From the NCBI RefSeq assembly GCF_000715495.1, contig NZ_JNLX01000149.1:62001-126000 (forward strand): a stretch of 64,000 bases of DNA, in the 5' to 3' direction. The DNA comes from Hymenobacter sp. IS2118. Lineage in GTDB: Bacteria; Bacteroidota; Bacteroidia; Cytophagales; Hymenobacteraceae. The notes under the pieces were generated by a model. It saw only the letters and a program-made list of their open reading frames with translations, was not told where the DNA came from and did not search any database. Below are positions 1-64,000 of the stretch, piece by piece (positions within the stretch are counted from its first letter, which is position 1; every line of letters starts with the position of its first letter). The translations under genes and the position numbers were made by a program.

Positions 1-629
1 AAGAGCAGCTGCTCGGACAGCGACACGTACACTTTACCGTCTTTGAGCTTCACCTGCAGGTCGCTGGAGTTGAAGCTGAGCAGGGCCTTGCTCACGCGGG
101 CGCGCAGGTCGTTCACGGCCTTGTCCTTGTCGGCCAGGGCTTTGGTGAGCTCCGTCAGGCGGGCTTCACGCCCCTGAAGGTCGGCGGCGAGACGGTCGTT
201 TTCGGCCTTGCTTTTTTGCAGCGACACGTCCAGCGCGCCCAGCTCGGCCTCGCGGCGGGCCAGGTCGCGGGCCACTTTGTTGTAGTCCGACGACTTGTTG
301 GCCAACTCCCGGTCGCTGTTTTTGAGCAGCTTGTCGTAGCTGCTGGTGAGGTCGTTGTAGAGGCCGCGGGTTTTGCGGTAAGCGGCCCCGGTTTCGGCCG
401 AGTCCGTGACGAGGCGTTTTTGGGTGAGGCGCAGCTGGGCCAGCTCATCGGTGGCTTTTTGCAGCTCGGCGGTGGCGCCGCGGTACTGGCGCTCGGCGGC
501 GGCTTTGCCGTCGGCATCGGCCTTCTGGCGGGCACTCAGGTCGTCGTATTTTTTGGCGGTTACGCAGCTATTGAGCAGGGGAGTGGCCAGCAACGAGAGC
601 GCCAATAAGGCGGGGGAGAGATTTTTCAC
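1..629 (-). CDS. OmpA-type coiled-coil lipoprotein, 3' end outside window
   Basis: Reading from a GTG at 629, the product begins with a lipoprotein signal (lipobox LLNSC, lipidated Cys at about residue 22), followed by roughly 165 residues rich in Ala, Glu, Lys, Arg and Leu with heptad spacing, i.e. a long coiled coil. The last residues in the window (VKLKDGKVYVSLSEQLL) look like the first strand of an OmpA C-terminal peptidoglycan-binding domain, which would continue beyond the edge. The likely role is tethering the outer membrane to peptidoglycan from the periplasm. GTG was chosen because no in-frame ATG precedes the signal peptide. The gene is divergent from accD. The family call is good; the specific role is inference. 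Confidence 0.75.
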   Translation of the reverse strand, partial: MKNLSPALLALSLLATPLLNSCVTAKKYDDLSARQKADADGKAAAERQYRGATAELQKATDELAQLRLTQKRLVTDSAETGAAYRKTRGLYNDLTSSYDKLLKNSDRELANKSSDYNKVARDLARREAELGALDVSLQKSKAENDRLAADLQGREARLTELTKALADKDKAVNDLRARVSKALLSFNSSDLQVKLKDGKVYVSLSEQLL

Positions 630-1115
630 GGGCGAAAGGCGAAACAAGCAGCAGCAGTGGCAGCCAGACTACCCGGCCGCATTTGGAAGGCCAAGGTAGC
701 GCCTGGCGCGCTGCCAGCGCCCCATTGAGTTCAATCCGCACGGCATTTCAGGCGCATTGGTCCACCTGGTAGCCCGCCGGAAAGTGCGCGAGCTATTCTT
801 TGTTGAGGGTGTTTCTCCTGCTTTTGAGCGGTTCTGGTTCTGCCATTGGCCGCATTTATTCGGGGCCGGCCTAATTCCGGGCTGCAACGCTATTCAGGGT
901 TCTTATTCCCGAAGGACGGGCCCTGTTCCGTGCCGTTCAGGGCGGGTGGTTGCAACCCAAAACCGTCGCGGCGTAGGGCCGTTTGGAGCAATTGGCGAGG
1001 CGCCGGCGCCGGGAGTGCGATAGGCTTGCGCTTCACAAGCCTGATAATCCCTTACTTTTGACCCTGCAATTGTAATTCTAACTACTAGCTCCCAGCTAAA
1101 AACCCCATTCCTAAT
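630..1115. other. divergent intergenic region, no gene seen
   Basis: This gap lies between the OmpA-type lipoprotein gene (minus) and accD (plus). I see no convincing coding sequence. It should carry both promoters; the only full match to the Bacteroidota -7 consensus is the accD one at 1053. A weaker minus-strand match (TACCTTGG, 691-698) could serve the lipoprotein gene. Confidence 0.6.
1053..1060 (+). promoter_or_regulatory. -7 promoter box of accD
   Basis: TACTTTTG matches the Bacteroidota sigma factor -7 consensus TAnnTTTG. A transcript starting just downstream would have a leader of about 50 bases. No clear -33 TTTG lies at the usual spacing. Confidence 0.55.
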
Positions 1116-2018
1116 ATGTCCTGGTTTAAGCGCGTAGAAAAGGGCATCGTCACCCCCACCGACCAAAAAAAGGAAACACCGGACGGCCTCTGGCACAAGT
1201 GTCCCGAGTGTAAGTCGGTGGTTACCATGGCCGAACATAAGCGCCTGTTGCACGTGTGCGGCCCCTGTGGCCACCACGACCGTATTGACGCCGCCGACTA
1301 TTTCGACTTTCTCTTCGATGGCGGCCACTTTACGGAGCTCGACGCCAACCTGACTTCGGGTGACCCGCTGCGTTTTATCGATACCAAAGAATACCCCAAG
1401 CGCCTGGTGGCCACCGAGCACAACACGGGCCTGAAAGACGCCGTGCGCACGGCTCACGGCGTGTCGGCTGGCCAGCCGCTGGTGGTGGCGGCCATGGATT
1501 TTAAGTTTATTGGCGGCTCGATGGGCTCGGTGGTGGGCGAAAAAATTGCCCGCGCTATCGACTACGCCCGCCAAACCCGCACGCCGTTTCTGATGATTTC
1601 GCGCTCCGGCGGCGCCCGCATGATGGAGGCCGGCTATTCGCTGATGCAGATGGCCAAAACGTCGGCTAAGCTGGCCCTGCTTTCGGAAGCCGGTGTGCCC
1701 TACGTGAGCTTGCTCACCGACCCCACTACGGGCGGTGTAACGGCCTCGTTTGCCATGCTGGGCGACTTCAACATCGCTGAGCCCGGCGCGCTGATTGGGT
1801 TCGCGGGCCCCCGCGTTATCAAGGAAACCATTGGCAAGGACCTGCCCAAAGGCTTCCAAAGCGCCGAGTTCGTGCTGGAGCACGGCTTCCTCGACTTCAT
1901 CGTGGACCGCCGCGAGCTGAAGCAGCGCCTGGCCGACCTGCTGGGCATGCTACAGCCCGTGCTAGCCGCTAGTCCGGCGCCTCGCGAAGCTCGTAGAACA
2001 TCCCAAAAAGCCCAATAA
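1116..2018 (+). CDS. accD: acetyl-CoA carboxylase carboxyltransferase subunit beta
   Basis: This is the beta half of the carboxyltransferase that moves a carboxyl group from biotin-carboxyl-carrier protein to acetyl-CoA, giving malonyl-CoA for fatty acid synthesis in the cytoplasm. The N-terminal zinc ribbon is visible as C29-x2-C32 and C48-x2-C51. The crotonase-like core follows, with the conserved glycine-rich stretches [12 protein letters not shown] and [10 protein letters not shown] around residues 130-175. The 300-residue length is normal. The gene stands alone, with its own -7 box at 1053 and a hairpin terminator at 2064; the accA partner is not in this window. Confidence 0.95.
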
Positions 2019-2063
2019 AAGGCTGTTTTGAGGCACTTTTGCTTTCGGCATACTTATTGAAAG

Positions 2064-2092
2064 GCCCGTTTCCGTTACCGGAACGGGTTTTT
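2064..2092 (+). terminator. rho-independent terminator of accD
   Basis: CCCGTT(T)CCG and CGGAACGGG form a stem with one bulged T and a three-base loop, followed by five T. Confidence 0.7.
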
Positions 2093-2136
2093 CCCGTATA
2101 AGCCCAAAAATATAATCACCCATTTTCTTTTTCCCC

Positions 2137-2880
2137 ATGAACACCTCCAAATCCCTGCTTTCTGTGCTGATGGCCTTCGTGCTATTGTTCAGCTCCTGCG
2201 CCACCTCGCAGCCGACTGGCACGCAACCTGACCTTTCGACTAACAACGGCACCGGCGCACGCAAAACCGGCATGAGCAAAACGGCCAAAGGCGGCCTGAT
2301 TGGCGCCGGCGGTGGCGCAGTGGCCGGCGCTATCCTGGGCCGCGTAATTGGCGGTGGCAAAGGCACGGCTATTGGCGCCATCGTGGGTGCCGCTGCGGGC
2401 GGTGCCACCGGCGCCATTATCGGTCGCAAAATGGACAAAGCTGCCGAAGACCTGCAGCGCGACATGCAGAACGCCAAAGTTGAGCGCGTGGGCGAGGGCA
2501 TCAAAATCACTTTCGACTCGGGCATTTTGTTCGACACCAACTCGTCGAGCCTGCGCCCTGCTTCGCTGAGCGAAATTGATAAAATGGCCGCCGTACTGCA
2601 AAAATACCCCGACACCAACGTGCTCGTGGAAGGCCACACCGACGCCAGCGGCTCGGACGCCATCAACCAGCCCCTGTCGGAGCGCCGGGCCCAGGCCGTG
2701 GCCGGTGAGGCCATCGCCCAGGGCGTGGCTTCGAGCCGCGTGACCACTCAGGGCTACGGCTCGTCGCAGCCCATCGCCGACAACGCTTCGGCCGAAGGCA
2801 AGCAGGCCAACCGCCGCGTGGAAGTTGCCATCTACGCCAACGAAAAGATGAAGAAAGCTGCTGAAGACGGCCGCTTGTAA
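2137..2880 (+). CDS. OmpA-family lipoprotein with glycine-zipper segment
   Basis: A 247-residue outer-membrane lipoprotein. The signal peptide ends in the lipobox LFSSC (Cys21). Residues about 45-105 are Gly/Ala-rich with GxxxG spacing (glycine zipper, YmgG/17-kDa antigen type), likely a membrane-inserting or oligomerising segment. The C-terminal half is an OmpA domain: it starts at the FDSGILFDTNSSSL strand and contains GHTDASGS and ANRRVEV, the residues that bind peptidoglycan diaminopimelate. The role is probably cell-wall attachment or envelope stability. The next gene is a close paralogue with a different N-terminus. Followed by a strong terminator at 2944. Confidence 0.85.
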   Translation: MNTSKSLLSVLMAFVLLFSSCATSQPTGTQPDLSTNNGTGARKTGMSKTAKGGLIGAGGGAVAGAILGRVIGGGKGTAIGAIVGAAAGGATGAIIGRKMDKAAEDLQRDMQNAKVERVGEGIKITFDSGILFDTNSSSLRPASLSEIDKMAAVLQKYPDTNVLVEGHTDASGSDAINQPLSERRAQAVAGEAIAQGVASSRVTTQGYGSSQPIADNASAEGKQANRRVEVAIYANEKMKKAAEDGRL

Positions 2881-2943
2881 GCACCGATTCGTGGCAGGAC
2901 CGGCCGTTGCCTCGCAGCAAAGCCCGACCTGAAACGTTAAAAA

Positions 2944-2969
2944 GGCCGCCCGAACAGGCGGCCTTTTTT
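2944..2969 (+). terminator. rho-independent terminator
   Basis: Perfect 7-bp stem GGCCGCC/GGCGGCC with a six-base loop and a run of eight T. It ends the first OmpA-zipper gene, so the second is transcribed separately. Confidence 0.85.
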
Positions 2970-3125
2970 TTGGCAATTTTTTGACGGTCTATGTTTACAC
3001 GCGTGAGGGTTAAAGCTGAGCTAAACGAGTTTGGCAAGGTGGTTGCAAATGGCGTACTTGCCGGCCCGTTGCGCCTGCGGCGGGCTGTTGCCGGCCACTT
3101 ATTTTTTACGATTACTTCCTCACCC

Positions 3126-3845
3126 ATGAAATACTTCCGTTCGTCGTTCGCCTTCCTGCTGGCGCTGTTGCTGCTGGGGAACACCTTTGCGCAGGCCCAA
3201 ACTTCTACCGTATCCACGGAGCGCCCCAAGGGCACCATGAGCAAAACCCTGAAAGGCGGCCTGATTGGCGGCTTGGGTGGCGCGGTGGCCGGTGGGGTCG
3301 CCGGCCGGCTGATTGGCGGCAAGAAGGGCACGGCCAAAGGCGCCATCATCGGGGCGGCCGTGGGCGGTGCTGGCGGCGCGCTCATCGGTCGTCGCATGGA
3401 CAAGCAGGCCGCCGAGCTGCGCCGCGACCTGGAAGGCGCTACCGTGGAGCGCGTGGGCGAAGGCATCAAAATCACCTTCGCTTCGGGCATCTTGTTTGGT
3501 ACCAACTCGTCGAGCCTGACCAGCGCGGCGGCGGGCAACATTGACCAGCTGGCCGCTACCCTGAAGAAATACGCCGATACCAACGTGGTGGTAGAAGGCC
3601 ATACCGATGCCAGCGGTTCAAACGCCATCAACCAGCCGCTGTCGGAGCGCCGGGCCCAGGCCGTGGCCAACGAAATCACCTCGCAGGGCGTGGAAAGTGC
3701 CCGCATTACTTCCACCGGCTACGGCGCCACCATGCCCGTGGCCGACAATACCTCGGTTTCGGGCAAAGCGGCCAACCGTCGCGTAGAGGTAGCCATTTTC
3801 GCCAACGAAAAAATGCAGAAAGCCGCCAAGCGTGGCCAGCTGTAA
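3126..3845 (+). CDS. OmpA-family protein with glycine zipper, Sec-exported
   Basis: A 239-residue paralogue of the preceding gene with the same order: signal sequence, glycine zipper (about 40-95), OmpA peptidoglycan-binding domain with GHTDASGS and ANRRVEV. Here the N-terminus is a normal Sec signal peptide (MKYFRSSF...AQAQ) with no lipobox Cys, so this copy should be soluble or zipper-anchored rather than lipid-anchored. An upstream in-frame start exists at 2991, but the ATG at 3126 places the signal peptide first and was preferred. The pair looks like an old tandem duplication. Followed by a terminator. Confidence 0.85.
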   Translation: MKYFRSSFAFLLALLLLGNTFAQAQTSTVSTERPKGTMSKTLKGGLIGGLGGAVAGGVAGRLIGGKKGTAKGAIIGAAVGGAGGALIGRRMDKQAAELRRDLEGATVERVGEGIKITFASGILFGTNSSSLTSAAAGNIDQLAATLKKYADTNVVVEGHTDASGSNAINQPLSERRAQAVANEITSQGVESARITSTGYGATMPVADNTSVSGKAANRRVEVAIFANEKMQKAAKRGQL

Positions 3846-3883
3846 AAATCTGCTCGCCGTGCCTGGCACGGTGGCATCAATAG

Positions 3884-3919
3884 AAAACGGCGGTCCAGCT
3901 TCGGGCCGCCGTTTTTTTT
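3884..3919 (+). terminator. rho-independent terminator
   Basis: AAAACGGCGG (3884-3893) pairs with CCGCCGTTTT (3906-3915) and runs into a T tract. It separates the OmpA gene from the phosphatase gene. Confidence 0.85.
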
Positions 3920-3945
3920 GTGCGCCTGCTCTGAAGGAAGGAGCG

Positions 3946-3953
3946 TAGTTTTG
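3946..3953 (+). promoter_or_regulatory. -7 promoter box three bases before a start codon
   Basis: TAGTTTTG is an exact TAnnTTTG match. The phosphatase ATG begins at 3957, so a transcript initiating some 5-7 bases after the box would begin at or inside the start codon, i.e. be leaderless. Confidence 0.5.
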
Positions 3954-3956
3954 GGC

Positions 3957-5336
3957 ATGAAACTACTCTTTTTCGCAAAGTGTGTGCTGGTTGCCGTGCT
4001 GGTGCCGGGCGCCCTGTTGGCCCAGCCCCGCAAGGCCGCCCCGGCCCGGCCCAAACCCGTAGTTATGGCGTCGGCACTGCTGCGCTCGGGCCCCATGGTG
4101 GGCTATTCGGAGATGCGGGAGGTGGCGCTGTGGGTGCAAACCACGGGCCCCGCCACCGCACAGATTGAGTATTGGGACAAAGAGAAACCGGCGGTGAAGT
4201 GGCGCACGGCCCCCGTGGCCACCAAGGCGGCCAGTGCCCACACGGCCCACCTGCTGGCCGACCAGGTGCAGCCCGGCCGGCGCTACGCCTACGCCCTGTA
4301 CCTGAACGGCCAGCGCGTGGCCCGGCCCTACCCGTTGGAATTTCAAAGCCAGGCCCAGTGGCAGTGGCAGCAGGACCCACCCGATTTCAAATTTGCCATG
4401 GGCTCGTGCGTGTACATCAATGAAACGCCTTATGACCGGGCTGGCCCCGCATACGGTGGCGACTACGGCATCTTCACCAGCATTAATGCCCAGCAACCGG
4501 ACTTTATGCTCTGGATGGGCGACAATACCTACCTGCGCCCCGCCGACTGGAATACCCGGACCGGCATTTACCACCGTTACTCTCACTCGCGCGCTCTGCC
4601 CGAAATGCAGCCCCTGCTGGCGCGCACGCACAATTACGCCATCTGGGACGACCACGATTTCGGCCCCAACGACTCGGACCGCAGCTACGTTGGCAAGGCC
4701 ACCACGCTGGAGGCGTTCAAGGACTTCTGGGCCAACCCAAACTACGGCCAGGAAGCGGGCCAGGGCATCGGTGGCACGTTTGAGTGGGCCGACGTGCAGG
4801 TGTTTCTGCTCGATGACCGGTGGTTTCGGGCGCCCAATGGTTACAACCAGAAGGAGGGCGCCTACCTGGGGCCGGCGCAGCTGAACTGGCTGCTCGATGC
4901 CCTCACCGCCAGCCGGGCCACGTTTAAGCTTATTGCTGTGGGCGGGCAGGTGCTGAATCCGGCCAAAGTATTTGAGAACTACAGCAACTACGAGCAGGAG
5001 CGGGCCACGCTGCTGCAAGGCATCGCCGCCCGTAACATCAGCGGCGTGGTGTTTCTCGACGGTGACCGGCACTTCACGGAGCTCACCAAGCTGGAGCGCC
5101 CCGGCACGTACCCGCTCTACGATTTCACCTGCTCGCCCCTCACCAGCGGCGTGGCCACCAGCGCCGGCAACGAGGCCAATACCGGCCGGGTAGCGGGCAG
5201 CCTGGTACTGGAGCGCAACTTTGCCGTGGTGGCCGTGAGTGGCCCGCTGGCGGCCCGGCAGCTGCGGATTTCGGTGCTGAACAAGGCTGGCCAGCCGCTT
5301 TGGGAGCGCACCATCGCGGCGGCGGAGTTGAAGTGA
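3957..5336 (+). CDS. PhoD-like phosphatase (alkaline phosphatase D family)
   Basis: A 459-residue exported metallophosphatase, probably releasing phosphate from phosphodiesters or monoesters in the periplasm. A signal peptide (MKLLFFAK...LLAQ) is followed by a beta-sandwich PhoD N-terminal domain (about 35-135) and the catalytic domain. Metal-ligand motifs in order are GSC (about 148-151), WMGDNTY (about 185), WDDHDFGPND (about 229) and DGDRHF (about 367). The upstream frame stays open, but the ATG at 3957 directly precedes the signal peptide and lies just after a -7 box. Substrate is unknown; other members cleave teichoic acid or phospholipid, so 'alkaline phosphatase' should not be taken literally. 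Confidence 0.85.
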   Translation: MKLLFFAKCVLVAVLVPGALLAQPRKAAPARPKPVVMASALLRSGPMVGYSEMREVALWVQTTGPATAQIEYWDKEKPAVKWRTAPVATKAASAHTAHLLADQVQPGRRYAYALYLNGQRVARPYPLEFQSQAQWQWQQDPPDFKFAMGSCVYINETPYDRAGPAYGGDYGIFTSINAQQPDFMLWMGDNTYLRPADWNTRTGIYHRYSHSRALPEMQPLLARTHNYAIWDDHDFGPNDSDRSYVGKATTLEAFKDFWANPNYGQEAGQGIGGTFEWADVQVFLLDDRWFRAPNGYNQKEGAYLGPAQLNWLLDALTASRATFKLIAVGGQVLNPAKVFENYSNYEQERATLLQGIAARNISGVVFLDGDRHFTELTKLERPGTYPLYDFTCSPLTSGVATSAGNEANTGRVAGSLVLERNFAVVAVSGPLAARQLRISVLNKAGQPLWERTIAAAELK

Positions 5337-5363
5337 CAACCCCGCCGCGGCTTCGGTGGTACA

Positions 5364-6134
5364 ATGCCCATGCCTGCTACCTACGCCTCCCCGGCCGCCG
5401 AAAAGGCCCGCGCCGACCACGAAATTCTGAACGCCTTCTATGGGCCCGTGCCCAAGGCGCCCCGCCGCACGCCCATGCGCGAGCTGATTTCCACCGTGCT
5501 CTCGCACCGCACCACCCACGCCGACGAGGAGCTGGCCTACGACCGCATGCTGGCCGCTTTTGGCGACTGGCCGGGCGTGCTGGCCGCCCCCACGGCGGCC
5601 CTGGCTCAGGCCATCCGTACCACGCGCTGGCCCGATACCCAGGCGCCGCGCATTCAGGAGATTCTGCGGCGCATTGCGGCCGAAACCGGCGGAGCTTTCG
5701 AGTTGGACTTTTTGGCTGAGTGGCCGCTGGACCGCGCCATGACCTGGCTCATCGACATGCCCGGCATTGGCTTGAAAACGGCTTCGCTGCTGCTGCTTTT
5801 CAACTTTCGTAAGCCCGTGCTGCCCGTTGATGCGCACGTGCACCGGGTAGCGCAGCGGGTGGGCTTCCTGGGGCCCAAGGTGTCGGTCGAAAAAGCCCAC
5901 GCTGTGTTGCCGCCCCTGCTGCCCGCCGATGCCGAAGCGTTGTTCAACTTCCACAAGCACAACTACTGGCACGGCCAGCAAATCTGCTTCTTCCAGCGCC
6001 CCAACTGCCCGCGCTGCCCGCTAAAAGGATTCTGCAATTATTACCAGGAACACTACGGCGCCGCCACGGCCGAGGTCCTGGCCGCCACCCCCGCCCAATG
6101 GGACCCCGCCGCCTGGGGCCAGCTGCCGCATTAA
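5364..6134 (+). CDS. endonuclease III-family DNA glycosylase
   Basis: A 256-residue HhH-GPD protein of base-excision repair. The helix-hairpin-helix MPGIGLKTASLLLLF (about 132-146) carries the Lys expected of bifunctional glycosylase/AP lyases, and VDAHVHRV supplies the catalytic Asp. The C-terminal [4Fe-4S] loop is complete with the standard spacing C-x6-C-x2-C-x5-C (CFFQRPNCPRCPLKGFC). The sequence is not closest to classical Nth (for example THADEELAYDRM in place of TTD...N), so it may be a subfamily with another damage preference. It starts 27 bases after the phosphatase gene and may be co-transcribed with it. Confidence 0.85.
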   Translation: MPMPATYASPAAEKARADHEILNAFYGPVPKAPRRTPMRELISTVLSHRTTHADEELAYDRMLAAFGDWPGVLAAPTAALAQAIRTTRWPDTQAPRIQEILRRIAAETGGAFELDFLAEWPLDRAMTWLIDMPGIGLKTASLLLLFNFRKPVLPVDAHVHRVAQRVGFLGPKVSVEKAHAVLPPLLPADAEALFNFHKHNYWHGQQICFFQRPNCPRCPLKGFCNYYQEHYGAATAEVLAATPAQWDPAAWGQLPH

Positions 6135-6137
6135 GGT

Positions 6138-6243
6138 TTAGCTGTCAGCCTTTAGCTATTAGCTGTTAGCTTCGTTATAATCGCCAACCTTCGTTCCAAA
6201 GGGAAAAAAGCTAATGGCTAACAGCTATAGGCTATTAGCTTAA
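6138..6243. repeat. inverted pair of heptanucleotide arrays (TTAGCTN)
   Basis: Five contiguous 7-base units of consensus TTAGCTN occupy 6138-6172. Five units of the complementary type (AGCTNNN/GGCTANN) occupy 6209-6243. The arms can pair over about 35 bases, and the right arm ends five bases before the radical SAM start codon. Confidence 0.8.
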
Positions 6244-6248
6244 AAAAA

Positions 6249-7232
6249 ATGCGCCTCGTCAAGCATCCCGTCCTCTGTAATTACTACGTCACGTACCGCT
6301 GCAATGCGAAGTGCGCGTTTTGTGATATTTGGGAGAAACCCTCGCCCTATATCACGCTGGACGACGTGACGCAGAACTTGCGCGACCTGAAGCGCCTGGG
6401 CGTGTCGGTGCTTGACTTTACCGGCGGCGAACCGCTGCTGCACCGGCAGCTGCCCGAGTTTCTGGCCCTGGCCCGCCAGATGGGCTTCATCACCACCGTC
6501 ACCACCAACGGCCTGCTTTACCCCAAAAACGCGGAAAAGCTGCGCGGGCTGGTCGATATGCTGCACTTTTCGCTCGACTCGGCCGACCGCGACACCCACG
6601 ACCTGGGCCGGGGCGTGGCCTGCTACGATTTCGTGCTCGAAAGCATCCGCGTGGCCAAGGAGTTGGGCGAGCGGCCGGACATCCTTTTCACCGTGTTCCG
6701 CAAAAACCTGGCGGACCTGGAGGCCGTGTACCGCGACATCACCCAGCCCAACAACCTGGTCCTCATCCTGAACCCAGCCTTCGAGTACGGCGATGTGGAA
6801 ACCGGCGAGCAGCTCACGCCCGAGGAGCTGGACTACCTCTCCGCTTTCGGCAAGCGGAAGGGCGTGTACCTCAACGAAGCCTTCATTCAGCTGCGGCGCG
6901 ACGGCGGCAACCACGTGGCCGCGCCGGTGTGCCGGGCCGCCAGCACCACGCTGGTCATCTCGCCCAGCAACGAGCTGGTGCTGCCCTGCTATCACTTGGG
7001 CGAGCAGAAATTCCCCATCGAAGGCAAGTTGTTTGACCTCTACAATGCGCCCGAAACTCAGCGCCTGGCTGCCCTGGAAGGCCGCCTGCCCGCCTGCGAG
7101 GGCTGCACCATCAACTGCTACATGCAGCCCAGCTTCGCCGTCGAAACCAGCAAGTACTTCTGGCAAGCCCTGCCCAGTACGCTGAAATACAACTGGGAAA
7201 AAGGCACGTGGAAACGATTGCTTGTGCGGTAA
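6249..7232 (+). CDS. radical SAM protein with SPASM-like C-terminus
   Basis: A 327-residue radical S-adenosylmethionine enzyme. The cluster-binding motif C18-x3-C22-x2-C25 (CNAKCAFC) is followed by the SAM-binding FTGGEPLL (about 56-63). The C-terminal third has further cysteines (PVCRAA, LPCYHL, CEGCTINC) that resemble a SPASM/twitch auxiliary-cluster domain as in peptide-modifying or cofactor maturases. No small peptide substrate gene is adjacent, so the substrate is unknown. The last codons and the stop lie inside the left arm of a 24-bp palindrome, so the C-terminal residues may have been altered by repeat insertion. Confidence 0.8.
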   Translation: MRLVKHPVLCNYYVTYRCNAKCAFCDIWEKPSPYITLDDVTQNLRDLKRLGVSVLDFTGGEPLLHRQLPEFLALARQMGFITTVTTNGLLYPKNAEKLRGLVDMLHFSLDSADRDTHDLGRGVACYDFVLESIRVAKELGERPDILFTVFRKNLADLEAVYRDITQPNNLVLILNPAFEYGDVETGEQLTPEELDYLSAFGKRKGVYLNEAFIQLRRDGGNHVAAPVCRAASTTLVISPSNELVLPCYHLGEQKFPIEGKLFDLYNAPETQRLAALEGRLPACEGCTINCYMQPSFAVETSKYFWQALPSTLKYNWEKGTWKRLLVR

Positions 7233-7294
7233 GCTTTAGCTTGCCGTATTATTATCATTGCCAAAAAAACACGGCAAGCTAAAGCTTACCGCAC
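7224..7294. repeat. 24-bp perfect inverted repeat overlapping a stop codon
   Basis: Left arm 7224-7247 and right arm 7271-7294 are exact reverse complements with a 23-base spacer. The left arm contains the last codons and stop of the radical SAM gene; the right arm ends five bases before the ATG at 7300. It could fold as a hairpin between the two cistrons. Confidence 0.9.
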
Positions 7295-7299
7295 TACTC

Positions 7300-7824
7300 A
7301 TGCCCGCTCTCATTCTTCCCGTTCACGGCATTTCGCCCACCATTCCGGCCGACTGCTTTGTTGCCGATAACGCCACGATTGTGGGCGATGTCGTGCTCGG
7401 CTCGAAATGCACGGTCTGGTTCACGGCCGTGATTCGCGGCGACGTGCACCGCATCCGCATCGGTGACGAAACCAACGTGCAGGACGGCGCGGTGCTGCAC
7501 TGCACCTACCAGCAAGCGCCGCTCACTATCGGCAGCCGCGTGAGCATCGGGCACCGGGCGCTGGTGCACGGCTGCACCGTAGAAGACGACGTGCTCATCG
7601 GAATGGGCGCCATTGTGATGGACCACGCCGTGGTGGGCACGGGCTGCATCATCGCGGCCGGAGCCGTGGTGCTGGAGAATTTTGTGTGCGAGCCGGGTTT
7701 CTTGTACGCCGGCGTGCCCGCCCGCAAAATCAAGCCCGTGACGGAGGCCCAGCGGGAAGGATTGCAGCGCACCGCCGCCAATTACCAGACCTACGCCAGC
7801 TGGTTTCGGCCAGAAATCAGCTAA
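7300..7824 (+). CDS. gamma carbonic anhydrase-like hexapeptide protein
   Basis: A 174-residue left-handed beta-helix protein of the YrdA/PaaY/gamma-carbonic-anhydrase group, expected to be a trimer with a metal site between subunits. Repeated hexapeptides with small or aliphatic residues run through residues 10-140. The three candidate zinc histidines lie in GDVHRIRIG and in GHRALVHGC, where two are five residues apart as in the family. An upstream frame is open from 7258, but those codons lie in the palindrome, so the ATG at 7300 is preferred. Whether it hydrates CO2 cannot be told; many homologues have no measured activity. Confidence 0.85.
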   Translation: MPALILPVHGISPTIPADCFVADNATIVGDVVLGSKCTVWFTAVIRGDVHRIRIGDETNVQDGAVLHCTYQQAPLTIGSRVSIGHRALVHGCTVEDDVLIGMGAIVMDHAVVGTGCIIAAGAVVLENFVCEPGFLYAGVPARKIKPVTEAQREGLQRTAANYQTYASWFRPEIS

Positions 7825-8017
7825 TTGAAATGTCCTTTTATTGTCTTTAAAATAAGAAAAGAACCGTTGAATTTCAATTGGTTACACAAATTACATTTTA
7901 TGCGGGCGGCCAATATAATGTCGAATAAATCGAAAATATGATTGGTGAAATCTGGCGGATGAGGTGTACTTGCTGACCCAATCACACAGGTGCCGGTTCA
8001 GCACTCCCTCCGTCATT

Positions 8018-8583
8018 ATGCGCAAAATTCAACAACTGCTCTTCCTGGTAGGAATCGGGGGAGGTATTGCCCTTACTTCCTGTAACCGTGCCACGTATTT
8101 TTCCAACCCAATACGGTTACGTACCGGGGCGATGCTGCGGAAGCGACGAAGCGCCCGATGGCGACAGTAGTGCCCGTAGCACCGGCTACCCTCCCCCAAG
8201 CCATTGCCTCGCCCGTGCCCGTACCAACACCGGTTGCGGCTCCCCGCAAGGGCCCTGGCCGCTTGGCGGAACCGGGGAAGCCACAACGAGCAGTCCGGCA
8301 CCTGTTGGCTCAGCACGCAGCACCCCGGAAAATAGTGACGCGGGCAGTAAAAATGCTGACTCCCCGGCGGACTACCGCTGAACATTCCCAAACGCAGTCG
8401 AAAGCGAAAACCGTTTTGCTTCGCACTGCTGGCGTGCTGATGGCTGCGGGCCTGGTATTGTTCCTAGCTACAGTAGCCGCAAACCCCGGATTAGATGTTG
8501 GAGTCATCCTCGTAACCATTGCGCTTGTAAGCTTCCTGGCCGGAGTGGCGCTGCTGATTACTGGCTTGTTCCAAAAAAGCTGA
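8018..8583 (+). pseudogene. frameshifted lipoprotein with C-terminal membrane hairpin
   Basis: The reading frame from ATG 8018 gives a lipoprotein signal (lipobox ALTSC, Cys22) then NRATYF. It then leaves the frame that carries the rest of the protein, which ends at 8583 with two membrane helices (about 8420-8480 and 8500-8570). Adding one T to the T5 run at 8098-8102 joins the two parts and gives YFFQPNTVTYRGDAAEA, which mirrors YPFQTIATERYNVAQEA of the paralogue at 10326. This is a disrupted gene, a sequencing error or a phase-variable tract. The middle of the protein is Pro/Ala/Arg-rich. Function unknown. Confidence 0.7.
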
Positions 8584-8641
8584 GCTGGCTTGAAAGTCAT
8601 GCGGTCACCCGCAAGAATCAATCAGCCCGGCAGCTACCCGC

Positions 8642-8908
8642 CTACATTTCGTCGCCGAGCGAGCCGCAGGGCTCGGCGCGCTCGGCCACGGTGGTCACGC
8701 GCAGCTGCACGAGCTCCACGGCGCGGCGCGAGCGTTGCAGCACCCGGAACTCGTAGGGGTCGAGCACGGCCACGTCGCCCACTTCCGGAATGCTGCCGTA
8801 GATGACGTTGAGCAGGCCGCCCACGGTTTCGTAGTCTTCGCCCTCGGGCAGCGGAAAGGGGAGGTACTCGTTGGCGTCGGAAATAGGCGTGGCGGGGTTC
8901 ACGCGGTA
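8642..8908 (-). pseudogene. detached copy 1 of the CorC-type gene 3' end
   Basis: 267 bases aligning without gaps to the last 267 bases (12625-12891) of the intact CNNM/CorC-type gene, with only a modest number of differences, concentrated near the stop codon. It encodes the end of the CorC/HlyC transporter-associated domain and still reads open to a stop. There is no promoter-proximal part, no CBS and no membrane domain, so it cannot be functional alone. It lies head-to-tail with the lipoprotein gene upstream of it. Confidence 0.9.
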
Positions 8909-8940
8909 TCAGTGAAGATTTTCTGGTTATTCCCTATTTC

Positions 8941-9492
8941 ATGAATTCTCTCCAAAAGCAAGTCCGGCATTCTGCCCTGCTGCTAGCCGCGCTGCTGGGC
9001 CTGAGCCAGTGCAAGAAGAAGGACCCCTCCCCCGAGGCGCAACTGCCCCCCGCCACCCAGACCGGGGCCAACACCATTGGCTGCCTCGTTAACGGCAAAG
9101 CATGGACGCCCCAAGGGAATAATGGCTCGTCCAATTACACCGTCTCCTATGACCCTAACTTTCGACTCGGTACTCTAAATATAGCGGCGTACCGCTACGC
9201 CAATAGCCAAGCCAAACAAGAAGCGCTAGGCGTATTCTCTGACAGCTTGTTGCCCAGCACCGGCATATATAGGTTGCAGACATTAGGGCACCACGGAGCC
9301 GGGTACGTTAACGGACCTAGCAACTGCACCTATTACTCAACAGATGCCACGACGCATTGTCGTGGGGAGTTAGTCATCACGCGGCTGGACCGTGTAAACG
9401 GCATCATCTCCGGCACGTTCGCCTTCACGCTAGCCAAGCCAGGCTGCGACACGGTGCGCGTCACTAACGGCCGCTTTGACAAGCGCTTGTAG
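8941..9492 (+). CDS. small lipoprotein, DUF6252-like
   Basis: A 183-residue lipoprotein (lipobox LGLSQC) with a Lys/Asp-rich stretch after the lipidated Cys and a beta-rich domain starting ANTIGCLVNGKAWTP, which resembles DUF6252 proteins of Bacteroidota; that name is from memory and not certain. Cysteines in CLVNG, SNCTYY, THCRGE and PGCDT could form two disulphides outside the cytoplasm. It has a close paralogue at 9781, with long identical blocks separated by a divergent segment. Function unknown. Confidence 0.75.
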   Translation: MNSLQKQVRHSALLLAALLGLSQCKKKDPSPEAQLPPATQTGANTIGCLVNGKAWTPQGNNGSSNYTVSYDPNFRLGTLNIAAYRYANSQAKQEALGVFSDSLLPSTGIYRLQTLGHHGAGYVNGPSNCTYYSTDATTHCRGELVITRLDRVNGIISGTFAFTLAKPGCDTVRVTNGRFDKRL

Positions 9493-9540
9493 CGCTGCTT
9501 CTCTTTTTCCACTGGACCACTTTGTTTCTGTTCCTGAATC

Positions 9541-9714
9541 ATGAAAAAAATCTACTTCTTGCTGCTGATTGCCTGCGGGCTTTTCGGTGCTACCCCTGTC
9601 CAAGCCCAACTCAGCGGCTCCGACTCGCTGCGGCTCAAGCTCACGTCTATTTTCGCCAACATAGACAAAAGCCAGGTGCCCACCGGCTACCTCAGCGAAG
9701 TCGCAACCTGGTAA
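9541..9714 (+). pseudogene. truncated secreted protein, N-terminal remnant
   Basis: A 57-codon frame with a clear Sec signal peptide (MKKIYFLLLIACG...VQAQ) and about 35 mature residues ending in a premature TAA. The mature part (IFANIDKSQVPTGYL) resembles the start of much larger secreted proteins that I recall from Hymenobacter relatives, so this is probably the broken front of such a gene. It sits between the two DUF6252-like paralogues. It could instead be a genuine short secreted peptide. Confidence 0.5.
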
Positions 9715-9780
9715 CGAAATAGTGATTTCAGATATAGCCGTTTTTGCTCTAATCTTGCCTAACCTTTTTCCTCTCCGCCC

Positions 9781-10317
9781 ATGAAAACCTACTACCTCCT
9801 CCCCCTGGCCGCCGCCCTACTGGGCCTGAGCCAGTGCAAGAAGAAGGACCCCTCCCCCGAGGCGCAACTGCCCCCCGCCACCCAGACCGGGGCCAATACC
9901 ATTGGCTGCCTCGTTAACGGCCAGCCGTGGACCCCCGTCGGAAACGATGGCTCGTCCAATTACACCGTCTCCTATGACCCCAACTTTCGACTCGGTACTC
10001 TAAATATAGCGGCGTACCGCTACGCCAATAGCCAAGCCAAGCGGCAAACAATTGGTGTTTTCTCGGACAGTTTACTGCCCGGAATTGGTCGGTATAAGCT
10101 TCGTCTGTTAGGACACCACGGGGCTGCATTTGACGATTTTCAAGGTAATTGCATTTACGATAGGACTAGTCCCGGCGCGTATTGTCGTGGGGAGTTAGTC
10201 ATCACGCGGCTGGACCGTGTAAACGGCATCATCTCGGGCACGTTCGCCTTCACGCTAGCCCAGCCCGGCTGCGACACGGTGCGCGTTACCAACGGCCGCT
10301 TCGATAAGCGTCTCTAG
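9781..10317 (+). CDS. small lipoprotein, paralogue of the gene at 8941
   Basis: A 178-residue lipoprotein (lipobox LGLSQC) almost identical to the 8941 product at the N-terminus (QCKKKDPSPEAQLPPATQT), in the middle block (YTVSYDPNFRLGTLNIAAYR) and at the C-terminus (GCDTVRVTNGRFDKRL). The segment between about residues 88 and 133 differs strongly, while its cysteines are kept. This mosaic suggests duplication followed by gene conversion or by replacement of the variable segment. The TM2 gene starts eight bases downstream, so the two probably form an operon. Function unknown. Confidence 0.75.
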   Translation: MKTYYLLPLAAALLGLSQCKKKDPSPEAQLPPATQTGANTIGCLVNGQPWTPVGNDGSSNYTVSYDPNFRLGTLNIAAYRYANSQAKRQTIGVFSDSLLPGIGRYKLRLLGHHGAAFDDFQGNCIYDRTSPGAYCRGELVITRLDRVNGIISGTFAFTLAQPGCDTVRVTNGRFDKRL

Positions 10318-10325
10318 CTTCTACC

Positions 10326-10985
10326 ATGGAACCCATGCCTGACCTATACCGTGCATTGCGGTTACTTCTTCTGGTCATGCTGTTTGCTGGCTGCCAACGC
10401 GCGAGCTATCCGTTCCAGACCATTGCCACCGAGCGATACAACGTGGCTCAAGAAGCGCCGCCCGCCGCCGCCCTCCAGCCGGTTGATACCGGGCCCGGTG
10501 CCGAAACATTAGTAGCTCCGACGAGCCTCAAAGCACAGTTGCGATTGGCCTCCCGCCGGCCGGCACCGACGCCCCGGCGCCCGGCCGCAGTCGTGGCCGG
10601 ACGCCGGCAGCCCGTGCTACTTAAGGCCCCCGATAAGCAGCACAAGCACCGGGCCGGCAATGCGGCTGCCCGTTCGCCCCAGCCGCCGGTACGAATTGTG
10701 CACAAGGGTGTGGTGCTTTTGCTGGCCGTGCTGTTGGGCTTTTTTGGTGCCCACCTGTTCTACATCGGCGACAATAGGCGGGCGCGCCGGTATTTACTGA
10801 CTTCGCTGGGAGGCTTGGCTTTGGCGGCCCTGGCGCTGCCCATTGCCAGCCTAGCTTTTTTTGGCGGAGGATGGGGCGCCGTTTTTGTGCTCTTCGTGCT
10901 GGTGGGTGCGGGCTTGGGGGTGGTGCTCAGCAACTATTTCCACGCCCTGGTCGATGGCATCGCTATTCTGTTCAGCCGGCATTGA
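10326..10985 (+). CDS. lipoprotein with C-terminal TM2-like domain
   Basis: A 219-residue protein: lipoprotein signal (lipobox LFAGC), a Pro/Ala/Arg-rich linker of about 110 residues, and a membrane domain of three hydrophobic segments whose first hairpin (GFFGAHLFYIGDNRRARRYLL) matches the TM2 family. A lipidated N-terminus with a multi-helix C-terminus is unusual, since the two ends would sit on different faces or membranes; the lipobox may simply be a cleavable or retained signal anchor. Its N-terminus is related to the frameshifted gene at 8018 (CQRASYPFQ against CNRATYFFQ). The ATG at 10335 is an alternative start. Confidence 0.7.
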   Translation: MEPMPDLYRALRLLLLVMLFAGCQRASYPFQTIATERYNVAQEAPPAAALQPVDTGPGAETLVAPTSLKAQLRLASRRPAPTPRRPAAVVAGRRQPVLLKAPDKQHKHRAGNAAARSPQPPVRIVHKGVVLLLAVLLGFFGAHLFYIGDNRRARRYLLTSLGGLALAALALPIASLAFFGGGWGAVFVLFVLVGAGLGVVLSNYFHALVDGIAILFSRH

Positions 10986-11036
10986 TGCACCCAGGAGCAC
11001 CGCCAACGCTAGCCGTGGGCCTAGCAAGTGTTTGGC

Positions 11037-11261
11037 CTACATTTCGTCGCTCAGGGAGCCGCGGGGCTCGGCGCGCTCGGCCACGGTAGCCACGCGCAGC
11101 TGCACGAGCTCCACGGCGCGGCGCGAGCGTTGCAACACGCGGAACCCGTAGGGGTCGAGCACGGCCACGTCGCCCATTTCCGGAATGCTGCCGTAGATGA
11201 CGTTGAGCAGGCCGCCCACGGTTTCGTAGTTTTCGCCCTCGGGCAGCGGAAAGGTTAGGTA
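11037..11261 (-). pseudogene. detached copy 2 of the CorC-type gene 3' end
   Basis: 225 bases aligning without gaps to 12625-12849, the 3' end of the intact CorC-type gene, and to detached copy 1. The homology stops abruptly at 11261, where an 11-bp inverted repeat begins. It follows the TM2-like gene by about 50 bases, just as copy 1 follows its relative at 8018. Confidence 0.9.
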
Positions 11262-11367
11262 AGTAGGTCAGCTATTAGCCTTTAGCTTGCAATTAGTAAC
11301 TATTCTGTTACGAATGTTACGTTTAGCGCGACTTTGAAACGCAAACTAATGTATCCGACCTACTTAC
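11259..11367. repeat. 11-bp inverted repeat bounding a short spacer
   Basis: GTAAGTAGGTC (11259-11269) and GACCTACTTAC (11357-11367) are exact reverse complements. The left arm sits at the boundary of CorC fragment 2. Between them lie three heptad units of the AGCNNNN type (11270-11290) and AT-rich DNA with no gene. Confidence 0.7.
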
Positions 11368-11386
11368 AAGTTCCGCTAAGCAGATG

Positions 11387-11761
11387 CTACCTGATGTCGG
11401 GCGTGGGCGAAGCAACTGGGGCCGCCGCCGGGGCTGGTAGCGCCGCCGGAGCCGTGGCTGGTGGTGCCGGAACACCGGGAGCCGGTACATAGGTAGAAGT
11501 AGCGGGCACGTAAGCTGGGGCCGGCTGCGAGGAGGGACGAGGGCGGTAAATGGCACCCGTGGCAAAATCAACTGCTGTGCCCAGTAAGCCCACCAGAACG
11601 ATGTCGGCGACGAGGGCAGCCACGCGAATCTCGCGCTGCGGCTGGCCGGGCAGCGGCTTAGTTCTTTGGTAAGCCGTAATCGGACCCCCCAGAATGGTGG
11701 CGCAACTGGAAAGGGTAACACCAATCAGCCCGAAGGCAACAAATTGTCGGAGTCTGGTCAT
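11387..11761 (-). CDS. short lipoprotein with DFATGAIY tail
   Basis: A 124-residue lipoprotein (lipobox TLSSC). The mature part begins ATILGGPITAYQ, continues through QPQREIRVAALVADI with one hydrophobic stretch, and reaches a VDFATGAIYRP motif of a type common at the C-terminus of small Bacteroidota lipoproteins. A Pro/Ala-rich extension of about 45 residues follows and is missing from the paralogue at 11909. Function unknown. Confidence 0.7.
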   Translation of the reverse strand: MTRLRQFVAFGLIGVTLSSCATILGGPITAYQRTKPLPGQPQREIRVAALVADIVLVGLLGTAVDFATGAIYRPRPSSQPAPAYVPATSTYVPAPGVPAPPATAPAALPAPAAAPVASPTPDIR

Positions 11762-11839
11762 GGGAAAACAGCAATGGGTGAGGTAAAGAGACTAAGGGAG
11801 TGCTAAGTGAAGGCAGCAACAGCGTGCCTGACTGGCATA

Positions 11840-11883
11840 CAACAGCCGTGGCTTCCTGCAAGAGAAGGAGGCCACGGCTGTTG
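11840..11883 (-). terminator. hairpin after the lipoprotein gene
   Basis: CAACAGCCGTGGC (11840-11852) and GCCACGGCTGTTG (11871-11883) form a perfect 13-bp stem. It lies just downstream (minus strand) of the gene at 11909. No T tract follows, so it may be a processing or stability hairpin rather than a true terminator. Confidence 0.45.
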
Positions 11884-11908
11884 CATGGGGAACAGAAATA
11901 TGGGGCTG

Positions 11909-12163
11909 CTATTTGGCCGCTGGCGTGCTGCTCGTAGGCTGCGGCTTGTAGATGGCGCCGGTGGCAAAGTCGATGCCGGTGCCGAGGATACCCGTGAGAA
12001 GAATGTCGGCGACAAGGGCTCCTACGCGAATTTCGCGCTGCGGCTGGCCGGCCAGCGGTTTAGTTTTCTGGTAGGCCGTAATCGGACCCCCCAGAATGGT
12101 AGCGCAGCTGGACATGGCAGTGGCCAGGAACCCGAGGGCAACGAATTGACGAAATTTAAACAT
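11909..12163 (-). CDS. short lipoprotein, paralogue of the gene at 11387
   Basis: An 84-residue lipoprotein (lipobox AMSSC) matching its neighbour through ATILGGPITAYQKTKPL, QPQREIRVGALVADI and IDFATGAIYKP, but stopping soon after without the Pro/Ala-rich tail. The frame is open back to 12199; the ATG at 12163 places a signal peptide (MFKFRQF) first and is preferred. A tandem duplicate of the 11387 gene in the same orientation. Function unknown. Confidence 0.7.
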   Translation of the reverse strand: MFKFRQFVALGFLATAMSSCATILGGPITAYQKTKPLAGQPQREIRVGALVADILLTGILGTGIDFATGAIYKPQPTSSTPAAK

Positions 12164-12214
12164 AGAACGTTGGGTGAAGGGTGAGTATGAACGATGCAAA
12201 CTACGGTGAAATCC

Positions 12215-12589
12215 TCAATAATCGAGGTGAATTACCTTGGTGCCCGACAGGGTATCGTGCCAGCCCAGGCTACGGCCGCTAAATAGCAGACTCAGGGGCT
12301 CGAAGGGCAGAAACCGGCAGAGGGTGCGCAGGAGCAGTTGGCCTGAGCTAGGCAGGTTGTCATCGGCCGTGACCACACGCGTGTGCAACAAAGCTTTGCC
12401 TACCGTACGGTGAAAGAGCAGTTCGGCCGTGGCGTAGTAAACAAAGCTAATGCCCACCACCAGAAGGCGAAAATGCTCGACCGGAACGAGGCGGGTGGGC
12501 AGCATATTGACAACAACGGCAAAAATTATCAGAATGCACAAGGCATCAAGAGCCCAGGTGGCCAGCCGCCGCAGCTTAGTAACTTCCAT
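12215..12589 (-). CDS. RDD-family membrane protein
   Basis: A 124-residue inner-membrane protein with hydrophobic helices at about 12-30 and 40-58 and a third weak one. The RDD-family pattern is present: an early Arg/Asp (RLATWALDALCIL), then GKALLHTRVV, and at the end LGWHDTLSGTKVI. RDD proteins are of mostly unknown function, sometimes linked to transport or Na+/H+ homeostasis. It lies between the lipoprotein pair and the CorC-type gene, all on the minus strand. Confidence 0.7.
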   Translation of the reverse strand: MEVTKLRRLATWALDALCILIIFAVVVNMLPTRLVPVEHFRLLVVGISFVYYATAELLFHRTVGKALLHTRVVTADDNLPSSGQLLLRTLCRFLPFEPLSLLFSGRSLGWHDTLSGTKVIHLDY

Positions 12590-12624
12590 GCCAGTAAAAG
12601 TAGCACCTAAACCGGATAGGGCCT

Positions 12625-13959
12625 TTACAGCTCGTCGCCGAGCACACCACGGGGCTCGGCGCGCTCGGCCACGGTGGTCACGCGCAGCTGCACGAGCTCC
12701 ACGGCGCGGCGCGAGCGTTGCAGGACGCGGAACTCGTAGGGGTCGAGCACGGCCACGTCGCCCACTTCCGGGATGCTGCCGTAGATGACGTTGAGCAGGC
12801 CGCCCACGGTTTCGTAGTCTTCGCCCTCGGGCAGGGGGAAGGGGAGGTACTCGTTGGCGTCGGAGATGGGCGTGGCGGGGTTCACGCGGTACTCGTCTTC
12901 GGATACCTTCTCCACCACGGGCACCTCGTTGTCGTACTCGTCCTGAATTTCGCCCACCAGCTCCTCCATGATGTCCTCGATGGTGACGATACCCGACACG
13001 CCGCCGAACTCGTCGCTCACGATGGCCATCACAATGTGCTTGCGCTGGAACTGCCGCAGCAGGCGGTTTATTTTCTTGGTTTCGGGCACGAAGAAGGGCG
13101 GCCGCATGATGCGGGCCAGCTCCACGGCCTCGCCGCGCCGGATGATGGGCAGCAGGTCCTTCACGTTGAGCACGCCCACGATGTTGTCGATGTTGCCCTC
13201 AAACACCGGCAGGCGCGAGTAGCCTTCGCTGAACACCACGTCGAGCAACTCTTCGGCGGGTGCGTTCACGTCCAGGGCCGAGAGCTTGGTGCGGGGCACC
13301 ATAATCTGCTTCACCATCCGGTCGTTGAACTGGAACACGTTCTCAATCAGCTCGTGCTCGGAGTCCTGAATTTCGCCGCTTTCCTTGCTCTGGTCCAGCA
13401 GCATGCGCAGCTCGTCGGAGGTGTGGGCTTCGCTGCCGTGCATCGAACCCACGCCGAAGAGGCGCAGGGTCATGCCCGACAGCTTGTTCAACACCCAGAT
13501 GGCGGGGAAGCTGATGATGTAGAACAGCCGCAGCGGCAGCGCCACAGCAATGCTCAGCGCCTCGGGCCGCTGAATGGCCAGCATTTTGGGCGCCTGCTCG
13601 CCGATGACGATGTGCAGCACCGTGATGGTAGCAAACGAGACGGGCAAGGCAATTTGGTGGGCCAGCACGTCCGTCATGTTCAGATTCAGGGCGTGTACGG
13701 CGGCCAGAATGATGGAGGCCACCACACTTTCGCCTATCCAGCCCAGGCCCAGCGACGCCAGCGTAATGCCGAGCTGCGAGGCCGAGAGGTAGGCTTCCAG
13801 GTCCTGCAGCATGCTCAGGGTGAGCTTGGCCAACCGGTTTCCTTCCTTGGCGCGGAGCTCTATTTGGGAGATGCGCACTTTGACCAGCGCGAATTCGGCG
13901 GCCACGAAAAATCCGTTTACTAAAACAAGTAAAACGGTGAATAATATTTTTAAACCCAT
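12625..13959 (-). CDS. CNNM/CorC-type (hemolysin-family) membrane protein
   Basis: 444 residues with the full domain order: DUF21/CNNM transmembrane domain (about 1-190, with SQLGITLASLGLGWIGE), two CBS domains (about 205-330, including IMVPRTKLSALD and DEFGGVSGIVTIEDIMEELVG), and the C-terminal CorC/HlyC transporter-associated domain (about 345-425). The family is linked to Mg2+/Co2+ efflux or Mg2+ homeostasis, and in Bacteroidota a subset (GldE) supports gliding; which applies here is not clear. Its 3' end is duplicated twice upstream (8642 and 11037), the most striking feature of the region. A -7 box lies at 14005 on the same strand. Confidence 0.9.
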   Translation of the reverse strand: MGLKILFTVLLVLVNGFFVAAEFALVKVRISQIELRAKEGNRLAKLTLSMLQDLEAYLSASQLGITLASLGLGWIGESVVASIILAAVHALNLNMTDVLAHQIALPVSFATITVLHIVIGEQAPKMLAIQRPEALSIAVALPLRLFYIISFPAIWVLNKLSGMTLRLFGVGSMHGSEAHTSDELRMLLDQSKESGEIQDSEHELIENVFQFNDRMVKQIMVPRTKLSALDVNAPAEELLDVVFSEGYSRLPVFEGNIDNIVGVLNVKDLLPIIRRGEAVELARIMRPPFFVPETKKINRLLRQFQRKHIVMAIVSDEFGGVSGIVTIEDIMEELVGEIQDEYDNEVPVVEKVSEDEYRVNPATPISDANEYLPFPLPEGEDYETVGGLLNVIYGSIPEVGDVAVLDPYEFRVLQRSRRAVELVQLRVTTVAERAEPRGVLGDEL

Positions 13960-14004
13960 GTGAATGGTCCCCGCGACACGGACGGTCTGGAGGCCTTAGT
14001 TGGT

Positions 14005-14012
14005 CAAAAGTA
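14005..14012 (-). promoter_or_regulatory. -7 promoter box of the CorC-type gene
   Basis: The minus strand reads TACTTTTG, an exact TAnnTTTG match, 45 bases before the CorC-type start codon. Confidence 0.6.
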
Positions 14013-14218
14013 CGGAGTTTAGGGCGGCTGGTTGGGCCGTCGAACTTTCCGGCCACCAGTTTGTGGTACGGACAGCCTTATTTTGTGGTAGAATGCAGGT
14101 GTAAGAAACGAGCCGCCGGGCCGTCTAGCCCCCCAGGAAGTGGGAACGGATTCCGCCGTCAGCGCCTTTTCCTAATGAGAAAAGGTAACACCACACACCG
14201 GGCTTCTTGTTTGTAGTT

Positions 14219-16423
14219 ATGAAGAAAAATTTGATAGGTAAGTTGTTGTTGCTGTGGTTGTGGGCCCTCGCCCCAGCCACGGCCCAGATTCTCACCCCCA
14301 CGCATTTGAGCACCGCCCTCAGCAAGCCCACCGCCAAGGTAGGGGAGGAGCTGGAGCTAATTATCAACGCCCGCATCGACAACACGTGGCACCTCTACGC
14401 CTCCGATTTTAGCGACGAAGTGGGGCCGGTAGTTTTTACGCTGGCCCTCAAGCCCAACCCCGCCTATGCCTTGGTGGGCAAGCTGCAATCCATAAAATCG
14501 CACCACGAGCAGGACGAAGTTTTTAAGGGAGAAGTCGCCTTCTGGGAAAAAACCGGCCAGCTTCGCCAGCGCATCAAAGTGCTGAAGCCCGGCACCCTCA
14601 CCATCACCGCTACCGCCGACTACCAAAGCTGCACCAACGTGGACGGTAAGTGCGTGCCCGGCAGCGATGCCCTCACCTTCGGCCCCATCTCTGTGGGTGG
14701 TGCGGCGGCGGCGGCTCCGGCGGCTGGCCCGGCTGCTGCTACCCCGGCCCAAACCGCTGCTCCGGCTGCCGCTCCAGCCGCCACGGCGCTGGCACCCGCC
14801 GCACCCGATACCGCCTCCCAGCCGGCTGCTGTTGCCGCCGCGCCCGCCCTGCCCGGCCCTGCTGAACCCGCCACCATGCAGAACCCGGAGGCCGCCGCCG
14901 TGGCGCCCGCCGCCGCCGTAGCCGCCGCAGTAGACCCCGTGAGCAAGGCCGGTGGGCTGTGGGGCTTCGCCTTCCTGGCGTTCACCTTCGGTCTGGCCGC
15001 GCTCATCACGCCCTGCGTGTTCCCGATGGTGCCCATGACGGTTTCGCTCTTCACGAGCGGCAACGACAGCCGGCAACGGGGCATTTTCAAGGCGCTGGTG
15101 TACGGGGCCAGCATCATTGGCATTTACGTGCTGGTGGGCGTGCTGGTGTCGGCGCTGCTCGGCGAAGACGGCCCCAACCTGATTGCCACGCACTGGTTGC
15201 CCAACGTTATTTTCTTCGTGGTATTTGTGGTGTTTGGCCTGTCGTTTCTGGGCTTGTTTGAAATCACGCTGCCGCATACCATTGTGAATACCGTGGACAC
15301 CCAGGCCGACAAAGGCGGCTGGGGCGGCATCTTCTTTATGGCCCTCACGCTGGTGGTGGTGTCGTTTTCGTGCACCGCGCCCATTGTGGGCAGCATTCTG
15401 AGCTTGGCCGCGCGCGGCGAGCGGATTCAGCCCATTGTGGGCATGCTGGGCTTCTCGCTGGCGTTTGCGCTGCCGTTCACGCTGTTCGCCATCTTCCCCT
15501 CGTGGCTCAAGAGCCTGCCCCGCTCCGGCGGCTGGCTCAATACCGTGAAGGTGGTGCTGGGCTTTGTGGAGCTCATGCTGGCCCTCAAATTCCTGAGCAC
15601 CGCCGACCTGGCCTATCACTGGCACCTGCTGGACCGCGACGTGTACATCGTGCTCTGGATTGTGCTTTCGGCCCTGCTGGGCTTCTACCTGCTGGGCAAG
15701 TTCCGACTCTCGCACGACTCGCCGCTGGACCACCTCAGCGTGGGCCGCTTGCTGATGGCCGTGTTGGCCTTTGCCTTCACGGTGTACCTGGTGCCGGGTC
15801 TCTTTGGGGCGCCGCTGCCCCTGCTGGCCGGCTACCTGCCACCTCAATCCAAGCGCGATTTCTCGCTGGCCACCGCTAGCACCGCGGCCCCCGTGGTAAG
15901 CACGGGCAGCAGCGCGGGCCAGGAAGTGCCCCGCTTCGGCGAGTTCCTGGAGCTGCCCCACAACCTGACCGGCTACTTCGACCTGGAGCAGGCCAAGCGC
16001 GTGGCGCGCCAGCAGAACAAGCCCGTCTTCATCGACTTCACGGGCCACGCCTGCGTAAACTGCCGCAAGATGGAAGCCAGCGTGTGGAGCGACCCGCAGG
16101 TGCTGGCCCGCTTGCGCAACGACTACGTGGTGGTGGCCCTGTACGTGGACGATAAAACCGAGCTGCCCGAAAGCGAGTGGTACACCTCGCCCCGCGACCA
16201 GCAGCTGAAAAAGACCCTGGGCAAGCAAAACGCCGACCTGCAGGTGACCCGCTACGGCTTCAATGCCCAGCCCTACTACGTCATCATCGACCCCAACGAG
16301 GCCACCGGCAAGCCGGTGGTAGCGCCCATTGCCTACGAGCCCGACGTGGCCCAGTTTGCGGCTTTCTTAGATGCTGGGCTTAAGCAGTTTGCCGGCCAGC
16401 GCGCGCCGGTAGCAGTGCGTTAA
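14219..16423 (+). CDS. dsbD: thiol:disulfide interchange protein DsbD
   Basis: A 734-residue inner-membrane reductant conduit that carries electrons from cytoplasmic thioredoxin to periplasmic thiol proteins. In order: signal peptide, N-terminal DsbD domain with the Cys pair in SCTNVDGKC (about 138 and 146), an Ala/Pro linker of about 80 residues (165-245), about eight membrane helices with the two conserved cysteines in LITPCVFPMVP and SFSCTAPIVG, and a C-terminal thioredoxin domain with CVNC (612-615). All three redox modules look intact. The start at 14219 precedes the signal peptide. Likely clients in this window are the thioredoxin-fold protein at 39925 and other envelope oxidoreductases. 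Confidence 0.9.
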   Translation: MKKNLIGKLLLLWLWALAPATAQILTPTHLSTALSKPTAKVGEELELIINARIDNTWHLYASDFSDEVGPVVFTLALKPNPAYALVGKLQSIKSHHEQDEVFKGEVAFWEKTGQLRQRIKVLKPGTLTITATADYQSCTNVDGKCVPGSDALTFGPISVGGAAAAAPAAGPAAATPAQTAAPAAAPAATALAPAAPDTASQPAAVAAAPALPGPAEPATMQNPEAAAVAPAAAVAAAVDPVSKAGGLWGFAFLAFTFGLAALITPCVFPMVPMTVSLFTSGNDSRQRGIFKALVYGASIIGIYVLVGVLVSALLGEDGPNLIATHWLPNVIFFVVFVVFGLSFLGLFEITLPHTIVNTVDTQADKGGWGGIFFMALTLVVVSFSCTAPIVGSILSLAARGERIQPIVGMLGFSLAFALPFTLFAIFPSWLKSLPRSGGWLNTVKVVLGFVELMLALKFLSTADLAYHWHLLDRDVYIVLWIVLSALLGFYLLGKFRLSHDSPLDHLSVGRLLMAVLAFAFTVYLVPGLFGAPLPLLAGYLPPQSKRDFSLATASTAAPVVSTGSSAGQEVPRFGEFLELPHNLTGYFDLEQAKRVARQQNKPVFIDFTGHACVNCRKMEASVWSDPQVLARLRNDYVVVALYVDDKTELPESEWYTSPRDQQLKKTLGKQNADLQVTRYGFNAQPYYVIIDPNEATGKPVVAPIAYEPDVAQFAAFLDAGLKQFAGQRAPVAVR

Positions 16424-16448
16424 GCGTATTGCTGGCTGGGTTGGGTCG

Positions 16449-16660
16449 TAGTTTTGTGCCCGCTTCACCACCGTTTTAAACACGAAGAGGCGCCCTCCAC
16501 CCAGAGGCCGCCTCTTCCAAATGTTGAGGCAGGCATCCACCCAGATGCGCTACCTCGTTTTCCCCTCTTATCCGCTGTATCCAACCACGGCCATGGTGCA
16601 AATAATCAACCCTCAGTGAGGAAGTTGACGTGCAATAACGCCGGATTGCCGGCGTTGATT
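16449..16660 (+). other. orphan -7 box with downstream hairpins, possible small RNA
   Basis: The 409-base gap between dsbD and the Lrp-type gene has no convincing protein gene. It carries an exact -7 box (TAGTTTTG, 16449-16456), a 9-bp hairpin (GAAGAGGCG 16484-16492 with CGCCTCTTC 16509-16517), a partly repeated TCCACCCAGA sequence, and an 8-bp hairpin (AACGCCGG 16637 with CCGGCGTT 16649). It may encode a short RNA, or the first hairpin may be the end of the dsbD transcript. The evidence is structural only. Confidence 0.3.
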
Positions 16661-16769
16661 GCTATTTAAAATTCGCAAATTGTTTTTGTTGTGGCCTTCT
16701 GCCTTGGATTATGACAAATGTAACAGCGTAAGGCAGATAATACAAATTTTAGAATTCTTGCTAAAATTT

Positions 16770-16804
16770 TTTGAAATAAATTGATTCAGTTGCTACTAAT
16801 TTTG
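16770..16804 (+). promoter_or_regulatory. promoter of the Lrp/AsnC-type gene
   Basis: TTTG (16770-16773) and TAATTTTG (16797-16804) match the -33 and -7 elements of the Bacteroidota primary promoter with a 23-base spacer. The start codon is 28 bases further on. Confidence 0.6.
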
Positions 16805-16832
16805 TGTTTCCTACAATCCTTTTCTGCAAAAT

Positions 16833-17300
16833 ATGGCTAGAAATTACGAACTTGATGATACTGACCGTAGTATCCTCAACCTGCTCATTCAGGACGCGAA
16901 GATGCCCTACACGGAAATTGCCCGCAAGGTCAATGTGTCGGGCGGCACGGTGCACGTGCGCATGGCCCGCCTCGAAGAGCTGGGCATTGTGCAGGGCGCC
17001 ACACTACGAATTGATTACCAGAAGCTTGGGTACGGTGTAAACGCTTTTCTGGGAATCTATTTGCTCAAAAGCTCGGTGTATACCAGCGTGGTGCAGCAGC
17101 TGCGCGACATTCCGGAGGTGGTGAATATCTATTTCACCACGGGTGCCTACGGCGTTTTTGCCCGCTTGGTGTGCCGCGATACGCAGCACCTGCGCGACGT
17201 GCTGCACGACCGGATTCAGCCCATCGATGGCATTGAGCGCACCGAAACCCTGATTTCGCTGGAAGAGGTAATTAACCGGCCGGCGCTACTTACCCTCTAG
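16833..17300 (+). CDS. Lrp/AsnC-family transcriptional regulator
   Basis: 155 residues. An N-terminal winged helix-turn-helix (about 8-60; LDDTDRSILNLLIQDAKMPY and ARKVNVSGGTVHVRMARLEE) is joined to a C-terminal RAM ligand-binding domain (about 68-148). Family members assemble as octamers and sense amino acids or related metabolites to control metabolic genes. It is transcribed alone, with its own promoter and a strong terminator, so its targets are probably elsewhere or itself. Confidence 0.9.
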   Translation: MARNYELDDTDRSILNLLIQDAKMPYTEIARKVNVSGGTVHVRMARLEELGIVQGATLRIDYQKLGYGVNAFLGIYLLKSSVYTSVVQQLRDIPEVVNIYFTTGAYGVFARLVCRDTQHLRDVLHDRIQPIDGIERTETLISLEEVINRPALLTL

Positions 17301-17327
17301 GCGTTTAGCCCGGATTAGCAAGATGGA

Positions 17328-17370
17328 ACAAGCCGCAGGGACGTGCATCGCACACTCCTGCGGCTTGTTT
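17328..17370 (+). terminator. rho-independent terminator
   Basis: ACAAGCCGCAGG (17328-17339) pairs perfectly with CCTGCGGCTTGT (17357-17368), followed by T-rich sequence. Confidence 0.75.
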
Positions 17371-17464
17371 GTGCAGGGCTGGTTTTAGGAAGCTAAGGCC
17401 GTTGAGTTGGGCTAATGTGGCGGATTTGAACCCGTAGAATCTGCCACCGCAGCGCGTTGGGGCT

Positions 17465-17472
17465 TACTTTTG
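17465..17472 (+). promoter_or_regulatory. -7 promoter box of the glycosyltransferase gene
   Basis: TACTTTTG, exact TAnnTTTG match, ten bases before the start codon at 17483, implying a leader of only a few bases. Confidence 0.6.
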
Positions 17473-17482
17473 TGTTCTGCTT

Positions 17483-18502
17483 ATGCTTGCTTCCCCGCCC
17501 GCCACGCTGCTTATCCAGACTGCTTTTATCGGCGACGTCATTTTGATGACTGCGCTGCTGGAACACCTGCACGGAACCGAACCCGCCACGCCGGTAGACG
17601 TGCTGGTTCGGCGCGGCAACGAAGGTCTGCTGGCCGGCCACCCGTACGTGCGCCAGGTGCTGATTTGGGACAAAAAGCACCGCAAGTACGCCGCGCTGTG
17701 GCAGTTGCTGCTGCAGATTCGGGCGGCCCGCTACGGCCGGGTCGCCACCCTGCAGCGCTTTGCCAGCACCGGCTTTCTCACGGCCTTTTCGCGGGCTCCA
17801 GAGCGAATTGGCTTCGCCAAAAACCCGTTGAGCCGTTTTTTCACGCGCCGCGAGCCGCACGTCATCGGCGACGGCACCCACGAAGTTATCCGGAACCTGC
17901 GGCTGCTGGCGCCTTCGCTCCAGGGAGCGGCCGGGGAGCATGCCGCCCTGCCCCGGCTCTATCCTTCGGCTGCCGATGAAGCTGCGGCCGCGCCCTTAGC
18001 CGCCGCCGGGCCTTACGTGTGCATTGCGCCCACCTCGGTGTGGTTCACCAAGCAGTATCCGGAAGCAAAATGGCTGGAGCTGCTGGCCGGGCTGCCCGCG
18101 CACTGGCGCGTGTACCTGCTGGGCGGCCCGCCCGATGTGGCTGCCTGCGCGCGGCTGGCTGCGGCCAGTGGCCGCCCGGAGGTAAGTAGCCTGGCTGGCA
18201 AATTGAGTTTGCTGGCTTCGGCGGCCCTCATGCGTGGGGCGGTGATGAACTACGTGAACGACTCGGCGCCCATGCACCTGTGCTCGGCGGTGGGCGCGCC
18301 GGTCACGGCCATTTTTTGCAGTACGGTGCCCGCCTTTGGTTTCGGGCCGTTGTCGCCGGTGTCTTTTGTTGTTCAAACCAGCGAAGCCCTGCCGTGCCGG
18401 CCCTGCGGGCTGCACGGACATGGTGCCTGCCCGCAGGGGCACTTTCGCTGCGCCCACACCATCGAGATAACGCAGCTTCTGGCCCCGCTGGGGGGAGAAT
18501 AG
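17483..18502 (+). CDS. family 9 glycosyltransferase (heptosyltransferase-like)
   Basis: A 339-residue GT9 enzyme with two Rossmann-like domains. The N-terminal TAFIGDVILMTALLEHL is the family's first-strand signature (usually GDxxLTTP). The C-terminal half has YVNDSAPMHLCSAVGAPV, the donor-binding motif where D-S/T-G-PMH is typical, with Ala replacing Gly here. The tail CRPCGLHGHGACPQGHFRC, with four cysteines, is typical of Bacteroidota members. It probably adds a heptose or another sugar to LPS core or a capsule-like glycan on the cytoplasmic face. A second GT9 gene is at 42966. Confidence 0.8.
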   Translation: MLASPPATLLIQTAFIGDVILMTALLEHLHGTEPATPVDVLVRRGNEGLLAGHPYVRQVLIWDKKHRKYAALWQLLLQIRAARYGRVATLQRFASTGFLTAFSRAPERIGFAKNPLSRFFTRREPHVIGDGTHEVIRNLRLLAPSLQGAAGEHAALPRLYPSAADEAAAAPLAAAGPYVCIAPTSVWFTKQYPEAKWLELLAGLPAHWRVYLLGGPPDVAACARLAAASGRPEVSSLAGKLSLLASAALMRGAVMNYVNDSAPMHLCSAVGAPVTAIFCSTVPAFGFGPLSPVSFVVQTSEALPCRPCGLHGHGACPQGHFRCAHTIEITQLLAPLGGE

Positions 18503-18583
18503 CTGACCGGAATCAAGCCTTGCGGCGACATTTTCCCTTGGATAACTGTTCATGGGTTGCAGCGTACTCTTCACCGCCGCAAG

Positions 18584-18591
18584 TACCTTTG
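18584..18591 (+). promoter_or_regulatory. -7 promoter box of the M16 peptidase gene
   Basis: TACCTTTG, exact TAnnTTTG match, eight bases before the ATG at 18600. It supports that start over the upstream in-frame ATG at 18552. Confidence 0.6.
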
Positions 18592-18599
18592 TGCTTCTT

Positions 18600-19838
18600 A
18601 TGCCTGACTACGAAATTCACGAATATCCTAATGGTATCCGCCTGCTGCACAAGCAGGTAGTGCATACTAAAATTGCGCATTGCGGCTTCCTGCTCGACAT
18701 CGGCTCGCGCGATGAGGCCCCGCACCAGCAGGGGCTGGCCCACTTTTGGGAGCACATGGCCTTTAAAGGCACCACCAAGCGCAAGTCGTTTCATATTCTC
18801 AACCGCCTCGAAACAGTGGGCGGGGAGTTGAATGCTTACACGACCAAAGAGAAAATCTGCTTTTACGCTTCCCTCCTCAGCATGCACTTCGAGCGCGCGT
18901 TCGAACTGCTCACCGACCTCACGTTTCACTCCGTTTTTCCGGGCCGCGAGTTGGAGAAGGAGCGGGGTGTGATTCTGGAAGAGATGAGCATGTACCTGGA
19001 TGCTCCGGAAGACGCCATTATCGACGATTTTGATACGGTGGTTTTCGGCGACCACCCGTTGGGCGTTAATATTCTGGGCACTCGCGAGAGCGTGAGCCGG
19101 TTCCAGACTGCCGACTTCCATGCGTTTTTGCAGGAGCAGCTGCGCACCGACCGGCTGGTGTTCAGCTCGGTAAGCAACCTGCCGTTCAAGGAGGTGAAGC
19201 GGCTGGCCGATAAATTTCTGGCGCCGCTGCCGGCCCGGCTGGGCGCGCGGGTGCGGCGGCCGGTGGGCGGCTACCAGCGCAAGTCGCAGGTCGAAACCCG
19301 GCCCATTACGCAGGCGCACTGCTTGGTGGGCGGCCCGGCCTACTCGCTGAATGACCCGCGCCGCATTCCCTTTTTCATGCTGAACAACATCCTCGGCGGC
19401 CCCGGTATGAACTCGCGCCTCAACCTGGCGGTGCGCGAGAAATACGGCCTCGTGTACACCATCGACAGCAGCTATTCGCCCTACACCGACACGGGCTTGT
19501 TCGGCATTTACTTCGGCACCGAGGGCAAGCAGGTAAAGCGCACGCTGGGCCTCGTGCAAAAGGAGCTGAAGCTGCTGCGCGAAAAAACCCTCACCACCAA
19601 TCAGCTGCACGTAGCCAAGCACCAGCTTATGGGCCAGCTCGCCATGAGCGAGGAAAGCAACGGCGGCCTGATGCAGCTCCTCGGCAAAAGCACGCTGGAC
19701 CTGGGCCGTGTGGAGCCGTTGACCGAAATCTTCGAAAAAATTGAGCGGATTTCGGCTCCCGAGCTGCGCGAGATGGCCAACGAAGTGCTGACCGAAGAGC
19801 ACCTGAGCGTGCTGCAATACGTGCCGGAAGCTAAGTAA
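18600..19838 (+). CDS. M16-family zinc peptidase
   Basis: 412 residues, with two homologous clamshell halves of the insulinase/pitrilysin family. The inverted zinc motif is HFWEH (48-52), and the third ligand lies in ERGVILEEM (Glu127 or 128). The C-terminal half has the R/Y region (GPGMNSRLNLAVREKYGLVY) that helps substrate binding. No signal peptide is seen, so the enzyme appears cytoplasmic, like single-chain processing-peptidase-type M16B proteins. Its substrate is unknown; degradation of peptides is the general role. Confidence 0.85.
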   Translation: MPDYEIHEYPNGIRLLHKQVVHTKIAHCGFLLDIGSRDEAPHQQGLAHFWEHMAFKGTTKRKSFHILNRLETVGGELNAYTTKEKICFYASLLSMHFERAFELLTDLTFHSVFPGRELEKERGVILEEMSMYLDAPEDAIIDDFDTVVFGDHPLGVNILGTRESVSRFQTADFHAFLQEQLRTDRLVFSSVSNLPFKEVKRLADKFLAPLPARLGARVRRPVGGYQRKSQVETRPITQAHCLVGGPAYSLNDPRRIPFFMLNNILGGPGMNSRLNLAVREKYGLVYTIDSSYSPYTDTGLFGIYFGTEGKQVKRTLGLVQKELKLLREKTLTTNQLHVAKHQLMGQLAMSEESNGGLMQLLGKSTLDLGRVEPLTEIFEKIERISAPELREMANEVLTEEHLSVLQYVPEAK

Positions 19839-19890
19839 GCCAGCCGGTATTTGGGCGCGTGGGTAGCTACCGGCCGGTTGGGTGACCATT

Positions 19891-19976
19891 TTTCACCGCA
19901 GAAGGCGCAGCGGATTTCGCAGAAGAGCGCAGAGGTTGTTGCTCCTGAGAAATCTGCTGCGCCTTCTGCGGTGAAA
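19891..19976. repeat. 27-bp near-perfect inverted repeat (ACCGCAGAAGGCGCAG type)
   Basis: Arms 19891-19917 and 19950-19976 are reverse complements with one mismatch. The spacer itself contains further CGCAGA copies. It stands alone between the M16 and methyltransferase genes and ends 33 bases before the next start codon. No T tract follows, so it is more like a palindromic repeat than a terminator. Confidence 0.85.
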
Positions 19977-20009
19977 GCTGCTTGACTCCGCCTATTTATT
20001 GAGCGTAAA

Positions 20010-20657
20010 ATGATTACAAACGACCCAGTCCAGGACTACGCCGGGCAGCACACCGCGCCCGAGCCGCCGCTGCTGGCCCAGCTCACCCGCGAAACCCACC
20101 TGCAAACGATGACCGCCCGCATGAGCAGCGGGCACGTGCAGGGCCGCTTCCTGAGCCTGATGAGCCACCTCATGCGGCCGCACCGGGTACTGGAAATCGG
20201 GACGTTTTGCGGGTATGCCACGCTGTGCCTAGCCGAGGGCCTGGCCCCGGACGGGCACCTGCACACCATCGAAATCGACCCGGAGAAGGAGGCCCGCATC
20301 CGGCGTTACGTAGCGGCGGCCGGCATTACCAGCCAGGTGTGCCTGCACATTGGGGCCGCCCTCGACGTTTTGCCGGAATTGGTCGATGAAGCGTGGGATT
20401 TGGTCTTTATTGATGCCGACAAGCGGAATAATGACGCTTATTTTGAAGCCGTAATTGGGCAGGTGCGCCCCGGCGGGCTGCTCATCGTTGATAACGTGCT
20501 GTGGAGCGGCAAGGTGCTGCCCACGCACGAGCTGAAAAGCGGCGACAAGGACACGCCTTTCGTGCGCGCTTTCAACGACAAGGTGGCGCGGGATGCGCGG
20601 GTGGAACCGGTTTTTCTGCCCTTGCGCGATGGGTTGCTTCTGCTGCGCAAAAAGTAA
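20010..20657 (+). CDS. class I SAM-dependent O-methyltransferase
   Basis: 215 residues of the caffeoyl-CoA/catechol O-methyltransferase fold (also the TrmR tRNA methyltransferase group). The SAM-binding motif I is VLEIGTFCGYATLCLAEGL (about 60-78), the acidic motif II is HTIEIDPE, and the metal-binding region is FIDADKRNNDAYFE plus DNVLWSGKV (Asp and Asn ligands to Mg2+). Bacterial members include tRNA wobble 5-hydroxyuridine methyltransferases, which is a plausible role, but small-molecule catechols cannot be excluded. Confidence 0.85.
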   Translation: MITNDPVQDYAGQHTAPEPPLLAQLTRETHLQTMTARMSSGHVQGRFLSLMSHLMRPHRVLEIGTFCGYATLCLAEGLAPDGHLHTIEIDPEKEARIRRYVAAAGITSQVCLHIGAALDVLPELVDEAWDLVFIDADKRNNDAYFEAVIGQVRPGGLLIVDNVLWSGKVLPTHELKSGDKDTPFVRAFNDKVARDARVEPVFLPLRDGLLLLRKK

Positions 20658-20738
20658 TGTGCCGCATTGCCCGATAGCTGATTAAACCCTGACAGGCGTG
20701 TTGTCGTCAGACGAGCTTCTGTTGTTTTTTCTAGTGCT

Positions 20739-23585
20739 ATGCGGTTTTTGTGCCTCCTGCTTTTCCTGATAATCGGGGTGAATACCGCGCGCGCGCAAAG
20801 CGCTACTACAGTGAGCGGGCGCGTGGCCGACGGCAAGGACCAGTCGGCGCTTATCGGGGCCAACGTGTTGCTGATTCGCCTGCCAGACTCGGTGAAAACC
20901 GGCACCGCGGTGGACACGGAAGGCCGGTTTCAGTTTGACAACGTGGCTGCCGGGCGCTACGTGCTCGACGCCTCCTTCGTGGGCTACCAAAAGCAGCGCC
21001 AAGCCGTGACCGTGAGCGACGCGCCGGTGCAATTGGGCATTATCGCGCTGCAACCTGGTGGCATTCAGCTTAAAGGCGTGGTGGTGACGGGGCAGGCCGC
21101 GCAGTCGGTGCAGAAGGGCGACACTACGCAGTTCAACGCCAAAGCCTTCAAAACCGGCCCCGATGCCAGCGCTCAGGACCTGCTGACCAAGATGCCGGGC
21201 GTGACCGTGGGCACCGATGGCAAGGTGCAGGCCCAGGGCGAAACCGTGCAGCGCGTGCTGGTGGACGGCAAGGAGTTTTTCGGCAACGACCCCGACGCCG
21301 TGCTCCGTAACCTGCCCGCCGAAATGGTGGACAAAGTAGAAGTGTTCGACCAGCGCAGCGAGCAGAGCCGCTTTTCGGGCTTCGACGACGGCAACACGAC
21401 CAAGACCATCAACATCGTGACCAAAATCGAGTTTCGCAACGGCACTTTTGGGCGGGTGGTGGCCGGCGCGGGCCCCGAGCGCTACAAGGCGAGCGGCAAC
21501 GTGAATACCTTCAAGGGCGACCGTCGGGTGTCGGTGCTGGCGCAGTCCAACAACGTGAACGAGCAGAATTTCGGCACCGACGACCTGTTGGGCGTGGTGG
21601 GCAACGCCAACCAGGGCGGCGGGGGCCGGGGCGGGCGCGGCGGCGGCAACGGTGGCAATGCCGGCGATTTTCTGGTGAACCAGAACGGTGGCATCACCCG
21701 CACCAATGCGGTGGGCCTGAACTACTCGAACGCCTGGAACAAGAAAACCGAGCTTTCGGCCAGCTATTTTTTCAACCGGGCCAGCAACGCGCTGCTTAGC
21801 AACACGCAGCGCCAGTTCGCCGACCGGGGCCGCACCAACTACACCCAAACGGCCAATAGCCGCAGCCTCAACACGAACCAGCGCTTCAACCTGCGCCTGG
21901 AGCACAAGATTGACTCGGCCAATTCCATCCTGTTTCGGCCGCGTATCAGCTATCAACGCAATGACGCCGCCAGCGTGGTGGCCGGCCGCACCAGCCGCGC
22001 CGACACGGCCCTGAGCAACCTCAACAGCACCTACGACGCCGACAACAACGGCCTGAACGCTGCTGGCGACCTGCTGCTGCGCCACCGCTTTGCGAAGGCC
22101 GGCCGCACCGCCAGCCTCACCCTGGGCGGCAGCTACACCCAGCGCGACGGCAACACGGCGCTGCGCACCGACGACACCGGCGCGACCCGCAACAACCTCA
22201 ACCAAACCAGCACGCTCAACCAAAACGGGGGCAGCCTGAATGCCAACCTGGCCCTGACCGAAGCCCTCACCCGCACCGATATTCTGCAAGGCAACTACGC
22301 CATCAGCTACGCGCCCAACAGCTCCGAAAAGTACACCTACGACTTGCTGACCGGCGACACGCGGCAGCTGAACGAGGGCCTGAGCAACGTGTTCGACAAC
22401 TACTACCTCAACCAGTCGGGCGGCCTGAGCTACCGGCACATTACGCCAAAATACCAGGCCAGCATCGGGCTGGCGGGGCAGTATTCGGAGCTGTACAGCG
22501 ACGCGCAGTTTCCGCGGCCCGGTATCGGGCGGTACTATTTTGTGAACGCGCTGCCCAATGCCAACGTCAATTACCGCTTTACGAAGCAGAAAAACCTGCG
22601 CTTCAACTACCGCACCAACACCAACGCTCCCGGCGTGAGCCAGCTGCAGGCCGTGGTGAACAACGCCAACCCGCAGCAGCTCACCATCGGCAACCCCGCG
22701 CTGCGCCAGGAATACCAGCACGCCGTTAACTTCCGCTACTCGGCATCGAGCCCGGAGGTGGCCAGCAATTTCTTCGCGCTGCTGGCGGGTTCCTACACCC
22801 AAAATCCCATTTCCAACCGCACCCTGGTGGCGGCCCGCGACACTACGGTGGTGCCCGACGGTGCCCCCGCCGTGACGCTGCCGGCCGGCAGCCAGCTCAC
22901 CCAGCCCACCAACCTGAGCCAGCAGTATACGCTGCGTTCGCTCGTGAGCTACGGCCGGCCCATCAAAGCACTCAAAACAAACGTGAACCTGAGTCTAAAC
23001 GCCAACTACCGGCAAACGCCGGGCCTCGTGAATGGCGGGCTGAACCTGGCCCGCGTGCCTTCGTTGGGGGCGGGCCTCACGCTCAGTTCCAACATCAGCG
23101 CCAACCTGGATTTCACGGCCAGCACCACGGCAAGCCAGAATTTCGTGCGCAACACGCTCCAGGCGCGGCTCAATAGTAACTATTTCTCGCAGGTGACGCG
23201 CTTCCGGCTGGGTTGGATTTTGGGGCCGGGCATCAACATTCAAACCGACCTCGTGCACCAGGCCAATTCCGGCCTTTCGGCGGGTTTCAACCAGCAGTAT
23301 TTGCTCTGGAATGCCAGCCTGGGCAAGAAAATACTGCCCGGCCAGCGCGGCGAAATCAAGCTTTACGCCTTCGATATATTGGGCCAGAACCAGTCCATTC
23401 AGCGCAACGTGACCGATGCCTACGTGGAAGACGTGCAAACCACCATTTTGCAGCGCTACCTCATGCTGATGTTCACCTATAACATCCGCAGCGGCAACGT
23501 AGTGGCGCCGGCCGAGCCCACCGATGGCCCACGCGAGGGCCGGGGCCGCCGTGAAGGCGGCGGCGGGGGCGGTGGCCGTCCGTAG
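20739..23585 (+). CDS. outer-membrane beta-barrel protein with carboxypeptidase-like domain
   Basis: A 948-residue TonB-receptor-like protein. The signal peptide (MRFLCLLLFLIIG...ARAQ) is followed by a carboxypeptidase-regulatory-like beta-sandwich (about 20-110), a plug-like domain (about 115-215, with DLLTKMPGVTVGTDGKV and VLVDGKEFFGND), and a C-terminal barrel of the OMP_b-brl_3 type. It has a Gly-rich loop (about 290-310) and ends in a Gly/Arg-rich tail, an unusual end for a barrel, which normally closes on an aromatic residue. It could import a ligand or serve as an envelope scaffold; no SusD partner or transport gene is adjacent. Confidence 0.8.
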   Translation: MRFLCLLLFLIIGVNTARAQSATTVSGRVADGKDQSALIGANVLLIRLPDSVKTGTAVDTEGRFQFDNVAAGRYVLDASFVGYQKQRQAVTVSDAPVQLGIIALQPGGIQLKGVVVTGQAAQSVQKGDTTQFNAKAFKTGPDASAQDLLTKMPGVTVGTDGKVQAQGETVQRVLVDGKEFFGNDPDAVLRNLPAEMVDKVEVFDQRSEQSRFSGFDDGNTTKTINIVTKIEFRNGTFGRVVAGAGPERYKASGNVNTFKGDRRVSVLAQSNNVNEQNFGTDDLLGVVGNANQGGGGRGGRGGGNGGNAGDFLVNQNGGITRTNAVGLNYSNAWNKKTELSASYFFNRASNALLSNTQRQFADRGRTNYTQTANSRSLNTNQRFNLRLEHKIDSANSILFRPRISYQRNDAASVVAGRTSRADTALSNLNSTYDADNNGLNAAGDLLLRHRFAKAGRTASLTLGGSYTQRDGNTALRTDDTGATRNNLNQTSTLNQNGGSLNANLALTEALTRTDILQGNYAISYAPNSSEKYTYDLLTGDTRQLNEGLSNVFDNYYLNQSGGLSYRHITPKYQASIGLAGQYSELYSDAQFPRPGIGRYYFVNALPNANVNYRFTKQKNLRFNYRTNTNAPGVSQLQAVVNNANPQQLTIGNPALRQEYQHAVNFRYSASSPEVASNFFALLAGSYTQNPISNRTLVAARDTTVVPDGAPAVTLPAGSQLTQPTNLSQQYTLRSLVSYGRPIKALKTNVNLSLNANYRQTPGLVNGGLNLARVPSLGAGLTLSSNISANLDFTASTTASQNFVRNTLQARLNSNYFSQVTRFRLGWILGPGINIQTDLVHQANSGLSAGFNQQYLLWNASLGKKILPGQRGEIKLYAFDILGQNQSIQRNVTDAYVEDVQTTILQRYLMLMFTYNIRSGNVVAPAEPTDGPREGRGRREGGGGGGGRP

Positions 23586-23676
23586 GGCATTGCCGGGATT
23601 TTTGGCCAAAATTCAGGTTCTTTGCAACTTCCGGGCGGGCGGTGGCCACGGTGGCTACTGCCCGCCTGCCTTGCTT

Positions 23677-25932
23677 ATGCGAAATACAGTTGCGTTTTTG
23701 GTGTTGTTGATGGTGGTTCTGGTAAAGCCGTTGGCGGCTTATTCGGCCCCACCCGTGCCGGCTTCATTTGATGTGCTGGGTATGCGCCTGGTGCTAAACC
23801 AGGACGCCCAGCGCTTGGTGCAGCAAAAAGCCGACGGCCTGATGCGCCACCAGCCCTCGTTTCAGGCCCGCGTAGACCTAGCCGATGCCGCGTTTCCCAT
23901 CATCGACCGGGTGCTGAAAGAAGAGGGCGTGCCTTTGGATTTCCGCTATCTCGTCCTGCAGGAAAGCGCCCTGGTGGGCGATGCGCGCAGCGCGAGCCAG
24001 GCCGTGGGCTATTGGCAGTTCAAGCGCGAAACCGCTGCCGGCCTCGGCCTGCTGATAAATGACGAAGTGGACGAGCGTCAGCACCTCACGGCCAGCACCC
24101 GCGCCGCCGCTCGCTACCTGGCGCGCAGCAACGCCGCGCTGCACAACTGGCTGAATGCCCTGCTTAGCTACAACACCGGCCTGACCGGCGTGAAACCCTA
24201 CACGCTGCCTACCGACGCCGGGGCTACCCAAATGACCATTACTGGCGCGACTTCACCGTACGTACTGGCATTTTTGGCGCACAAGCTGGTTTTTGAGCCT
24301 TACTGCGGCCTGAACCCGCGCCCGCCGCTGCGGCTGCAGGAGTTTCCGGCCACCGCCGGCCAGACCCTTGAAGCCCAGGCCCTGACCTTGCACACCGAAC
24401 CGGCCAACCTGGCCGTGCACAACCGCTGGCTGCTGGCCGCCGCTGTGCCGGCCGGCCGGCCTTATTCCCTCATTGTGCCCATCGGCGATGTGTCGCAGGC
24501 TGCCGGGCTCATTGCCAACCAGCGCCTGCAGAGCGCCAGGGAATTGCTGGCCGTGCCCGAGGTCAGCCCCTCAACCACGGCCGAAGTACGCCTCAACCGG
24601 CTGCGGGCCATTATTGCCCTGCCCGGCGAAACCACCGCCGACCTGGCTCGCCGTGGCAAGCAGCGGATGCGCGACTTTCTGCGCCACAACGAAATGACGG
24701 CCTTCGACGCCGCCGTAACCGGCCGGCCTTATTACCTGGAAAACAAGCGCGATGCTGGCGCCGTGGAGTACCACGTGTTGCAGCCCGGCGAGTCCGTATT
24801 CGACGTGGCGCAGAAGTACGGCATGCGCAAAAAGGCCATTTTGAATAAAAACCGAATGGCCCGCAACGAAGAGCTGCGCCCCGGCCGCTTGCTGTGGTTG
24901 CAGCACACGCGCCCCCGCGAAGTGGCCGTGGAATACCGCAGCCTGCGCGAAGGCGCCGGTCTGGAGCGCGCGCGTGCCGCCGCCCGGCCCATTGCCGAAC
25001 CCGTGGCTCCCGACCAGCCCATTGAAATGCCGGTGGCAAAGTCCGTAGGAACATCCACCAAAAGCCAGCGCCAGAAAGCGGCGGCCGAAGATGGCTGGGG
25101 CGAAGCCCTGCCCAGCCGCAACAGTCCGGTAGCGGCTGCCCCGGCCCCACCGCGCCCGGCGGCACCCGCCCCGGTGCCGGCCGCCGCACCGGCCATTATC
25201 AGTGCTCCCGAACTCGCGAGGCCGACAGGTCCTGTTCCAACCGTGGTGCAGCTGCCGCCCGCAGCGCCCGCCCCGGCACCCGCCCCGCTGGCCGATGAGC
25301 CCCGCGAAGCAGCGCCCGCAGTAAGCATCCCAGTTGCGGAAGCCGTACCCATGGCGAAGGCTGCGCCGGTTGTGGTCGTTGCGCCCGTGGTAAAAGCTGC
25401 TCCCGCTCCAGTCGCGGTCAAACCGGCGGTTGTTGCTCCGGCGACCCGCCCGGTAGCTTCGGTGCCTGCTCCGGTCGCGGCTCCTTCAGTCGCCGCCGAG
25501 ACGGCCGATGCCACGCACCGGGTGGAGGCTGGCGAAACCGTTTACTCGATTGCCCGCCGCTACCAGATTCCGCCCAAAACCCTGATGGCCCTCAATGACC
25601 TTGCCATGCCCGCGACCTTGGCGGTAGGGCAGGTATTACTATTGAATTCATCTGAACCCCTGCCCGCCACTCCGGCGGCAGCGCAGCCGCGTGTGGCCCC
25701 GCAAAACGGGCGCACCAATCCGGCCGCCATCTACTCGCCCAAAACGGTGGTTACGCCAGTGGCACCAGCCATTCTCACCGACGCAGCCACGCAACACACG
25801 GTGGTAAAAGGAGAAACTCTATACAGCATTTCACGTCGCTACGGAGTGACTCCGGCCGACCTGCAAGCCTGGAACAACAAGCCCGATGGCAGCGTGAAAA
25901 CAGGAGAGGTGCTCACCCTAAAGGGCAAGTGA
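23677..25932 (+). CDS. LysM-containing lytic murein transglycosylase
   Basis: A 751-residue peptidoglycan-cleaving enzyme of the MltD type. After a signal peptide (MRNTVAFLVLLMVVL...AYS) comes a GH23 lysozyme-like domain (about 50-210) with the catalytic Glu in VLQESALVGDARS and GYWQF further on. Three LysM carbohydrate-binding modules follow: about 365-410 (YHVLQPGESVFDVAQKYG), 610-655 (HRVEAGETVYSIARRYQ) and 705-750 (HTVVKGETLYSISRRYG). A long Pro/Ala-rich linker joins modules one and two. The frame is open back to 23524, inside the previous gene, but the ATG at 23677 precedes the signal peptide. Confidence 0.85.
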   Translation: MRNTVAFLVLLMVVLVKPLAAYSAPPVPASFDVLGMRLVLNQDAQRLVQQKADGLMRHQPSFQARVDLADAAFPIIDRVLKEEGVPLDFRYLVLQESALVGDARSASQAVGYWQFKRETAAGLGLLINDEVDERQHLTASTRAAARYLARSNAALHNWLNALLSYNTGLTGVKPYTLPTDAGATQMTITGATSPYVLAFLAHKLVFEPYCGLNPRPPLRLQEFPATAGQTLEAQALTLHTEPANLAVHNRWLLAAAVPAGRPYSLIVPIGDVSQAAGLIANQRLQSARELLAVPEVSPSTTAEVRLNRLRAIIALPGETTADLARRGKQRMRDFLRHNEMTAFDAAVTGRPYYLENKRDAGAVEYHVLQPGESVFDVAQKYGMRKKAILNKNRMARNEELRPGRLLWLQHTRPREVAVEYRSLREGAGLERARAAARPIAEPVAPDQPIEMPVAKSVGTSTKSQRQKAAAEDGWGEALPSRNSPVAAAPAPPRPAAPAPVPAAAPAIISAPELARPTGPVPTVVQLPPAAPAPAPAPLADEPREAAPAVSIPVAEAVPMAKAAPVVVVAPVVKAAPAPVAVKPAVVAPATRPVASVPAPVAAPSVAAETADATHRVEAGETVYSIARRYQIPPKTLMALNDLAMPATLAVGQVLLLNSSEPLPATPAAAQPRVAPQNGRTNPAAIYSPKTVVTPVAPAILTDAATQHTVVKGETLYSISRRYGVTPADLQAWNNKPDGSVKTGEVLTLKGK

Positions 25933-25991
25933 GTTGTTGGTTATTAGCCAGTCTGTTGGATAAAGATTGGGGCGAAATATTCTGTTTATGC

Positions 25992-26019
25992 TGTCATGCT
26001 GCGCTTGTCGAAGCATGAC
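25992..26019. repeat. short palindromic repeat of the GTCATGCTG type
   Basis: GTCATGCT (25993-26000) and AGCATGAC (26012-26019) flank GCGCTTGTCGA. The unit is nearly identical to the outer part of the palindrome at 34135, so the two are copies of one dispersed intergenic element. It lies between the convergent transglycosylase and desaturase genes and may also end their transcripts. Confidence 0.75.
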
Positions 26020-26065
26020 GGTCAAAACTCAATACGATTACTTATGCACACCTGCTTAATAACTG

Positions 26066-27133
26066 CTAAGCGAGCTGCGCAACGTAGGCGGTGCGGGGAA
26101 TCCGTTGGGTACGGGCACGGAGCAATGCCACCACTTCCTGGGTGCTGCGGTCACGGTCGCCGAGGTTGACGAAATGGTGTGCCAGCCGGTCGTAGCGCTT
26201 GGTCATCAGGTACAGGAAAATGTGTAGGAAGTGAATGCCGTCGAACACAATGGCATCTTGCCGGGTGTACTCGGCCAGGTTCTGACGGAAGTGGTGCGGG
26301 TGGTCGGTCCAGTGCAGGGCCGGCTTGAGATGGTGGCTGATATGGTAGCCATCGTTCCAGCACTTGTGGTTATAATTTGTATTGATGCAGGTGATGCTAT
26401 TGGTATAGCAGTTGTCGGGCGCGGCGGCGTCGATAAAAGCGTGTTGAGCCCAGTTGCCCAGCATCATCACCACGCGCGAAAGGATGACCGGCAGCACCAG
26501 CACGGCCAGCGTGGCCGGCAGGTTCACGAAAGCCAGCACGATGGTGGCCCCGATGTACACCAGCTCGCCGCGCAGCAGGCGGTGGCGCAGCTTGGGCTTG
26601 TTGCGCCGCGTGAAATACTGCACCAGACGCGGAATGCCCAGCAGGAAAAAGCTGCTCAGGTAATGCAGAAACCCCCGCAGCGAGTCGCGCTGGTAAAACA
26701 TGGTGGAGCTGTCGTCGTCGGGCAGGTTGTTTTCCGGGTGGTGCATGCCCAGGTGGTGCGTGAAGTAGGTTTCGGGCGTTTGCCCAAACAGCGGCCCAAT
26801 CACCCACGGAATATAATTATTAAGAAACCCGTACTTCTTTTTAAACAGCACCCGGTGACTGGTGCAGTGCAGCATCAACCCGAAAGGCCCTTTAAAGCGC
26901 AGGTTGCCCAAAAACAGGTACACCGCCAGCACCGCCCACCACGCGCCGCCCGTGAGCGCGGGCACGAACAGCAGCACCGCCAGCGGCAGCAGCGTGGCCG
27001 AGATTTTTAGGGTGAGGTAGATGAAGGGCAGGTCGCGCACGTCCTGCACGTAGCGGCCAAAGAACTGGTCGAGGCCGGACGGCTGGGTGGGAGCGAGGTA
27101 TACTGGGTCGGTGCTGGCAGTAAAGCTTTTCAT
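26066..27133 (-). CDS. membrane fatty acid desaturase
   Basis: A 355-residue integral membrane di-iron enzyme that would introduce a double bond into acyl chains of lipids. The histidine boxes are clear: HCTSH (89-93), HHLGMHH (126-132) and GYHISHH (near residue 262), with hydrophobic helix pairs before and between them. The start was set at the ATG at 27133 (MKSFTAS), although the frame is open further upstream. It is monocistronic and divergent from dnaE. Carotenoid or sphingolipid hydroxylation are alternative activities of the same fold. Confidence 0.8.
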   Translation of the reverse strand: MKSFTASTDPVYLAPTQPSGLDQFFGRYVQDVRDLPFIYLTLKISATLLPLAVLLFVPALTGGAWWAVLAVYLFLGNLRFKGPFGLMLHCTSHRVLFKKKYGFLNNYIPWVIGPLFGQTPETYFTHHLGMHHPENNLPDDDSSTMFYQRDSLRGFLHYLSSFFLLGIPRLVQYFTRRNKPKLRHRLLRGELVYIGATIVLAFVNLPATLAVLVLPVILSRVVMMLGNWAQHAFIDAAAPDNCYTNSITCINTNYNHKCWNDGYHISHHLKPALHWTDHPHHFRQNLAEYTRQDAIVFDGIHFLHIFLYLMTKRYDRLAHHFVNLGDRDRSTQEVVALLRARTQRIPRTAYVAQLA

Positions 27134-27455
27134 GGCTGGGATAGGAGAATTCGTGCTATCCGGGGCTAGAAAGCAGGTTTTGTGTTGCCCGCCACCGAGG
27201 CAGCGCACAAAAAACAGCGGGAAGCTGCCACAGCCAAAGGCCAGTTCGTGTACAACGCGGTTGAGCTTGACAAGTTCGGCCACGAAGGTAGCACGGTGGC
27301 GGGTGGTACTGGTGAAGCAGTGAAAAAGACAGTGCTCAGGGAATCAGGCACCAGGGATTGGGGGTTTGGGAATGCCCGCCAGCCGGGGGTATCTTTACTA
27401 AAACCAGCCACTGGTAATTAGTAATTAATAATTACTAATTATTAATTAATGAAAT
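27134..27455. other. divergent intergenic region, no gene seen
   Basis: The gap between the desaturase and dnaE genes has short open frames on both strands but no recognisable protein. Its right end is the TAATTAN heptad array at 27415-27449. Confidence 0.5.
27415..27449. repeat. five perfect TAATTAN heptads before dnaE
   Basis: Five contiguous 7-base units, each TAATTA plus one variable base (G, A, C, T, A), end six bases before the dnaE ATG. The unit is nearly self-complementary, so the array can pair with itself. Confidence 0.9.
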
Positions 27456-31169
<3,714 letters not shown>

Positions 31170-31447
31170 GTCTTGCCTGTTCTACTACAGTTGCGAAGCC
31201 TCTTCTCACTGCTGAACAACGCGTTTGAAGGTGCTGAAATGCCTCGCAAGCGCAGCCAGTTATAAGGCACCGCAAATGCTTTCTATGGCGCTTTGTATGA
31301 CGTTCAGATAGAATTTGATGCCCTTCGCCCGGCTGGAACCCTCCGGCTGAACTTTCCCCTGCACACGCTGTTTAACCATCCAATCTGCTACCTTGCGACC
31401 CCGTTGGCCGTACACGCCAGAATAATCTTAACCCAACCCAAACCGTA

Positions 31448-31777
31448 ATGGGACACAAAGCAATTGAAATAACCGACGCCAACTTTGACGAAATCATCAA
31501 CGGTGACAAGCCCGTACTGGTCGATTTCTGGGCCGAATGGTGCGGCCCTTGCCGCATGGTAGGCCCCGTAGTGGAAGAGCTTGCCGGCGAATACGAAGGC
31601 AAAGTCGTGGTCGGCAAAGTGGACGTTGATGCCAACCCCCAAACGTCTATGAAGTACGGCATCCGCAGCATTCCCACGCTGTTGGTGTTCAAAAATGGCC
31701 AAATCGTTGATAAACAAGTTGGCGCCGTGCCCAAGCACGTACTCGCCCAAAAGCTCGAAGCGCAGGTGACGGCGTAA
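31448..31777 (+). CDS. trxA: thioredoxin
   Basis: A 109-residue cytoplasmic disulphide reductase with the WCGPC active site (about residues 31-35) in the context [13 protein letters not shown], the cis-Pro in [11 protein letters not shown] and full family length. It is the likely electron donor for the DsbD encoded at 14219 and for reductases such as ribonucleotide reductase. It has its own terminator. Confidence 0.95.
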
Positions 31778-31797
31778 TGCCATCGTTGTAAGCGACT

Positions 31798-31836
31798 AAA
31801 AAGCCCTTTGCCAGTCTGGCAAAGGGCTTTTTAGTT
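31798..31836 (+). terminator. rho-independent terminator of trxA
   Basis: AAAAAGCCCTTTGCC pairs perfectly with GGCAAAGGGCTTTTT across a five-base loop. A and T tracts on both sides make it potentially bidirectional. Confidence 0.9.
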
Positions 31837-31963
31837 TTGAAACTGCCCTGTTAAGGCAAAGAGATTTTTGAGTAGTTGTGCAAAAGTAAACGCACTTTGA
31901 ATGGCTGATAACTAATTCATAATTAAAAGGAAAGCTTGCAGCCTGGAGCTTACGGCTCACTCC

Positions 31964-32257
31964 TTAGAACCCGTTTTTGCAGCGTTTCCAGTTGGAATTT
32001 GATTCTCGCCGGGCTTTCGCTTTGAGCTGGGTCTGGTTTTGATGCATCTGGCGGTTGAGTCTGGTCGGAGTGGAAGAGGCACGCTTCTTTTTACGCCGCC
32101 CCAGCGGCGGAGTAGCTGCTTCGGACATGGCGCTGCAGCTGGTCGCTGCGTTGTGGGCGAGTGCAGGTTTGTGCGTGTTGGCGGCATCGGCCGGGGTTGC
32201 TATGGCAGTGACAAGCAAGGCTCCCAAGGCACACAAGACGTAGAAGGGCGTTTTCAT
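31964..32257 (-). CDS. small basic secreted protein
   Basis: A 97-residue protein with a Sec signal peptide (MKTPFYVLCALGALLVTAIA, cleavage near ADA-A) and a mature part rich in Lys, Arg, Ser and Asn, with the basic cluster GRRKKKRASSTP in the middle and two Cys in total after the signal. The start at 32257 precedes the signal; the open frame begins at 32314. I do not recognise a family. High positive charge suggests binding to nucleic acid or to anionic surface polymer, which is speculation. Confidence 0.55.
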   Translation of the reverse strand: MKTPFYVLCALGALLVTAIATPADAANTHKPALAHNAATSCSAMSEAATPPLGRRKKKRASSTPTRLNRQMHQNQTQLKAKARRESNSNWKRCKNGF

Positions 32258-32761
32258 GTTGAGCGGGTTAGATGGAAAAGTAGCTACCGCATTTCGCTGC
32301 GGGATATAGGTCAAAGTAATATATTATAATTCAATAATGCAATAATATGCCTCATGATAACTGGTAGTTTATAAAACCGGTGATGCTGCTAGTGACTGAA
32401 GAATGAATATTTTATAGGATAAGTAGTTGTTTATGAGGTTGTAATGTGATAAAATGGGCGAGCAGGGATGTTTGTTTTGTGGGTTTAGGCATAAGAACAA
32501 TTATATATAATGAAAATACTAATAACTGCTGTTGCGCAGAGACTCGCGCCAGCCTGTTGATGCGTAACGTCAGCTAATAATTCGATTGCTGTACCGTCTA
32601 TCGCTTGCAGGAATTACCGATTAAAACACAGAAATACTACCGCGCTGCTCCATTGCTAATTGGGCCTGGGCGAGCGTAAACGGGCCACCCGGCGGCCGGT
32701 TCCGGCCCCCAACAGCCGCCGGGGCCTAACTTGCGCCTCCCATTCCCAACCAATCAAACGC
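32258..32761. other. AT-rich intergenic region, no gene seen
   Basis: About 500 bases, with a distinctly AT-rich core (about 32310-32560) compared with the GC-rich genes around it. There is no supported coding sequence. It must hold the divergent promoters; a near-match to the -7 box (TACTTTTC, minus strand) lies just upstream of the small secreted gene. Confidence 0.6.
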
Positions 32762-34054
32762 ATGCGCTACACGCCCCTCGCCCCCGAGCATTACGTTGAG
32801 AACCGCCGCCGCTTCTGCGAGCAGCTGCCGCCGGCCTCGCTGGCCATTTTCCAGTCCAACGACATCATGCCGACCAATGCCGACGGCACGATGGCCTTCC
32901 GGCAAAGCAACGACCTGCTCTACCTCAGCGGCATCGACCAGGAAGAAAGCATTCTGGTGCTCTTCCCCGACGCCCGGCTGCCCCAGCACCGCGAAATCCT
33001 GTTTTTGAAAGAAACATCTGAGCTCATTCTCATTTGGGAAGGCTACAAGCTGACCAAGGACGCGGCCAAGACGAACTCCGGCATCGGCACCATTATGTGG
33101 CTCGATAGCTTCAAGACCGTGCTGCCCGCCCTCATGAACGAGGCCGAAAACGTGTATTTGAACGCCAACGACCACATTCGGGCCGTGGTGGAAGTGGAAA
33201 CGCGTGATGCCCGCTTCATCAAAGCCATCCAAAGCCAGTACCCGCTGCACACCTACCGCCGTGCCGCGCCGCTGCTGCATCAGCTCCGCGCCATCAAAAG
33301 CCCCGAGGAAATCAAGGCTATGCGCACGGCTTGCGGCATCACCGAAAAGGCGTTTCGGCGGTTGCTGGGCTTTGTGCAGCCCGGCGTGTGGGAGTTTGAG
33401 ATTGAGGCCGAAATCGTGCATGAGTTCATGCGCAACCGCAGCCGCGGCCCGGCCTACGGCAGTATTGTGGCCAGCGGCAAAAATGCCTGCGTGCTCCACT
33501 ACACCACCAACGACAACCAGTGCCAGGCCGGCGACGTGATTCTGCTCGATTTTGGGGCCGAGTACGCCAACTACGCCGCCGACCTCTCGCGCAGCATCCC
33601 CGTCGATGGCAAGTTCACGGCGCGCCAGCGGCAGGTCTACGATTCGGTGCTGGCCGTGATGGACTTTGCCAAAACCCACCTTGTGCCCGGCGGCGAAATC
33701 GAAGCCTACCACAAAGCCGTGGGCGAGCGCATGGAGCAGGAGCTCATCAAGCTCGACTTGTTGAACGCCGCCGACGTGAAAAATCAGGACCCGGCCGCCC
33801 CGCTCTACAAAAAATATTTCATGCACGGCACCAGCCACTACCTGGGCCTCGACGTGCACGACGTGGGTTATAAGTACCGCACTTTCGAAGCCGGCATGGT
33901 GTACACCGTGGAGCCCGGCATCTACATCCCAGAGGAAGGCCTGGGCATTCGCCTCGAAAACGACATTCTGCTCACTGCCACTGGCAACGAGGACCTCATG
34001 GCCAACATTCCCCTGCAAGCCGCCGACATTGAAGCCCTGATGGGTAAGAAGTAA
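32762..34054 (+). CDS. Xaa-Pro aminopeptidase, M24B family
   Basis: A 430-residue creatinase-fold peptidase that removes N-terminal residues preceding proline. The N-terminal AMP_N domain spans about 1-165. In the C-terminal pita-bread domain the five metal ligands are visible: Asp in LLDFGAEY, Asp in ADLSRSIP, His in HGTSHYLGLDVHD, Glu in VEPGIYIP and Glu in RLENDILL. The length matches PepP. The ATG at 32762 gives the standard N-terminus (MRYTPL). A strong terminator follows at 34075. Confidence 0.9.
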   Translation: MRYTPLAPEHYVENRRRFCEQLPPASLAIFQSNDIMPTNADGTMAFRQSNDLLYLSGIDQEESILVLFPDARLPQHREILFLKETSELILIWEGYKLTKDAAKTNSGIGTIMWLDSFKTVLPALMNEAENVYLNANDHIRAVVEVETRDARFIKAIQSQYPLHTYRRAAPLLHQLRAIKSPEEIKAMRTACGITEKAFRRLLGFVQPGVWEFEIEAEIVHEFMRNRSRGPAYGSIVASGKNACVLHYTTNDNQCQAGDVILLDFGAEYANYAADLSRSIPVDGKFTARQRQVYDSVLAVMDFAKTHLVPGGEIEAYHKAVGERMEQELIKLDLLNAADVKNQDPAAPLYKKYFMHGTSHYLGLDVHDVGYKYRTFEAGMVYTVEPGIYIPEEGLGIRLENDILLTATGNEDLMANIPLQAADIEALMGKK

Positions 34055-34074
34055 ACCACGCGGCTTTTGCGGTA

Positions 34075-34109
34075 AAAAAACCCTTCAGGTATCGCCTGAA
34101 GGGTTTTTT
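34075..34109 (+). terminator. rho-independent terminator
   Basis: CCCTTCAGG (34081-34089) and CCTGAAGGG (34095-34103) with flanking A6 and T6 tracts; potentially bidirectional. Confidence 0.9.
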
Positions 34110-34134
34110 GGGTAATGGTGAGAATTAACAGAGC

Positions 34135-34224
34135 TGTCATGCTGAGCTTGTCGAAGCCTCTCTACCGCACCGTTGAATGGTATTGACGGTGCGGTAGAGA
34201 GGCTTCGACAAACTCAGCATGACA
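34135..34224. repeat. 39-bp near-perfect palindrome of the GTCATGCTGAGC type
   Basis: Arms 34135-34173 and 34186-34224 are reverse complements with one mismatch and a 12-base loop. The outer segment (TGTCATGCTGAGCTTGTCG) is shared with the element at 25992. It follows the M24 terminator and precedes a convergent lipoprotein gene, so it is not needed as a terminator. Confidence 0.9.
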
Positions 34225-34279
34225 AACTGAAGGGAACAAGAGTGCTCCTGTGTGGCTGCTTACATCAACCAATAGGAAG

Positions 34280-34831
34280 CTAGCGGGCCGTGGCCTGCAC
34301 CAGCTGCGGTAGGTACTTGCTGAGGGCCTGCACCTGCGAGCGGGTGAAATTACCATCTACTGCTACCAGCACGAACGAATCGGCCACATCGGGCAGCTTG
34401 CCGGTGGCGGCAAATTCCGAAACCCGGTCGCCGCTGGCTCGCACCGCCACCTGGTAGTCGCTGCCCAGCGTGGAGCCAGTTGAAATGGGTTCGTACTTAT
34501 TGCCTTTCAGAATACCGGTGGCTTCCTGCAATAAGCCCTGCTGGGCCAGGTTTTCGGCCGAGCCCGTGACCGGGGCAAAGCTGATAATCCGGGCTTTGCG
34601 AATGCCCGTGATGGCGTTGGTCAGCTCCGAGCCGCCGAGCAGCTTGGCGGCCTTCACCAAGGCCAGGCGTTCGAGCAGGTCGGCCGACCAGTCGGCGGTT
34701 TTGAAGCCGGAGCGGCCCTGGTATTTCGAGAAAAACGAGGCGACGGTAGTAGCCGGGGTACCGGGGCCGGCCGTGCGGCAGCCCACCATCAGCAAAAATA
34801 GAAAAAGGACGGGGAAGCGGAGTTTTTGCAT
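34280..34831 (-). CDS. DUF4252-like lipoprotein
   Basis: A 183-residue lipoprotein (lipobox LMVGC). The mature domain has the layout of DUF4252: an early KYQGRSGF, a middle helical part, then a VSEF...DSFVLVAVDGNFTRSQVQAL ending typical of that family, judged from memory. Such proteins are small and of unknown function, and often sit near anti-sigma factor systems, but none is seen here. The ATG at 34831 was chosen over a GTG one codon upstream. It follows the secreted protein gene at 34906 by 74 bases and may be co-transcribed with it. Confidence 0.65.
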   Translation of the reverse strand: MQKLRFPVLFLFLLMVGCRTAGPGTPATTVASFFSKYQGRSGFKTADWSADLLERLALVKAAKLLGGSELTNAITGIRKARIISFAPVTGSAENLAQQGLLQEATGILKGNKYEPISTGSTLGSDYQVAVRASGDRVSEFAATGKLPDVADSFVLVAVDGNFTRSQVQALSKYLPQLVQATAR

Positions 34832-34905
34832 CACAAAGAAGAAGAGGCGAGAAATAAAGAGTGCGTTGTACGCACCCGGCCCCGCCCACGGTTGTTCCGG
34901 CTGAC

Positions 34906-36498
34906 CTAAAAAACGACCGAATTAATAAAAAACACCTCACGGTCGGGGCCCCGCTCGGAGCGCACGCGCTGGTAGCCAGTGGCCACGAAGCGGCTGCCAA
35001 ACCACGGCATCAGGTCGGATTGCGAAGTGTCGCGGGCATCCTCTTTGCCGCCATTGACGCCGGTGCCGGTCAGAATGGGCACTTGATGGTCGTTGGGTGA
35101 GGTTTCGGCCCGGTCAATGAGCTTGTAGCGAATTTTGTTGTCGTCGAGGTAAGCCAGCACGAGGCGGCCATCGGGCAGGGTTTGCAGCCGCACGGCTTCC
35201 TCCAGGGTGTAGCGCCGCAGGTTATCCACCACAAAGGTATTGTCCCAGAGCAGCGTGCCCGACCGGTCGAAGCCGCAGACCAGCGCGTGGGTGGTCTGGT
35301 AGCCATCGAAAACCCGGGAATTGGCATAGCCGGAGCCGTAAGGGTTGTAGCCGGTGTTGAAAGAGCCCGCAAAGCTGCCGTAGTTGTTGTAGCGGTAGTG
35401 CGGGTAGTAGATTTCGGCCACCAGCACGTAGCCGCCATCGGGCTGGGGCAGGAGCTCGTGCAATAGCACGCGGTATCGCCAGCGCAAGGGGGCCACCGAC
35501 CGGGCCAGGCGGCGGTCGGTACGCTCGCGCAGGCGGGCCCGGCGCGAAGGCTTCAGGTAATCGAAAAAGTGCTTGAGGCGCAGGAAGTCATAAAAGCGCA
35601 GCGGCGGCTTGGTGCCCGCGTTGGCTGCCGCCCGCAGGTCGGTGGCAAACAGGCCTTGGGCATAGTTGGGGTCACGCAGCGAGTAGGTACCCATCAGCAG
35701 GCGGGCGGTGGTGTCCTGGGGCGGGGTAATCTGGGCCGTGATGAGGCTGCGCTCGCCCTCCGTTTGCACAAATTCGGAGCTCACCAGTTGGCCCTGCTCG
35801 CTCAGTTTCTTGAGCAGTAGGCGCGACTTGCGGCCGTTGGTTTGCGTGAGCACGTACTCGGCGCGCTGGCTGCCCGCGTCGGCTACCGATGTGAGCTGCG
35901 TAGGTAAGGGCTCGTAGATGGCCGACACGTACTGCATGCGGCCATTGGTGACGTCGAGCAACAGCACCGTCACATGCTGCTGGTCGTTGAGCAGGACCGT
36001 GGCGAGTAGCCGCCCATCCAAAGCTTTCAACTCCACAATGTCACGCGTCAGGCGGGTCTCATACTGCTGAGTACGCGTTTGGCCCAGCTTGCCATTGTAG
36101 GCGGCAGCCCACAGCCGGCCGGGTTTGCTGAGGGATAAAAATAAGGCATACACCGTGTTGCCCTCCACGCACATGCGGTTAAACTCGAATTCTTCGGGCA
36201 CCTCCAGGGGCGTTTCCTGGCGCAGGCGCAGGGCGTGGTCGTACTGCTGAAAGGCGAATGAGGACTTAGTGGAAAAGGTACGGGAGCGGCCTACGAGTAG
36301 CACTACCGTACTATCGGCAGGCACAGTCTGCACGTGCACCTCGCTCTCAGTGGCCGTGAGCGGCAGCTCGGTGCGGGCCGTTTGGGCCGGGGCATTGGGC
36401 GGGGGCGGGAGCGGACGCTTCTGGGCGTGGAGCACCGCCGCGCCGGGCAGCAGGCCCCAAGAGAGCAAAAGCAGCAGGAGTAAGTAGCGGATTTTCAT
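34906..36498 (-). CDS. secreted protein of unknown function
   Basis: A 530-residue protein with a Sec signal peptide (MKIRYLLLLLLLSWGLLPGA...HAQ), a short Pro-rich stretch and a long beta-rich region with recurring patterns such as GNTVYALFLSLS, DGRLLATVLLND and DGRLVLAYLDDN, which suggests a beta-propeller-like fold. Around residues 390-420 there is a Tyr/Asn/Gly-rich segment (YPHYRYNNYGSFAGSF). I do not recognise the family. The ATG at 36498 precedes the signal peptide; the frame is open to 36537. It probably acts in the periplasm or outside the cell. Confidence 0.6.
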   Translation of the reverse strand: MKIRYLLLLLLLSWGLLPGAAVLHAQKRPLPPPPNAPAQTARTELPLTATESEVHVQTVPADSTVVLLVGRSRTFSTKSSFAFQQYDHALRLRQETPLEVPEEFEFNRMCVEGNTVYALFLSLSKPGRLWAAAYNGKLGQTRTQQYETRLTRDIVELKALDGRLLATVLLNDQQHVTVLLLDVTNGRMQYVSAIYEPLPTQLTSVADAGSQRAEYVLTQTNGRKSRLLLKKLSEQGQLVSSEFVQTEGERSLITAQITPPQDTTARLLMGTYSLRDPNYAQGLFATDLRAAANAGTKPPLRFYDFLRLKHFFDYLKPSRRARLRERTDRRLARSVAPLRWRYRVLLHELLPQPDGGYVLVAEIYYPHYRYNNYGSFAGSFNTGYNPYGSGYANSRVFDGYQTTHALVCGFDRSGTLLWDNTFVVDNLRRYTLEEAVRLQTLPDGRLVLAYLDDNKIRYKLIDRAETSPNDHQVPILTGTGVNGGKEDARDTSQSDLMPWFGSRFVATGYQRVRSERGPDREVFFINSVVF

Positions 36499-36603
36499 GC
36501 CCTTGCACTTAAATAGAAGCAACCGTTTGCTAGCCACTATTACGAGTGGTTAGCCTTCTAAAGATACAACCAAAGCCCTGTTTTTTGTTCGCGGGAAGCC
36601 AGC

Positions 36604-37014
36604 CTATTGGCCTCCCAACGCCAGAATAATATCAAACTCTTCGGGGCGCACGGGCAACACCGACAGGCGCGACTGGCGCAGCAGGGCCAGCTCGCTCAGC
36701 CGGGCATCGGCCTTGAGCTGAGCCAGGCTCACGGGCCGGGGCAGGGGCTGCACCGGGCGCAGGGCCACGGCCACCCACGGCGAGTCGGCTTCGGCGGTGG
36801 CATCGGGGGCTGCCGGGGCGGCTACCTCGGCAATGCCCACCACGGCTTTTTCGCTCACGCTGTGGTAAAACAGCACCAGGTCGCCGGGCTGCATCAGGTT
36901 GAGGTTGTTGCGGGCCTGGTAGTTGCGCACGCCGGTCCAGGCGGTGCCGTCTTCGTGCACAAACGTGGCCCAAGAGTATGCTTCGGGTTCAGATTTGACC
37001 AGCCAATGCTTCAT
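36604..37014 (-). CDS. EVE domain protein
   Basis: A 136-residue single-domain EVE protein of the PUA-like fold, the bacterial counterpart of thymocyte nuclear protein 1. The family start MKHWLVKSEPEAYSW and the WTGVRNYQARNNL and GDLVLFYHS segments are characteristic, lining the pocket that binds modified bases such as 5-methylcytosine-type nucleotides in DNA or RNA. Standalone EVE proteins are often linked to nucleic-acid modification or energy metabolism, but nothing beside it supports a restriction role. Confidence 0.85.
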   Translation of the reverse strand: MKHWLVKSEPEAYSWATFVHEDGTAWTGVRNYQARNNLNLMQPGDLVLFYHSVSEKAVVGIAEVAAPAAPDATAEADSPWVAVALRPVQPLPRPVSLAQLKADARLSELALLRQSRLSVLPVRPEEFDIILALGGQ

Positions 37015-37116
37015 TATTAATCAAAAAGTGGGGAGAATGGCAGCGGCCTATAGCGTGAGTTGTTGCACCACAAAGTAAGCTCCTGCGTCACGCACCGGCC
37101 CATTCGGGCATGGGGC

Positions 37117-38430
37117 CTACAGCGAGAAGCCCAAATCGAAGCTCAGGATGTCGGCGGTGAGGTTGGTGCTGCGCTGGTAGTGTGCATAGCGCAGGTCCAC
37201 GGACCGGAACCGCATGACGCGCGCCCGGCCCGCGCGGTCGTGGCCCGGTACGTGGAAGCGGCCGATGCCGTACACCGGCGAGTAGCGCAGGCCCAGGCCC
37301 GTTTTGTGGGCCGTGAAACCCGACAGGTCATAGTCCGACGTGTAGTATTTGTCGGCCACGGAATGGCCCAGGTAAGGGGCAAAGTAGGTGGACGCCGTTT
37401 GCTGGTGGTAGCGGTAGAAGGGGTAGAGCACAAAAAACGGCGTCACCTTCACCGGCAGCTCCAGCTCAAACGTGTGGGCCTGAATACCAAAATTGTCGTT
37501 GTAGAAGCGGTAGAAGGAGCGAATTTGGACCAGGTCCGACGCGTAGTAGTTCAGCCGCAGGGCCACCGGGTACTTGAAGCGGGAGCTGGGCAGCTTTTCA
37601 ACCCGAGCCGCCGAGGGGGCGAGGGGCGCGAAGTTGTCGCCAACCGTGAGCGCCCGGTTGGGGTCGGGGTTATCGAAAAAGTACACCCGGTGAAACGGCG
37701 TGCTCAGCAGCCCGTTTTGCTGCACCAGCTCCGTGCTGATGCCCACTTGCAGGCGCTTGGTGAGCACCTGCGAGTATGAAATGGACACGTTATAGCTCTG
37801 GCGGGCGCCATCGCCTTCGACCGGGGTGCTGCGCAGCTCAATGGGCCGGATGAGGGTGGCCTGGTCGATAAAAACCTGGGCCGTGACGCCCAGCTGGCGG
37901 TTGCCATCGGCCGAGGTTTTGGCGAAGGAACCCACTCCGTTGAAGGACAGGTAGTCGTATTCCTGCGAGAAGCCCGCGCCCGCGCCCCACTGCGTGCCCT
38001 TGGCTTTTTGCTCGCGGGTGTAACCGAAGTCGGCGTGTATCCGCTCGTCGCGGCTGGAGGGGGTAGACAGGGCAAAGTCAATCCGGTCGGTAGAGGCGGA
38101 GGCGTAAAAATCAGTGCCGATGTTGGCGGTCAGCCGGCTCACCGTGTCCAGCGGAATGTTGAGGATGATGGTGGGCGTCACGTCAGTCAGCTGCTCGGTG
38201 CCGCGGCCGCCTTCTACCGCGCCCTTGGTGCCGTCCTGCTGGTAGTAGCTGCCCAGAATGTCAATGGTGGCTTCATCACGCGCCCGGTTCACGGGCACGG
38301 TGGCCGCCGCCGGAGCGCCGAAGCCGTCCACCCGGTTCGGCAGCAGGGGCGTGCCACCCGGCTGGTTCTGGGCCAGCGCCGGCGCAGCAAGTAGCGCGGC
38401 GGCTACCAATTGAAGTACAATGTGTTTCAC
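37117..38430 (-). CDS. DUF3570 outer-membrane barrel-like protein
   Basis: A 437-residue protein with a Sec signal peptide (MKHIVLQLVAAALLAAPALAQ) and a long series of alternating beta-strands (for example YDYLSFNGVGSFAK and YPVALRLNYYASDLVQI), ending in a strand that closes on Leu (DILSFDLGFSL), as expected of an outer-membrane barrel. It matches DUF3570 proteins. The start appears to be GTG. It is the last gene of a four-gene minus-strand cluster (thioredoxin-like, ApbE, DUF4266, DUF3570), a combination seen in many Gram-negative bacteria; its biochemical role is not established to my knowledge. Confidence 0.8.
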   Translation of the reverse strand: MKHIVLQLVAAALLAAPALAQNQPGGTPLLPNRVDGFGAPAAATVPVNRARDEATIDILGSYYQQDGTKGAVEGGRGTEQLTDVTPTIILNIPLDTVSRLTANIGTDFYASASTDRIDFALSTPSSRDERIHADFGYTREQKAKGTQWGAGAGFSQEYDYLSFNGVGSFAKTSADGNRQLGVTAQVFIDQATLIRPIELRSTPVEGDGARQSYNVSISYSQVLTKRLQVGISTELVQQNGLLSTPFHRVYFFDNPDPNRALTVGDNFAPLAPSAARVEKLPSSRFKYPVALRLNYYASDLVQIRSFYRFYNDNFGIQAHTFELELPVKVTPFFVLYPFYRYHQQTASTYFAPYLGHSVADKYYTSDYDLSGFTAHKTGLGLRYSPVYGIGRFHVPGHDRAGRARVMRFRSVDLRYAHYQRSTNLTADILSFDLGFSL

Positions 38431-38516
38431 GGAATTCGTTATTTCTGATTACATCACCCCACCATATGGTAGTAGCTATTCAGCGTGATTCTTTGCCTGT
38501 CGGCTAAGGGTAAAAG

Positions 38517-38765
38517 TTAATTGCAGCCGCAGCCGCCGCCCACTTTGCCACCATTGGCGCCGCCGGCACCCTCGCGGTAGCTTTCGAAGTTGGTTTCGGG
38601 GGTTTCCACCACCTTGCTGCTCAGCTTCATGTCCTCGTCGTTGAGGTAGGCTTTTTGGTACGCCGCCACCGATACGCAGCTGGGCAGCGCCGCGAGCAGC
38701 GGAAACAGCAGCAGCGCCAGCAGCACGCGGGCAGTGGGAAGAAAACGGCTTTTGGGCAGTGCCAT
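38517..38765 (-). CDS. DUF4266 lipoprotein with CGCN tail
   Basis: An 82-residue lipoprotein (signal helix RVLLALLLFPLLAALPSC, lipidated Cys30). The mature chain is only about 50 residues: a conserved AYQKAYLNDEDMKL, a polar middle and a Gly-rich end finishing GGGCGCN. The invariant-looking C-terminal CGCN suggests a metal, disulphide or cofactor site carried on a flexible arm. It starts 12 bases after apbE and precedes the DUF3570 barrel. No recognisable flavinylation motif (of the type SGAT) is present, so it is not obviously the ApbE substrate. Confidence 0.8.
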   Translation of the reverse strand: MALPKSRFLPTARVLLALLLFPLLAALPSCVSVAAYQKAYLNDEDMKLSSKVVETPETNFESYREGAGGANGGKVGGGCGCN

Positions 38766-38777
38766 GGGTGGTTGGAG

Positions 38778-39824
38778 TTAGGGCTTGGCGCTGGTGGCGC
38801 CGTGGTAATAATTCAGTTTCATGCCGCGCGATACCAGCGTGCGGTTGTCATCCGTTATCAACGTACAATCTACTCCTTTCAGATTGTTGATAAACGCCAG
38901 GCCCTCGGTGGGCCCTTTCACGAATACGACTTCGTCCAGGCCGTCGGCCAGTTCCACGTCGGCGCACACAATCGTGACCGAGCGCAACCCCACCGAAGGG
39001 TAGCCGGTGTGCGGGTTGATGATGTGCCCGTACGCCTGCCCGCCCACCGTGAAGTACTGCTCGTAGTTGCCAGCCGTGACCACGGCCACGTCCGTCACGT
39101 CCACCCAGGCGGCCACGCTGTGCGGGTGGTCGGGGTCGCCAATGGCCACGCGCCACAGCGAGCCGTCGGCCTGTCGGCCCCAGCAATAAATGTCGCCCGA
39201 GCCGTTCAGCAGCCCGCCTTTGATGTCCATTTCGGTGAGCACCTGCTTGGCCCGGCGGATGCCGTAGCCCTGCAGGATGCCCGCCAGGTTGATGCGCATG
39301 CCCTTTTCGGGCAGGTATACCGTGTGCCGGGCCGCGTCCATCTTGATTTTTTGCCAGCCGATGCGCCGCACCGAGGCCCGCACCAGCGCCGAGTCGGGCA
39401 GGCTGGGGTGGGCCTGGCGGTCGAACCGGTAGAGCTTGTCGGCGCTGGCAAAGGTGATGTCGAACGCGCCGCCGCTGAGTTGCGAGAGCCGCAGCGTCCG
39501 GCTGATGAGGGCGAAGGTTTCGGTGGAAACGACCACCGGCCGGATGCCGGCCATGCGATTGATGTGCACCACCTCGGAGGTAGAATCCCAGAACGACATG
39601 AGGCGGTCGATGCGCCGCACTTCGCCCAGACCCGCGCGCAGGGCCCGCTGCCCGGCCGAGTCGTTCTCAGCCACCACTGTGAAGGTGAAGCGCGACCCCA
39701 TGACGTGCGCGCTGCGGGTGAACGTGTGGCGCGGTTCCACACCCTGCGCCCCGCCCGTCTGCCCCAACAGCAACAGGCCCAGCAGCAGCCCAAGCCACAG
39801 CCCGGGTTTTCTCATGGCTTTCAT
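38778..39824 (-). CDS. apbE: FAD:protein FMN transferase (ApbE)
   Basis: A 348-residue periplasmic enzyme that attaches FMN from FAD to Ser or Thr of partner proteins. It has a signal peptide (KPGLWLGLLLGLLLL...GAQG) and the family motifs HVMGSRFTF (about 40-48), GGAFDITFASADKLY, INLAGILQGYGIRRA, GGLLNGSGDIYCWG and HIINPHTGYPSVG. Some differ from the textbook forms (NLAGILQGYG for DLGGIAKGYA, GSGD for GGD/GGN), so donor or metal binding may be altered. The ATG at 39824 was chosen over a TTG one codon earlier. No known flavinylated protein lies nearby. Confidence 0.85.
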   Translation of the reverse strand: MKAMRKPGLWLGLLLGLLLLGQTGGAQGVEPRHTFTRSAHVMGSRFTFTVVAENDSAGQRALRAGLGEVRRIDRLMSFWDSTSEVVHINRMAGIRPVVVSTETFALISRTLRLSQLSGGAFDITFASADKLYRFDRQAHPSLPDSALVRASVRRIGWQKIKMDAARHTVYLPEKGMRINLAGILQGYGIRRAKQVLTEMDIKGGLLNGSGDIYCWGRQADGSLWRVAIGDPDHPHSVAAWVDVTDVAVVTAGNYEQYFTVGGQAYGHIINPHTGYPSVGLRSVTIVCADVELADGLDEVVFVKGPTEGLAFINNLKGVDCTLITDDNRTLVSRGMKLNYYHGATSAKP

Positions 39825-39924
39825 CAAACTAAACGGGGATTGTGGATTTCTTTTCGTGTCTTATTTCCCGCGCCGCACGCTGCGGGAAATGCTCGTGCAG
39901 CTACCGGCCGGCCTGCCAACGGGG

Positions 39925-40476
39925 CTACAGCGCCGGCAGCACCTTTTTCAAATAAGCCTCAAACGCAGCGGGGCCACCGGCAATGTAGCCGGTTTTGGCC
40001 AGCACCTGGCCCTCGGGCGAGAGCAGCACGGCCAGCGGGAAATCGCCCGACCGGTTGAGCTGCGCGGCGGCGGCTTCGTTGAGCTTCAGTTGAGCCGCCG
40101 TGGGCTGGTTGCGCTTTTGGCGCGGAAAATCAAAATGGGCCAGCACCAGCCGGTCCTTCGCATAGGCAGTAAAGGCCGGCTGCGAAAACACTTCCTGCTC
40201 GTACATGATGCAGGGCTTGCACCAGTCGGAACCCGAAAAAACCACCAGCACGGGCCGGTTGGTGGCTTTGGCCTGCGCCTGGGCCGTCTTCAGGTCACTC
40301 AACCAAGCGGCGGGAGCCTCTAGCAGCACCTGTGGTGCCGAAACGAGCGGCGATACCGGCTGTGGCGCGGCGGCAGTAGCCGTAGCAGCGGCTTCCTGCC
40401 CGGCAGCGGGCGAAACGCTAGTTAAAATGCAGCCCAAGGCAATGGCTAGCAACGGGCTTTTAGCAATAAGAGGCAT
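39925..40476 (-). CDS. exported thioredoxin-fold protein (WCKPC)
   Basis: A 183-residue protein with an N-terminal signal (MPLIAKSPLLAIALGCILTS...AAG), an Ala/Pro-rich spacer and a thioredoxin domain with WCKPC (Cys86, Cys89) in the DUF255/DsbD-gamma-like context VVFSGSDWCKPCIMYEQEVF, and cis-Pro in GDFPLAVLL. It probably reduces or isomerises disulphides of an envelope partner and may receive electrons from DsbD. As the first gene of the ApbE/DUF4266/DUF3570 cluster, its natural target could be the two-cysteine tail of DUF4266; that is inference. Confidence 0.8.
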   Translation of the reverse strand: MPLIAKSPLLAIALGCILTSVSPAAGQEAAATATAAAPQPVSPLVSAPQVLLEAPAAWLSDLKTAQAQAKATNRPVLVVFSGSDWCKPCIMYEQEVFSQPAFTAYAKDRLVLAHFDFPRQKRNQPTAAQLKLNEAAAAQLNRSGDFPLAVLLSPEGQVLAKTGYIAGGPAAFEAYLKKVLPAL

Positions 40477-40580
40477 CGTATAGGAGATTAAAAACAGATT
40501 AAATTGGCCCGTATAACTCCATGTTGGGTCGGTTGGTTCTGCGGCAGCTGGCCAATCAGAGCCGGCTGAAATTGTAGCGC

Positions 40581-40997
40581 TTACTTATCCTCGGGCAGGC
40601 GGCGCACTTTTAGTAGCTGTTTCACCGTGTCCAGCTCAAGCACCTGGAGCGTGTAATTGGGATTTGGGCCGCTTTCGAGGGTGATGCGCAGGAACAGTTT
40701 GCGGTCGATGGTCCAGGTGCCGGGGCGGTCGGTGAGGCCGTCGGTGGGCGCAATGTCGAACTGCTCAAAGTGGCTGTAGGGCTCTATTCTGAAGCCGGTG
40801 CGGCCCCGCGCAGGCGGAAACTTATACGTTTGGGGCCGGTACACCAGCGTGTCGCCGGCGTTTTCCTCGTGCGAATTCAGCCAGGTGCCCTCCAACCCGT
40901 GCATGGTGATTACGGCCGTGGACTTGGTTTTTTTGCAGGCGGTGGCCAGCAGCAGCGCGGCCAGCAGTAGCCCGGTAGAAGAAGACGGCGCACGCAT
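40581..40997 (-). CDS. small lipocalin-like lipoprotein
   Basis: A 138-residue lipoprotein (lipobox LLATAC) with a mature domain beginning GLEGTWLNSHEE and with repeated beta-strand patterns (YRPQTYKFPP, WTIDRKLFLRITLE, YTLQVLELDTVKQLLKV) that fit the small lipocalin-like domain common in Bacteroidota lipoproteins. The ATG at 40997 was chosen; an upstream TTG would add four residues. The ligand is unknown. It is separated from the thioredoxin-fold gene by about 100 bases and may be the first gene of that minus-strand run. Confidence 0.6.
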   Translation of the reverse strand: MRAPSSSTGLLLAALLLATACKKTKSTAVITMHGLEGTWLNSHEENAGDTLVYRPQTYKFPPARGRTGFRIEPYSHFEQFDIAPTDGLTDRPGTWTIDRKLFLRITLESGPNPNYTLQVLELDTVKQLLKVRRLPEDK

Positions 40998-41134
40998 GGG
41001 ATTCAGCAAATAGAATAAGCGGAAAGGTAACCCTAATCAAGTAGCTACGCATTTTGAGGGCAGTTGGACAACCTCCGCTCCGGCGCGTAAACCCTGGCAT
41101 ACGCTACATTCGTGCCCCCAATAACCCCTTACCC

Positions 41135-42889
41135 GTGGATAATCGCGCCCTGACCCGCGCCTTCAAGCTGGCTGCCCAGCTCATGGAGCTGCACGACGAA
41201 AACCCTTTCAAAATCCGCGCCATCGAAGGCACCGCCAGCGCCCTGGAGGCCCTGAGCTTCCCAGTGGCGGAGGTGGAGCGCTCCGGCCTGCCCGACCGCA
41301 CCGGCCTGAGCAAAACCGCCGCCGCCAAGGTAGCCGAGCTGCTCGACACCGGCACGTTTCCGGAGTTGCAGCGCCTGCTGGAAGCCACGCCGCCCGGCGT
41401 GGTCGAAATGCTCAGCATCAAAGGCATTGGGCCCAAAAAAATCCGCAGCCTGTGGCGCGAATTAGGTATTGAGAGCAGCGAACAGCTACGCGAAGCCGCC
41501 GAAACCGACCAGGTAAGCAAGCTGAAGGGCTTCGGCAAGAAAACCCAGGAATCCATCCTCGAAGCCCTGGAGTTTGCTGACCAGAGCAAGGGCAAGCTGC
41601 TGTACCCGCAGGCCGAGTCCCTGGCCGAAGACATTGCCCAGCACCTGCGGCGTGCCCTCAAAACCGAGCAGGTAGGCGTGGCCGGCGAAGTGCGCCGCCG
41701 CCTCGAAACCGTGGAAGTGGTGCGCGTAGTAGCCGCCACCGGCCAGCCGGAAACGGCGCATAAACTCCTCGACACCATGGGCGGCCTCACCGCCGACCCG
41801 CGCCGGTCGGGGCCGTTTGCGTGGCGGGGCACGGCCACACCGTCGGGCGTGCGGGTAGAGGTGTTGCTAGTCGCGCCAGATGATTTTGTGACCGAACTAT
41901 TCCTGAATTCAGCCGCCGAAGCCCACCTGAGCGAGCAGCTGCCCGCCACTCAGCCACTCAATCACTCAGTCACTCTCCGCCAGTGGGCCCGGCGCGAAAA
42001 ATTCCAGCAGGAAGAAGCCCTCTACGAGCGGGCCGGCCTGCAATTCATTGTGCCCGAGCTGCGCGAAGGCCTGGGCGAAATTGCCCTCGCCGCCGACAAA
42101 AAACTGCCTCGCCTGCTCGAAGACGCCGACCTGCGCGGCGCCCTGCACAACCACAGCACCTACTCCGACGGCAACCACAGCCTGCGCGAAATGGCCACCT
42201 GGCTGCGCGACAACAAGTATGAGTACCTCGGCATCTGCGACCACAGCCAGGCCGCGCACTACGCCAACGGCCTCAGCGTGGACCGGGTGCGCCAGCAGCA
42301 TCAGGAAATCGACCAGCTGAACGCCGAGCTTGCGCCCTTCCGCATCTTCAAAGGCATCGAAAGCGACATCCTCAGCGACGGCTCCCTCGATTACCCGTCC
42401 GAGGTGCTGGCCAGCTTCGACTTCGTGGTGGCCTCGGTGCACTCCAACCTGAAAATGGAAGAGCGCAAAGCCACCGACCGCCTGCTGCGCGCCATCGAAA
42501 ACCCGTATTGCACCATGCTGGGCCACCCCACTGGCCGCTTGCTGCTGCGCCGCCAGGGCTACCCCATCGATTACAAAGCCGTTATCGACGCCTGCGCCAA
42601 GCACCAGGTCATCATCGAAATCAACGCCAACCCCTGGCGCCTGGACCTGGACTGGCGCTGGGTGCGCTACGCCCTCGACCAGGGCGTGCTGCTCAGCATC
42701 AACCCCGACGCCCACCACACCGACGGCTACGCCGACATGCGCTACGGCGTGCTCATGGGCCGCAAAGGGTTGTTGACGAAGGAAATGACCTTCAATACCA
42801 AGTCGGTGGAAGAAGCTGCCGCCTATTTTGAAAAGCGCAAAGCCGGTATCACCCCGCCCTTGGAGTACAAGAAGTCGTTGTTTGAGTAG
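41135..42889 (+). CDS. PolX-like protein, polymerase site degenerate, PHP domain intact
   Basis: About 584 residues from a GTG at 41135. Order: 8-kDa and helix-hairpin-helix region (1-165; SIKGIGPKKIRSLW, KLKGFGKKTQ), DNA polymerase X palm (about 170-310), PHP exonuclease domain (335-570). The palm motif normally G-S-x-RRG-x-E-T-x-x-D-x-D reads GEVRRRLETVEVVRVV here, so the two catalytic aspartates are missing, and the third position is Glu (RVEVLLV). The PHP domain keeps its ligands: HNHSTYSDG (338), CDHSQ, KGIESDI, SVHSN, LGHPTGR and NPDAHHTDG. It is therefore probably a 3'-5' exonuclease or phosphoesterase in repair, not a polymerase. An octad repeat is inserted at 41947. Confidence 0.8.
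   Translation: MDNRALTRAFKLAAQLMELHDENPFKIRAIEGTASALEALSFPVAEVERSGLPDRTGLSKTAAAKVAELLDTGTFPELQRLLEATPPGVVEMLSIKGIGPKKIRSLWRELGIESSEQLREAAETDQVSKLKGFGKKTQESILEALEFADQSKGKLLYPQAESLAEDIAQHLRRALKTEQVGVAGEVRRRLETVEVVRVVAATGQPETAHKLLDTMGGLTADPRRSGPFAWRGTATPSGVRVEVLLVAPDDFVTELFLNSAAEAHLSEQLPATQPLNHSVTLRQWARREKFQQEEALYERAGLQFIVPELREGLGEIALAADKKLPRLLEDADLRGALHNHSTYSDGNHSLREMATWLRDNKYEYLGICDHSQAAHYANGLSVDRVRQQHQEIDQLNAELAPFRIFKGIESDILSDGSLDYPSEVLASFDFVVASVHSNLKMEERKATDRLLRAIENPYCTMLGHPTGRLLLRRQGYPIDYKAVIDACAKHQVIIEINANPWRLDLDWRWVRYALDQGVLLSINPDAHHTDGYADMRYGVLMGRKGLLTKEMTFNTKSVEEAAAYFEKRKAGITPPLEYKKSLFE
41947..41978. repeat. in-frame CACTCARY octad array in the PolX gene
   Basis: Four contiguous 8-base units (CACTCAGC, CACTCAAT, CACTCAGT, CACTCTCC) inside the palm-to-PHP region, coding for PLNHSVTL. 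The same unit recurs in the next gene at 43681. Confidence 0.9.
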
Positions 42890-42894
42890 AGTTA

Positions 42895-42964
42895 TTTAGC
42901 TGCAAGCTACAAGCCTTCAAAAGGTAAGAGCTTGCAGCTTGCAGCTGACAGCTTGCAGCTAAAA
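42895..42964. repeat. GCTTGCA heptad array with inverted partner
   Basis: Three left units (42895-42915) and five right units of consensus GCTTGCA (42930-42964). The outermost 14 bases of each side are exact reverse complements. It ends one base before the glycosyltransferase ATG. Confidence 0.9.
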
Positions 42965-42965
42965 A

Positions 42966-44030
42966 ATGAAAATCCTCGTCCTCCGCTTTTCCTCCATTGG
43001 CGACATCGTTCTGACCACGCCCGTGGTGCGGGCGCTGGCGCAGCAGGTGCCGGGGGCGCAGGTTCATTTCGCCACCAAGCCCGGCTATCGCGGCCTGCTG
43101 GAACCCAACCCCTACGTGGCCAAAGTCCATTGCCTCACCGGTAGCCTTGATGAGCTGGTGCAGGAGTTCAAAGCTGAACAGTTCGATTACATCATCGACC
43201 TGCACAATAACCTGCGCACCCGCCTCATCAAGCTTCGTCTGGGCGTACAGTCCTTCAGCTTCGACAAGCTGAACTGGCAGAAGTGGCTGCTGGTCAACCT
43301 CAAGATTGACCGGCTGCCGCGCGTGCACATTGTGCAGCGCTACCTCCAAACTGCCGCGCCCCTGGGCGTGCACGACGACGGCCAGGGGCTCGACTACTTC
43401 ATTCCCAAAGACCAGGAAATCAGCCTCGATACGCTGCCGCTCGCCTTTTGGCGTGGCTATGTGGCGGTGGCCATCGGTGCGCAACACGCCACCAAGCGCC
43501 TGCCCGTAGAGAAGCTCATCGAGCTGTGCGGTAAGCTCAACCGGCCCATTATACTGCTGGGCGGCCCCGAAGACGAGAGCATCGGCCACATCATCGAACA
43601 AGCCTTCGAGGCAAACGCGGCCACCGCCCAAGCGCAGGCGGCTACCATTCCCGACGACCCGTACCGTTTCCCCGCAAAGCCACTCAGTCACTCAATCCCT
43701 CAGCCACTCATTGTGAACGGTTGCGGGCGCTATTCGCTGCACCAATCGGCCTCGCTGCTGCGGCAGGCCCAGTTTGTGGTGAGCCACGACACCGGCCTGA
43801 TGCACATTGCCGCCGCCTTCAAAAAGGAGATTTTTAGCGTGTGGGGCAACACCGTGCCCGCCTTCGGCATGTACCCCTACCGCACCGATTTTCGCGTGCT
43901 GGAAGTGCCGAACCTGCCCTGCCGGCCGTGCTCCAAAATTGGCTTTGCTAAGTGCCCGCAGGGCCACTTCAAGTGCATGCGCGACCAAACGCTGGACCTG
44001 GACCTGCCGCCCGCCCGCGACGGCCGCTGA
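42966..44030 (+). CDS. family 9 glycosyltransferase (heptosyltransferase-like)
   Basis: A 354-residue GT9 enzyme with the N-terminal signature MKILVLRFSSIGDIVLTTPV, the donor-site motif VVSHDTGLMHIAAAFKKE (intact D-T-G-xMH) and the cysteine-rich tail CRPCSKIGFAKCPQGHFKC like its paralogue at 17483. It should transfer ADP-heptose or a related sugar to LPS core. Near residue 240 an octad repeat has added a Pro/Ser/His stretch (PLSHSIPQPL) in a surface loop between the two domains, evidently tolerated. The upstream gap is filled by a GCTTGCA heptad array. Confidence 0.85.
   Translation: MKILVLRFSSIGDIVLTTPVVRALAQQVPGAQVHFATKPGYRGLLEPNPYVAKVHCLTGSLDELVQEFKAEQFDYIIDLHNNLRTRLIKLRLGVQSFSFDKLNWQKWLLVNLKIDRLPRVHIVQRYLQTAAPLGVHDDGQGLDYFIPKDQEISLDTLPLAFWRGYVAVAIGAQHATKRLPVEKLIELCGKLNRPIILLGGPEDESIGHIIEQAFEANAATAQAQAATIPDDPYRFPAKPLSHSIPQPLIVNGCGRYSLHQSASLLRQAQFVVSHDTGLMHIAAAFKKEIFSVWGNTVPAFGMYPYRTDFRVLEVPNLPCRPCSKIGFAKCPQGHFKCMRDQTLDLDLPPARDGR
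43681..43712. repeat. in-frame CACTCARY octad array in the glycosyltransferase gene
   Basis: Four contiguous 8-base units (CACTCAGT, CACTCAAT, CCCTCAGC, CACTCATT) in the coding sequence, the same family as 41947-41978. Confidence 0.9.
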
Positions 44031-44047
44031 AAAGAGAAAAAAGACAT

Positions 44048-44055
44048 TAGCTTTG
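44048..44055 (+). promoter_or_regulatory. -7 promoter box
   Basis: TAGCTTTG, exact TAnnTTTG match, 56 bases before the lipoprotein start at 44112. Confidence 0.5.
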
Positions 44056-44111
44056 TAAGCCCCCAAGCCGGCGCAATTCTATTTCATTTTCTCATCTTTC
44101 AGATTCGCTTT

Positions 44112-44768
44112 ATGCGCCTTTCTACTTTCCGGGCCACCGCTGCAATGGCCCTCACTGCCCTGCTGCTCACCGCATGCGGGCCCACCATCTACCTGGCCAA
44201 GGATTTCCGCAACTACGCCCCCACGCACAAGATGGTGGCCATTTTGCCAGCCGACGTGACCATGGAGTTACGGCCCAATCAAGCCAAAAAAACGACTGTC
44301 GAACAACAGCGCGCTGTCGAAGCCAAAAGCGGCCTCGATTTTCAGGAGAAAATCTACGCCTGGTTGTTGCGCCGGGGCCAGCAGCGCGGCTACACCGTAA
44401 CCTTCCAGGACGTACGTCAGACCGATGCGCGCCTGCGCGAAAGCGGCATCCCCTTCACCGAGTTGCGTACCCATACGCCCCAGGAACTAGCTAAAATTCT
44501 GGGCGTTGATGCCGTGTTGACCACCAGCGTGCGCACCACCAAGCCTATGAGCGACGGCGCCGCCGTCGCCGTCGGCCTGATAGCCGGTGCCTGGGGCGCC
44601 ACCAACCAGGCCAACATCACCGTGAACATTCATGAAGCTAGCGCTGGTACGTTGCTCTGGAAGTACGATTACGTGGCTGCCGGCTCGGTTTTCAGCTCCC
44701 CTGAAACCATCGTAGACGCGCTGATGCGCAATGCTTCCAAAAAATTCCCCTACACTCCCAAATCATAA
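44112..44768 (+). CDS. lipoprotein of unknown function
   Basis: A 218-residue lipoprotein (lipobox LLTAC). The mature part reads KMVAILPADVTMELRP, then a helical stretch with two Arg-rich turns (LLRRGQQRGYTVTFQDV), LAKILGVDAVLTTSVRT, a Gly/Ala-rich segment and a final strand-rich part (ANITVNIHEASAGTLLWKYDY). This pattern resembles curli-assembly CsgG-like or DUF799/GNA1162-like lipoproteins, which share an 'old-new' alpha/beta fold; the match is by general layout only. It is followed by a very strong terminator. Confidence 0.6.
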   Translation: MRLSTFRATAAMALTALLLTACGPTIYLAKDFRNYAPTHKMVAILPADVTMELRPNQAKKTTVEQQRAVEAKSGLDFQEKIYAWLLRRGQQRGYTVTFQDVRQTDARLRESGIPFTELRTHTPQELAKILGVDAVLTTSVRTTKPMSDGAAVAVGLIAGAWGATNQANITVNIHEASAGTLLWKYDYVAAGSVFSSPETIVDALMRNASKKFPYTPKS

Positions 44769-44787
44769 TCCAACCGTTCCGGCTAGC

Positions 44788-44837
44788 GGCAGCAAAAAGG
44801 CGTCCCCAATCTTGGTTGGGGACGCCTTTTTGCTGCC
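44788..44837 (+). terminator. 22-bp perfect terminator hairpin
   Basis: Arms 44788-44809 and 44816-44837 are exact reverse complements with a six-base loop; internal A5 and T5 tracts. It can act for both the lipoprotein gene and the convergent serS. Confidence 0.85.
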
Positions 44838-44850
44838 TGTACGTGGCGCT

Positions 44851-44920
44851 GTCAGTTGCTGGTTGTCTATTCTAGTTTTTCGGTCTCAAGTTCAACCCTG
44901 ACAACCCACAACCATCAACT
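44851..44920. repeat. heptad array pair (GTCAGTT / CAACNNN type)
   Basis: Four 7-base units on the left (44851-44878) and three complementary-type units on the right (44900-44920), in the gap between the convergent lipoprotein and serS genes. Confidence 0.65.
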
Positions 44921-44932
44921 AAAAAAAATATT

Positions 44933-46207
44933 CTACCCAATGCGCTCGAAGCCGCAGTAGCTGTGCAGCACCAGCGGCAGGGCTATGCCCGTGCTGGTTT
45001 GGTTGTTTTCCAGCAGCGCGGCCACAATGCGGGGCAGGGCCAGGGCCGAGCCGTTGAGCGTGTGCAGAAGCTGGGTTTTGCCGCCGTCGGCGCGGTAGCG
45101 GCACTTGAGACGGTTGGCCTGGTAGGTTTCAAAGTTCGATACCGAGCTCACTTCCAGCCAGCGGCCCTGGGCGGCGCTCCATACCTCCAGGTCGTAGGTG
45201 AGGGCAGCGGTGAAGCTCATGTCGCCGCCGCACAGGCGCAACACGCGGTAGGGGAGGCCCAACTGCTGCAACAGGCCTTCTACGTGGGCCAGCATGGCTT
45301 CCAGGGCGTCGTAGCTCTGGTCGGGCTCCGTGATTTGCACAATTTCCACCTTGTCGAACTGGTGCAGGCGGTTGAGGCCGCGCACGTCGGCACCCCAGGA
45401 ACCGGCCTCGCGGCGGAAGCAGGGCGTGTGGCCGGCCATGCGCACGGGCAGCTTATCCAGGGCAATGATTTCGTCGCGGTAAATATTGGTCAGCGGCACC
45501 TCGGCCGTGGGAATGAGGTAGAGGTCGTCCTTAGCGTCGTGGTACATCTGGCCCTCCTTGTCGGGCAGCTGGCCGGTGCCGTAGCCGCTGGCCTCGTTCA
45601 CCAGAATCGGGGGCTGCATTTCGGTGTAGCCGGCGTCGCGGGCCTCGTCCAGAAAGAAGTTGATGAGGGCGCGTTGCAGCCGGGCGCCCTGGTTCTTGTA
45701 CACCGGAAAGCCCGCGCCCGTGATTTTGTTGCCCAGCTCAAAGTCGATGATGTCATACTTTTTAATAAGCTCCCAGTGCGGCTGCGCGTCGGGGCCCAGC
45801 GTGGGCTTGGTGCCGTGCTCGCGCACTACTTCGTTGTCCTGGGCGGCGCGGCCCTGGGGCACGCTGGCGTGGGGCAGGTTGGGCAGCTTGTAGAGCAGTT
45901 GCTGCTGCTCTTTTTCCACTTGCGTCAGCTCGGCGGCGGCGGCTTGGGTGTACTGCTTGAGCTCGGCAGTGCGGGCCTTGAGGGTTTCGGCACCGGCTTT
46001 ATCGCCGGCTTTCATCAGGCCGCCTATCTGGCGGGCCAGCTCATTGGCTTCGGCCTGGGCCGCGTCGTGGCTGGTTTGGAGGGAGCGGCGGCGCTGGTCC
46101 AGGTCAAGGATGGCGGCCACATCGGCGGGGCCGGTGGCGTAATGTTTTTTGGCGAGGCCAGCCAGCACCAGCTCGGTCTGGTCGCGGAGAACGGAAATTT
46201 GCAGCAT
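44933..46207 (-). CDS. serS: seryl-tRNA synthetase
   Basis: A 424-residue class II aminoacyl-tRNA synthetase that charges tRNA-Ser (and Sec tRNA where present). The N-terminal coiled coil that contacts the long variable arm covers about 30-105. The catalytic core holds motif 2 (HTPCFRREAGSWG) and motif 3-type residues near the C-terminus (SALALPRIVAALLENNQ). The ATG at 46207 gives the standard MLQISVLRDQ start; the open frame extends upstream to 46297 without merit. Divergent from rho. Confidence 0.95.
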   Translation of the reverse strand: MLQISVLRDQTELVLAGLAKKHYATGPADVAAILDLDQRRRSLQTSHDAAQAEANELARQIGGLMKAGDKAGAETLKARTAELKQYTQAAAAELTQVEKEQQQLLYKLPNLPHASVPQGRAAQDNEVVREHGTKPTLGPDAQPHWELIKKYDIIDFELGNKITGAGFPVYKNQGARLQRALINFFLDEARDAGYTEMQPPILVNEASGYGTGQLPDKEGQMYHDAKDDLYLIPTAEVPLTNIYRDEIIALDKLPVRMAGHTPCFRREAGSWGADVRGLNRLHQFDKVEIVQITEPDQSYDALEAMLAHVEGLLQQLGLPYRVLRLCGGDMSFTAALTYDLEVWSAAQGRWLEVSSVSNFETYQANRLKCRYRADGGKTQLLHTLNGSALALPRIVAALLENNQTSTGIALPLVLHSYCGFERIG

Positions 46208-46653
46208 GGGGCTTGAAGTGGAACGGGGGCAAATGTCGGAAGTAAAACCGGGTAGAACCACAGGGCTGCTGCTGTGGGCCTTGGCGCGGGCACGCAACTT
46301 ATTTTGCGGCCCAGCCTGTTAGGGCCTCGTCGGGCGGCATCCGATTTGGCAGTTTGCCCGTAATGCGCTAACATTGCGTTAGCAACCGGCCGCCGTGGCC
46401 GGAACCGCAGGCCCTGGCGCCTGCTTCCGGCCCGTCATTTGCTGAACCCCCTCGCGGCCCCTTTCGCACCTCATTTTCTTGCTTATCCATTGCGCGCCGC
46501 GCGCTGCTATTCTCGCAATAGCCCGCGTTTCCTGCCAATGCTTTATCGCGGCCTGTCCGCTTTCGTGCCGTAGCTGGTTTGTTGGGCCCCACGCGGGCTC
46601 CCAGGGTCGCCAGCCCCTCGATTCACGCCGATGTTTCTCCCCTTATTCCCTTT
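46208..46653. other. serS-rho divergent intergenic region
   Basis: About 445 bases without a supported gene. A small hairpin (GCTAAC 46367 with GTTAGC 46378) lies in the middle. The length of DNA before rho leaves room for a long leader, which in other bacteria carries rho autoregulation; nothing here proves it. Confidence 0.5.
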
Positions 46654-48888
46654 ATGCACACCATTAACGAGTTGAAGGACCGGCTGCTGTCCGACCTGAA
46701 AGAAATTGCCGAGCAGATGAATGTCGGCAACTTTAAACGGCTCAGCAAGCAGGATTTGATTTACAAAATCCTCGACCAGCAAGCCCTCATTCCGGGTGCC
46801 GCCGACCAGCCTGCCCCCGCGGCTGCTCCGGCCGCCGTGGCCGAAGCCCCTGCGGCGACCGCTGCCGCACCCCGCGCACCCAAAGCCCGCCGCCCGGCCC
46901 CCAGCACCGCCGAACAGCCTTTTTCGGACGTAGCCCCGCCCGCTGCCAAAACCGCCCGCCCCGCGCGGGAGCCCCGCCGCGAGTCCGAGCCCGCCGCCAA
47001 CGTCGAAATTCTGGACCCCATCGAAGGCCTGGCCCTGGTGCCCGCCTCGGAAGCTACCGGCGCCTCCCTGGCCAACGAGCCCGTGCCAGTAGTGGCCCCG
47101 CAGGCCAACGAAGAAGCTGGCCCCAGCGCCGACCAACAGATTAACGGCACCGAGCAGCAGGACGCCAACGCCGCCCGCCCCGAGCGCCGCGAGCGCCGCG
47201 AGCGCCGCGAGCGGGTAGACCGCGCCGGCCGCCCCATCACGGAGCAGCGCGCCGCCGAGATGGCCGCCGAAAAAGCCGCCGCCGAAATTGCCGCCGCCGC
47301 CGAAGCTGCCAACGCGCCCTTGGAGAACGGCAATGATGGCCGTGATGGCCGCCGCGAACCCGGTGGGAGTGGCTTTGGCGACCGCCGCGAAAACCGCGCC
47401 GACCGCTTCGAGCGCGACAACCGCGAGCCGCGTGACGGCCGCGAGCAGCGCTTTCCGCGCAACGACCAGCCCCGTGAAAACCGCGAGCCCCGCAACGACC
47501 AACCCCGGGAGCAGCGTGAGCCTCGCAACGACCAACCCCGCGAAAACCGGGAAGGCCAGCCCCGCGAGCCGCGCAACGACCAGCCCCGCAATGGCCAGGA
47601 GCGCGATAATAACCGCAACCTGACCCGCGAGGAGCGCTACGCCCAGCGCGACCTACAGCGCCAACAGCGCGCCCTCAACCCCGATGGCACGCCCCGCACC
47701 GACCAGCCCCAGCGCGAGCCGCGCGAACCCCAGCCGCAGCGCGAGCCCCAGCGCCCCGCCCGGCAGGACCTGGACCTGGTGGTGCCCGGCGGCGGCACCT
47801 TTGAGTTGATGCCCGACGGTGGCTACGGCTTCCTGCGCTCGCCCTACTACAACTACCTCTCCTCGCCCGACGACATTTACGTGTCGCCGCAGCAGGTGAA
47901 GCAATACGCCATGAAGCCCGGCGACACGGTGATTTGCACCATTCGCCCGCCGCGCGAAGGCGAAAAATACTTTGCCCTGGTGGGTGTGGACAGCATGAAC
48001 GGCCGCACCGTGGAGGAAGTCCGCGACCGGGTGCCGTTCAGCCACCTCACCCCGCTTTTTGCCGACCAGCGCATGAAGCTGAGCACCAAGTCCAGCCAAA
48101 TCAGCACCCGCGTGCTTGACTTGTTTGCCCCCATCGGCAAAGGCCAGCGCGGCCTGATTGTGGCCCAGCCCAAAACCGGTAAAACCGTGCTGCTGCAGGA
48201 AGTAGCCAACGCCATTTCCGAGAACCACCCCGAGGTGTATCTGATGATACTGCTCATCGACGAACGCCCCGAGGAAGTGACCGATATGGCCCGCACCGTG
48301 AAGGCCGAAGTGCTCAGCTCGACCTTCGACGAAACGGCCGACCGCCACGTGAAAATCGCCGAAATGGCTCTCGACAAGGCGCGTCGCCTCGTGGAGTGTG
48401 GCCACGACGTGGTCATTCTGCTCGACTCCATTACCCGCCTGGCGCGGGCTTACAACACGGTGCAGCCCAGCTCCTCGCGCATCCTTTCGGGTGGTATCGA
48501 TGCGGGCGCCCTGCAAAAGCCCAAGCGCTTTTTCGGTGCGGCCCGCAACGTGGAAGGCGGCGGCTCACTCACTATCATTGCCACCGCTCTCATCGAAACT
48601 GGCTCCAAAATGGACGAGGTTATCTTCGAGGAATTCAAAGGCACCGGCAACATGGAACTGCAGCTGGACCGCAAGCTGGCCAACAAGCGCGTATTCCCGG
48701 CCATCGACATCCCGGCTTCCGGCACCCGCCGCGAAGACCTGCTCATGAGCAAGGACGAGCTGAGCCGCGTGTGGGTACTGCGCAAGTTCATGTCGGACAT
48801 GACGGCCACCGAGGCCATGGAATTCCTGAAGGACCGCATCAAAGGCACTAAGGATAACGAGGAATTCCTCATCTCCATGAACGGCTAA
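46654..48888 (+). CDS. rho: transcription termination factor Rho with long disordered insert
   Basis: A 744-residue RNA-dependent ATPase, far longer than the 419 residues of E. coli Rho. The N-terminal helix bundle ([12 protein letters not shown]...[14 protein letters not shown], 1-38) is separated from the cold-shock-like RNA-binding domain (from about 372, [15 protein letters not shown]) by about 330 residues of Pro/Ala/Glu/Arg/Asn/Gln-rich, low-complexity sequence with imperfect repeats of the [11 protein letters not shown] type. The Walker A (AQPKTGKT, about 505), Walker B ([16 protein letters not shown]) and Q/R-loop regions are normal. In Bacteroides thetaiotaomicron a comparable Rho insert drives phase separation; the same is likely here. 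Confidence 0.95.
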
Positions 48889-48909
48889 TCCCGATTTGCT
48901 TTACAAACG

Positions 48910-48943
48910 AAAAGCCCGTTGCAGTAATGCAGCGGGCTTTTTT
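48910..48943 (+). terminator. rho-independent terminator of rho
   Basis: AAAAGCCCGTTGCA and TGCAGCGGGCTTTT pair with one G-T, followed by T tract. Confidence 0.8.
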
Positions 48944-48953
48944 GTGCAACGGG

Positions 48954-49084
48954 GTAGAGACGCATATTTGCGTCTCGTCGTTGAACGGAACCGTTCGACG
49001 ACGAGACGCAAGTCGTTCAACGCAATTTGTTCGACGGCGCTGCCGCAAGTCGTTCAACGACGAGACGCAAATATGCGTCTCTAC
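48954..49084. repeat. 131-bp compound palindrome (GTAGAGACGCA ends)
   Basis: Terminal arms 48954-48987 and 49051-49084 are exact 34-bp reverse complements. Each arm is itself partly palindromic (GACGCATATTTGCGTC), and the centre holds another hairpin (GAACGGAACCGTTC) and further GTCGTTCAACG copies. It could fold into a branched cruciform. No gene inside. Confidence 0.9.
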
Positions 49085-49116
49085 ACCGCTAAATTTGGGC
49101 TCCATCACATTACCCA

Positions 49117-49773
49117 ATGGCCCCTGTTTCCCTGCCCGAATTACTCTACATCCACGACCCACTGTGCGGCTGGTGCTACGGCATGAGCCCCGTTATCGGC
49201 CGCGTCCAAGCTGATTTTGCCGGCCGGCTCGACGTATCGGTGCTGTGCGGCGGCATGCTGACCGGCGTGCAGGCCGCACCCATGGCGGAAGCATGGCACG
49301 ACCTCAAAAAGGAGTTGGCCGATGTAAAAAAGGCGACGGGCGTGGAAGTAGGCGTTGCATTCACCGCTCTGGCCGAAACTGGAAATTACGTGTACGACTC
49401 GGAGCCGCCGAGCCGGGCCATTGTCGCTTTTCGGCAGATTACGCAGGACCCCGCCCGCGCCGTGGCCTTCGCGCACGCCGTGCAGCTGGCCCTGTTTCGG
49501 GACGGAATGGATTTGAACGACCCGACTACCTACAACGCGCTGCTGGCGCCATTCGGCGTGGATGCAACGGAGTTCCACCGCCGGTTTGCGGCCCCCGAAA
49601 CGGCCCGGGCAACCCAGCAGGAATTTGCCGCCGTGGCCCGCATCGGGGTGCAGGGCTTCCCCACCAGCGTGGTGCGGCTGGGGGAGCGGGGCTACGTGCT
49701 GGCCCGCGGCTACCAGCCCTACGAACTGGTACGGCATGGCTTGGAGCAGCTGTTGCGGGAGCAAGGTGCGTAA
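49117..49773 (+). CDS. DsbA-family thioredoxin-fold protein (CGWC)
   Basis: 218 residues. The thioredoxin fold has the active site CGWC (17-20) in DPLCGWCYGMSPVI, a helical insertion (about 60-165) and a cis-Pro in GVQGFPTSVVRLG (about 180-190). It resembles the FrnE/YwbO group of DsbA-like proteins. No signal peptide is present, so it is probably cytoplasmic and acts as an oxidoreductase or glutathione-independent isomerase of unknown substrate. It follows the rho palindrome and ends 12 bases before a convergent lipoprotein gene. Confidence 0.8.
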   Translation: MAPVSLPELLYIHDPLCGWCYGMSPVIGRVQADFAGRLDVSVLCGGMLTGVQAAPMAEAWHDLKKELADVKKATGVEVGVAFTALAETGNYVYDSEPPSRAIVAFRQITQDPARAVAFAHAVQLALFRDGMDLNDPTTYNALLAPFGVDATEFHRRFAAPETARATQQEFAAVARIGVQGFPTSVVRLGERGYVLARGYQPYELVRHGLEQLLREQGA

Positions 49774-49785
49774 TAGGTCGGCGCT

Positions 49786-50415
49786 TTACCGTACTCGAAT
49801 AACCTCTTTTTGCAGTGGCGACCACGCAATCCGCTGCTGGTCTTCTTTGCCTTTTAAATAGTCGAATCGAATGGCGTCGGGGCGCTGCTTGAGGTCGTTC
49901 CAGGCGGTAGGGTCCAGGTTCTCAAGGCCCGTTGGCAAAGCAGCCTCGGCGGCAATGGCGGGGGCGTGAAATTGCGAAGGCTGAAAGAACTGGTCGATGC
50001 GCCGCCGTACAAAGGCTTCGCGCTGGGCGCGGGTGGCAGTGGGCGTGGTCATCTCGTACACCAGCGCGGCTTCGAGGTCGGGCTCAGTGAGCATTTCTCG
50101 GAAGATGACCTGGCCCTCGGCGTTGGTAATGGTGAATTCGCCGGTGCCTTCCAGCATCGACGGGCCCCGAAATACCAGCTGGAAGGTATCGGGGGGACCC
50201 TGTGGGCTGCTGAAATTGCGCCGCTCGCGCACCGTGCGCAAGGTGTCGCGCAGGGCCGAAACCGCTTTGGCGCGGGAAGTATCGGGGGCGGGCAGCGCCG
50301 CAGAATCCTGCGCTGGCTGGCCGGCCGTAGCGGAGGCCGTTTCTTCCTGCACGGCCGAGGGGTTGGAATTGCAGGCCGCCAGCAGCGGCAACAGAGCGAG
50401 CCAAGAGTAGCGCAT
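49786..50415 (-). CDS. lipoprotein of unknown function
   Basis: A 209-residue lipoprotein (MRYSWLALLPLLAAC lipobox) with an Ala/Ser/Pro-rich, probably disordered region of about 40 residues and a folded part starting GPPDTFQLVFRGPSM and ending IAWSPLQKEVIRV. I do not recognise a family. The ATG at 50415 precedes the signal; the frame is open to 50535. It lies downstream of the UbiA gene on the same strand (gap 85 bases), possibly in one transcript. Confidence 0.6.
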   Translation of the reverse strand: MRYSWLALLPLLAACNSNPSAVQEETASATAGQPAQDSAALPAPDTSRAKAVSALRDTLRTVRERRNFSSPQGPPDTFQLVFRGPSMLEGTGEFTITNAEGQVIFREMLTEPDLEAALVYEMTTPTATRAQREAFVRRRIDQFFQPSQFHAPAIAAEAALPTGLENLDPTAWNDLKQRPDAIRFDYLKGKEDQQRIAWSPLQKEVIRVR

Positions 50416-50500
50416 GAGGTCAGCTAATAAGAAACGAGACAATACTTGTTTATACGCAAATGCGCCGTGCAGAAGGTGTTTTTTCGGAATAAGGGCCGCG

Positions 50501-51376
50501 TTAGTGCCAGAGTAGCATAGCAATAAAGGCCGCACTCAGACACAACGACGACACTTGGTTCATGCGCATGGTGTGCTCAAAATTGGCAGCTTTCTCATCG
50601 TGCCACACCAGCCAGGCCCAGCGGCCAAACAGTACCACCACCGGCCCGGTAGCCACCAGAAATAGCAGCAGCGGCCGGATTTCCTGGCGTAGCCAGTAAG
50701 CCAGGCCCAGCGTGGCAGCGCCTGCCAGCAGTCCCACCGCTGCAAACACAAACGTGCCCCGAATACCCAGCCGCAAGCTTAGGGTGCGGTCGCCGCGTTG
50801 GGCGTCTTCCTCATGTTGGTACACCTGCGTGAGCGGGTAAGAGCCGCACAAAAACAGCGTGCTCACCAGCGCCAGCAGCAGGTTGGTCTTTTCCAATAGC
50901 TGGCTTTCCGTGGCTCCCGCGCCTACCTGCGTCATCAAAAAAGTAAAAGCACCCTGAAATACCACCACCACCAGCGTGCTTAGCAGCGGGTACTTTTTTA
51001 GTCGGATTCCCTCGTAGCTGTACGCCTTCGAAACTAGCAGGTACACCACCACCAGCCCCGCAAACGGCAGCGACAGCAACGCTGCCCCGACCACGGCCAG
51101 CGCATCGAAGAGCCACACCAGGTGCAGCAGCTCCGGTGTCACTTTGGGCGGCGCCTTGAGGCCGCCAATGCTGCCCTCGTCCTTGTCGTAGTAGGAATTG
51201 TAGCCGTTGGAGGCGGGGTAGGCCAGTAGGTGCAGCACCACAAATACGCCCGCCGCCCGTCCGCTGCTCCATGGCCCGCGCAGAGCACTCAGCCCAAACC
51301 AGAACACGGGCATGAGGTAAATAGAAAAAGGAATGCGCAGCAGCGGCAGCGCTTTTTTATAAGCAGCAAAAGACAT
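50501..51376 (-). CDS. UbiA-family prenyltransferase
   Basis: A 291-residue membrane enzyme with about eight helices. The two Mg-pyrophosphate motifs are NGYNSYYDKDEG (about 77-88; N-x3-D-x-D form) and YQHEEDAQRGDRT (about 195-207). Members attach prenyl chains to aromatic rings (quinones, chlorophyll, haem O) or to polar heads. The upstream neighbour is a methyltransferase (gap 83 bases), which suggests a prenylated and methylated product, but no other quinone gene is nearby. The ATG at 51376 was preferred over upstream codons. Confidence 0.8.
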   Translation of the reverse strand: MSFAAYKKALPLLRIPFSIYLMPVFWFGLSALRGPWSSGRAAGVFVVLHLLAYPASNGYNSYYDKDEGSIGGLKAPPKVTPELLHLVWLFDALAVVGAALLSLPFAGLVVVYLLVSKAYSYEGIRLKKYPLLSTLVVVVFQGAFTFLMTQVGAGATESQLLEKTNLLLALVSTLFLCGSYPLTQVYQHEEDAQRGDRTLSLRLGIRGTFVFAAVGLLAGAATLGLAYWLRQEIRPLLLFLVATGPVVVLFGRWAWLVWHDEKAANFEHTMRMNQVSSLCLSAAFIAMLLWH

Positions 51377-51459
51377 GCACGAAAGTAGGGGGAAGGGTGG
51401 TTTCTTGGTCTTGCCAATTACCCAAACGGCGCGGAAACGCGAAGCACCGCTTCGCGCTA

Positions 51460-52248
51460 CTATTGCTTCGGCCAGCCGATGAGGTAGGTGACCTGCGGGC
51501 CCCACCAGTGGTGCTTTTTGCCCGCCTGCCACGTAAACAGCCCCGCCGGGTCGGCCGAATGGGCCAGGGCCAGCAGCTCATCCGTGGAATACATGCGGAG
51601 CAGTGACACCGACCCGTCCCAGATGGTGCAGAGCGGAATGATGGGGATGAGGTAGGTAAACACCAGCCGGCTGAGCCGGAACGGCCGAAAAAATGGCGTG
51701 AGCAGCAGTTGCGCCACGGGCAGCACCGTGACCGCCAGCAGCAACTCCAGCCAGTGCTTCCCGGCGCCTTCAAACACGCCAATGCCCGTGCCGGCGCGCA
51801 CGGCGTCGCGCAGCATGGCGGTGGCCGCCTCGGGGGGAAAGTGGTGGAAGGCCGAAAAAATAGTGCGAAACCCCAGCAGATTTGCCGGCACCGCCAGCGC
51901 GTTCACGGGAGCATTTTCGTGCCCGATGCGGCCGTGCGTGCGTCGGGCAATGTCGGTCCAGGCAGCGGGTTGGGGGTAGAGGTCGGTGAGGGTGATGCGC
52001 ACGTCGCGCATGCCCTGCGCTTCCAGGGCGCGCCACACGGTTTCGGTGCCGCCCCCGGCGCCGGCCCCCAACTCCAGCACGGTGGTCTGGCCCGTGTGGC
52101 GCAGGCCCTCGGCCAGCAGCGGCGCAATGGGCCGGTAGGTACCCAGGGCCGAAATCATGAACCGCAGGTAGTCCATCATGCCTGCCCGGATGACGGCCGG
52201 AAACCACGGCAGGTCTTCAAACTCAAACAGGCGTAAGCGTAGGCGCAT
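51460..52248 (-). CDS. class I SAM-dependent methyltransferase with membrane-associated tail
   Basis: 262 residues. The Rossmann SAM site is TVLELGAGAGGGTETVWRAL (about 60-80), followed by ITLTDLYPQP. A hydrophobic segment of about 45 residues (ELLLAVTVLPVAQLLL and RLVFTYLIPIIPL) near the C-terminus may hold it to the membrane. Substrate unknown; the adjacent UbiA prenyltransferase hints at a lipid or prenyl-aromatic acceptor. The ATG at 52248 (MRLRLRLFEFEDLPWF) was chosen; the open frame runs upstream into another gene. Confidence 0.7.
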   Translation of the reverse strand: MRLRLRLFEFEDLPWFPAVIRAGMMDYLRFMISALGTYRPIAPLLAEGLRHTGQTTVLELGAGAGGGTETVWRALEAQGMRDVRITLTDLYPQPAAWTDIARRTHGRIGHENAPVNALAVPANLLGFRTIFSAFHHFPPEAATAMLRDAVRAGTGIGVFEGAGKHWLELLLAVTVLPVAQLLLTPFFRPFRLSRLVFTYLIPIIPLCTIWDGSVSLLRMYSTDELLALAHSADPAGLFTWQAGKKHHWWGPQVTYLIGWPKQ

Positions 52249-52388
52249 GACCCAAGGATACGAAAGCTGGGCGGGAGCGGCCAAAAAACGTTTTTGAACA
52301 GCTTCATATTCCGGCTTATGTGGCGCAATGCTCGCCCGCGTAACCAGGTACCGCGTCAACCTCGCCGCTTGGTAACGGCTGGCAACAT

Positions 52389-52826
52389 CTAAGCGTAGGC
52401 CACTTTTGCCGCTTTTTGGCGGGGCCGATACAGCCAGGCTACCGCCAACACCGCCGTGCCCAGATAAGGACGCGAAAAGCTCAGCAGGCTGCTGGGCGAG
52501 CCAATGGGCAACCAGTGCAGCAACGCCATATGGGCTACTCCAAACACCACCAATACCCCTGCCAGGGCCAGCAGGCGGCAGCGCAGTTCTGTGCAGGCAC
52601 AGCGCGACATCGCAAAAAACGGCCACGCCAGCGGCACGCAAGCCAGCGAAAGTAGGGCTACCATTAGCCCCACTACCAGGGGTATCGCCAGGTCAGTCGG
52701 GTATTTGAAGCTGAAGTCCAGCACCAGTAAGGCAGTACCTCCCAGGTTGCTGAACAGCCAAACCCACATGGTGCGAGCCAGGGCCGACTGGCTAGTGACA
52801 GGAGTAGAAGAGTGAGTGAACGGCAT
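52389..52826 (-). CDS. small membrane protein, four predicted helices
   Basis: A 145-residue protein with hydrophobic segments at about 20-38, 45-72, 78-102 and 118-137 and a short basic C-terminus (RPRQKAAKVAYA). No recognised family. The ATG at 52826 (MPFTHSS) gives a plausible cytoplasmic N-terminus. It lies upstream of the methyltransferase gene on the same strand, separated by 140 bases. Confidence 0.55.
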   Translation of the reverse strand: MPFTHSSTPVTSQSALARTMWVWLFSNLGGTALLVLDFSFKYPTDLAIPLVVGLMVALLSLACVPLAWPFFAMSRCACTELRCRLLALAGVLVVFGVAHMALLHWLPIGSPSSLLSFSRPYLGTAVLAVAWLYRPRQKAAKVAYA

Positions 52827-53193
52827 AGTGTAAAAAATGAGGGTGAATAAATGAGAGAAGCAGTAGTTCTGTAAAACCATCAAGAGGATTGTTTTACACG
52901 GTAAACACCTGATTTTAGGCGGCGAATGATTTACGAACCGTATTTATTGACTGGATTTTGTAAGTAGATAAGTTATACAAATGGGAAATTGCGGACTTGA
53001 AATAAAAGCTATTTGAGTATCGATGCCTGTAGAAAAGTATCTTGATAACCAAGTATTTATGAAATTCGGTGCATGAGGAATTATCCAGCATATAGAAACC
53101 CGTTCCGCTTTTGGGAGAAATTATTTTGAAAAAAATGCCAAGTCGCATTACTAACGCCCAATTGTGCCTAGCTTTGCATCACAAAGTACTTCT
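52827..53193. other. AT-rich intergenic region
   Basis: About 370 bases, strongly AT-rich between 52840 and 53160, dividing a minus-strand run from a plus-strand run. No supported gene. It carries the -7 box for the next gene at 53169. Confidence 0.6.
53169..53176 (+). promoter_or_regulatory. -7 promoter box of the membrane-protein/regulator operon
   Basis: TAGCTTTG, exact TAnnTTTG match, 17 bases before the ATG at 53194. Confidence 0.6.
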
Positions 53194-53877
53194 ATGGTTA
53201 TGAAGCCCGCCCACGCCGACCCGCTCGCCCAGCTCACCGAGATTCGCGCCATTATGGAGCGGAGCTCGCGGTTTTTGTCGTTGTCCGGCTTGAGCGGGGT
53301 AGGGGCGGGCGTGGTAGCGTTGGCCGGGGCCACAGTGGGCCACTTTTATCTGAAAAGCCATTATTCCGATGGCTACCTGCAGCTGATGCAGGGCTCGGCG
53401 CGGGAGCGGCAGGCGGCGCTGCCGTTTCTGCTGCTGCTCACGGCCGTGATGATAGGCGCGGCGCTGCTGCTGGCGTTTTTCTTCACCCAGCGCCGCACCA
53501 AACACGCTGGTCAGCCGCTGTGGAGCGGCCCGGCGCGGCGGCTGGCCTTGGCGCTGGCCGTGCCGCTGATTACAGGCGGGCTGTTTTGCCTGCGCCTGTT
53601 TTTGGGCGGCGATGCGGCCATGGTGGTGCCCGGCCTGCTGGTGTTCTACGGGCTGGCCCTGCTCAACGCCAGCAAATACACGCTGGAAGAAATCCGCTGG
53701 CTGGGCCTCACCCAGATTGGGTTGGGCTTGCTGTGCATGCTGCTGCCGGGCTGGGGCCTGCTGTTCTTTGCCCTGGGCTTTGGCCTGGGCCACATCGGCT
53801 ACGGCCTGGTGATGTACAACCGCTACGAGCGGCCGGGCCCGGCCGGCGCGGCGCCTAACCCTGCATTGGCCCGTTGA
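53194..53877 (+). CDS. membrane protein of unknown function
   Basis: A 227-residue protein with a short helical N-terminus (DPLAQLTEIRAIMERSSRFL) and about six membrane helices in pairs (30-50, 78-100, 118-140, 145-160, 170-188, 190-205). It resembles the membrane components found beside PadR/HTH_34-type regulators in Bacteroidota. The next gene, a winged-helix regulator, starts inside its stop codon (TTGA overlap), so the two are translationally coupled and probably work together. Confidence 0.65.
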   Translation: MVMKPAHADPLAQLTEIRAIMERSSRFLSLSGLSGVGAGVVALAGATVGHFYLKSHYSDGYLQLMQGSARERQAALPFLLLLTAVMIGAALLLAFFFTQRRTKHAGQPLWSGPARRLALALAVPLITGGLFCLRLFLGGDAAMVVPGLLVFYGLALLNASKYTLEEIRWLGLTQIGLGLLCMLLPGWGLLFFALGFGLGHIGYGLVMYNRYERPGPAGAAPNPALAR

Positions 53878-54167
53878 AGCACCTCATTCACACCCTCAAC
53901 AAGGCCTTCGACCACCGCGTGCGGCTGGGCGTGATGGCCGTGCTGATGGCCAACGACTCCGTGAGTTTCAACGACCTAAAGGAAGTGCTCGACCTCACCG
54001 ACGGCAACCTCGCCAGCCACGTAGCGGCCCTCGAAAAGGCCGAATACGTGCTGGTGAGCAAGCAGTTCATTGGCAAAAAGCCGAACACGACCTACTCGGC
54101 TACCGAAGCAGGCAAAACCGCTTTTCAGCAGCACTTGGCCACTTTAGAGAAGCTGCTGCGAAGCTAG
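53874..54167 (+). CDS. winged-helix transcriptional regulator
   Basis: A 97-residue single-domain regulator of the HTH_34/MarR-like winged-helix type. DNA-binding helices are in SFNDLKEVLDLTDGNLASHV (about 29-48) and the wing is in EYVLVSKQFIGKKPNTTYS. The initiation codon is TTG, overlapping the TGA of the preceding gene by one base, which fixes the start well because the family begins at this point. It likely represses or activates its own operon. Confidence 0.8.
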   Translation: MKHLIHTLNKAFDHRVRLGVMAVLMANDSVSFNDLKEVLDLTDGNLASHVAALEKAEYVLVSKQFIGKKPNTTYSATEAGKTAFQQHLATLEKLLRS

Positions 54168-54204
54168 CGCCATCATCCCATTATTCACTCTTCTGAGCTA
54201 ACCC

Positions 54205-54852
54205 ATGTTGCTGCCAATGAAATCACTGCCTCAATTGCGCCGCTGGCTTCGCTGGCCGGCCGGGCTGCTGCTGGCAGTGCTGGTGGGTGGGTTAGGGCTG
54301 TTTGCCGTTGGTGATTTCGGCCTTACCCAAAAGGCGCTGAACGGGATGGAAAGCCGGGCGCTGGCGGGTAAATCAACCCGCGCCGATAAGTGGGCGTTGC
54401 GACTGCTCTATGGTACGCTACAAATGGGTGGCCAAGTGACGTATCCGCAAGCGGCGCAGCTGCTGGATTACTATTGCGCTGGTTCCGGCGATACCCTACG
54501 TTTCAATGCACAACCGTTGTTGCGGCACCCGGAGGTACAGCAGGCGTTGCAGCAGCGCAAGCCGGGCATCACGTTCCGGCATCAGGCGGCAGCCGGGCCG
54601 TTCTACATCGCCCGCCAAACCGATTGGGCGCTGTTTTATGCCTTCGATTTGCTGTATATCCGTCGTACGGTGGACCAGGTAGTGTTTTACGACAACTACT
54701 TTTTTCAGCCTCTGGCCCGGCGCTCCTACACGCCTTTTCGATTCGGGCGGCTCCATTGCAAGCTCAACGACGGCCTGATTCATGTAGCTTATCCCAAGTC
54801 AAAACCATTCATCGCCTTTGCTAAAGTGGCAATGCCTCTGGAGCGTCCTTAA
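54205..54852 (+). CDS. single-pass membrane protein of unknown function
   Basis: A 215-residue protein with one N-terminal membrane helix (WPAGLLLAVLVGGLGLFAV) and a soluble part outside the cytoplasm rich in Tyr and aromatic residues (YYCAGSGDTLRFN, FYIARQTDWALFYAFDLLYIRR). I see no family. It may start at 54205 or 54217. It follows the winged-helix gene by 37 bases on the same strand and may belong to the same operon. Confidence 0.5.
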   Translation: MLLPMKSLPQLRRWLRWPAGLLLAVLVGGLGLFAVGDFGLTQKALNGMESRALAGKSTRADKWALRLLYGTLQMGGQVTYPQAAQLLDYYCAGSGDTLRFNAQPLLRHPEVQQALQQRKPGITFRHQAAAGPFYIARQTDWALFYAFDLLYIRRTVDQVVFYDNYFFQPLARRSYTPFRFGRLHCKLNDGLIHVAYPKSKPFIAFAKVAMPLERP

Positions 54853-54882
54853 GCCAAGAAGCGGCACTCTTTTTTTGCCCTT

Positions 54883-54890
54883 TAACTTTG
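54883..54890 (+). promoter_or_regulatory. -7 promoter box of the DUF4173 gene
   Basis: TAACTTTG, exact TAnnTTTG match, 30 bases before the start at 54921. Confidence 0.55.
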
Positions 54891-54920
54891 AAATACAAAG
54901 TTCTTTAAAATAATTTAACT

Positions 54921-56561
54921 ATGAATCCTACTGCTGAATCGGCGGGCCAATGGCCGGCCCCCGCCCGCCCCGCCGCCCTGGCCAAGCCGGCGCTAACTCC
55001 CCTTACCGCCGCACAAAAGCTGTTCCTGCCCCTGGGCGCGCTGCTCTTCGACTGGCTGTTTTGCCTTCAGAAAGCCGGGTCGAATGTGCTGGTGTTCACG
55101 GTTTTTGTGGTGGTGGCGCAGTTGGTGCTGCTGCCCAAAGTGGCCGCGGTGCGGCGCTCGGGCTATTTCTGGCTGATGATGGGCGGCAGTTTGTTCAGCG
55201 GCGCCACGATGGCCGTGTACGGCTCGGACGTTGCAGCACTGGCTTGCGGAGTTTCGGTGCTTATGCTGCTGGGCTACGTCAACCAGCCGCATCTGCGGCT
55301 GGGGCTGTATGCGCTGCTCACGGCCGTGGGCAGCGGGATGCAGGCGGGGCCACGGGTGCTGCTGCGGCTGCGGCTGCGGGCGCCGCGCAACGCGGGAGAA
55401 GGCGTGCGCCGCGGCTGGTTCTACGGCCGCCTGCTGCTGGTTCCGGTGCTGGTGCTGGGCGCCTTTCATATCCTGTTTATGGCTGCCAATCCCCGGTACA
55501 TGGCCTACGTTGGCCGGGTGATAGACGCACTGGGCGAGTTTCTGCTGTGGCTGCTGCCGGAAGTGTCGCTGGTGCACGTGGTGTTCCTCACGCTGGGCTT
55601 TCTGGTCACGGCGGGGGCGGTGGTGTTGGTGCCGGTGTATTTTTTCGCCGACCACGAGTCCCGTTTTGGGGAGTTTGTCCGGCGGCATCGCGACCGGGTG
55701 GCGTCGTTTGCCGTGCGCCGGCCCAATTTCCAGCCCAACACCCACCGCGCCCTCGACCTGCGCAAGGAATGGGTGGCGGCGGTGGCCCTTTTTGCCCTCG
55801 TGAACGTCCTGCTGCTGGTGGTGAATGCCATCGACATCAACTGGCTGTGGTTTGGGTTTGTGCCCAAGCCCGGATTCGACCTTACCCAATTTGTGCACGA
55901 AGGCACTTATGTGCTCATTTTCAGTATTCTGCTGGCCATGGGCATCGTGCTGTGGTTTTTCCGACGCAACCTCAACTTTTACGTGCCCGGCCTGTCGTGG
56001 CTGCGCTGGGGCGCTACGGTGTGGGTGCTGCAAAATGCGGTACTGGCCGTGTCGGTAGGGCTACGCAATTATTACTACATCCAGTACAGCGGCCTGGCCT
56101 ACAAGCGGATTGGAGTGTGCTTTTTTCTGCTGCTGGTGTTTTTCGGGCTGGGCACAGTGCTCCTCAAAATCTGGCAGCGCCGCTCTGCTTACAGTCTCAT
56201 TCGGCTGAATTTTCTGGCGGTGTACGCGGCGGTGCTCCTGCTGGCCGCCGGCAACTGGGAAGTCTGGATTGCCAGCTACAACTTGCAGGCCCGTTTCCGT
56301 AGCATCGACATCGGTTTTCTGCTTGACATGCCCGGCCGGGTGCTGCCCACGCTGGTGGCCCGCCGTGCCCTCATCGACACGGCCCCCCACCTCACGGCCG
56401 AAGCCGAATACGGCGGCGCTGAAGTCATCACGGCCGTGGAAGCCCAGCGCCGACTAGACGCTGCCGTGGCCGCCTGGAAAAGCCATTACCAAACCCACCC
56501 CAACTGGCAAGGCCGCACCTACACCGAATGGCGCACTGCCCGCACCCTGATTTTGAATTAG
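54921..56561 (+). CDS. DUF4173-like polytopic membrane protein
   Basis: A 546-residue protein with about 12 membrane helices and a soluble C-terminal tail of about 90 residues. The segment GLRNYYYIQYSGLAYKRIGV with a following long helix is typical of DUF4153/DUF4173 proteins. Their function is unknown, though they are often near envelope and two-component genes. The stop codon lies inside the first unit of a heptad array. Three more small membrane-protein genes follow on the same strand. Confidence 0.75.
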   Translation: MNPTAESAGQWPAPARPAALAKPALTPLTAAQKLFLPLGALLFDWLFCLQKAGSNVLVFTVFVVVAQLVLLPKVAAVRRSGYFWLMMGGSLFSGATMAVYGSDVAALACGVSVLMLLGYVNQPHLRLGLYALLTAVGSGMQAGPRVLLRLRLRAPRNAGEGVRRGWFYGRLLLVPVLVLGAFHILFMAANPRYMAYVGRVIDALGEFLLWLLPEVSLVHVVFLTLGFLVTAGAVVLVPVYFFADHESRFGEFVRRHRDRVASFAVRRPNFQPNTHRALDLRKEWVAAVALFALVNVLLLVVNAIDINWLWFGFVPKPGFDLTQFVHEGTYVLIFSILLAMGIVLWFFRRNLNFYVPGLSWLRWGATVWVLQNAVLAVSVGLRNYYYIQYSGLAYKRIGVCFFLLLVFFGLGTVLLKIWQRRSAYSLIRLNFLAVYAAVLLLAAGNWEVWIASYNLQARFRSIDIGFLLDMPGRVLPTLVARRALIDTAPHLTAEAEYGGAEVITAVEAQRRLDAAVAAWKSHYQTHPNWQGRTYTEWRTARTLILN

Positions 56562-56671
56562 TTGTCAGTTGCTAGTTGTCCGTTGTTGGTCAGGTAGTTA
56601 AATCTAATCAACTGATAATAGGCAACCAGCAACCGATAACCGACAACCAGCAACCGACAACTAACAACCAC
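56558..56671. repeat. heptad array pair (NNAGTTG / CAACNNN) joining a stop and a start codon
   Basis: Four left units of consensus NNNGTTG (56558-56585), the first overlapping the DUF4173 stop codon, and nine contiguous right units of consensus CAACNNN (56609-56671) that end exactly at the ATG of the next gene. The arms are complementary in type. Confidence 0.9.
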
Positions 56672-56896
56672 ATGACTACTGGAATCTCCCAACTGCTGCT
56701 CACGTTTCTGGGGCTGCTTTTCTGCGCCGGCGACGTGGCCATCCTCGGCGTGCTGCTCACGTGGCAGGAGCGTGCGCCCTCGCCCGATACTCGTCGCCAC
56801 CGGTTGTTGCGCACGGTACTGCCACTGGCGGTGGTGCTGGTGGGGCTGCTGCTGCTCGCCTTCGCGCAAATCATGCTGCTGTGGTCGGAGCTATAA
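56672..56896 (+). CDS. 74-residue membrane microprotein
   Basis: A very short protein with two hydrophobic helices (about 5-27 and 46-68) and a basic loop between (QERAPSPDTRRHRLLR). The open frame runs upstream through the heptad array, but the first ATG after it (56672) is preferred because the array-coded residues are repeats. Following DUF4173 and preceding other small membrane proteins, it may be part of one unit. No family recognised. Confidence 0.55.
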   Translation: MTTGISQLLLTFLGLLFCAGDVAILGVLLTWQERAPSPDTRRHRLLRTVLPLAVVLVGLLLLAFAQIMLLWSEL

Positions 56897-56977
56897 TTCG
56901 TTTTTGCCGATTACTTGATGTGAGACAGGGGTTTAGGGTGATATTAGTAACTGACAACTATATTTTAGCAACAGCTT

Positions 56978-57358
56978 ATGGATAATTATTTGATGTTGCT
57001 GCTGCCAGGCTGGCCGCGGGTGCCGCCGCGGTTGTGGCTCACGGCTGGCCTTGGGGCGTTGGCCGGTATGAATCTGCTGTTTATAAGGGAGATATGGCCC
57101 CACACGCCCAGTGCAGGCTTGGTCTTCAGGCTGTTTACACTGGCCGCAATGCTGGCCGGTTTTTGCCAGTTGGTGTTGCTTTTGCAAGCCTGGACAAAAG
57201 CTTACGCGGGCCCCTGGTGGGCAAAGCTGCTATTTCGCACGGTGGTATTCCCCGGCGTGGCCGGGTGCGTACTCGTAGCCGCAATTACTCTGGTAATGCT
57301 GTTATCCGCCGTTGCTGAAGTATTCGACGCTGGCAGCGCCCGCACGATGGCGTCCTGA
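56978..57358 (+). CDS. small membrane protein, three helices
   Basis: A 126-residue protein with hydrophobic stretches at about 18-36, 47-68 and 82-112, and short polar ends. No family recognised. It is in the same direction as the neighbouring small membrane-protein genes, 81 bases after the microprotein. Confidence 0.5.
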   Translation: MDNYLMLLLPGWPRVPPRLWLTAGLGALAGMNLLFIREIWPHTPSAGLVFRLFTLAAMLAGFCQLVLLLQAWTKAYAGPWWAKLLFRTVVFPGVAGCVLVAAITLVMLLSAVAEVFDAGSARTMAS

Positions 57359-57570
57359 AAATTACATCCGGTCTGGCACTGGCGGCCGATGGATTTGACT
57401 GACAATTCTCCAAAATCAAACACCTGTTCAGCCGTAAAGCCAAGGGCTTGCAAGCGTGGTCTATTTCCAATCATACTAAATGGTTATGAAGAATATTGTA
57501 TAGCTTGGTGTCTCATTTGACTTGCGGTGGTGAACCAGGTCGGTGACCATTTCATATTTCCCCTCCCTCT

Positions 57571-57963
57571 ATGTTCAGAACGCTGCTTTTAGTCGTGCTC
57601 TTCATTGCCGTGGTCGTGGAGCTGGCCCTGGCGGGGGGCTGTTTCTTCGCGCCGGCGTTCACGCTCACGCAGTTTGGGGTGAAGTATGGGCCGGAAACCA
57701 AGTTCCTGACCTACATCGTGGGGTGGCTGCTGCTGTTTGTATCGCTGGCTGCTCTGGTGGCCTTTGGGCAGGTATGGCAGCGCCGGCCCAGCTACGCTAC
57801 CTGGTGCTACCTGCTGGGCGTGTGGTGGATAGGCATCGGAATAGGGATTTACCACGTCTTTGGCAAGCCCGACAACCTGCTGCTGGATTCGGTGAAAGGA
57901 CTGCTGATTGTGGTCCTCACCTGGCGCTGCCAGGCCACGCGCATCATGGCGCGCCGCTACTAG
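57571..57963 (+). CDS. small membrane protein, four helices
   Basis: A 130-residue protein with helices at about 5-22, 44-64, 76-95 and 104-120, and a short PETKFL loop. Layout is like the DoxX/DUF4345-type small membrane proteins, but no diagnostic motif is visible. The 212 bases upstream (57359-57570) show no supported gene apart from a doubtful reverse open frame. Confidence 0.55.
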   Translation: MFRTLLLVVLFIAVVVELALAGGCFFAPAFTLTQFGVKYGPETKFLTYIVGWLLLFVSLAALVAFGQVWQRRPSYATWCYLLGVWWIGIGIGIYHVFGKPDNLLLDSVKGLLIVVLTWRCQATRIMARRY

Positions 57964-58013
57964 CGTGTAATCAGTATCTTGGCAGCCCAATGGTTTAATT
58001 GTCGGCCCGCTCT

Positions 58014-58472
58014 ATGCCCACTTCTCACGTTCATCCGCTGCCGCCCGTGCCCATGCTCTCGCGCCTGGGCCGGGCGCTGGCCGGCGCGCAGGTGCTGAAA
58101 GAAACGCTCACCATGCTGTTTCTGGGGTGGCCGCTAGTGAAAGACGCCCCGCTGGTACTGCTTTCGGCACTGCCGGGAGTGGTGCTCTACCTCTTGCACT
58201 GGCATCTGGCGCTGGGCCGGGCGGGCCGGGTGTTTGCCGCCGTGGTGTGGGGTTTTACCCTGCTCGATGAGCTGTGGGGCCTGTTGCTGTTTCAGGAGCT
58301 GGACTCGCCTACTCGCGCTCAAATTCGCATGCTGTACTGGAGCTACTTTCTGGGGCTGGGCTTTATTCTGCTGGCATTGGGGGAGTTGGGTTGGCGCTGG
58401 CAGCGACGCCGGCGCAAGGCGCGGCGCAACGTCTATCATCAGGCCATGTTGTCGGCCCGCACGCGGCGCTAG
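58014..58472 (+). CDS. small membrane protein with basic tail
   Basis: A 152-residue protein with a polar N-terminus, about four helices (36-55, 60-76, 78-98, 106-124) and a strongly basic C-terminus (WRWQRRRRKARRNVYHQ). The ATG at 58014 gives a plausible start; a TTG at 57999 would add five residues. It starts 50 bases after the previous gene. No family recognised. Confidence 0.5.
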   Translation: MPTSHVHPLPPVPMLSRLGRALAGAQVLKETLTMLFLGWPLVKDAPLVLLSALPGVVLYLLHWHLALGRAGRVFAAVVWGFTLLDELWGLLLFQELDSPTRAQIRMLYWSYFLGLGFILLALGELGWRWQRRRRKARRNVYHQAMLSARTRR

Positions 58473-58670
58473 GTTTTGCGGCCGTTCCGAGGCCGGTTGG
58501 TCGGGCCGAAAACGGGGCGATGAAAACGTTTGGCCAGGGCGTGCGAATTAGGCTACGTTGTCCGAACCGGCTGCTGGAAGGCTAGCAGGTCAAATCCGGG
58601 GCCGAACCGGCTTTGGCGAACCCTGCGGCATCCAAAAATCGATTACTGACATATTGGACCCACCGGCTGG

Positions 58671-58678
58671 TATATTTG
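58671..58678 (+). promoter_or_regulatory. -7 promoter box of the penicillin-binding protein gene
   Basis: TATATTTG, exact TAnnTTTG match, 63 bases before the start at 58742. Confidence 0.55.
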
Positions 58679-58741
58679 TTCGTTTTCGCAGCGGAGGCGT
58701 GCCCGGTTGGGCCGAGCCCTGTTTTCCACTTGTTGCCTCGC

Positions 58742-61138
58742 ATGGCTGACTTCAAACCGCCACTTTCTGCCCTCCCCACCGGCTCCAAACCCACCGCGCC
58801 GCGCCGCCGCTGGCCCCTGCGCGTCACCCATTTTGCCTGGATAATGTTTGGCTTGGTGGTGATACTGTTCCTGGTGTACCCGGTACTGGTGAGCACTAAT
58901 TTCATGTTTCTGTTCGGAAAGTCGCCCAGCCTTTCCGATTTGGAAAACCCCAAAGTGGAGCGGGCCTCCGAACTCTACACCTCTGATGGCGTGCTGATTG
59001 GCAAGTACTTCCGCGAAAACCGCTCGCCGGTACCGCTCAGTAAAATGTCGCCCCTGCTGGTAGATGCCTTGGTGGCCACCGAAGACGCGCGTTACTATGA
59101 GCACTCGGGCATCGACTTGCAGGCGGTGTTGGGCGGCGCATTTTCTTCGGTGCGCGGCGAGAAGCGTGGCGGCTCCACCATCACCCAGCAGCTGGCCAAA
59201 AACCTCTACAAAATTCGGCGGCAGCAAAGCCGGGGCGCTCTGGGCTACATCCCGGTGGTGAGCACCATTGTGGCCAAAACCAAGGAATGGCTCACCGCCG
59301 TGGACCTGGAGCAGCGCTACACCAAGCGCGAAATCCTGCGCATGTACCTCAATACGGTGGAGTACGGCTCCAGCGCCTACGGCATCAAAGTAGCGGCCAA
59401 AACCTTCTTCAATACCTCGCCCGACAGCCTCAAGCCCGAGGAAGCCGCCATGCTGGTGGGCGTGCTCAACAACCCCACGGCCTATAACCCGCGCTTTCAT
59501 CCGGTGGCCGCCCTGCGCCGCCGCAACGTGGTGCTCGACCGCATGGGCCAGGCCGGCGTACTGCCTCCCGCCGAAATAGCCGCGCTCAAAACCAAGCCCA
59601 TTGTGCTCGATTACCACGTGGAACGGCACATCGATGGCCCCGATACGTATTTCCGCAGCGCCGTCAGTCAGTTTGTGGGCCAGTGGTGCGACAGCACCGG
59701 CTACGATATGTACCGCGACGGCCTGAAAATTTACACCACCATTGATTCGCGCATGCAGGCGCATGCCGAGGAAGCCCTGCACGAGCGCATGAAAGCCCTG
59801 CAGCGCAACTTCGATAATTTCTGGCGCAACCGCGACTCAAACCCCTGGGTGGATGACAAGGGCAACGAAATCCCCGACTTCATCCAGACTCAGATGAAGC
59901 GCACGCAAGGCTACAAAACCCTCGCCAACCGCTACCGAAACCAGCCCGCCCGCCTCGATTCGGCCCTGAACGCCAAGCGGCCGATGAAAGTATTTACCTG
60001 GAAAAAAGACGACGGTGACACCACACTAGTCATGTCGCCGCTCGATTCGCTGGCCTACTACAAGCGCTTTCTGCGGGCCGGCATGATGAGCATGGACCCG
60101 TTCACCGGGCACATCAAGGCGTGGGTGGGCGGGCTCGACTACCGCTTTTTTCAGTATGACCACGTGAAGCAGGGCCGCCGCCAGGCCGGCTCCACCTTCA
60201 AGCCCTTTGTGTACCTCACGGCCCTCGACAACGGCTACTCGCCCTGCGACCGGATTCGGGACGAGCGGGTGACCATCAACTACGTCGAAAATGGCCAGGA
60301 CATGGAATGGAAGCCCGACAATGTGACCCGCGAGTACACCGGCATCAACATGACCCTGCGCCACGCCATGGCCCGTTCCGTCAACTCCATCACGGCCCAG
60401 CTCACCGAGAAAGTAGGCTGGGGCAACGTGGCCAAATACGCCCGCAAAGTCGGCATCACCAGTCCGTTGCTCTCGGTGCCCAGCATCGGCCTCGGCTCGG
60501 GCGGCGACGTGAGCGTGTACGAGATGGTGAATGCCTACAGCACGTTCATGAACAGCGGTTTCCGCAGCGAGCCGCGCCTGGTTACGCGCATCGAAGACCG
60601 CAACGGCAACGTCATCAAGCAGTTCGACCCCGTGCAGAAGCGTGCCATTTCGGCCGAAACCGCCTGGCTAATGACTTACATGCTGCGCGGCGGCATGGAG
60701 GAGCCAGGCGGCACCTCTCAAGCCCTGTGGGACTATGAGCTTTTTCGCAAAAACAACCAAATCGGCGGCAAAACCGGCACTACGTCCAACTACTCCGACG
60801 GCTGGTACATGGGCATGACCAAGGACCTGGTAACCGGCGTGTGGGTGGGCGGCGAAGACCGCAGCATTCACTTCGTGGGCTCGCAGCAGGGCGAGGGCGG
60901 CCGCACCGCGCTGCCCATCTTCGGCAAGTTCATGGAGAAGATTTACCAGGACAAAGAGCTGGACTACACCCAGGGCGAATTCCCCAAGCCCTCGGTTAAA
61001 ATCAGTAAGAAATACAACTGCGTTTCGCCCAGCGAGCCGCGCCGCCGCGCCGCCGCCGTCGACACCATCGCCGCCGATAACCTGCTAGAGCAGATGAATG
61101 CCGGAGGAGGCGTGCCCGACAGCCTGCCCAGGCGGTAA
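58742..61138 (+). CDS. penicillin-binding protein 1A (bifunctional transglycosylase/transpeptidase)
   Basis: A 798-residue class A PBP that polymerises lipid II and cross-links the glycan strands in the periplasm. After a basic cytoplasmic N-terminus and one membrane helix (about 33-55) comes GT51 with the catalytic Glu in ATEDARYYEH (about 112) and GGSTITQQLAKNLY (about 143). The transpeptidase domain has STFK (Ser nucleophile, about 483), SVN (about 546) and KTGT (about 677). The ATG at 58742 was chosen because the upstream frame crosses the promoter. The gene is monocistronic, ending at a heptad repeat shared with a convergent gene. Confidence 0.9.
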   Translation: MADFKPPLSALPTGSKPTAPRRRWPLRVTHFAWIMFGLVVILFLVYPVLVSTNFMFLFGKSPSLSDLENPKVERASELYTSDGVLIGKYFRENRSPVPLSKMSPLLVDALVATEDARYYEHSGIDLQAVLGGAFSSVRGEKRGGSTITQQLAKNLYKIRRQQSRGALGYIPVVSTIVAKTKEWLTAVDLEQRYTKREILRMYLNTVEYGSSAYGIKVAAKTFFNTSPDSLKPEEAAMLVGVLNNPTAYNPRFHPVAALRRRNVVLDRMGQAGVLPPAEIAALKTKPIVLDYHVERHIDGPDTYFRSAVSQFVGQWCDSTGYDMYRDGLKIYTTIDSRMQAHAEEALHERMKALQRNFDNFWRNRDSNPWVDDKGNEIPDFIQTQMKRTQGYKTLANRYRNQPARLDSALNAKRPMKVFTWKKDDGDTTLVMSPLDSLAYYKRFLRAGMMSMDPFTGHIKAWVGGLDYRFFQYDHVKQGRRQAGSTFKPFVYLTALDNGYSPCDRIRDERVTINYVENGQDMEWKPDNVTREYTGINMTLRHAMARSVNSITAQLTEKVGWGNVAKYARKVGITSPLLSVPSIGLGSGGDVSVYEMVNAYSTFMNSGFRSEPRLVTRIEDRNGNVIKQFDPVQKRAISAETAWLMTYMLRGGMEEPGGTSQALWDYELFRKNNQIGGKTGTTSNYSDGWYMGMTKDLVTGVWVGGEDRSIHFVGSQQGEGGRTALPIFGKFMEKIYQDKELDYTQGEFPKPSVKISKKYNCVSPSEPRRRAAAVDTIAADNLLEQMNAGGGVPDSLPRR

Positions 61139-61145
61139 GTCATCA

Positions 61146-61211
61146 GTCGCTGGTTGTTAGTACTGAGTCCATCTACTGACTAACAATGGACAACGAGCAA
61201 CTGACAACCAG
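61146..61211. repeat. CAACNNN heptad array pair between convergent genes
   Basis: Left units of the GTNNNTN type (about 61146-61173) and four right units of the CAANNNN type (61184-61211), the same family as the arrays at 44851 and 56558. Confidence 0.6.
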
Positions 61212-61216
61212 CTTGC

Positions 61217-62149
61217 CTACTCGCCCGCGTACAGCGCTTCGAGTGCCCCACGCAGCTCCGGAAATTCGTATTCAAAACCCTGCGCCAGTACTTTTTGGGC
61301 GCTCACGCGCTGGGAGGCTAGCACGATGTCACTCATTTCACCCAAGGCCAGTTTAAGGCCGAAAGCGGGCACCTTGGGTAGAATTAGCGGGCGGTGCAGT
61401 ACCTCAGCCAGCACTTCTGTGAACCGGGCGTTGGTGACCGGCGCGGGCGCCACGGCGTTGTAGGTGCCGCGCCAGGCGTCGTCGTCCATCATCGCCATGA
61501 TGAGGCGGCACAGGTCGTCGAGGTGAATCCAGGACATGTATTGCTTGCCGCTGCCCAGCGCGGCGCCGGCGCCCAGCTTCATAGGACGCGCCATTTGGGG
61601 CAGGGCGCCGCCTTCGGTGCTCAGCACGATGCCAATGCGTGGGACAACCGTACGAATGCCCAGCGCTGCTACCGGTTCGGCCGCCAACTCCCACTGGTTA
61701 GCCACGTCGGCCAGGAAATCCTGTGTGGGCAGGCCCGGCGGCGAGTCTTCGGTCAGTACGGTGTCGGCTGCGTCGCCATATACGCCAATGGCCGAAGCCG
61801 AAATAAAGGCTTTGACGTGGTGCTTCGGCTTGGAAAGCTCGCGGTGGAGCAGGGCCAGGCCCCCCAGCCGGCTGGTCATGATGTCGCGCTTACGCTCGTC
61901 CGTCCATTTTCCGTCCGAAACGCTGGCACCGGCCAGGTTCACGATGTAGTCGGCATATGGAATGGCCGCCTCATCGATGGTCCCGCGCTGCGTATCCCAG
62001 CGGAAGCTGCGGTAGTGGCTGCTTTTTGTGGGATGACGGGTGAGAATGGCCACTTCGTAGCCGCTGTCAATCAGTATTTCGGAGAGGCGTGTGCCCACGA
62101 GGCCGGTGCCGCCGGTAATGAGGACTTTACGGGGAGAATTCTCGGTCAT
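61217..62149 (-). CDS. TIGR01777-family NAD(P)-binding epimerase
   Basis: 310 residues: an extended short-chain dehydrogenase fold with the dinucleotide motif KVLITGGTGLVGTRL (about 8-22), the active-site Ser/Tyr region SASAIGVYGD (about 115-124) and a C-terminal DUF1731-type domain (about 255-300). The start was set at the ATG at 62149; an in-frame TTG lies six codons upstream. The members (YfcH/SulA type) are predicted nucleoside-diphosphate-sugar epimerases of unknown substrate. The gene is downstream of folE on the same strand, gap 85 bases. Confidence 0.85.
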   Translation of the reverse strand: MTENSPRKVLITGGTGLVGTRLSEILIDSGYEVAILTRHPTKSSHYRSFRWDTQRGTIDEAAIPYADYIVNLAGASVSDGKWTDERKRDIMTSRLGGLALLHRELSKPKHHVKAFISASAIGVYGDAADTVLTEDSPPGLPTQDFLADVANQWELAAEPVAALGIRTVVPRIGIVLSTEGGALPQMARPMKLGAGAALGSGKQYMSWIHLDDLCRLIMAMMDDDAWRGTYNAVAPAPVTNARFTEVLAEVLHRPLILPKVPAFGLKLALGEMSDIVLASQRVSAQKVLAQGFEYEFPELRGALEALYAGE

Positions 62150-62234
62150 GGTTGGGGTTGCGAACAAAAGCCTGTAAAGGTAGAGCGCGCGGCGGGCCGG
62201 GCCATTTCAAAAGTTCATTGCGCCACGTAGCGGC

Positions 62235-62894
62235 CTACTTGCCAATCTGACGCAGAAACTCCCCGCGCAGCGCTTCGTCCGTCGCAAACCGGCCGCTGTA
62301 TTCGCTGGTCAGGGTCGAGCTGCTGGTATCATTCACGCCACGGCTCATCACGCACAGGTGGTCGGCTTCGATGAGCACGGCCACGTCGTCGGTGCCCAAG
62401 CTCTGCTTCAGCTCCTCGGCAATCTGCCGGGTGAGGCGCTCCTGTACCTGTGGGCGGCGGGCGTAGTACTGCACCACGCGGTTGAGCTTGCTGAGGCCCA
62501 CCACATTAGCGCCGGGCAGATAGGCCACATGAGCCTTGCCGATGATGGGCACGAAGTGGTGCTCGCAGCAGGAAAAGAGCGTGATATCGCGCTCCACCAG
62601 CAGCTGGTGGTAGTCGTAGCGATTATCGAACATGCGCACTTCTGGGCGGTTTTTCGGGTCTAGCCCTTTAAACCACTCCTGCACGTACATTTTGGCCACC
62701 CGGCGGGGCGTGCCCGCCAGGCTGTCGTCGGTCAGGTCGAGGCCCAGTTCGCGCATGATAGCCTCAAAATGGCCGCTAATGGCCGTAATCTTCGCTTCGT
62801 CGTCGTGGTCAAACGCGTCGTCGCGCAGAGGGGTGCGCAGGCCCGTAGGCAGATGCGCGTCGGTTGCCGGGGCCAGTCCCGAAGGGTTATCCAT
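62235..62894 (-). CDS. folE: GTP cyclohydrolase I
   Basis: A 219-residue enzyme converting GTP to dihydroneopterin triphosphate, the first step to tetrahydrofolate and other pterins. Zinc and active-site residues are in [11 protein letters not shown] and [10 protein letters not shown], with the conserved STLTSEYSG at the C-terminus. The decameric alpha/beta core is complete. Its start codon overlaps the stop of the upstream pterin synthase gene by a few bases, so both are translated from one message. Confidence 0.95.
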
Positions 62895-63294
62895 GGTATT
62901 CTACAAAGTTGCGGTCCGTCTCGTAGAGCGTGACCGAAAGCGCAAGGCCAGCTTCCAGATGCGGGCGCAGGCGCTGCCAAATTACGACGGCGATGTTTTC
63001 GGCCGTGGGATTTAAGGTACGGAATTCTTCCGTATCTAAGTTTAGGTTTTTATGGTCGTAGCGCTCCAATACCTCGCGTTTGATGAGGTTGCTCAGGCGC
63101 TTGGTATCGTAAACGTAGCCGGTTTCGGGGTCGACGGCCCCCGTCAGGCGCACAATCAGGTTGTAATTGTGGCCGTGGTAGTTGGGATTGTTGCATTTCC
63201 CAAACACCTGCTGGTTGCGTTCGGCATCCCAGGAGGCGTTGTGCAGACGGTGGGCGGCGTTGAAGTGCTCGGCCCGGCAAATAGTGACTTGCAT
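62887..63294 (-). CDS. 6-pyruvoyl-tetrahydropterin synthase/QueD family
   Basis: A 135-residue T-fold enzyme acting on dihydroneopterin triphosphate, the product of the overlapping folE. Zinc histidines are in EHFNAAHRL and YHGHNY, and the catalytic Cys is in [12 protein letters not shown]. The Cys-x5-HGH spacing and CNNPN sequence resemble eukaryote-type PTPS more than E. coli QueD (Cys-x3-HGH), so 6-pyruvoyl-tetrahydropterin, leading to tetrahydrobiopterin-like cofactors, is as likely as the queuosine intermediate. The ATG at 63294 was preferred; a TTG lies four codons upstream. Overlaps folE by eight bases. Confidence 0.85.
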
Positions 63295-63455
63295 AGGCGC
63301 TGACAACTCCCATTAGGTGCGCTTTGTTACAACCCGCGCTACAAGCTATGGCATGGTTGTTGAAAATGCGTGAACAGATTATGAATTAAATGGACAACAG
63401 TAGGATTAAATAAACAAAAAACGATTTATTGACAAAAAACTATGGCAGGAAAGAA

Positions 63456-63483
63456 TTTGCATCGAAGAAAGACCTTAAATTTG
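63456..63483 (+). promoter_or_regulatory. promoter of the last gene
   Basis: TTTG (63456-63459) and TAAATTTG (63476-63483) match the Bacteroidota -33 and -7 elements with a 16-base spacer, slightly short. The start codon is 78 bases further on. Confidence 0.5.
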
Positions 63484-63560
63484 AAATGCCAGACAACGGT
63501 ACCATTGCCAAAAGTCTTTTTCCTCGCCCAGTTTTAAAGCCCTCATAAGTTATTATCTCC

Positions 63561-64000
63561 ATGAAAAAAAGCCTACTCATCTTGTTCGCACTATGCTTGG
63601 CTACGCTGAGCGGCTATGCTCAGAAATCCGTTGTGGACGAGTACGATATGTCTATTAACAATGTGCCGCGTACAGGCCAGCGTGTTAGCGTTCAGTTGGA
63701 CAACAAGCGCGTCGAAGCTGCCTGGCTCAAGCAACTCAGCGAAAAGTTTGGCAGCAAGCTCAAAAACACGAAAGGCGTGCTAACGATGGACGGCGTCATC
63801 ATCGAAGATATTGCCCCGACTCCTATCCGCGTTATCAGTAAAGTAGATGCTACGCCTACCGGCACTACCGTGTGGTGGAGCATCGACTTGGGCAACGCCT
63901 ATCTGGCCAAAGACAAGACCCCGGTGCAGTGGAAGTCGGCCGAGAAGTACCTGAAAGACTTCGCCCGCATGATGTATCGCGAAGACCTGGTTTCGCAGAT
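63561..64000 (+). CDS. secreted protein of unknown function, 3' end outside window
   Basis: The first 146 residues show a Sec signal peptide (MKKSLLILFALCLATLSGYA-Q) and a mature part starting KSVVDEYDMSINNVPRTG, then alternating strand-like and polar segments (GVLTMDGVIIEDIAP, TPTGTTVWWSIDLGNAY). Not recognised. It is preceded by a promoter and an AT-rich leader. Confidence 0.6.
   Translation, partial: MKKSLLILFALCLATLSGYAQKSVVDEYDMSINNVPRTGQRVSVQLDNKRVEAAWLKQLSEKFGSKLKNTKGVLTMDGVIIEDIAPTPIRVISKVDATPTGTTVWWSIDLGNAYLAKDKTPVQWKSAEKYLKDFARMMYREDLVSQ

Follow-up and report, generated by a model that had tools for sequence, protein, structure and literature searches.

Inverted arrays of 7-nt units in the gene gaps of Hymenobacter often pair as hairpins, with one unit type in both arms. 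These heptad hairpins keep a period of seven, lie mostly between co-directional genes in a preferred orientation, and are present, absent or replaced time and again in orthologous gaps; the upkeep of their stems carries no RNA-strand signal. In our opinion there is a roughly even chance (about 0.5) that they are products of DNA replication in dispensable gaps, arising by slippage and arm-to-arm template switching, without an encoded mobile body. Slippage and quasi-palindrome template switching are established replication errors. A heptad hairpin would then be a quasi-palindrome with a single degenerate 7-nt unit repeated in tandem along both arms. Slippage would extend the arrays in 7-nt steps, template switching between the arms would make the arms and match them again, and the hairpins would survive wherever they overwrite nothing vital, chiefly in co-directional gaps, their G-poor orientation turned towards the start codon. 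We infer this mechanism of birth, and near-neutrality with it.

The window, a stretch of 64,000 nt from Hymenobacter sp. IS2118, belongs to a genome of 5.26 Mb in 198 contigs (G000 below). Its gap 6135-6248, the home gap in what follows, is a hairpin of TTAGCTN units with arms of 36 nt each (best ungapped stem) and a loop of 35 nt (Table 1). The first-pass annotation of this DNA had noticed five TTAGCTN units that face five inverted ones and end 5 nt before the radical SAM ATG, and the sequence confirms this: the stop side reads TTAGCTG, TCAGCCT, TTAGCTA, TTAGCTG, TTAGCTT and the start side AAGCTAA, TGGCTAA, CAGCTAT, AGGCTAT, TAGCTTA. What it had missed is that the inverted arrays pair as a hairpin and that the arms have a unit in common. 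In 21 gaps of G000 an arm has a similarity of 14.4 to its own partner and of 6.9 to arms of other gaps; 19 gaps of genome G016 give 15.5 and 6.0. None of 2000 permutations was as high in either of the two genomes, and the own partner was the best match in 9 of the 21 and 8 of the 19 gaps. At the lenient threshold of this arm scan, a single array stands in 53 gaps of G000 and in 37 of G016.

Table 1. Heptad arrays of the window and the genes flanking the home hairpin
Feature	Position	Strand	Remark
Upstream gene, HhH-GPD superfamily base excision repair protein (PF00730)	5364..6134	+	domain match
Home hairpin, 5' (stop-proximal) arm, TTAGCTN units	6137..6172	+	starts 2 nt past the HhH-GPD stop codon
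Home hairpin, loop, 35 nt	6173..6207		
Home hairpin, 3' (start-proximal) arm, inverted copy	6208..6243	+	ends 5 nt short of the ATG at 6249
Downstream gene, radical SAM protein (PF04055)	6249..7232	+	domain match
Single unpaired AATTAGT-type array	27414..27448	+	divergent gap; 7 nt before called start of DNA polymerase III alpha gene
CAAGCTN-type inverted pair, 17-nt arms, 15-nt loop	42898..42946	+	gap between PHP/HHH-domain gene and glycosyltransferase 9 gene
GTTGNNN-type inverted arrays	44850..44921		convergent gap, beside a terminator-like hairpin; by eye
GTTGTCA-type inverted pair, 29-nt arms, 41-nt loop	56562..56660	+	
GTTGNNN-type inverted arrays	61140..61212		convergent gap; by eye

The period-7 design had also been said to recur at five other sites of the window. 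Period-7 arrays are indeed present at all of them, as inverted pairs at 42890, 44850, 56562 and 61140 (those at 44850 and 61140 judged by eye), but 27414-27448 holds one unpaired array only. Co-directional gene gaps hold the pairs at 42890-42965 and 56562-56671, whose start-side arrays extend to 42960 and 56670, respectively. Two further observations concern the window itself. In the convergent gap 44769-44932 a terminator-like hairpin and a heptad inverted pair adjoin each other, and at 47169-47589 longer tandem repeats, of 9 to 33 nt, lie clustered in what may be a repetitive coding region.

We scanned 576 gene gaps of at least 20 nt, taken from 824 kb of G000 (about 16% of the genome) with home-made gene calls. 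At a lag score of at least 10, period 7 was found in 29 gaps, period 14 in 29 and period 21 in 20, versus 1-7 gaps for the other periods from 3 to 13 (period 8: 7). The excess of period 7 over other periods, which the first-pass annotation had expected of a tandem-repeat search, is thus there in the gene gaps of these 824 kb. When the whole G000 sequence read is scored, genes included, the contrast is weak at a score of at least 12, since periods 7, 14 and 21 (18, 25 and 16 places) are accompanied by period 6 (17) and period 3 (16); at a score of at least 15 the counts are 8, 9 and 7, and 0-3 for the other periods up to 30. Among the 1708 scored gaps of G000 and 80 related loci, period 7 reaches a score of at least 9 in 63, versus 4-15 for each of the other periods from 4 to 13. 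The pattern of three TTAGCTN units with up to 1 mismatch has 59 matches in G000, and the reversed pattern has 0; elsewhere the reversed pattern is matched 3 times in G020 and once in G028 (relatives set), and in five genomes of the phylum set. Chance or composition as the cause is ruled out by the reversed-pattern control in G000, by the other periods and by shuffled stems. Period 8 forms a smaller, separate class in gaps. Period-8 arrays of GGTGAAAT, AGGGTAGG and GAGTGACT types occur in L031-L070 and L151-L190, for example at G016 C1 262608-262643.

Our pooled data comprise 2260 gaps from G000, the 80 loci, G016 and G008. In 868 gap hairpins of score at least 13, arms with at least 60% lag-7 identity were found in 76, and periods 3-6 and 8-13 account for 1-12 each. 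Our working set is 81 gap hairpins (stem at least 12, period-7 arm identity at least 0.58), a number in which these thresholds leave a few false members (e.g. G016C1 69853 and G016C2 91679) and orthologous loci are counted more than once. Of the 1524 co-directional gaps 72 have such a hairpin, compared with 6 among 358 convergent and 3 among 378 divergent ones, an enrichment in co-directional gaps versus the rest with p 9e-6. The near-neutral reading fits the patchy occurrence of the hairpins and their rarity in divergent gaps, because divergent gaps should carry promoters. The 72 co-directional hairpins have a median distance of 3 nt to the stop codon and 11.5 nt to the start, a median loop of 35.5 nt and a median stem of 28 nt; 57 of them begin within 8 nt of the stop codon, versus 99 of 577 non-heptad hairpins. 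TTAGCTN, GTTGTCA, CAAGCTN, AATTAGT and TATGAGT are found among the units, together with others, and the units vary inside the individual arrays that were read. By eye one notices a unit pattern of about YNRRYTN; about 44% of random heptamers contain RRYY at some position.

The arrays have an orientation. On the sense strand, arrays near starts have more C than G in 66 cases and more G than C in 6, with 5 ties. Near stops of co-directional gaps G exceeds C in 36 versus 10 (3 ties), and in convergent gaps in 13 versus 9 (10 to 5 at a stricter threshold). Accordingly oriented, the 5' arms of heptad hairpins have G over C in 63 versus 13 (3 to 3 in convergent gaps), the opposite polarity to terminator-like hairpins, in which the counts are 80 versus 362. 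Because gene starts are G-poor overall (C 0.338 and G 0.173 in the last 25 nt), the polarity of heptad hairpins can come from the context of the start. A polarity independent of genes may not be needed for heptads, the stop skew in convergent gaps being only 13 to 9. Period-8 arrays near starts have C over G in 24 of 24, the same orientation as the heptad arrays, and near stops in convergent gaps period-8 arrays are skewed 8 to 1, which the G-poor start context does not explain.

The skew near starts would also be expected if the start-proximal array were a functional G-poor translation leader, as proposed for the TAACTGA repeats of Beggiatoaceae, and the stop-proximal arm its by-product. In several relatives, judged by eye, the start-side array indeed stands alone, directly before the ATG. 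On the other hand, the general G-poverty of gene starts means that the orientation may reflect tolerance only, and there are orthologous genes without an array; we consider a leader function very improbable. At L071 10988-11184 and L086 10985-11144 a GTCATGCTGAGC element directly adjoins a GCTCACT or GCTCATT heptad array, which is one-sided and lies next to the ATG that follows.

Alternatively, the heptad hairpins could be regulatory or stability hairpins of RNA (terminators, exonuclease barriers, translational coupling elements) under selection on the transcript. Their position between co-directional genes and close to stop codons would suit this, and the home hairpin folds well as RNA (-38.9 kcal/mol, z -4.15, a fold equalled by 0 of 200 shuffles; as DNA z -3.44, equalled by 1 of 200). 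A helix that is kept as RNA should tolerate G.U above A.C, whereas in one kept as DNA the two should be equal by strand symmetry. Stem mismatches on the mRNA strand of the 72 co-directional heptad hairpins are 91 G.U and 79 A.C (p 0.40), though weak selection on an already very long stem could escape this comparison. By source the ratios are 33:37 in G000, 14:8 in G016, 8:5 in G008 and 36:29 in the loci; the home gap alone gives 28:21, and 63:58 is left without it (53 hairpins). The positive control, which pools 312 terminator-like hairpins of co-directional gaps from several genomes, gives 177:35 (p 5e-24); in G000 by itself the non-heptad hairpins together give 91:71 (p 0.135). The heptad and terminator-like ratios differ with p 3e-10. 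Since G.U and A.C are about equal in the heptad stems and far apart in the terminator-like ones, no RNA-level selection is visible. Long non-heptad inverted repeats likewise have no G.U excess (248:243).

Further points speak against selection on the transcript: the 5' arm has the polarity opposite to that of terminator-like hairpins, the home 3' arm is followed by A-rich sequence and not by a U run, hairpin presence differs freely between species, and heptad hairpins are rare in convergent gaps, where other hairpins abound (268 of 358). The heptad hairpins do not look like intrinsic terminators, as the G.U excess and the A/C-rich 5' arm of terminator-like hairpins in the same data are both absent. 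A known RNA family is ruled out, the window having no Rfam match at gathering score; this includes group I introns, the setting of the trnL P6b heptad stem discussed below. Given all this, we think a role in the transcript unlikely, in spite of compensated changes in some pairs and of arms that are better conserved than the loops.

The comparison of arms bears on that last point. An alignment of 8 sequences from the home gap (first group) has 86.6% of its cells paired, with two-sided changes in 9 pairs and a covariation of 0.212 versus 0.176 in shuffled alignments, a value as high being reached in 9 of 500 shuffles. In a second group of four species 12 of 30 pairs vary, namely 3 with two-sided compensated changes, 8 with one-sided changes and 1 with a gap. 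Compensation between arms is modest. Distances between arms were taken from in-register columns. In the second group the distance within a hairpin is 0.076, versus 0.144 (left arm) and 0.102 (right arm) between species, and the difference holds in 6 of 6 species pairs. In the first group without its two MAGs the values are 0.128 within versus 0.144 (left) and 0.185 (right) between, holding in 12 of 15 species pairs. With the MAGs they are 0.178 versus 0.225 and 0.185, so that over all 8 sequences the right-arm distance between species nearly equals that within a hairpin; between exceeds within in 22 of 28 pairs for the inner helix and 19 of 28 for both helices. Loop divergence, 0.47 in the first group versus 0.21 in the second, exceeds that of the arms, a difference that selection would bring about as well. 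In our opinion the arm distances favour, without proving, a correction of one arm by the other. The first-pass annotation had suggested replication slippage or active copying; the parity of G.U and A.C and the matching of arms do point to copying at the DNA level, while for the birth of the hairpins such a mechanism is only what we infer.

How the home gap changes was followed in 80 related loci and the window, of which 78 have the repair gene upstream (L131, L145 and L146 were dropped). A script sorted the 78 orthologous gaps into 21 with a heptad hairpin, 25 with another inverted repeat, 16 without a long inverted repeat and 16 of more than 330 nt. The 21 heptad hairpins are built from at least four unit types, among them TTAGCTN, AAGCTTN, TCGTTTTT-like and TAGTGAC. 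Of the other inverted repeats, a permissive motif rule assigns 14 to the GTAGCGCGGACT type, although L082 and L123 differ in appearance and the scores of L083 and L097 stay below 13.5; 4 are of GTCATGC type, 4 of GGTAAGCTTTAGCTTGCC type and 3 of other types. Inverted-repeat families of GTAGCGCGGACTTTTAGTCCGCG, GGTAAGCTTTAGCTTGCC and GTCATGCTGAGCGCAGTCGAAGCATCTC lie in the home gap of L074, L075, L078, L084, L085 and others, just upstream of position 10001. Decayed heptad hairpins were seen in L142 and L117, the former being counted among the 16 without a long inverted repeat. The best named matches of the radical SAM protein are from Hymenobacter, with 99% identity to H. lapidarius; in H. lapidarius and H. 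glacialis, the nearest by protein, the home gap has no heptad hairpin. Eight TTAGCT-type hairpins of the home gap can be aligned. They share descent, because their pairing register is kept in 7 of 8 and the loop start TTCG is invariant, and since it stays in register across 7 of 8 aligned species the home hairpin is not merely transient. What recurs is the gap and not the unit.

Other gaps were compared in the same spirit. For 42890-42965, 29 of 30 fetched loci were compared by eye (L239 dropped). Four genomes have gaps of 1, 1, 4 and 9 nt there, and six have heptad hairpins of three unit types: the hairpin is common to the IS2118 genome and G055, its nearest relative by DNA, L235 has CAAGCTT, L229 TTAGCTG, and L241 and L248 have AGTTGCC units. 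The rest show other repeats or plain gaps. At 56562-56671 the heptad pair is absent from the four best-matching genomes, in which plain gaps of 23-40 nt lead to the aligned start, and L209, L210 and L212 have TTAGCT hairpins in this position (all by eye). For some gene pairs heptad-free gaps are as long as heptad-bearing ones, so simple insertion into short gaps is ruled out as the whole story, and replacement of the gap sequence is also possible. In G000 (contig C148) the orthologue of the gap at G016 C1 229929-230059 has facing ATCAGCG-based units with a spacing of about 9 nt, and two relatives have TTAGCT heptads there. The earlier idea that the unit drifts while the period is kept is borne out by several unit types at a fixed period, but it is only part of the story: in one and the same gap, species differ by unit family, by another inverted repeat, or by having nothing.

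Nor is the family this genome's own, as had been supposed; its sharing had been overlooked. With up to 1 mismatch the TTAGCT unit is found in 11 of the 28 genomes that make up the relatives set besides IS2118 (12 of 29 when IS2118 is counted), with counts from 0 to 123, and the exact unit in 13 of 296 genomes across the phylum (IS2118 included), from 12 of 139 genera. Three TTAGCTN units with one mismatch give 123 matches in G016, 107 in G020 (from another family), 86 in G008, 59 in G000 and 42 in G004, and 0 in 8 of the 19 genus genomes searched.

Unit families common to many species, a load that is patchy between species, presence or absence between the stop and start of orthologous gaps, and other inverted-repeat families in the same gaps could all be explained by tiny non-autonomous mobile elements, the inverted ends of which would be iterated putative binding sites for some protein that moves them. 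Such elements would be expected to have a common body, and here the loops are locus-specific. Among the 74 of 81 hairpins with loops of at least 15 nt only 4 pairs are similar, 3 of them orthologous; the start of the home loop is common to the orthologous hairpins of 7 other loci, and the home loop has no match among the other heptad loops compared in the IS2118 genome. The units also vary within arrays. A transposon with a common body (MITE-like) is ruled out, as loops are not shared between loci, and so are RAYT / REP elements, since loops differ between loci and Y1_Tnp, the REP transposase family, does not track the array load: G008, despite its 86 matches, has no Y1_Tnp match. Hence we regard mobile elements as an improbable explanation, and prefer the origin by replication errors.

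Heptads have been described before. Heterocystous cyanobacteria have tandem heptanucleotides known as STRR, the STRR2 unit being TTGTCAG; this unit is present at 56562-56568. The cyanobacterial likeness drawn by the first-pass annotation is apt, but the inverted GGGAATC arrays of Xanthomonas come closer, and they are the closest described case that we found. According to the paper on these arrays (Rehm et al. 2015, PMC4692102), which also mentions three heptanucleotides of Calothrix, about 90% are intergenic, with 7-nt units; 65-70% lie between co-directional and 7-8% between divergent genes, the average distance being 28 nt to the upstream gene and 160 nt to the downstream one. Array length and sequence differ between near relatives, and two genomes have 70 and 75 inverted pairs in convergent orientation, which we read as the G-rich arm first; the arrays were studied for G-quadruplexes. 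As in Xanthomonas, heptad tandem units and inverted array pairs lie in gene gaps here. Unlike Xanthomonas, with its one G-tract family, Hymenobacter has several other families, the unit is matched within a hairpin, and the arms lie near stop and start; the G-tract unit GGGANTN is not among the units read here.

In Nostoc, the P6b stem of the trnL(UAA) group I intron is made of one heptad motif, TDNGATT or NNTGAGT, one unit class having replaced the other repeatedly and independently, with 7-nt units gained or lost (Kaasalainen et al. 2015, PMC4476775). That is a single site within an intron, whereas the heptad stems of Hymenobacter are spread over many gaps that separate protein genes. Sporadic arrays of TAACTGA just ahead of start codons were reported from Beggiatoaceae, Cyanobacteria and five Bacteroidetes; they are described as direct repeats, inverted only once in the main genome, and a role as binding sites is proposed (MacGregor 2015, PMC4679880). 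The start-proximal arrays described here resemble them in having one orientation close before start codons, and TCAGTTA, the reverse complement of TAACTGA, is like units seen here; perfect TAACTGA direct repeats are not among the window arrays read. Polymerase slippage has been proposed for bacterial heptads in work cited by PMC4679880 and PMC4692102. Among the matches listed in the open-licence literature there is no description of such hairpins in Hymenobacter, the TAACTGA paper covering direct heptads in some Bacteroidetes. As a new variant, then, we report many unit families in one genus, hairpins hugging stop and start, and evidence for upkeep at the DNA level.

It is tempting to go further and to regard period-7 hairpins as a general, transposase-free class of DNA elements, born from replication repeatedly and with many units, their arms matched by copying, so that this class would take in the heptads of Cyanobacteria, Xanthomonas, Beggiatoaceae and Bacteroidota alike, and the polymerase would be the reason for the number 7. 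This generalization is, in our view, tentative and rather doubtful. The preference of bacterial genomes for 7-nt repeats has been a puzzle for a long time. The series of 78 loci indicates how often a gap between two conserved neighbours gets rewritten, and locus-specific loops, filled and empty orthologous gaps, and the mismatch comparison of DNA against RNA make the heptad question testable in culturable Hymenobacter.
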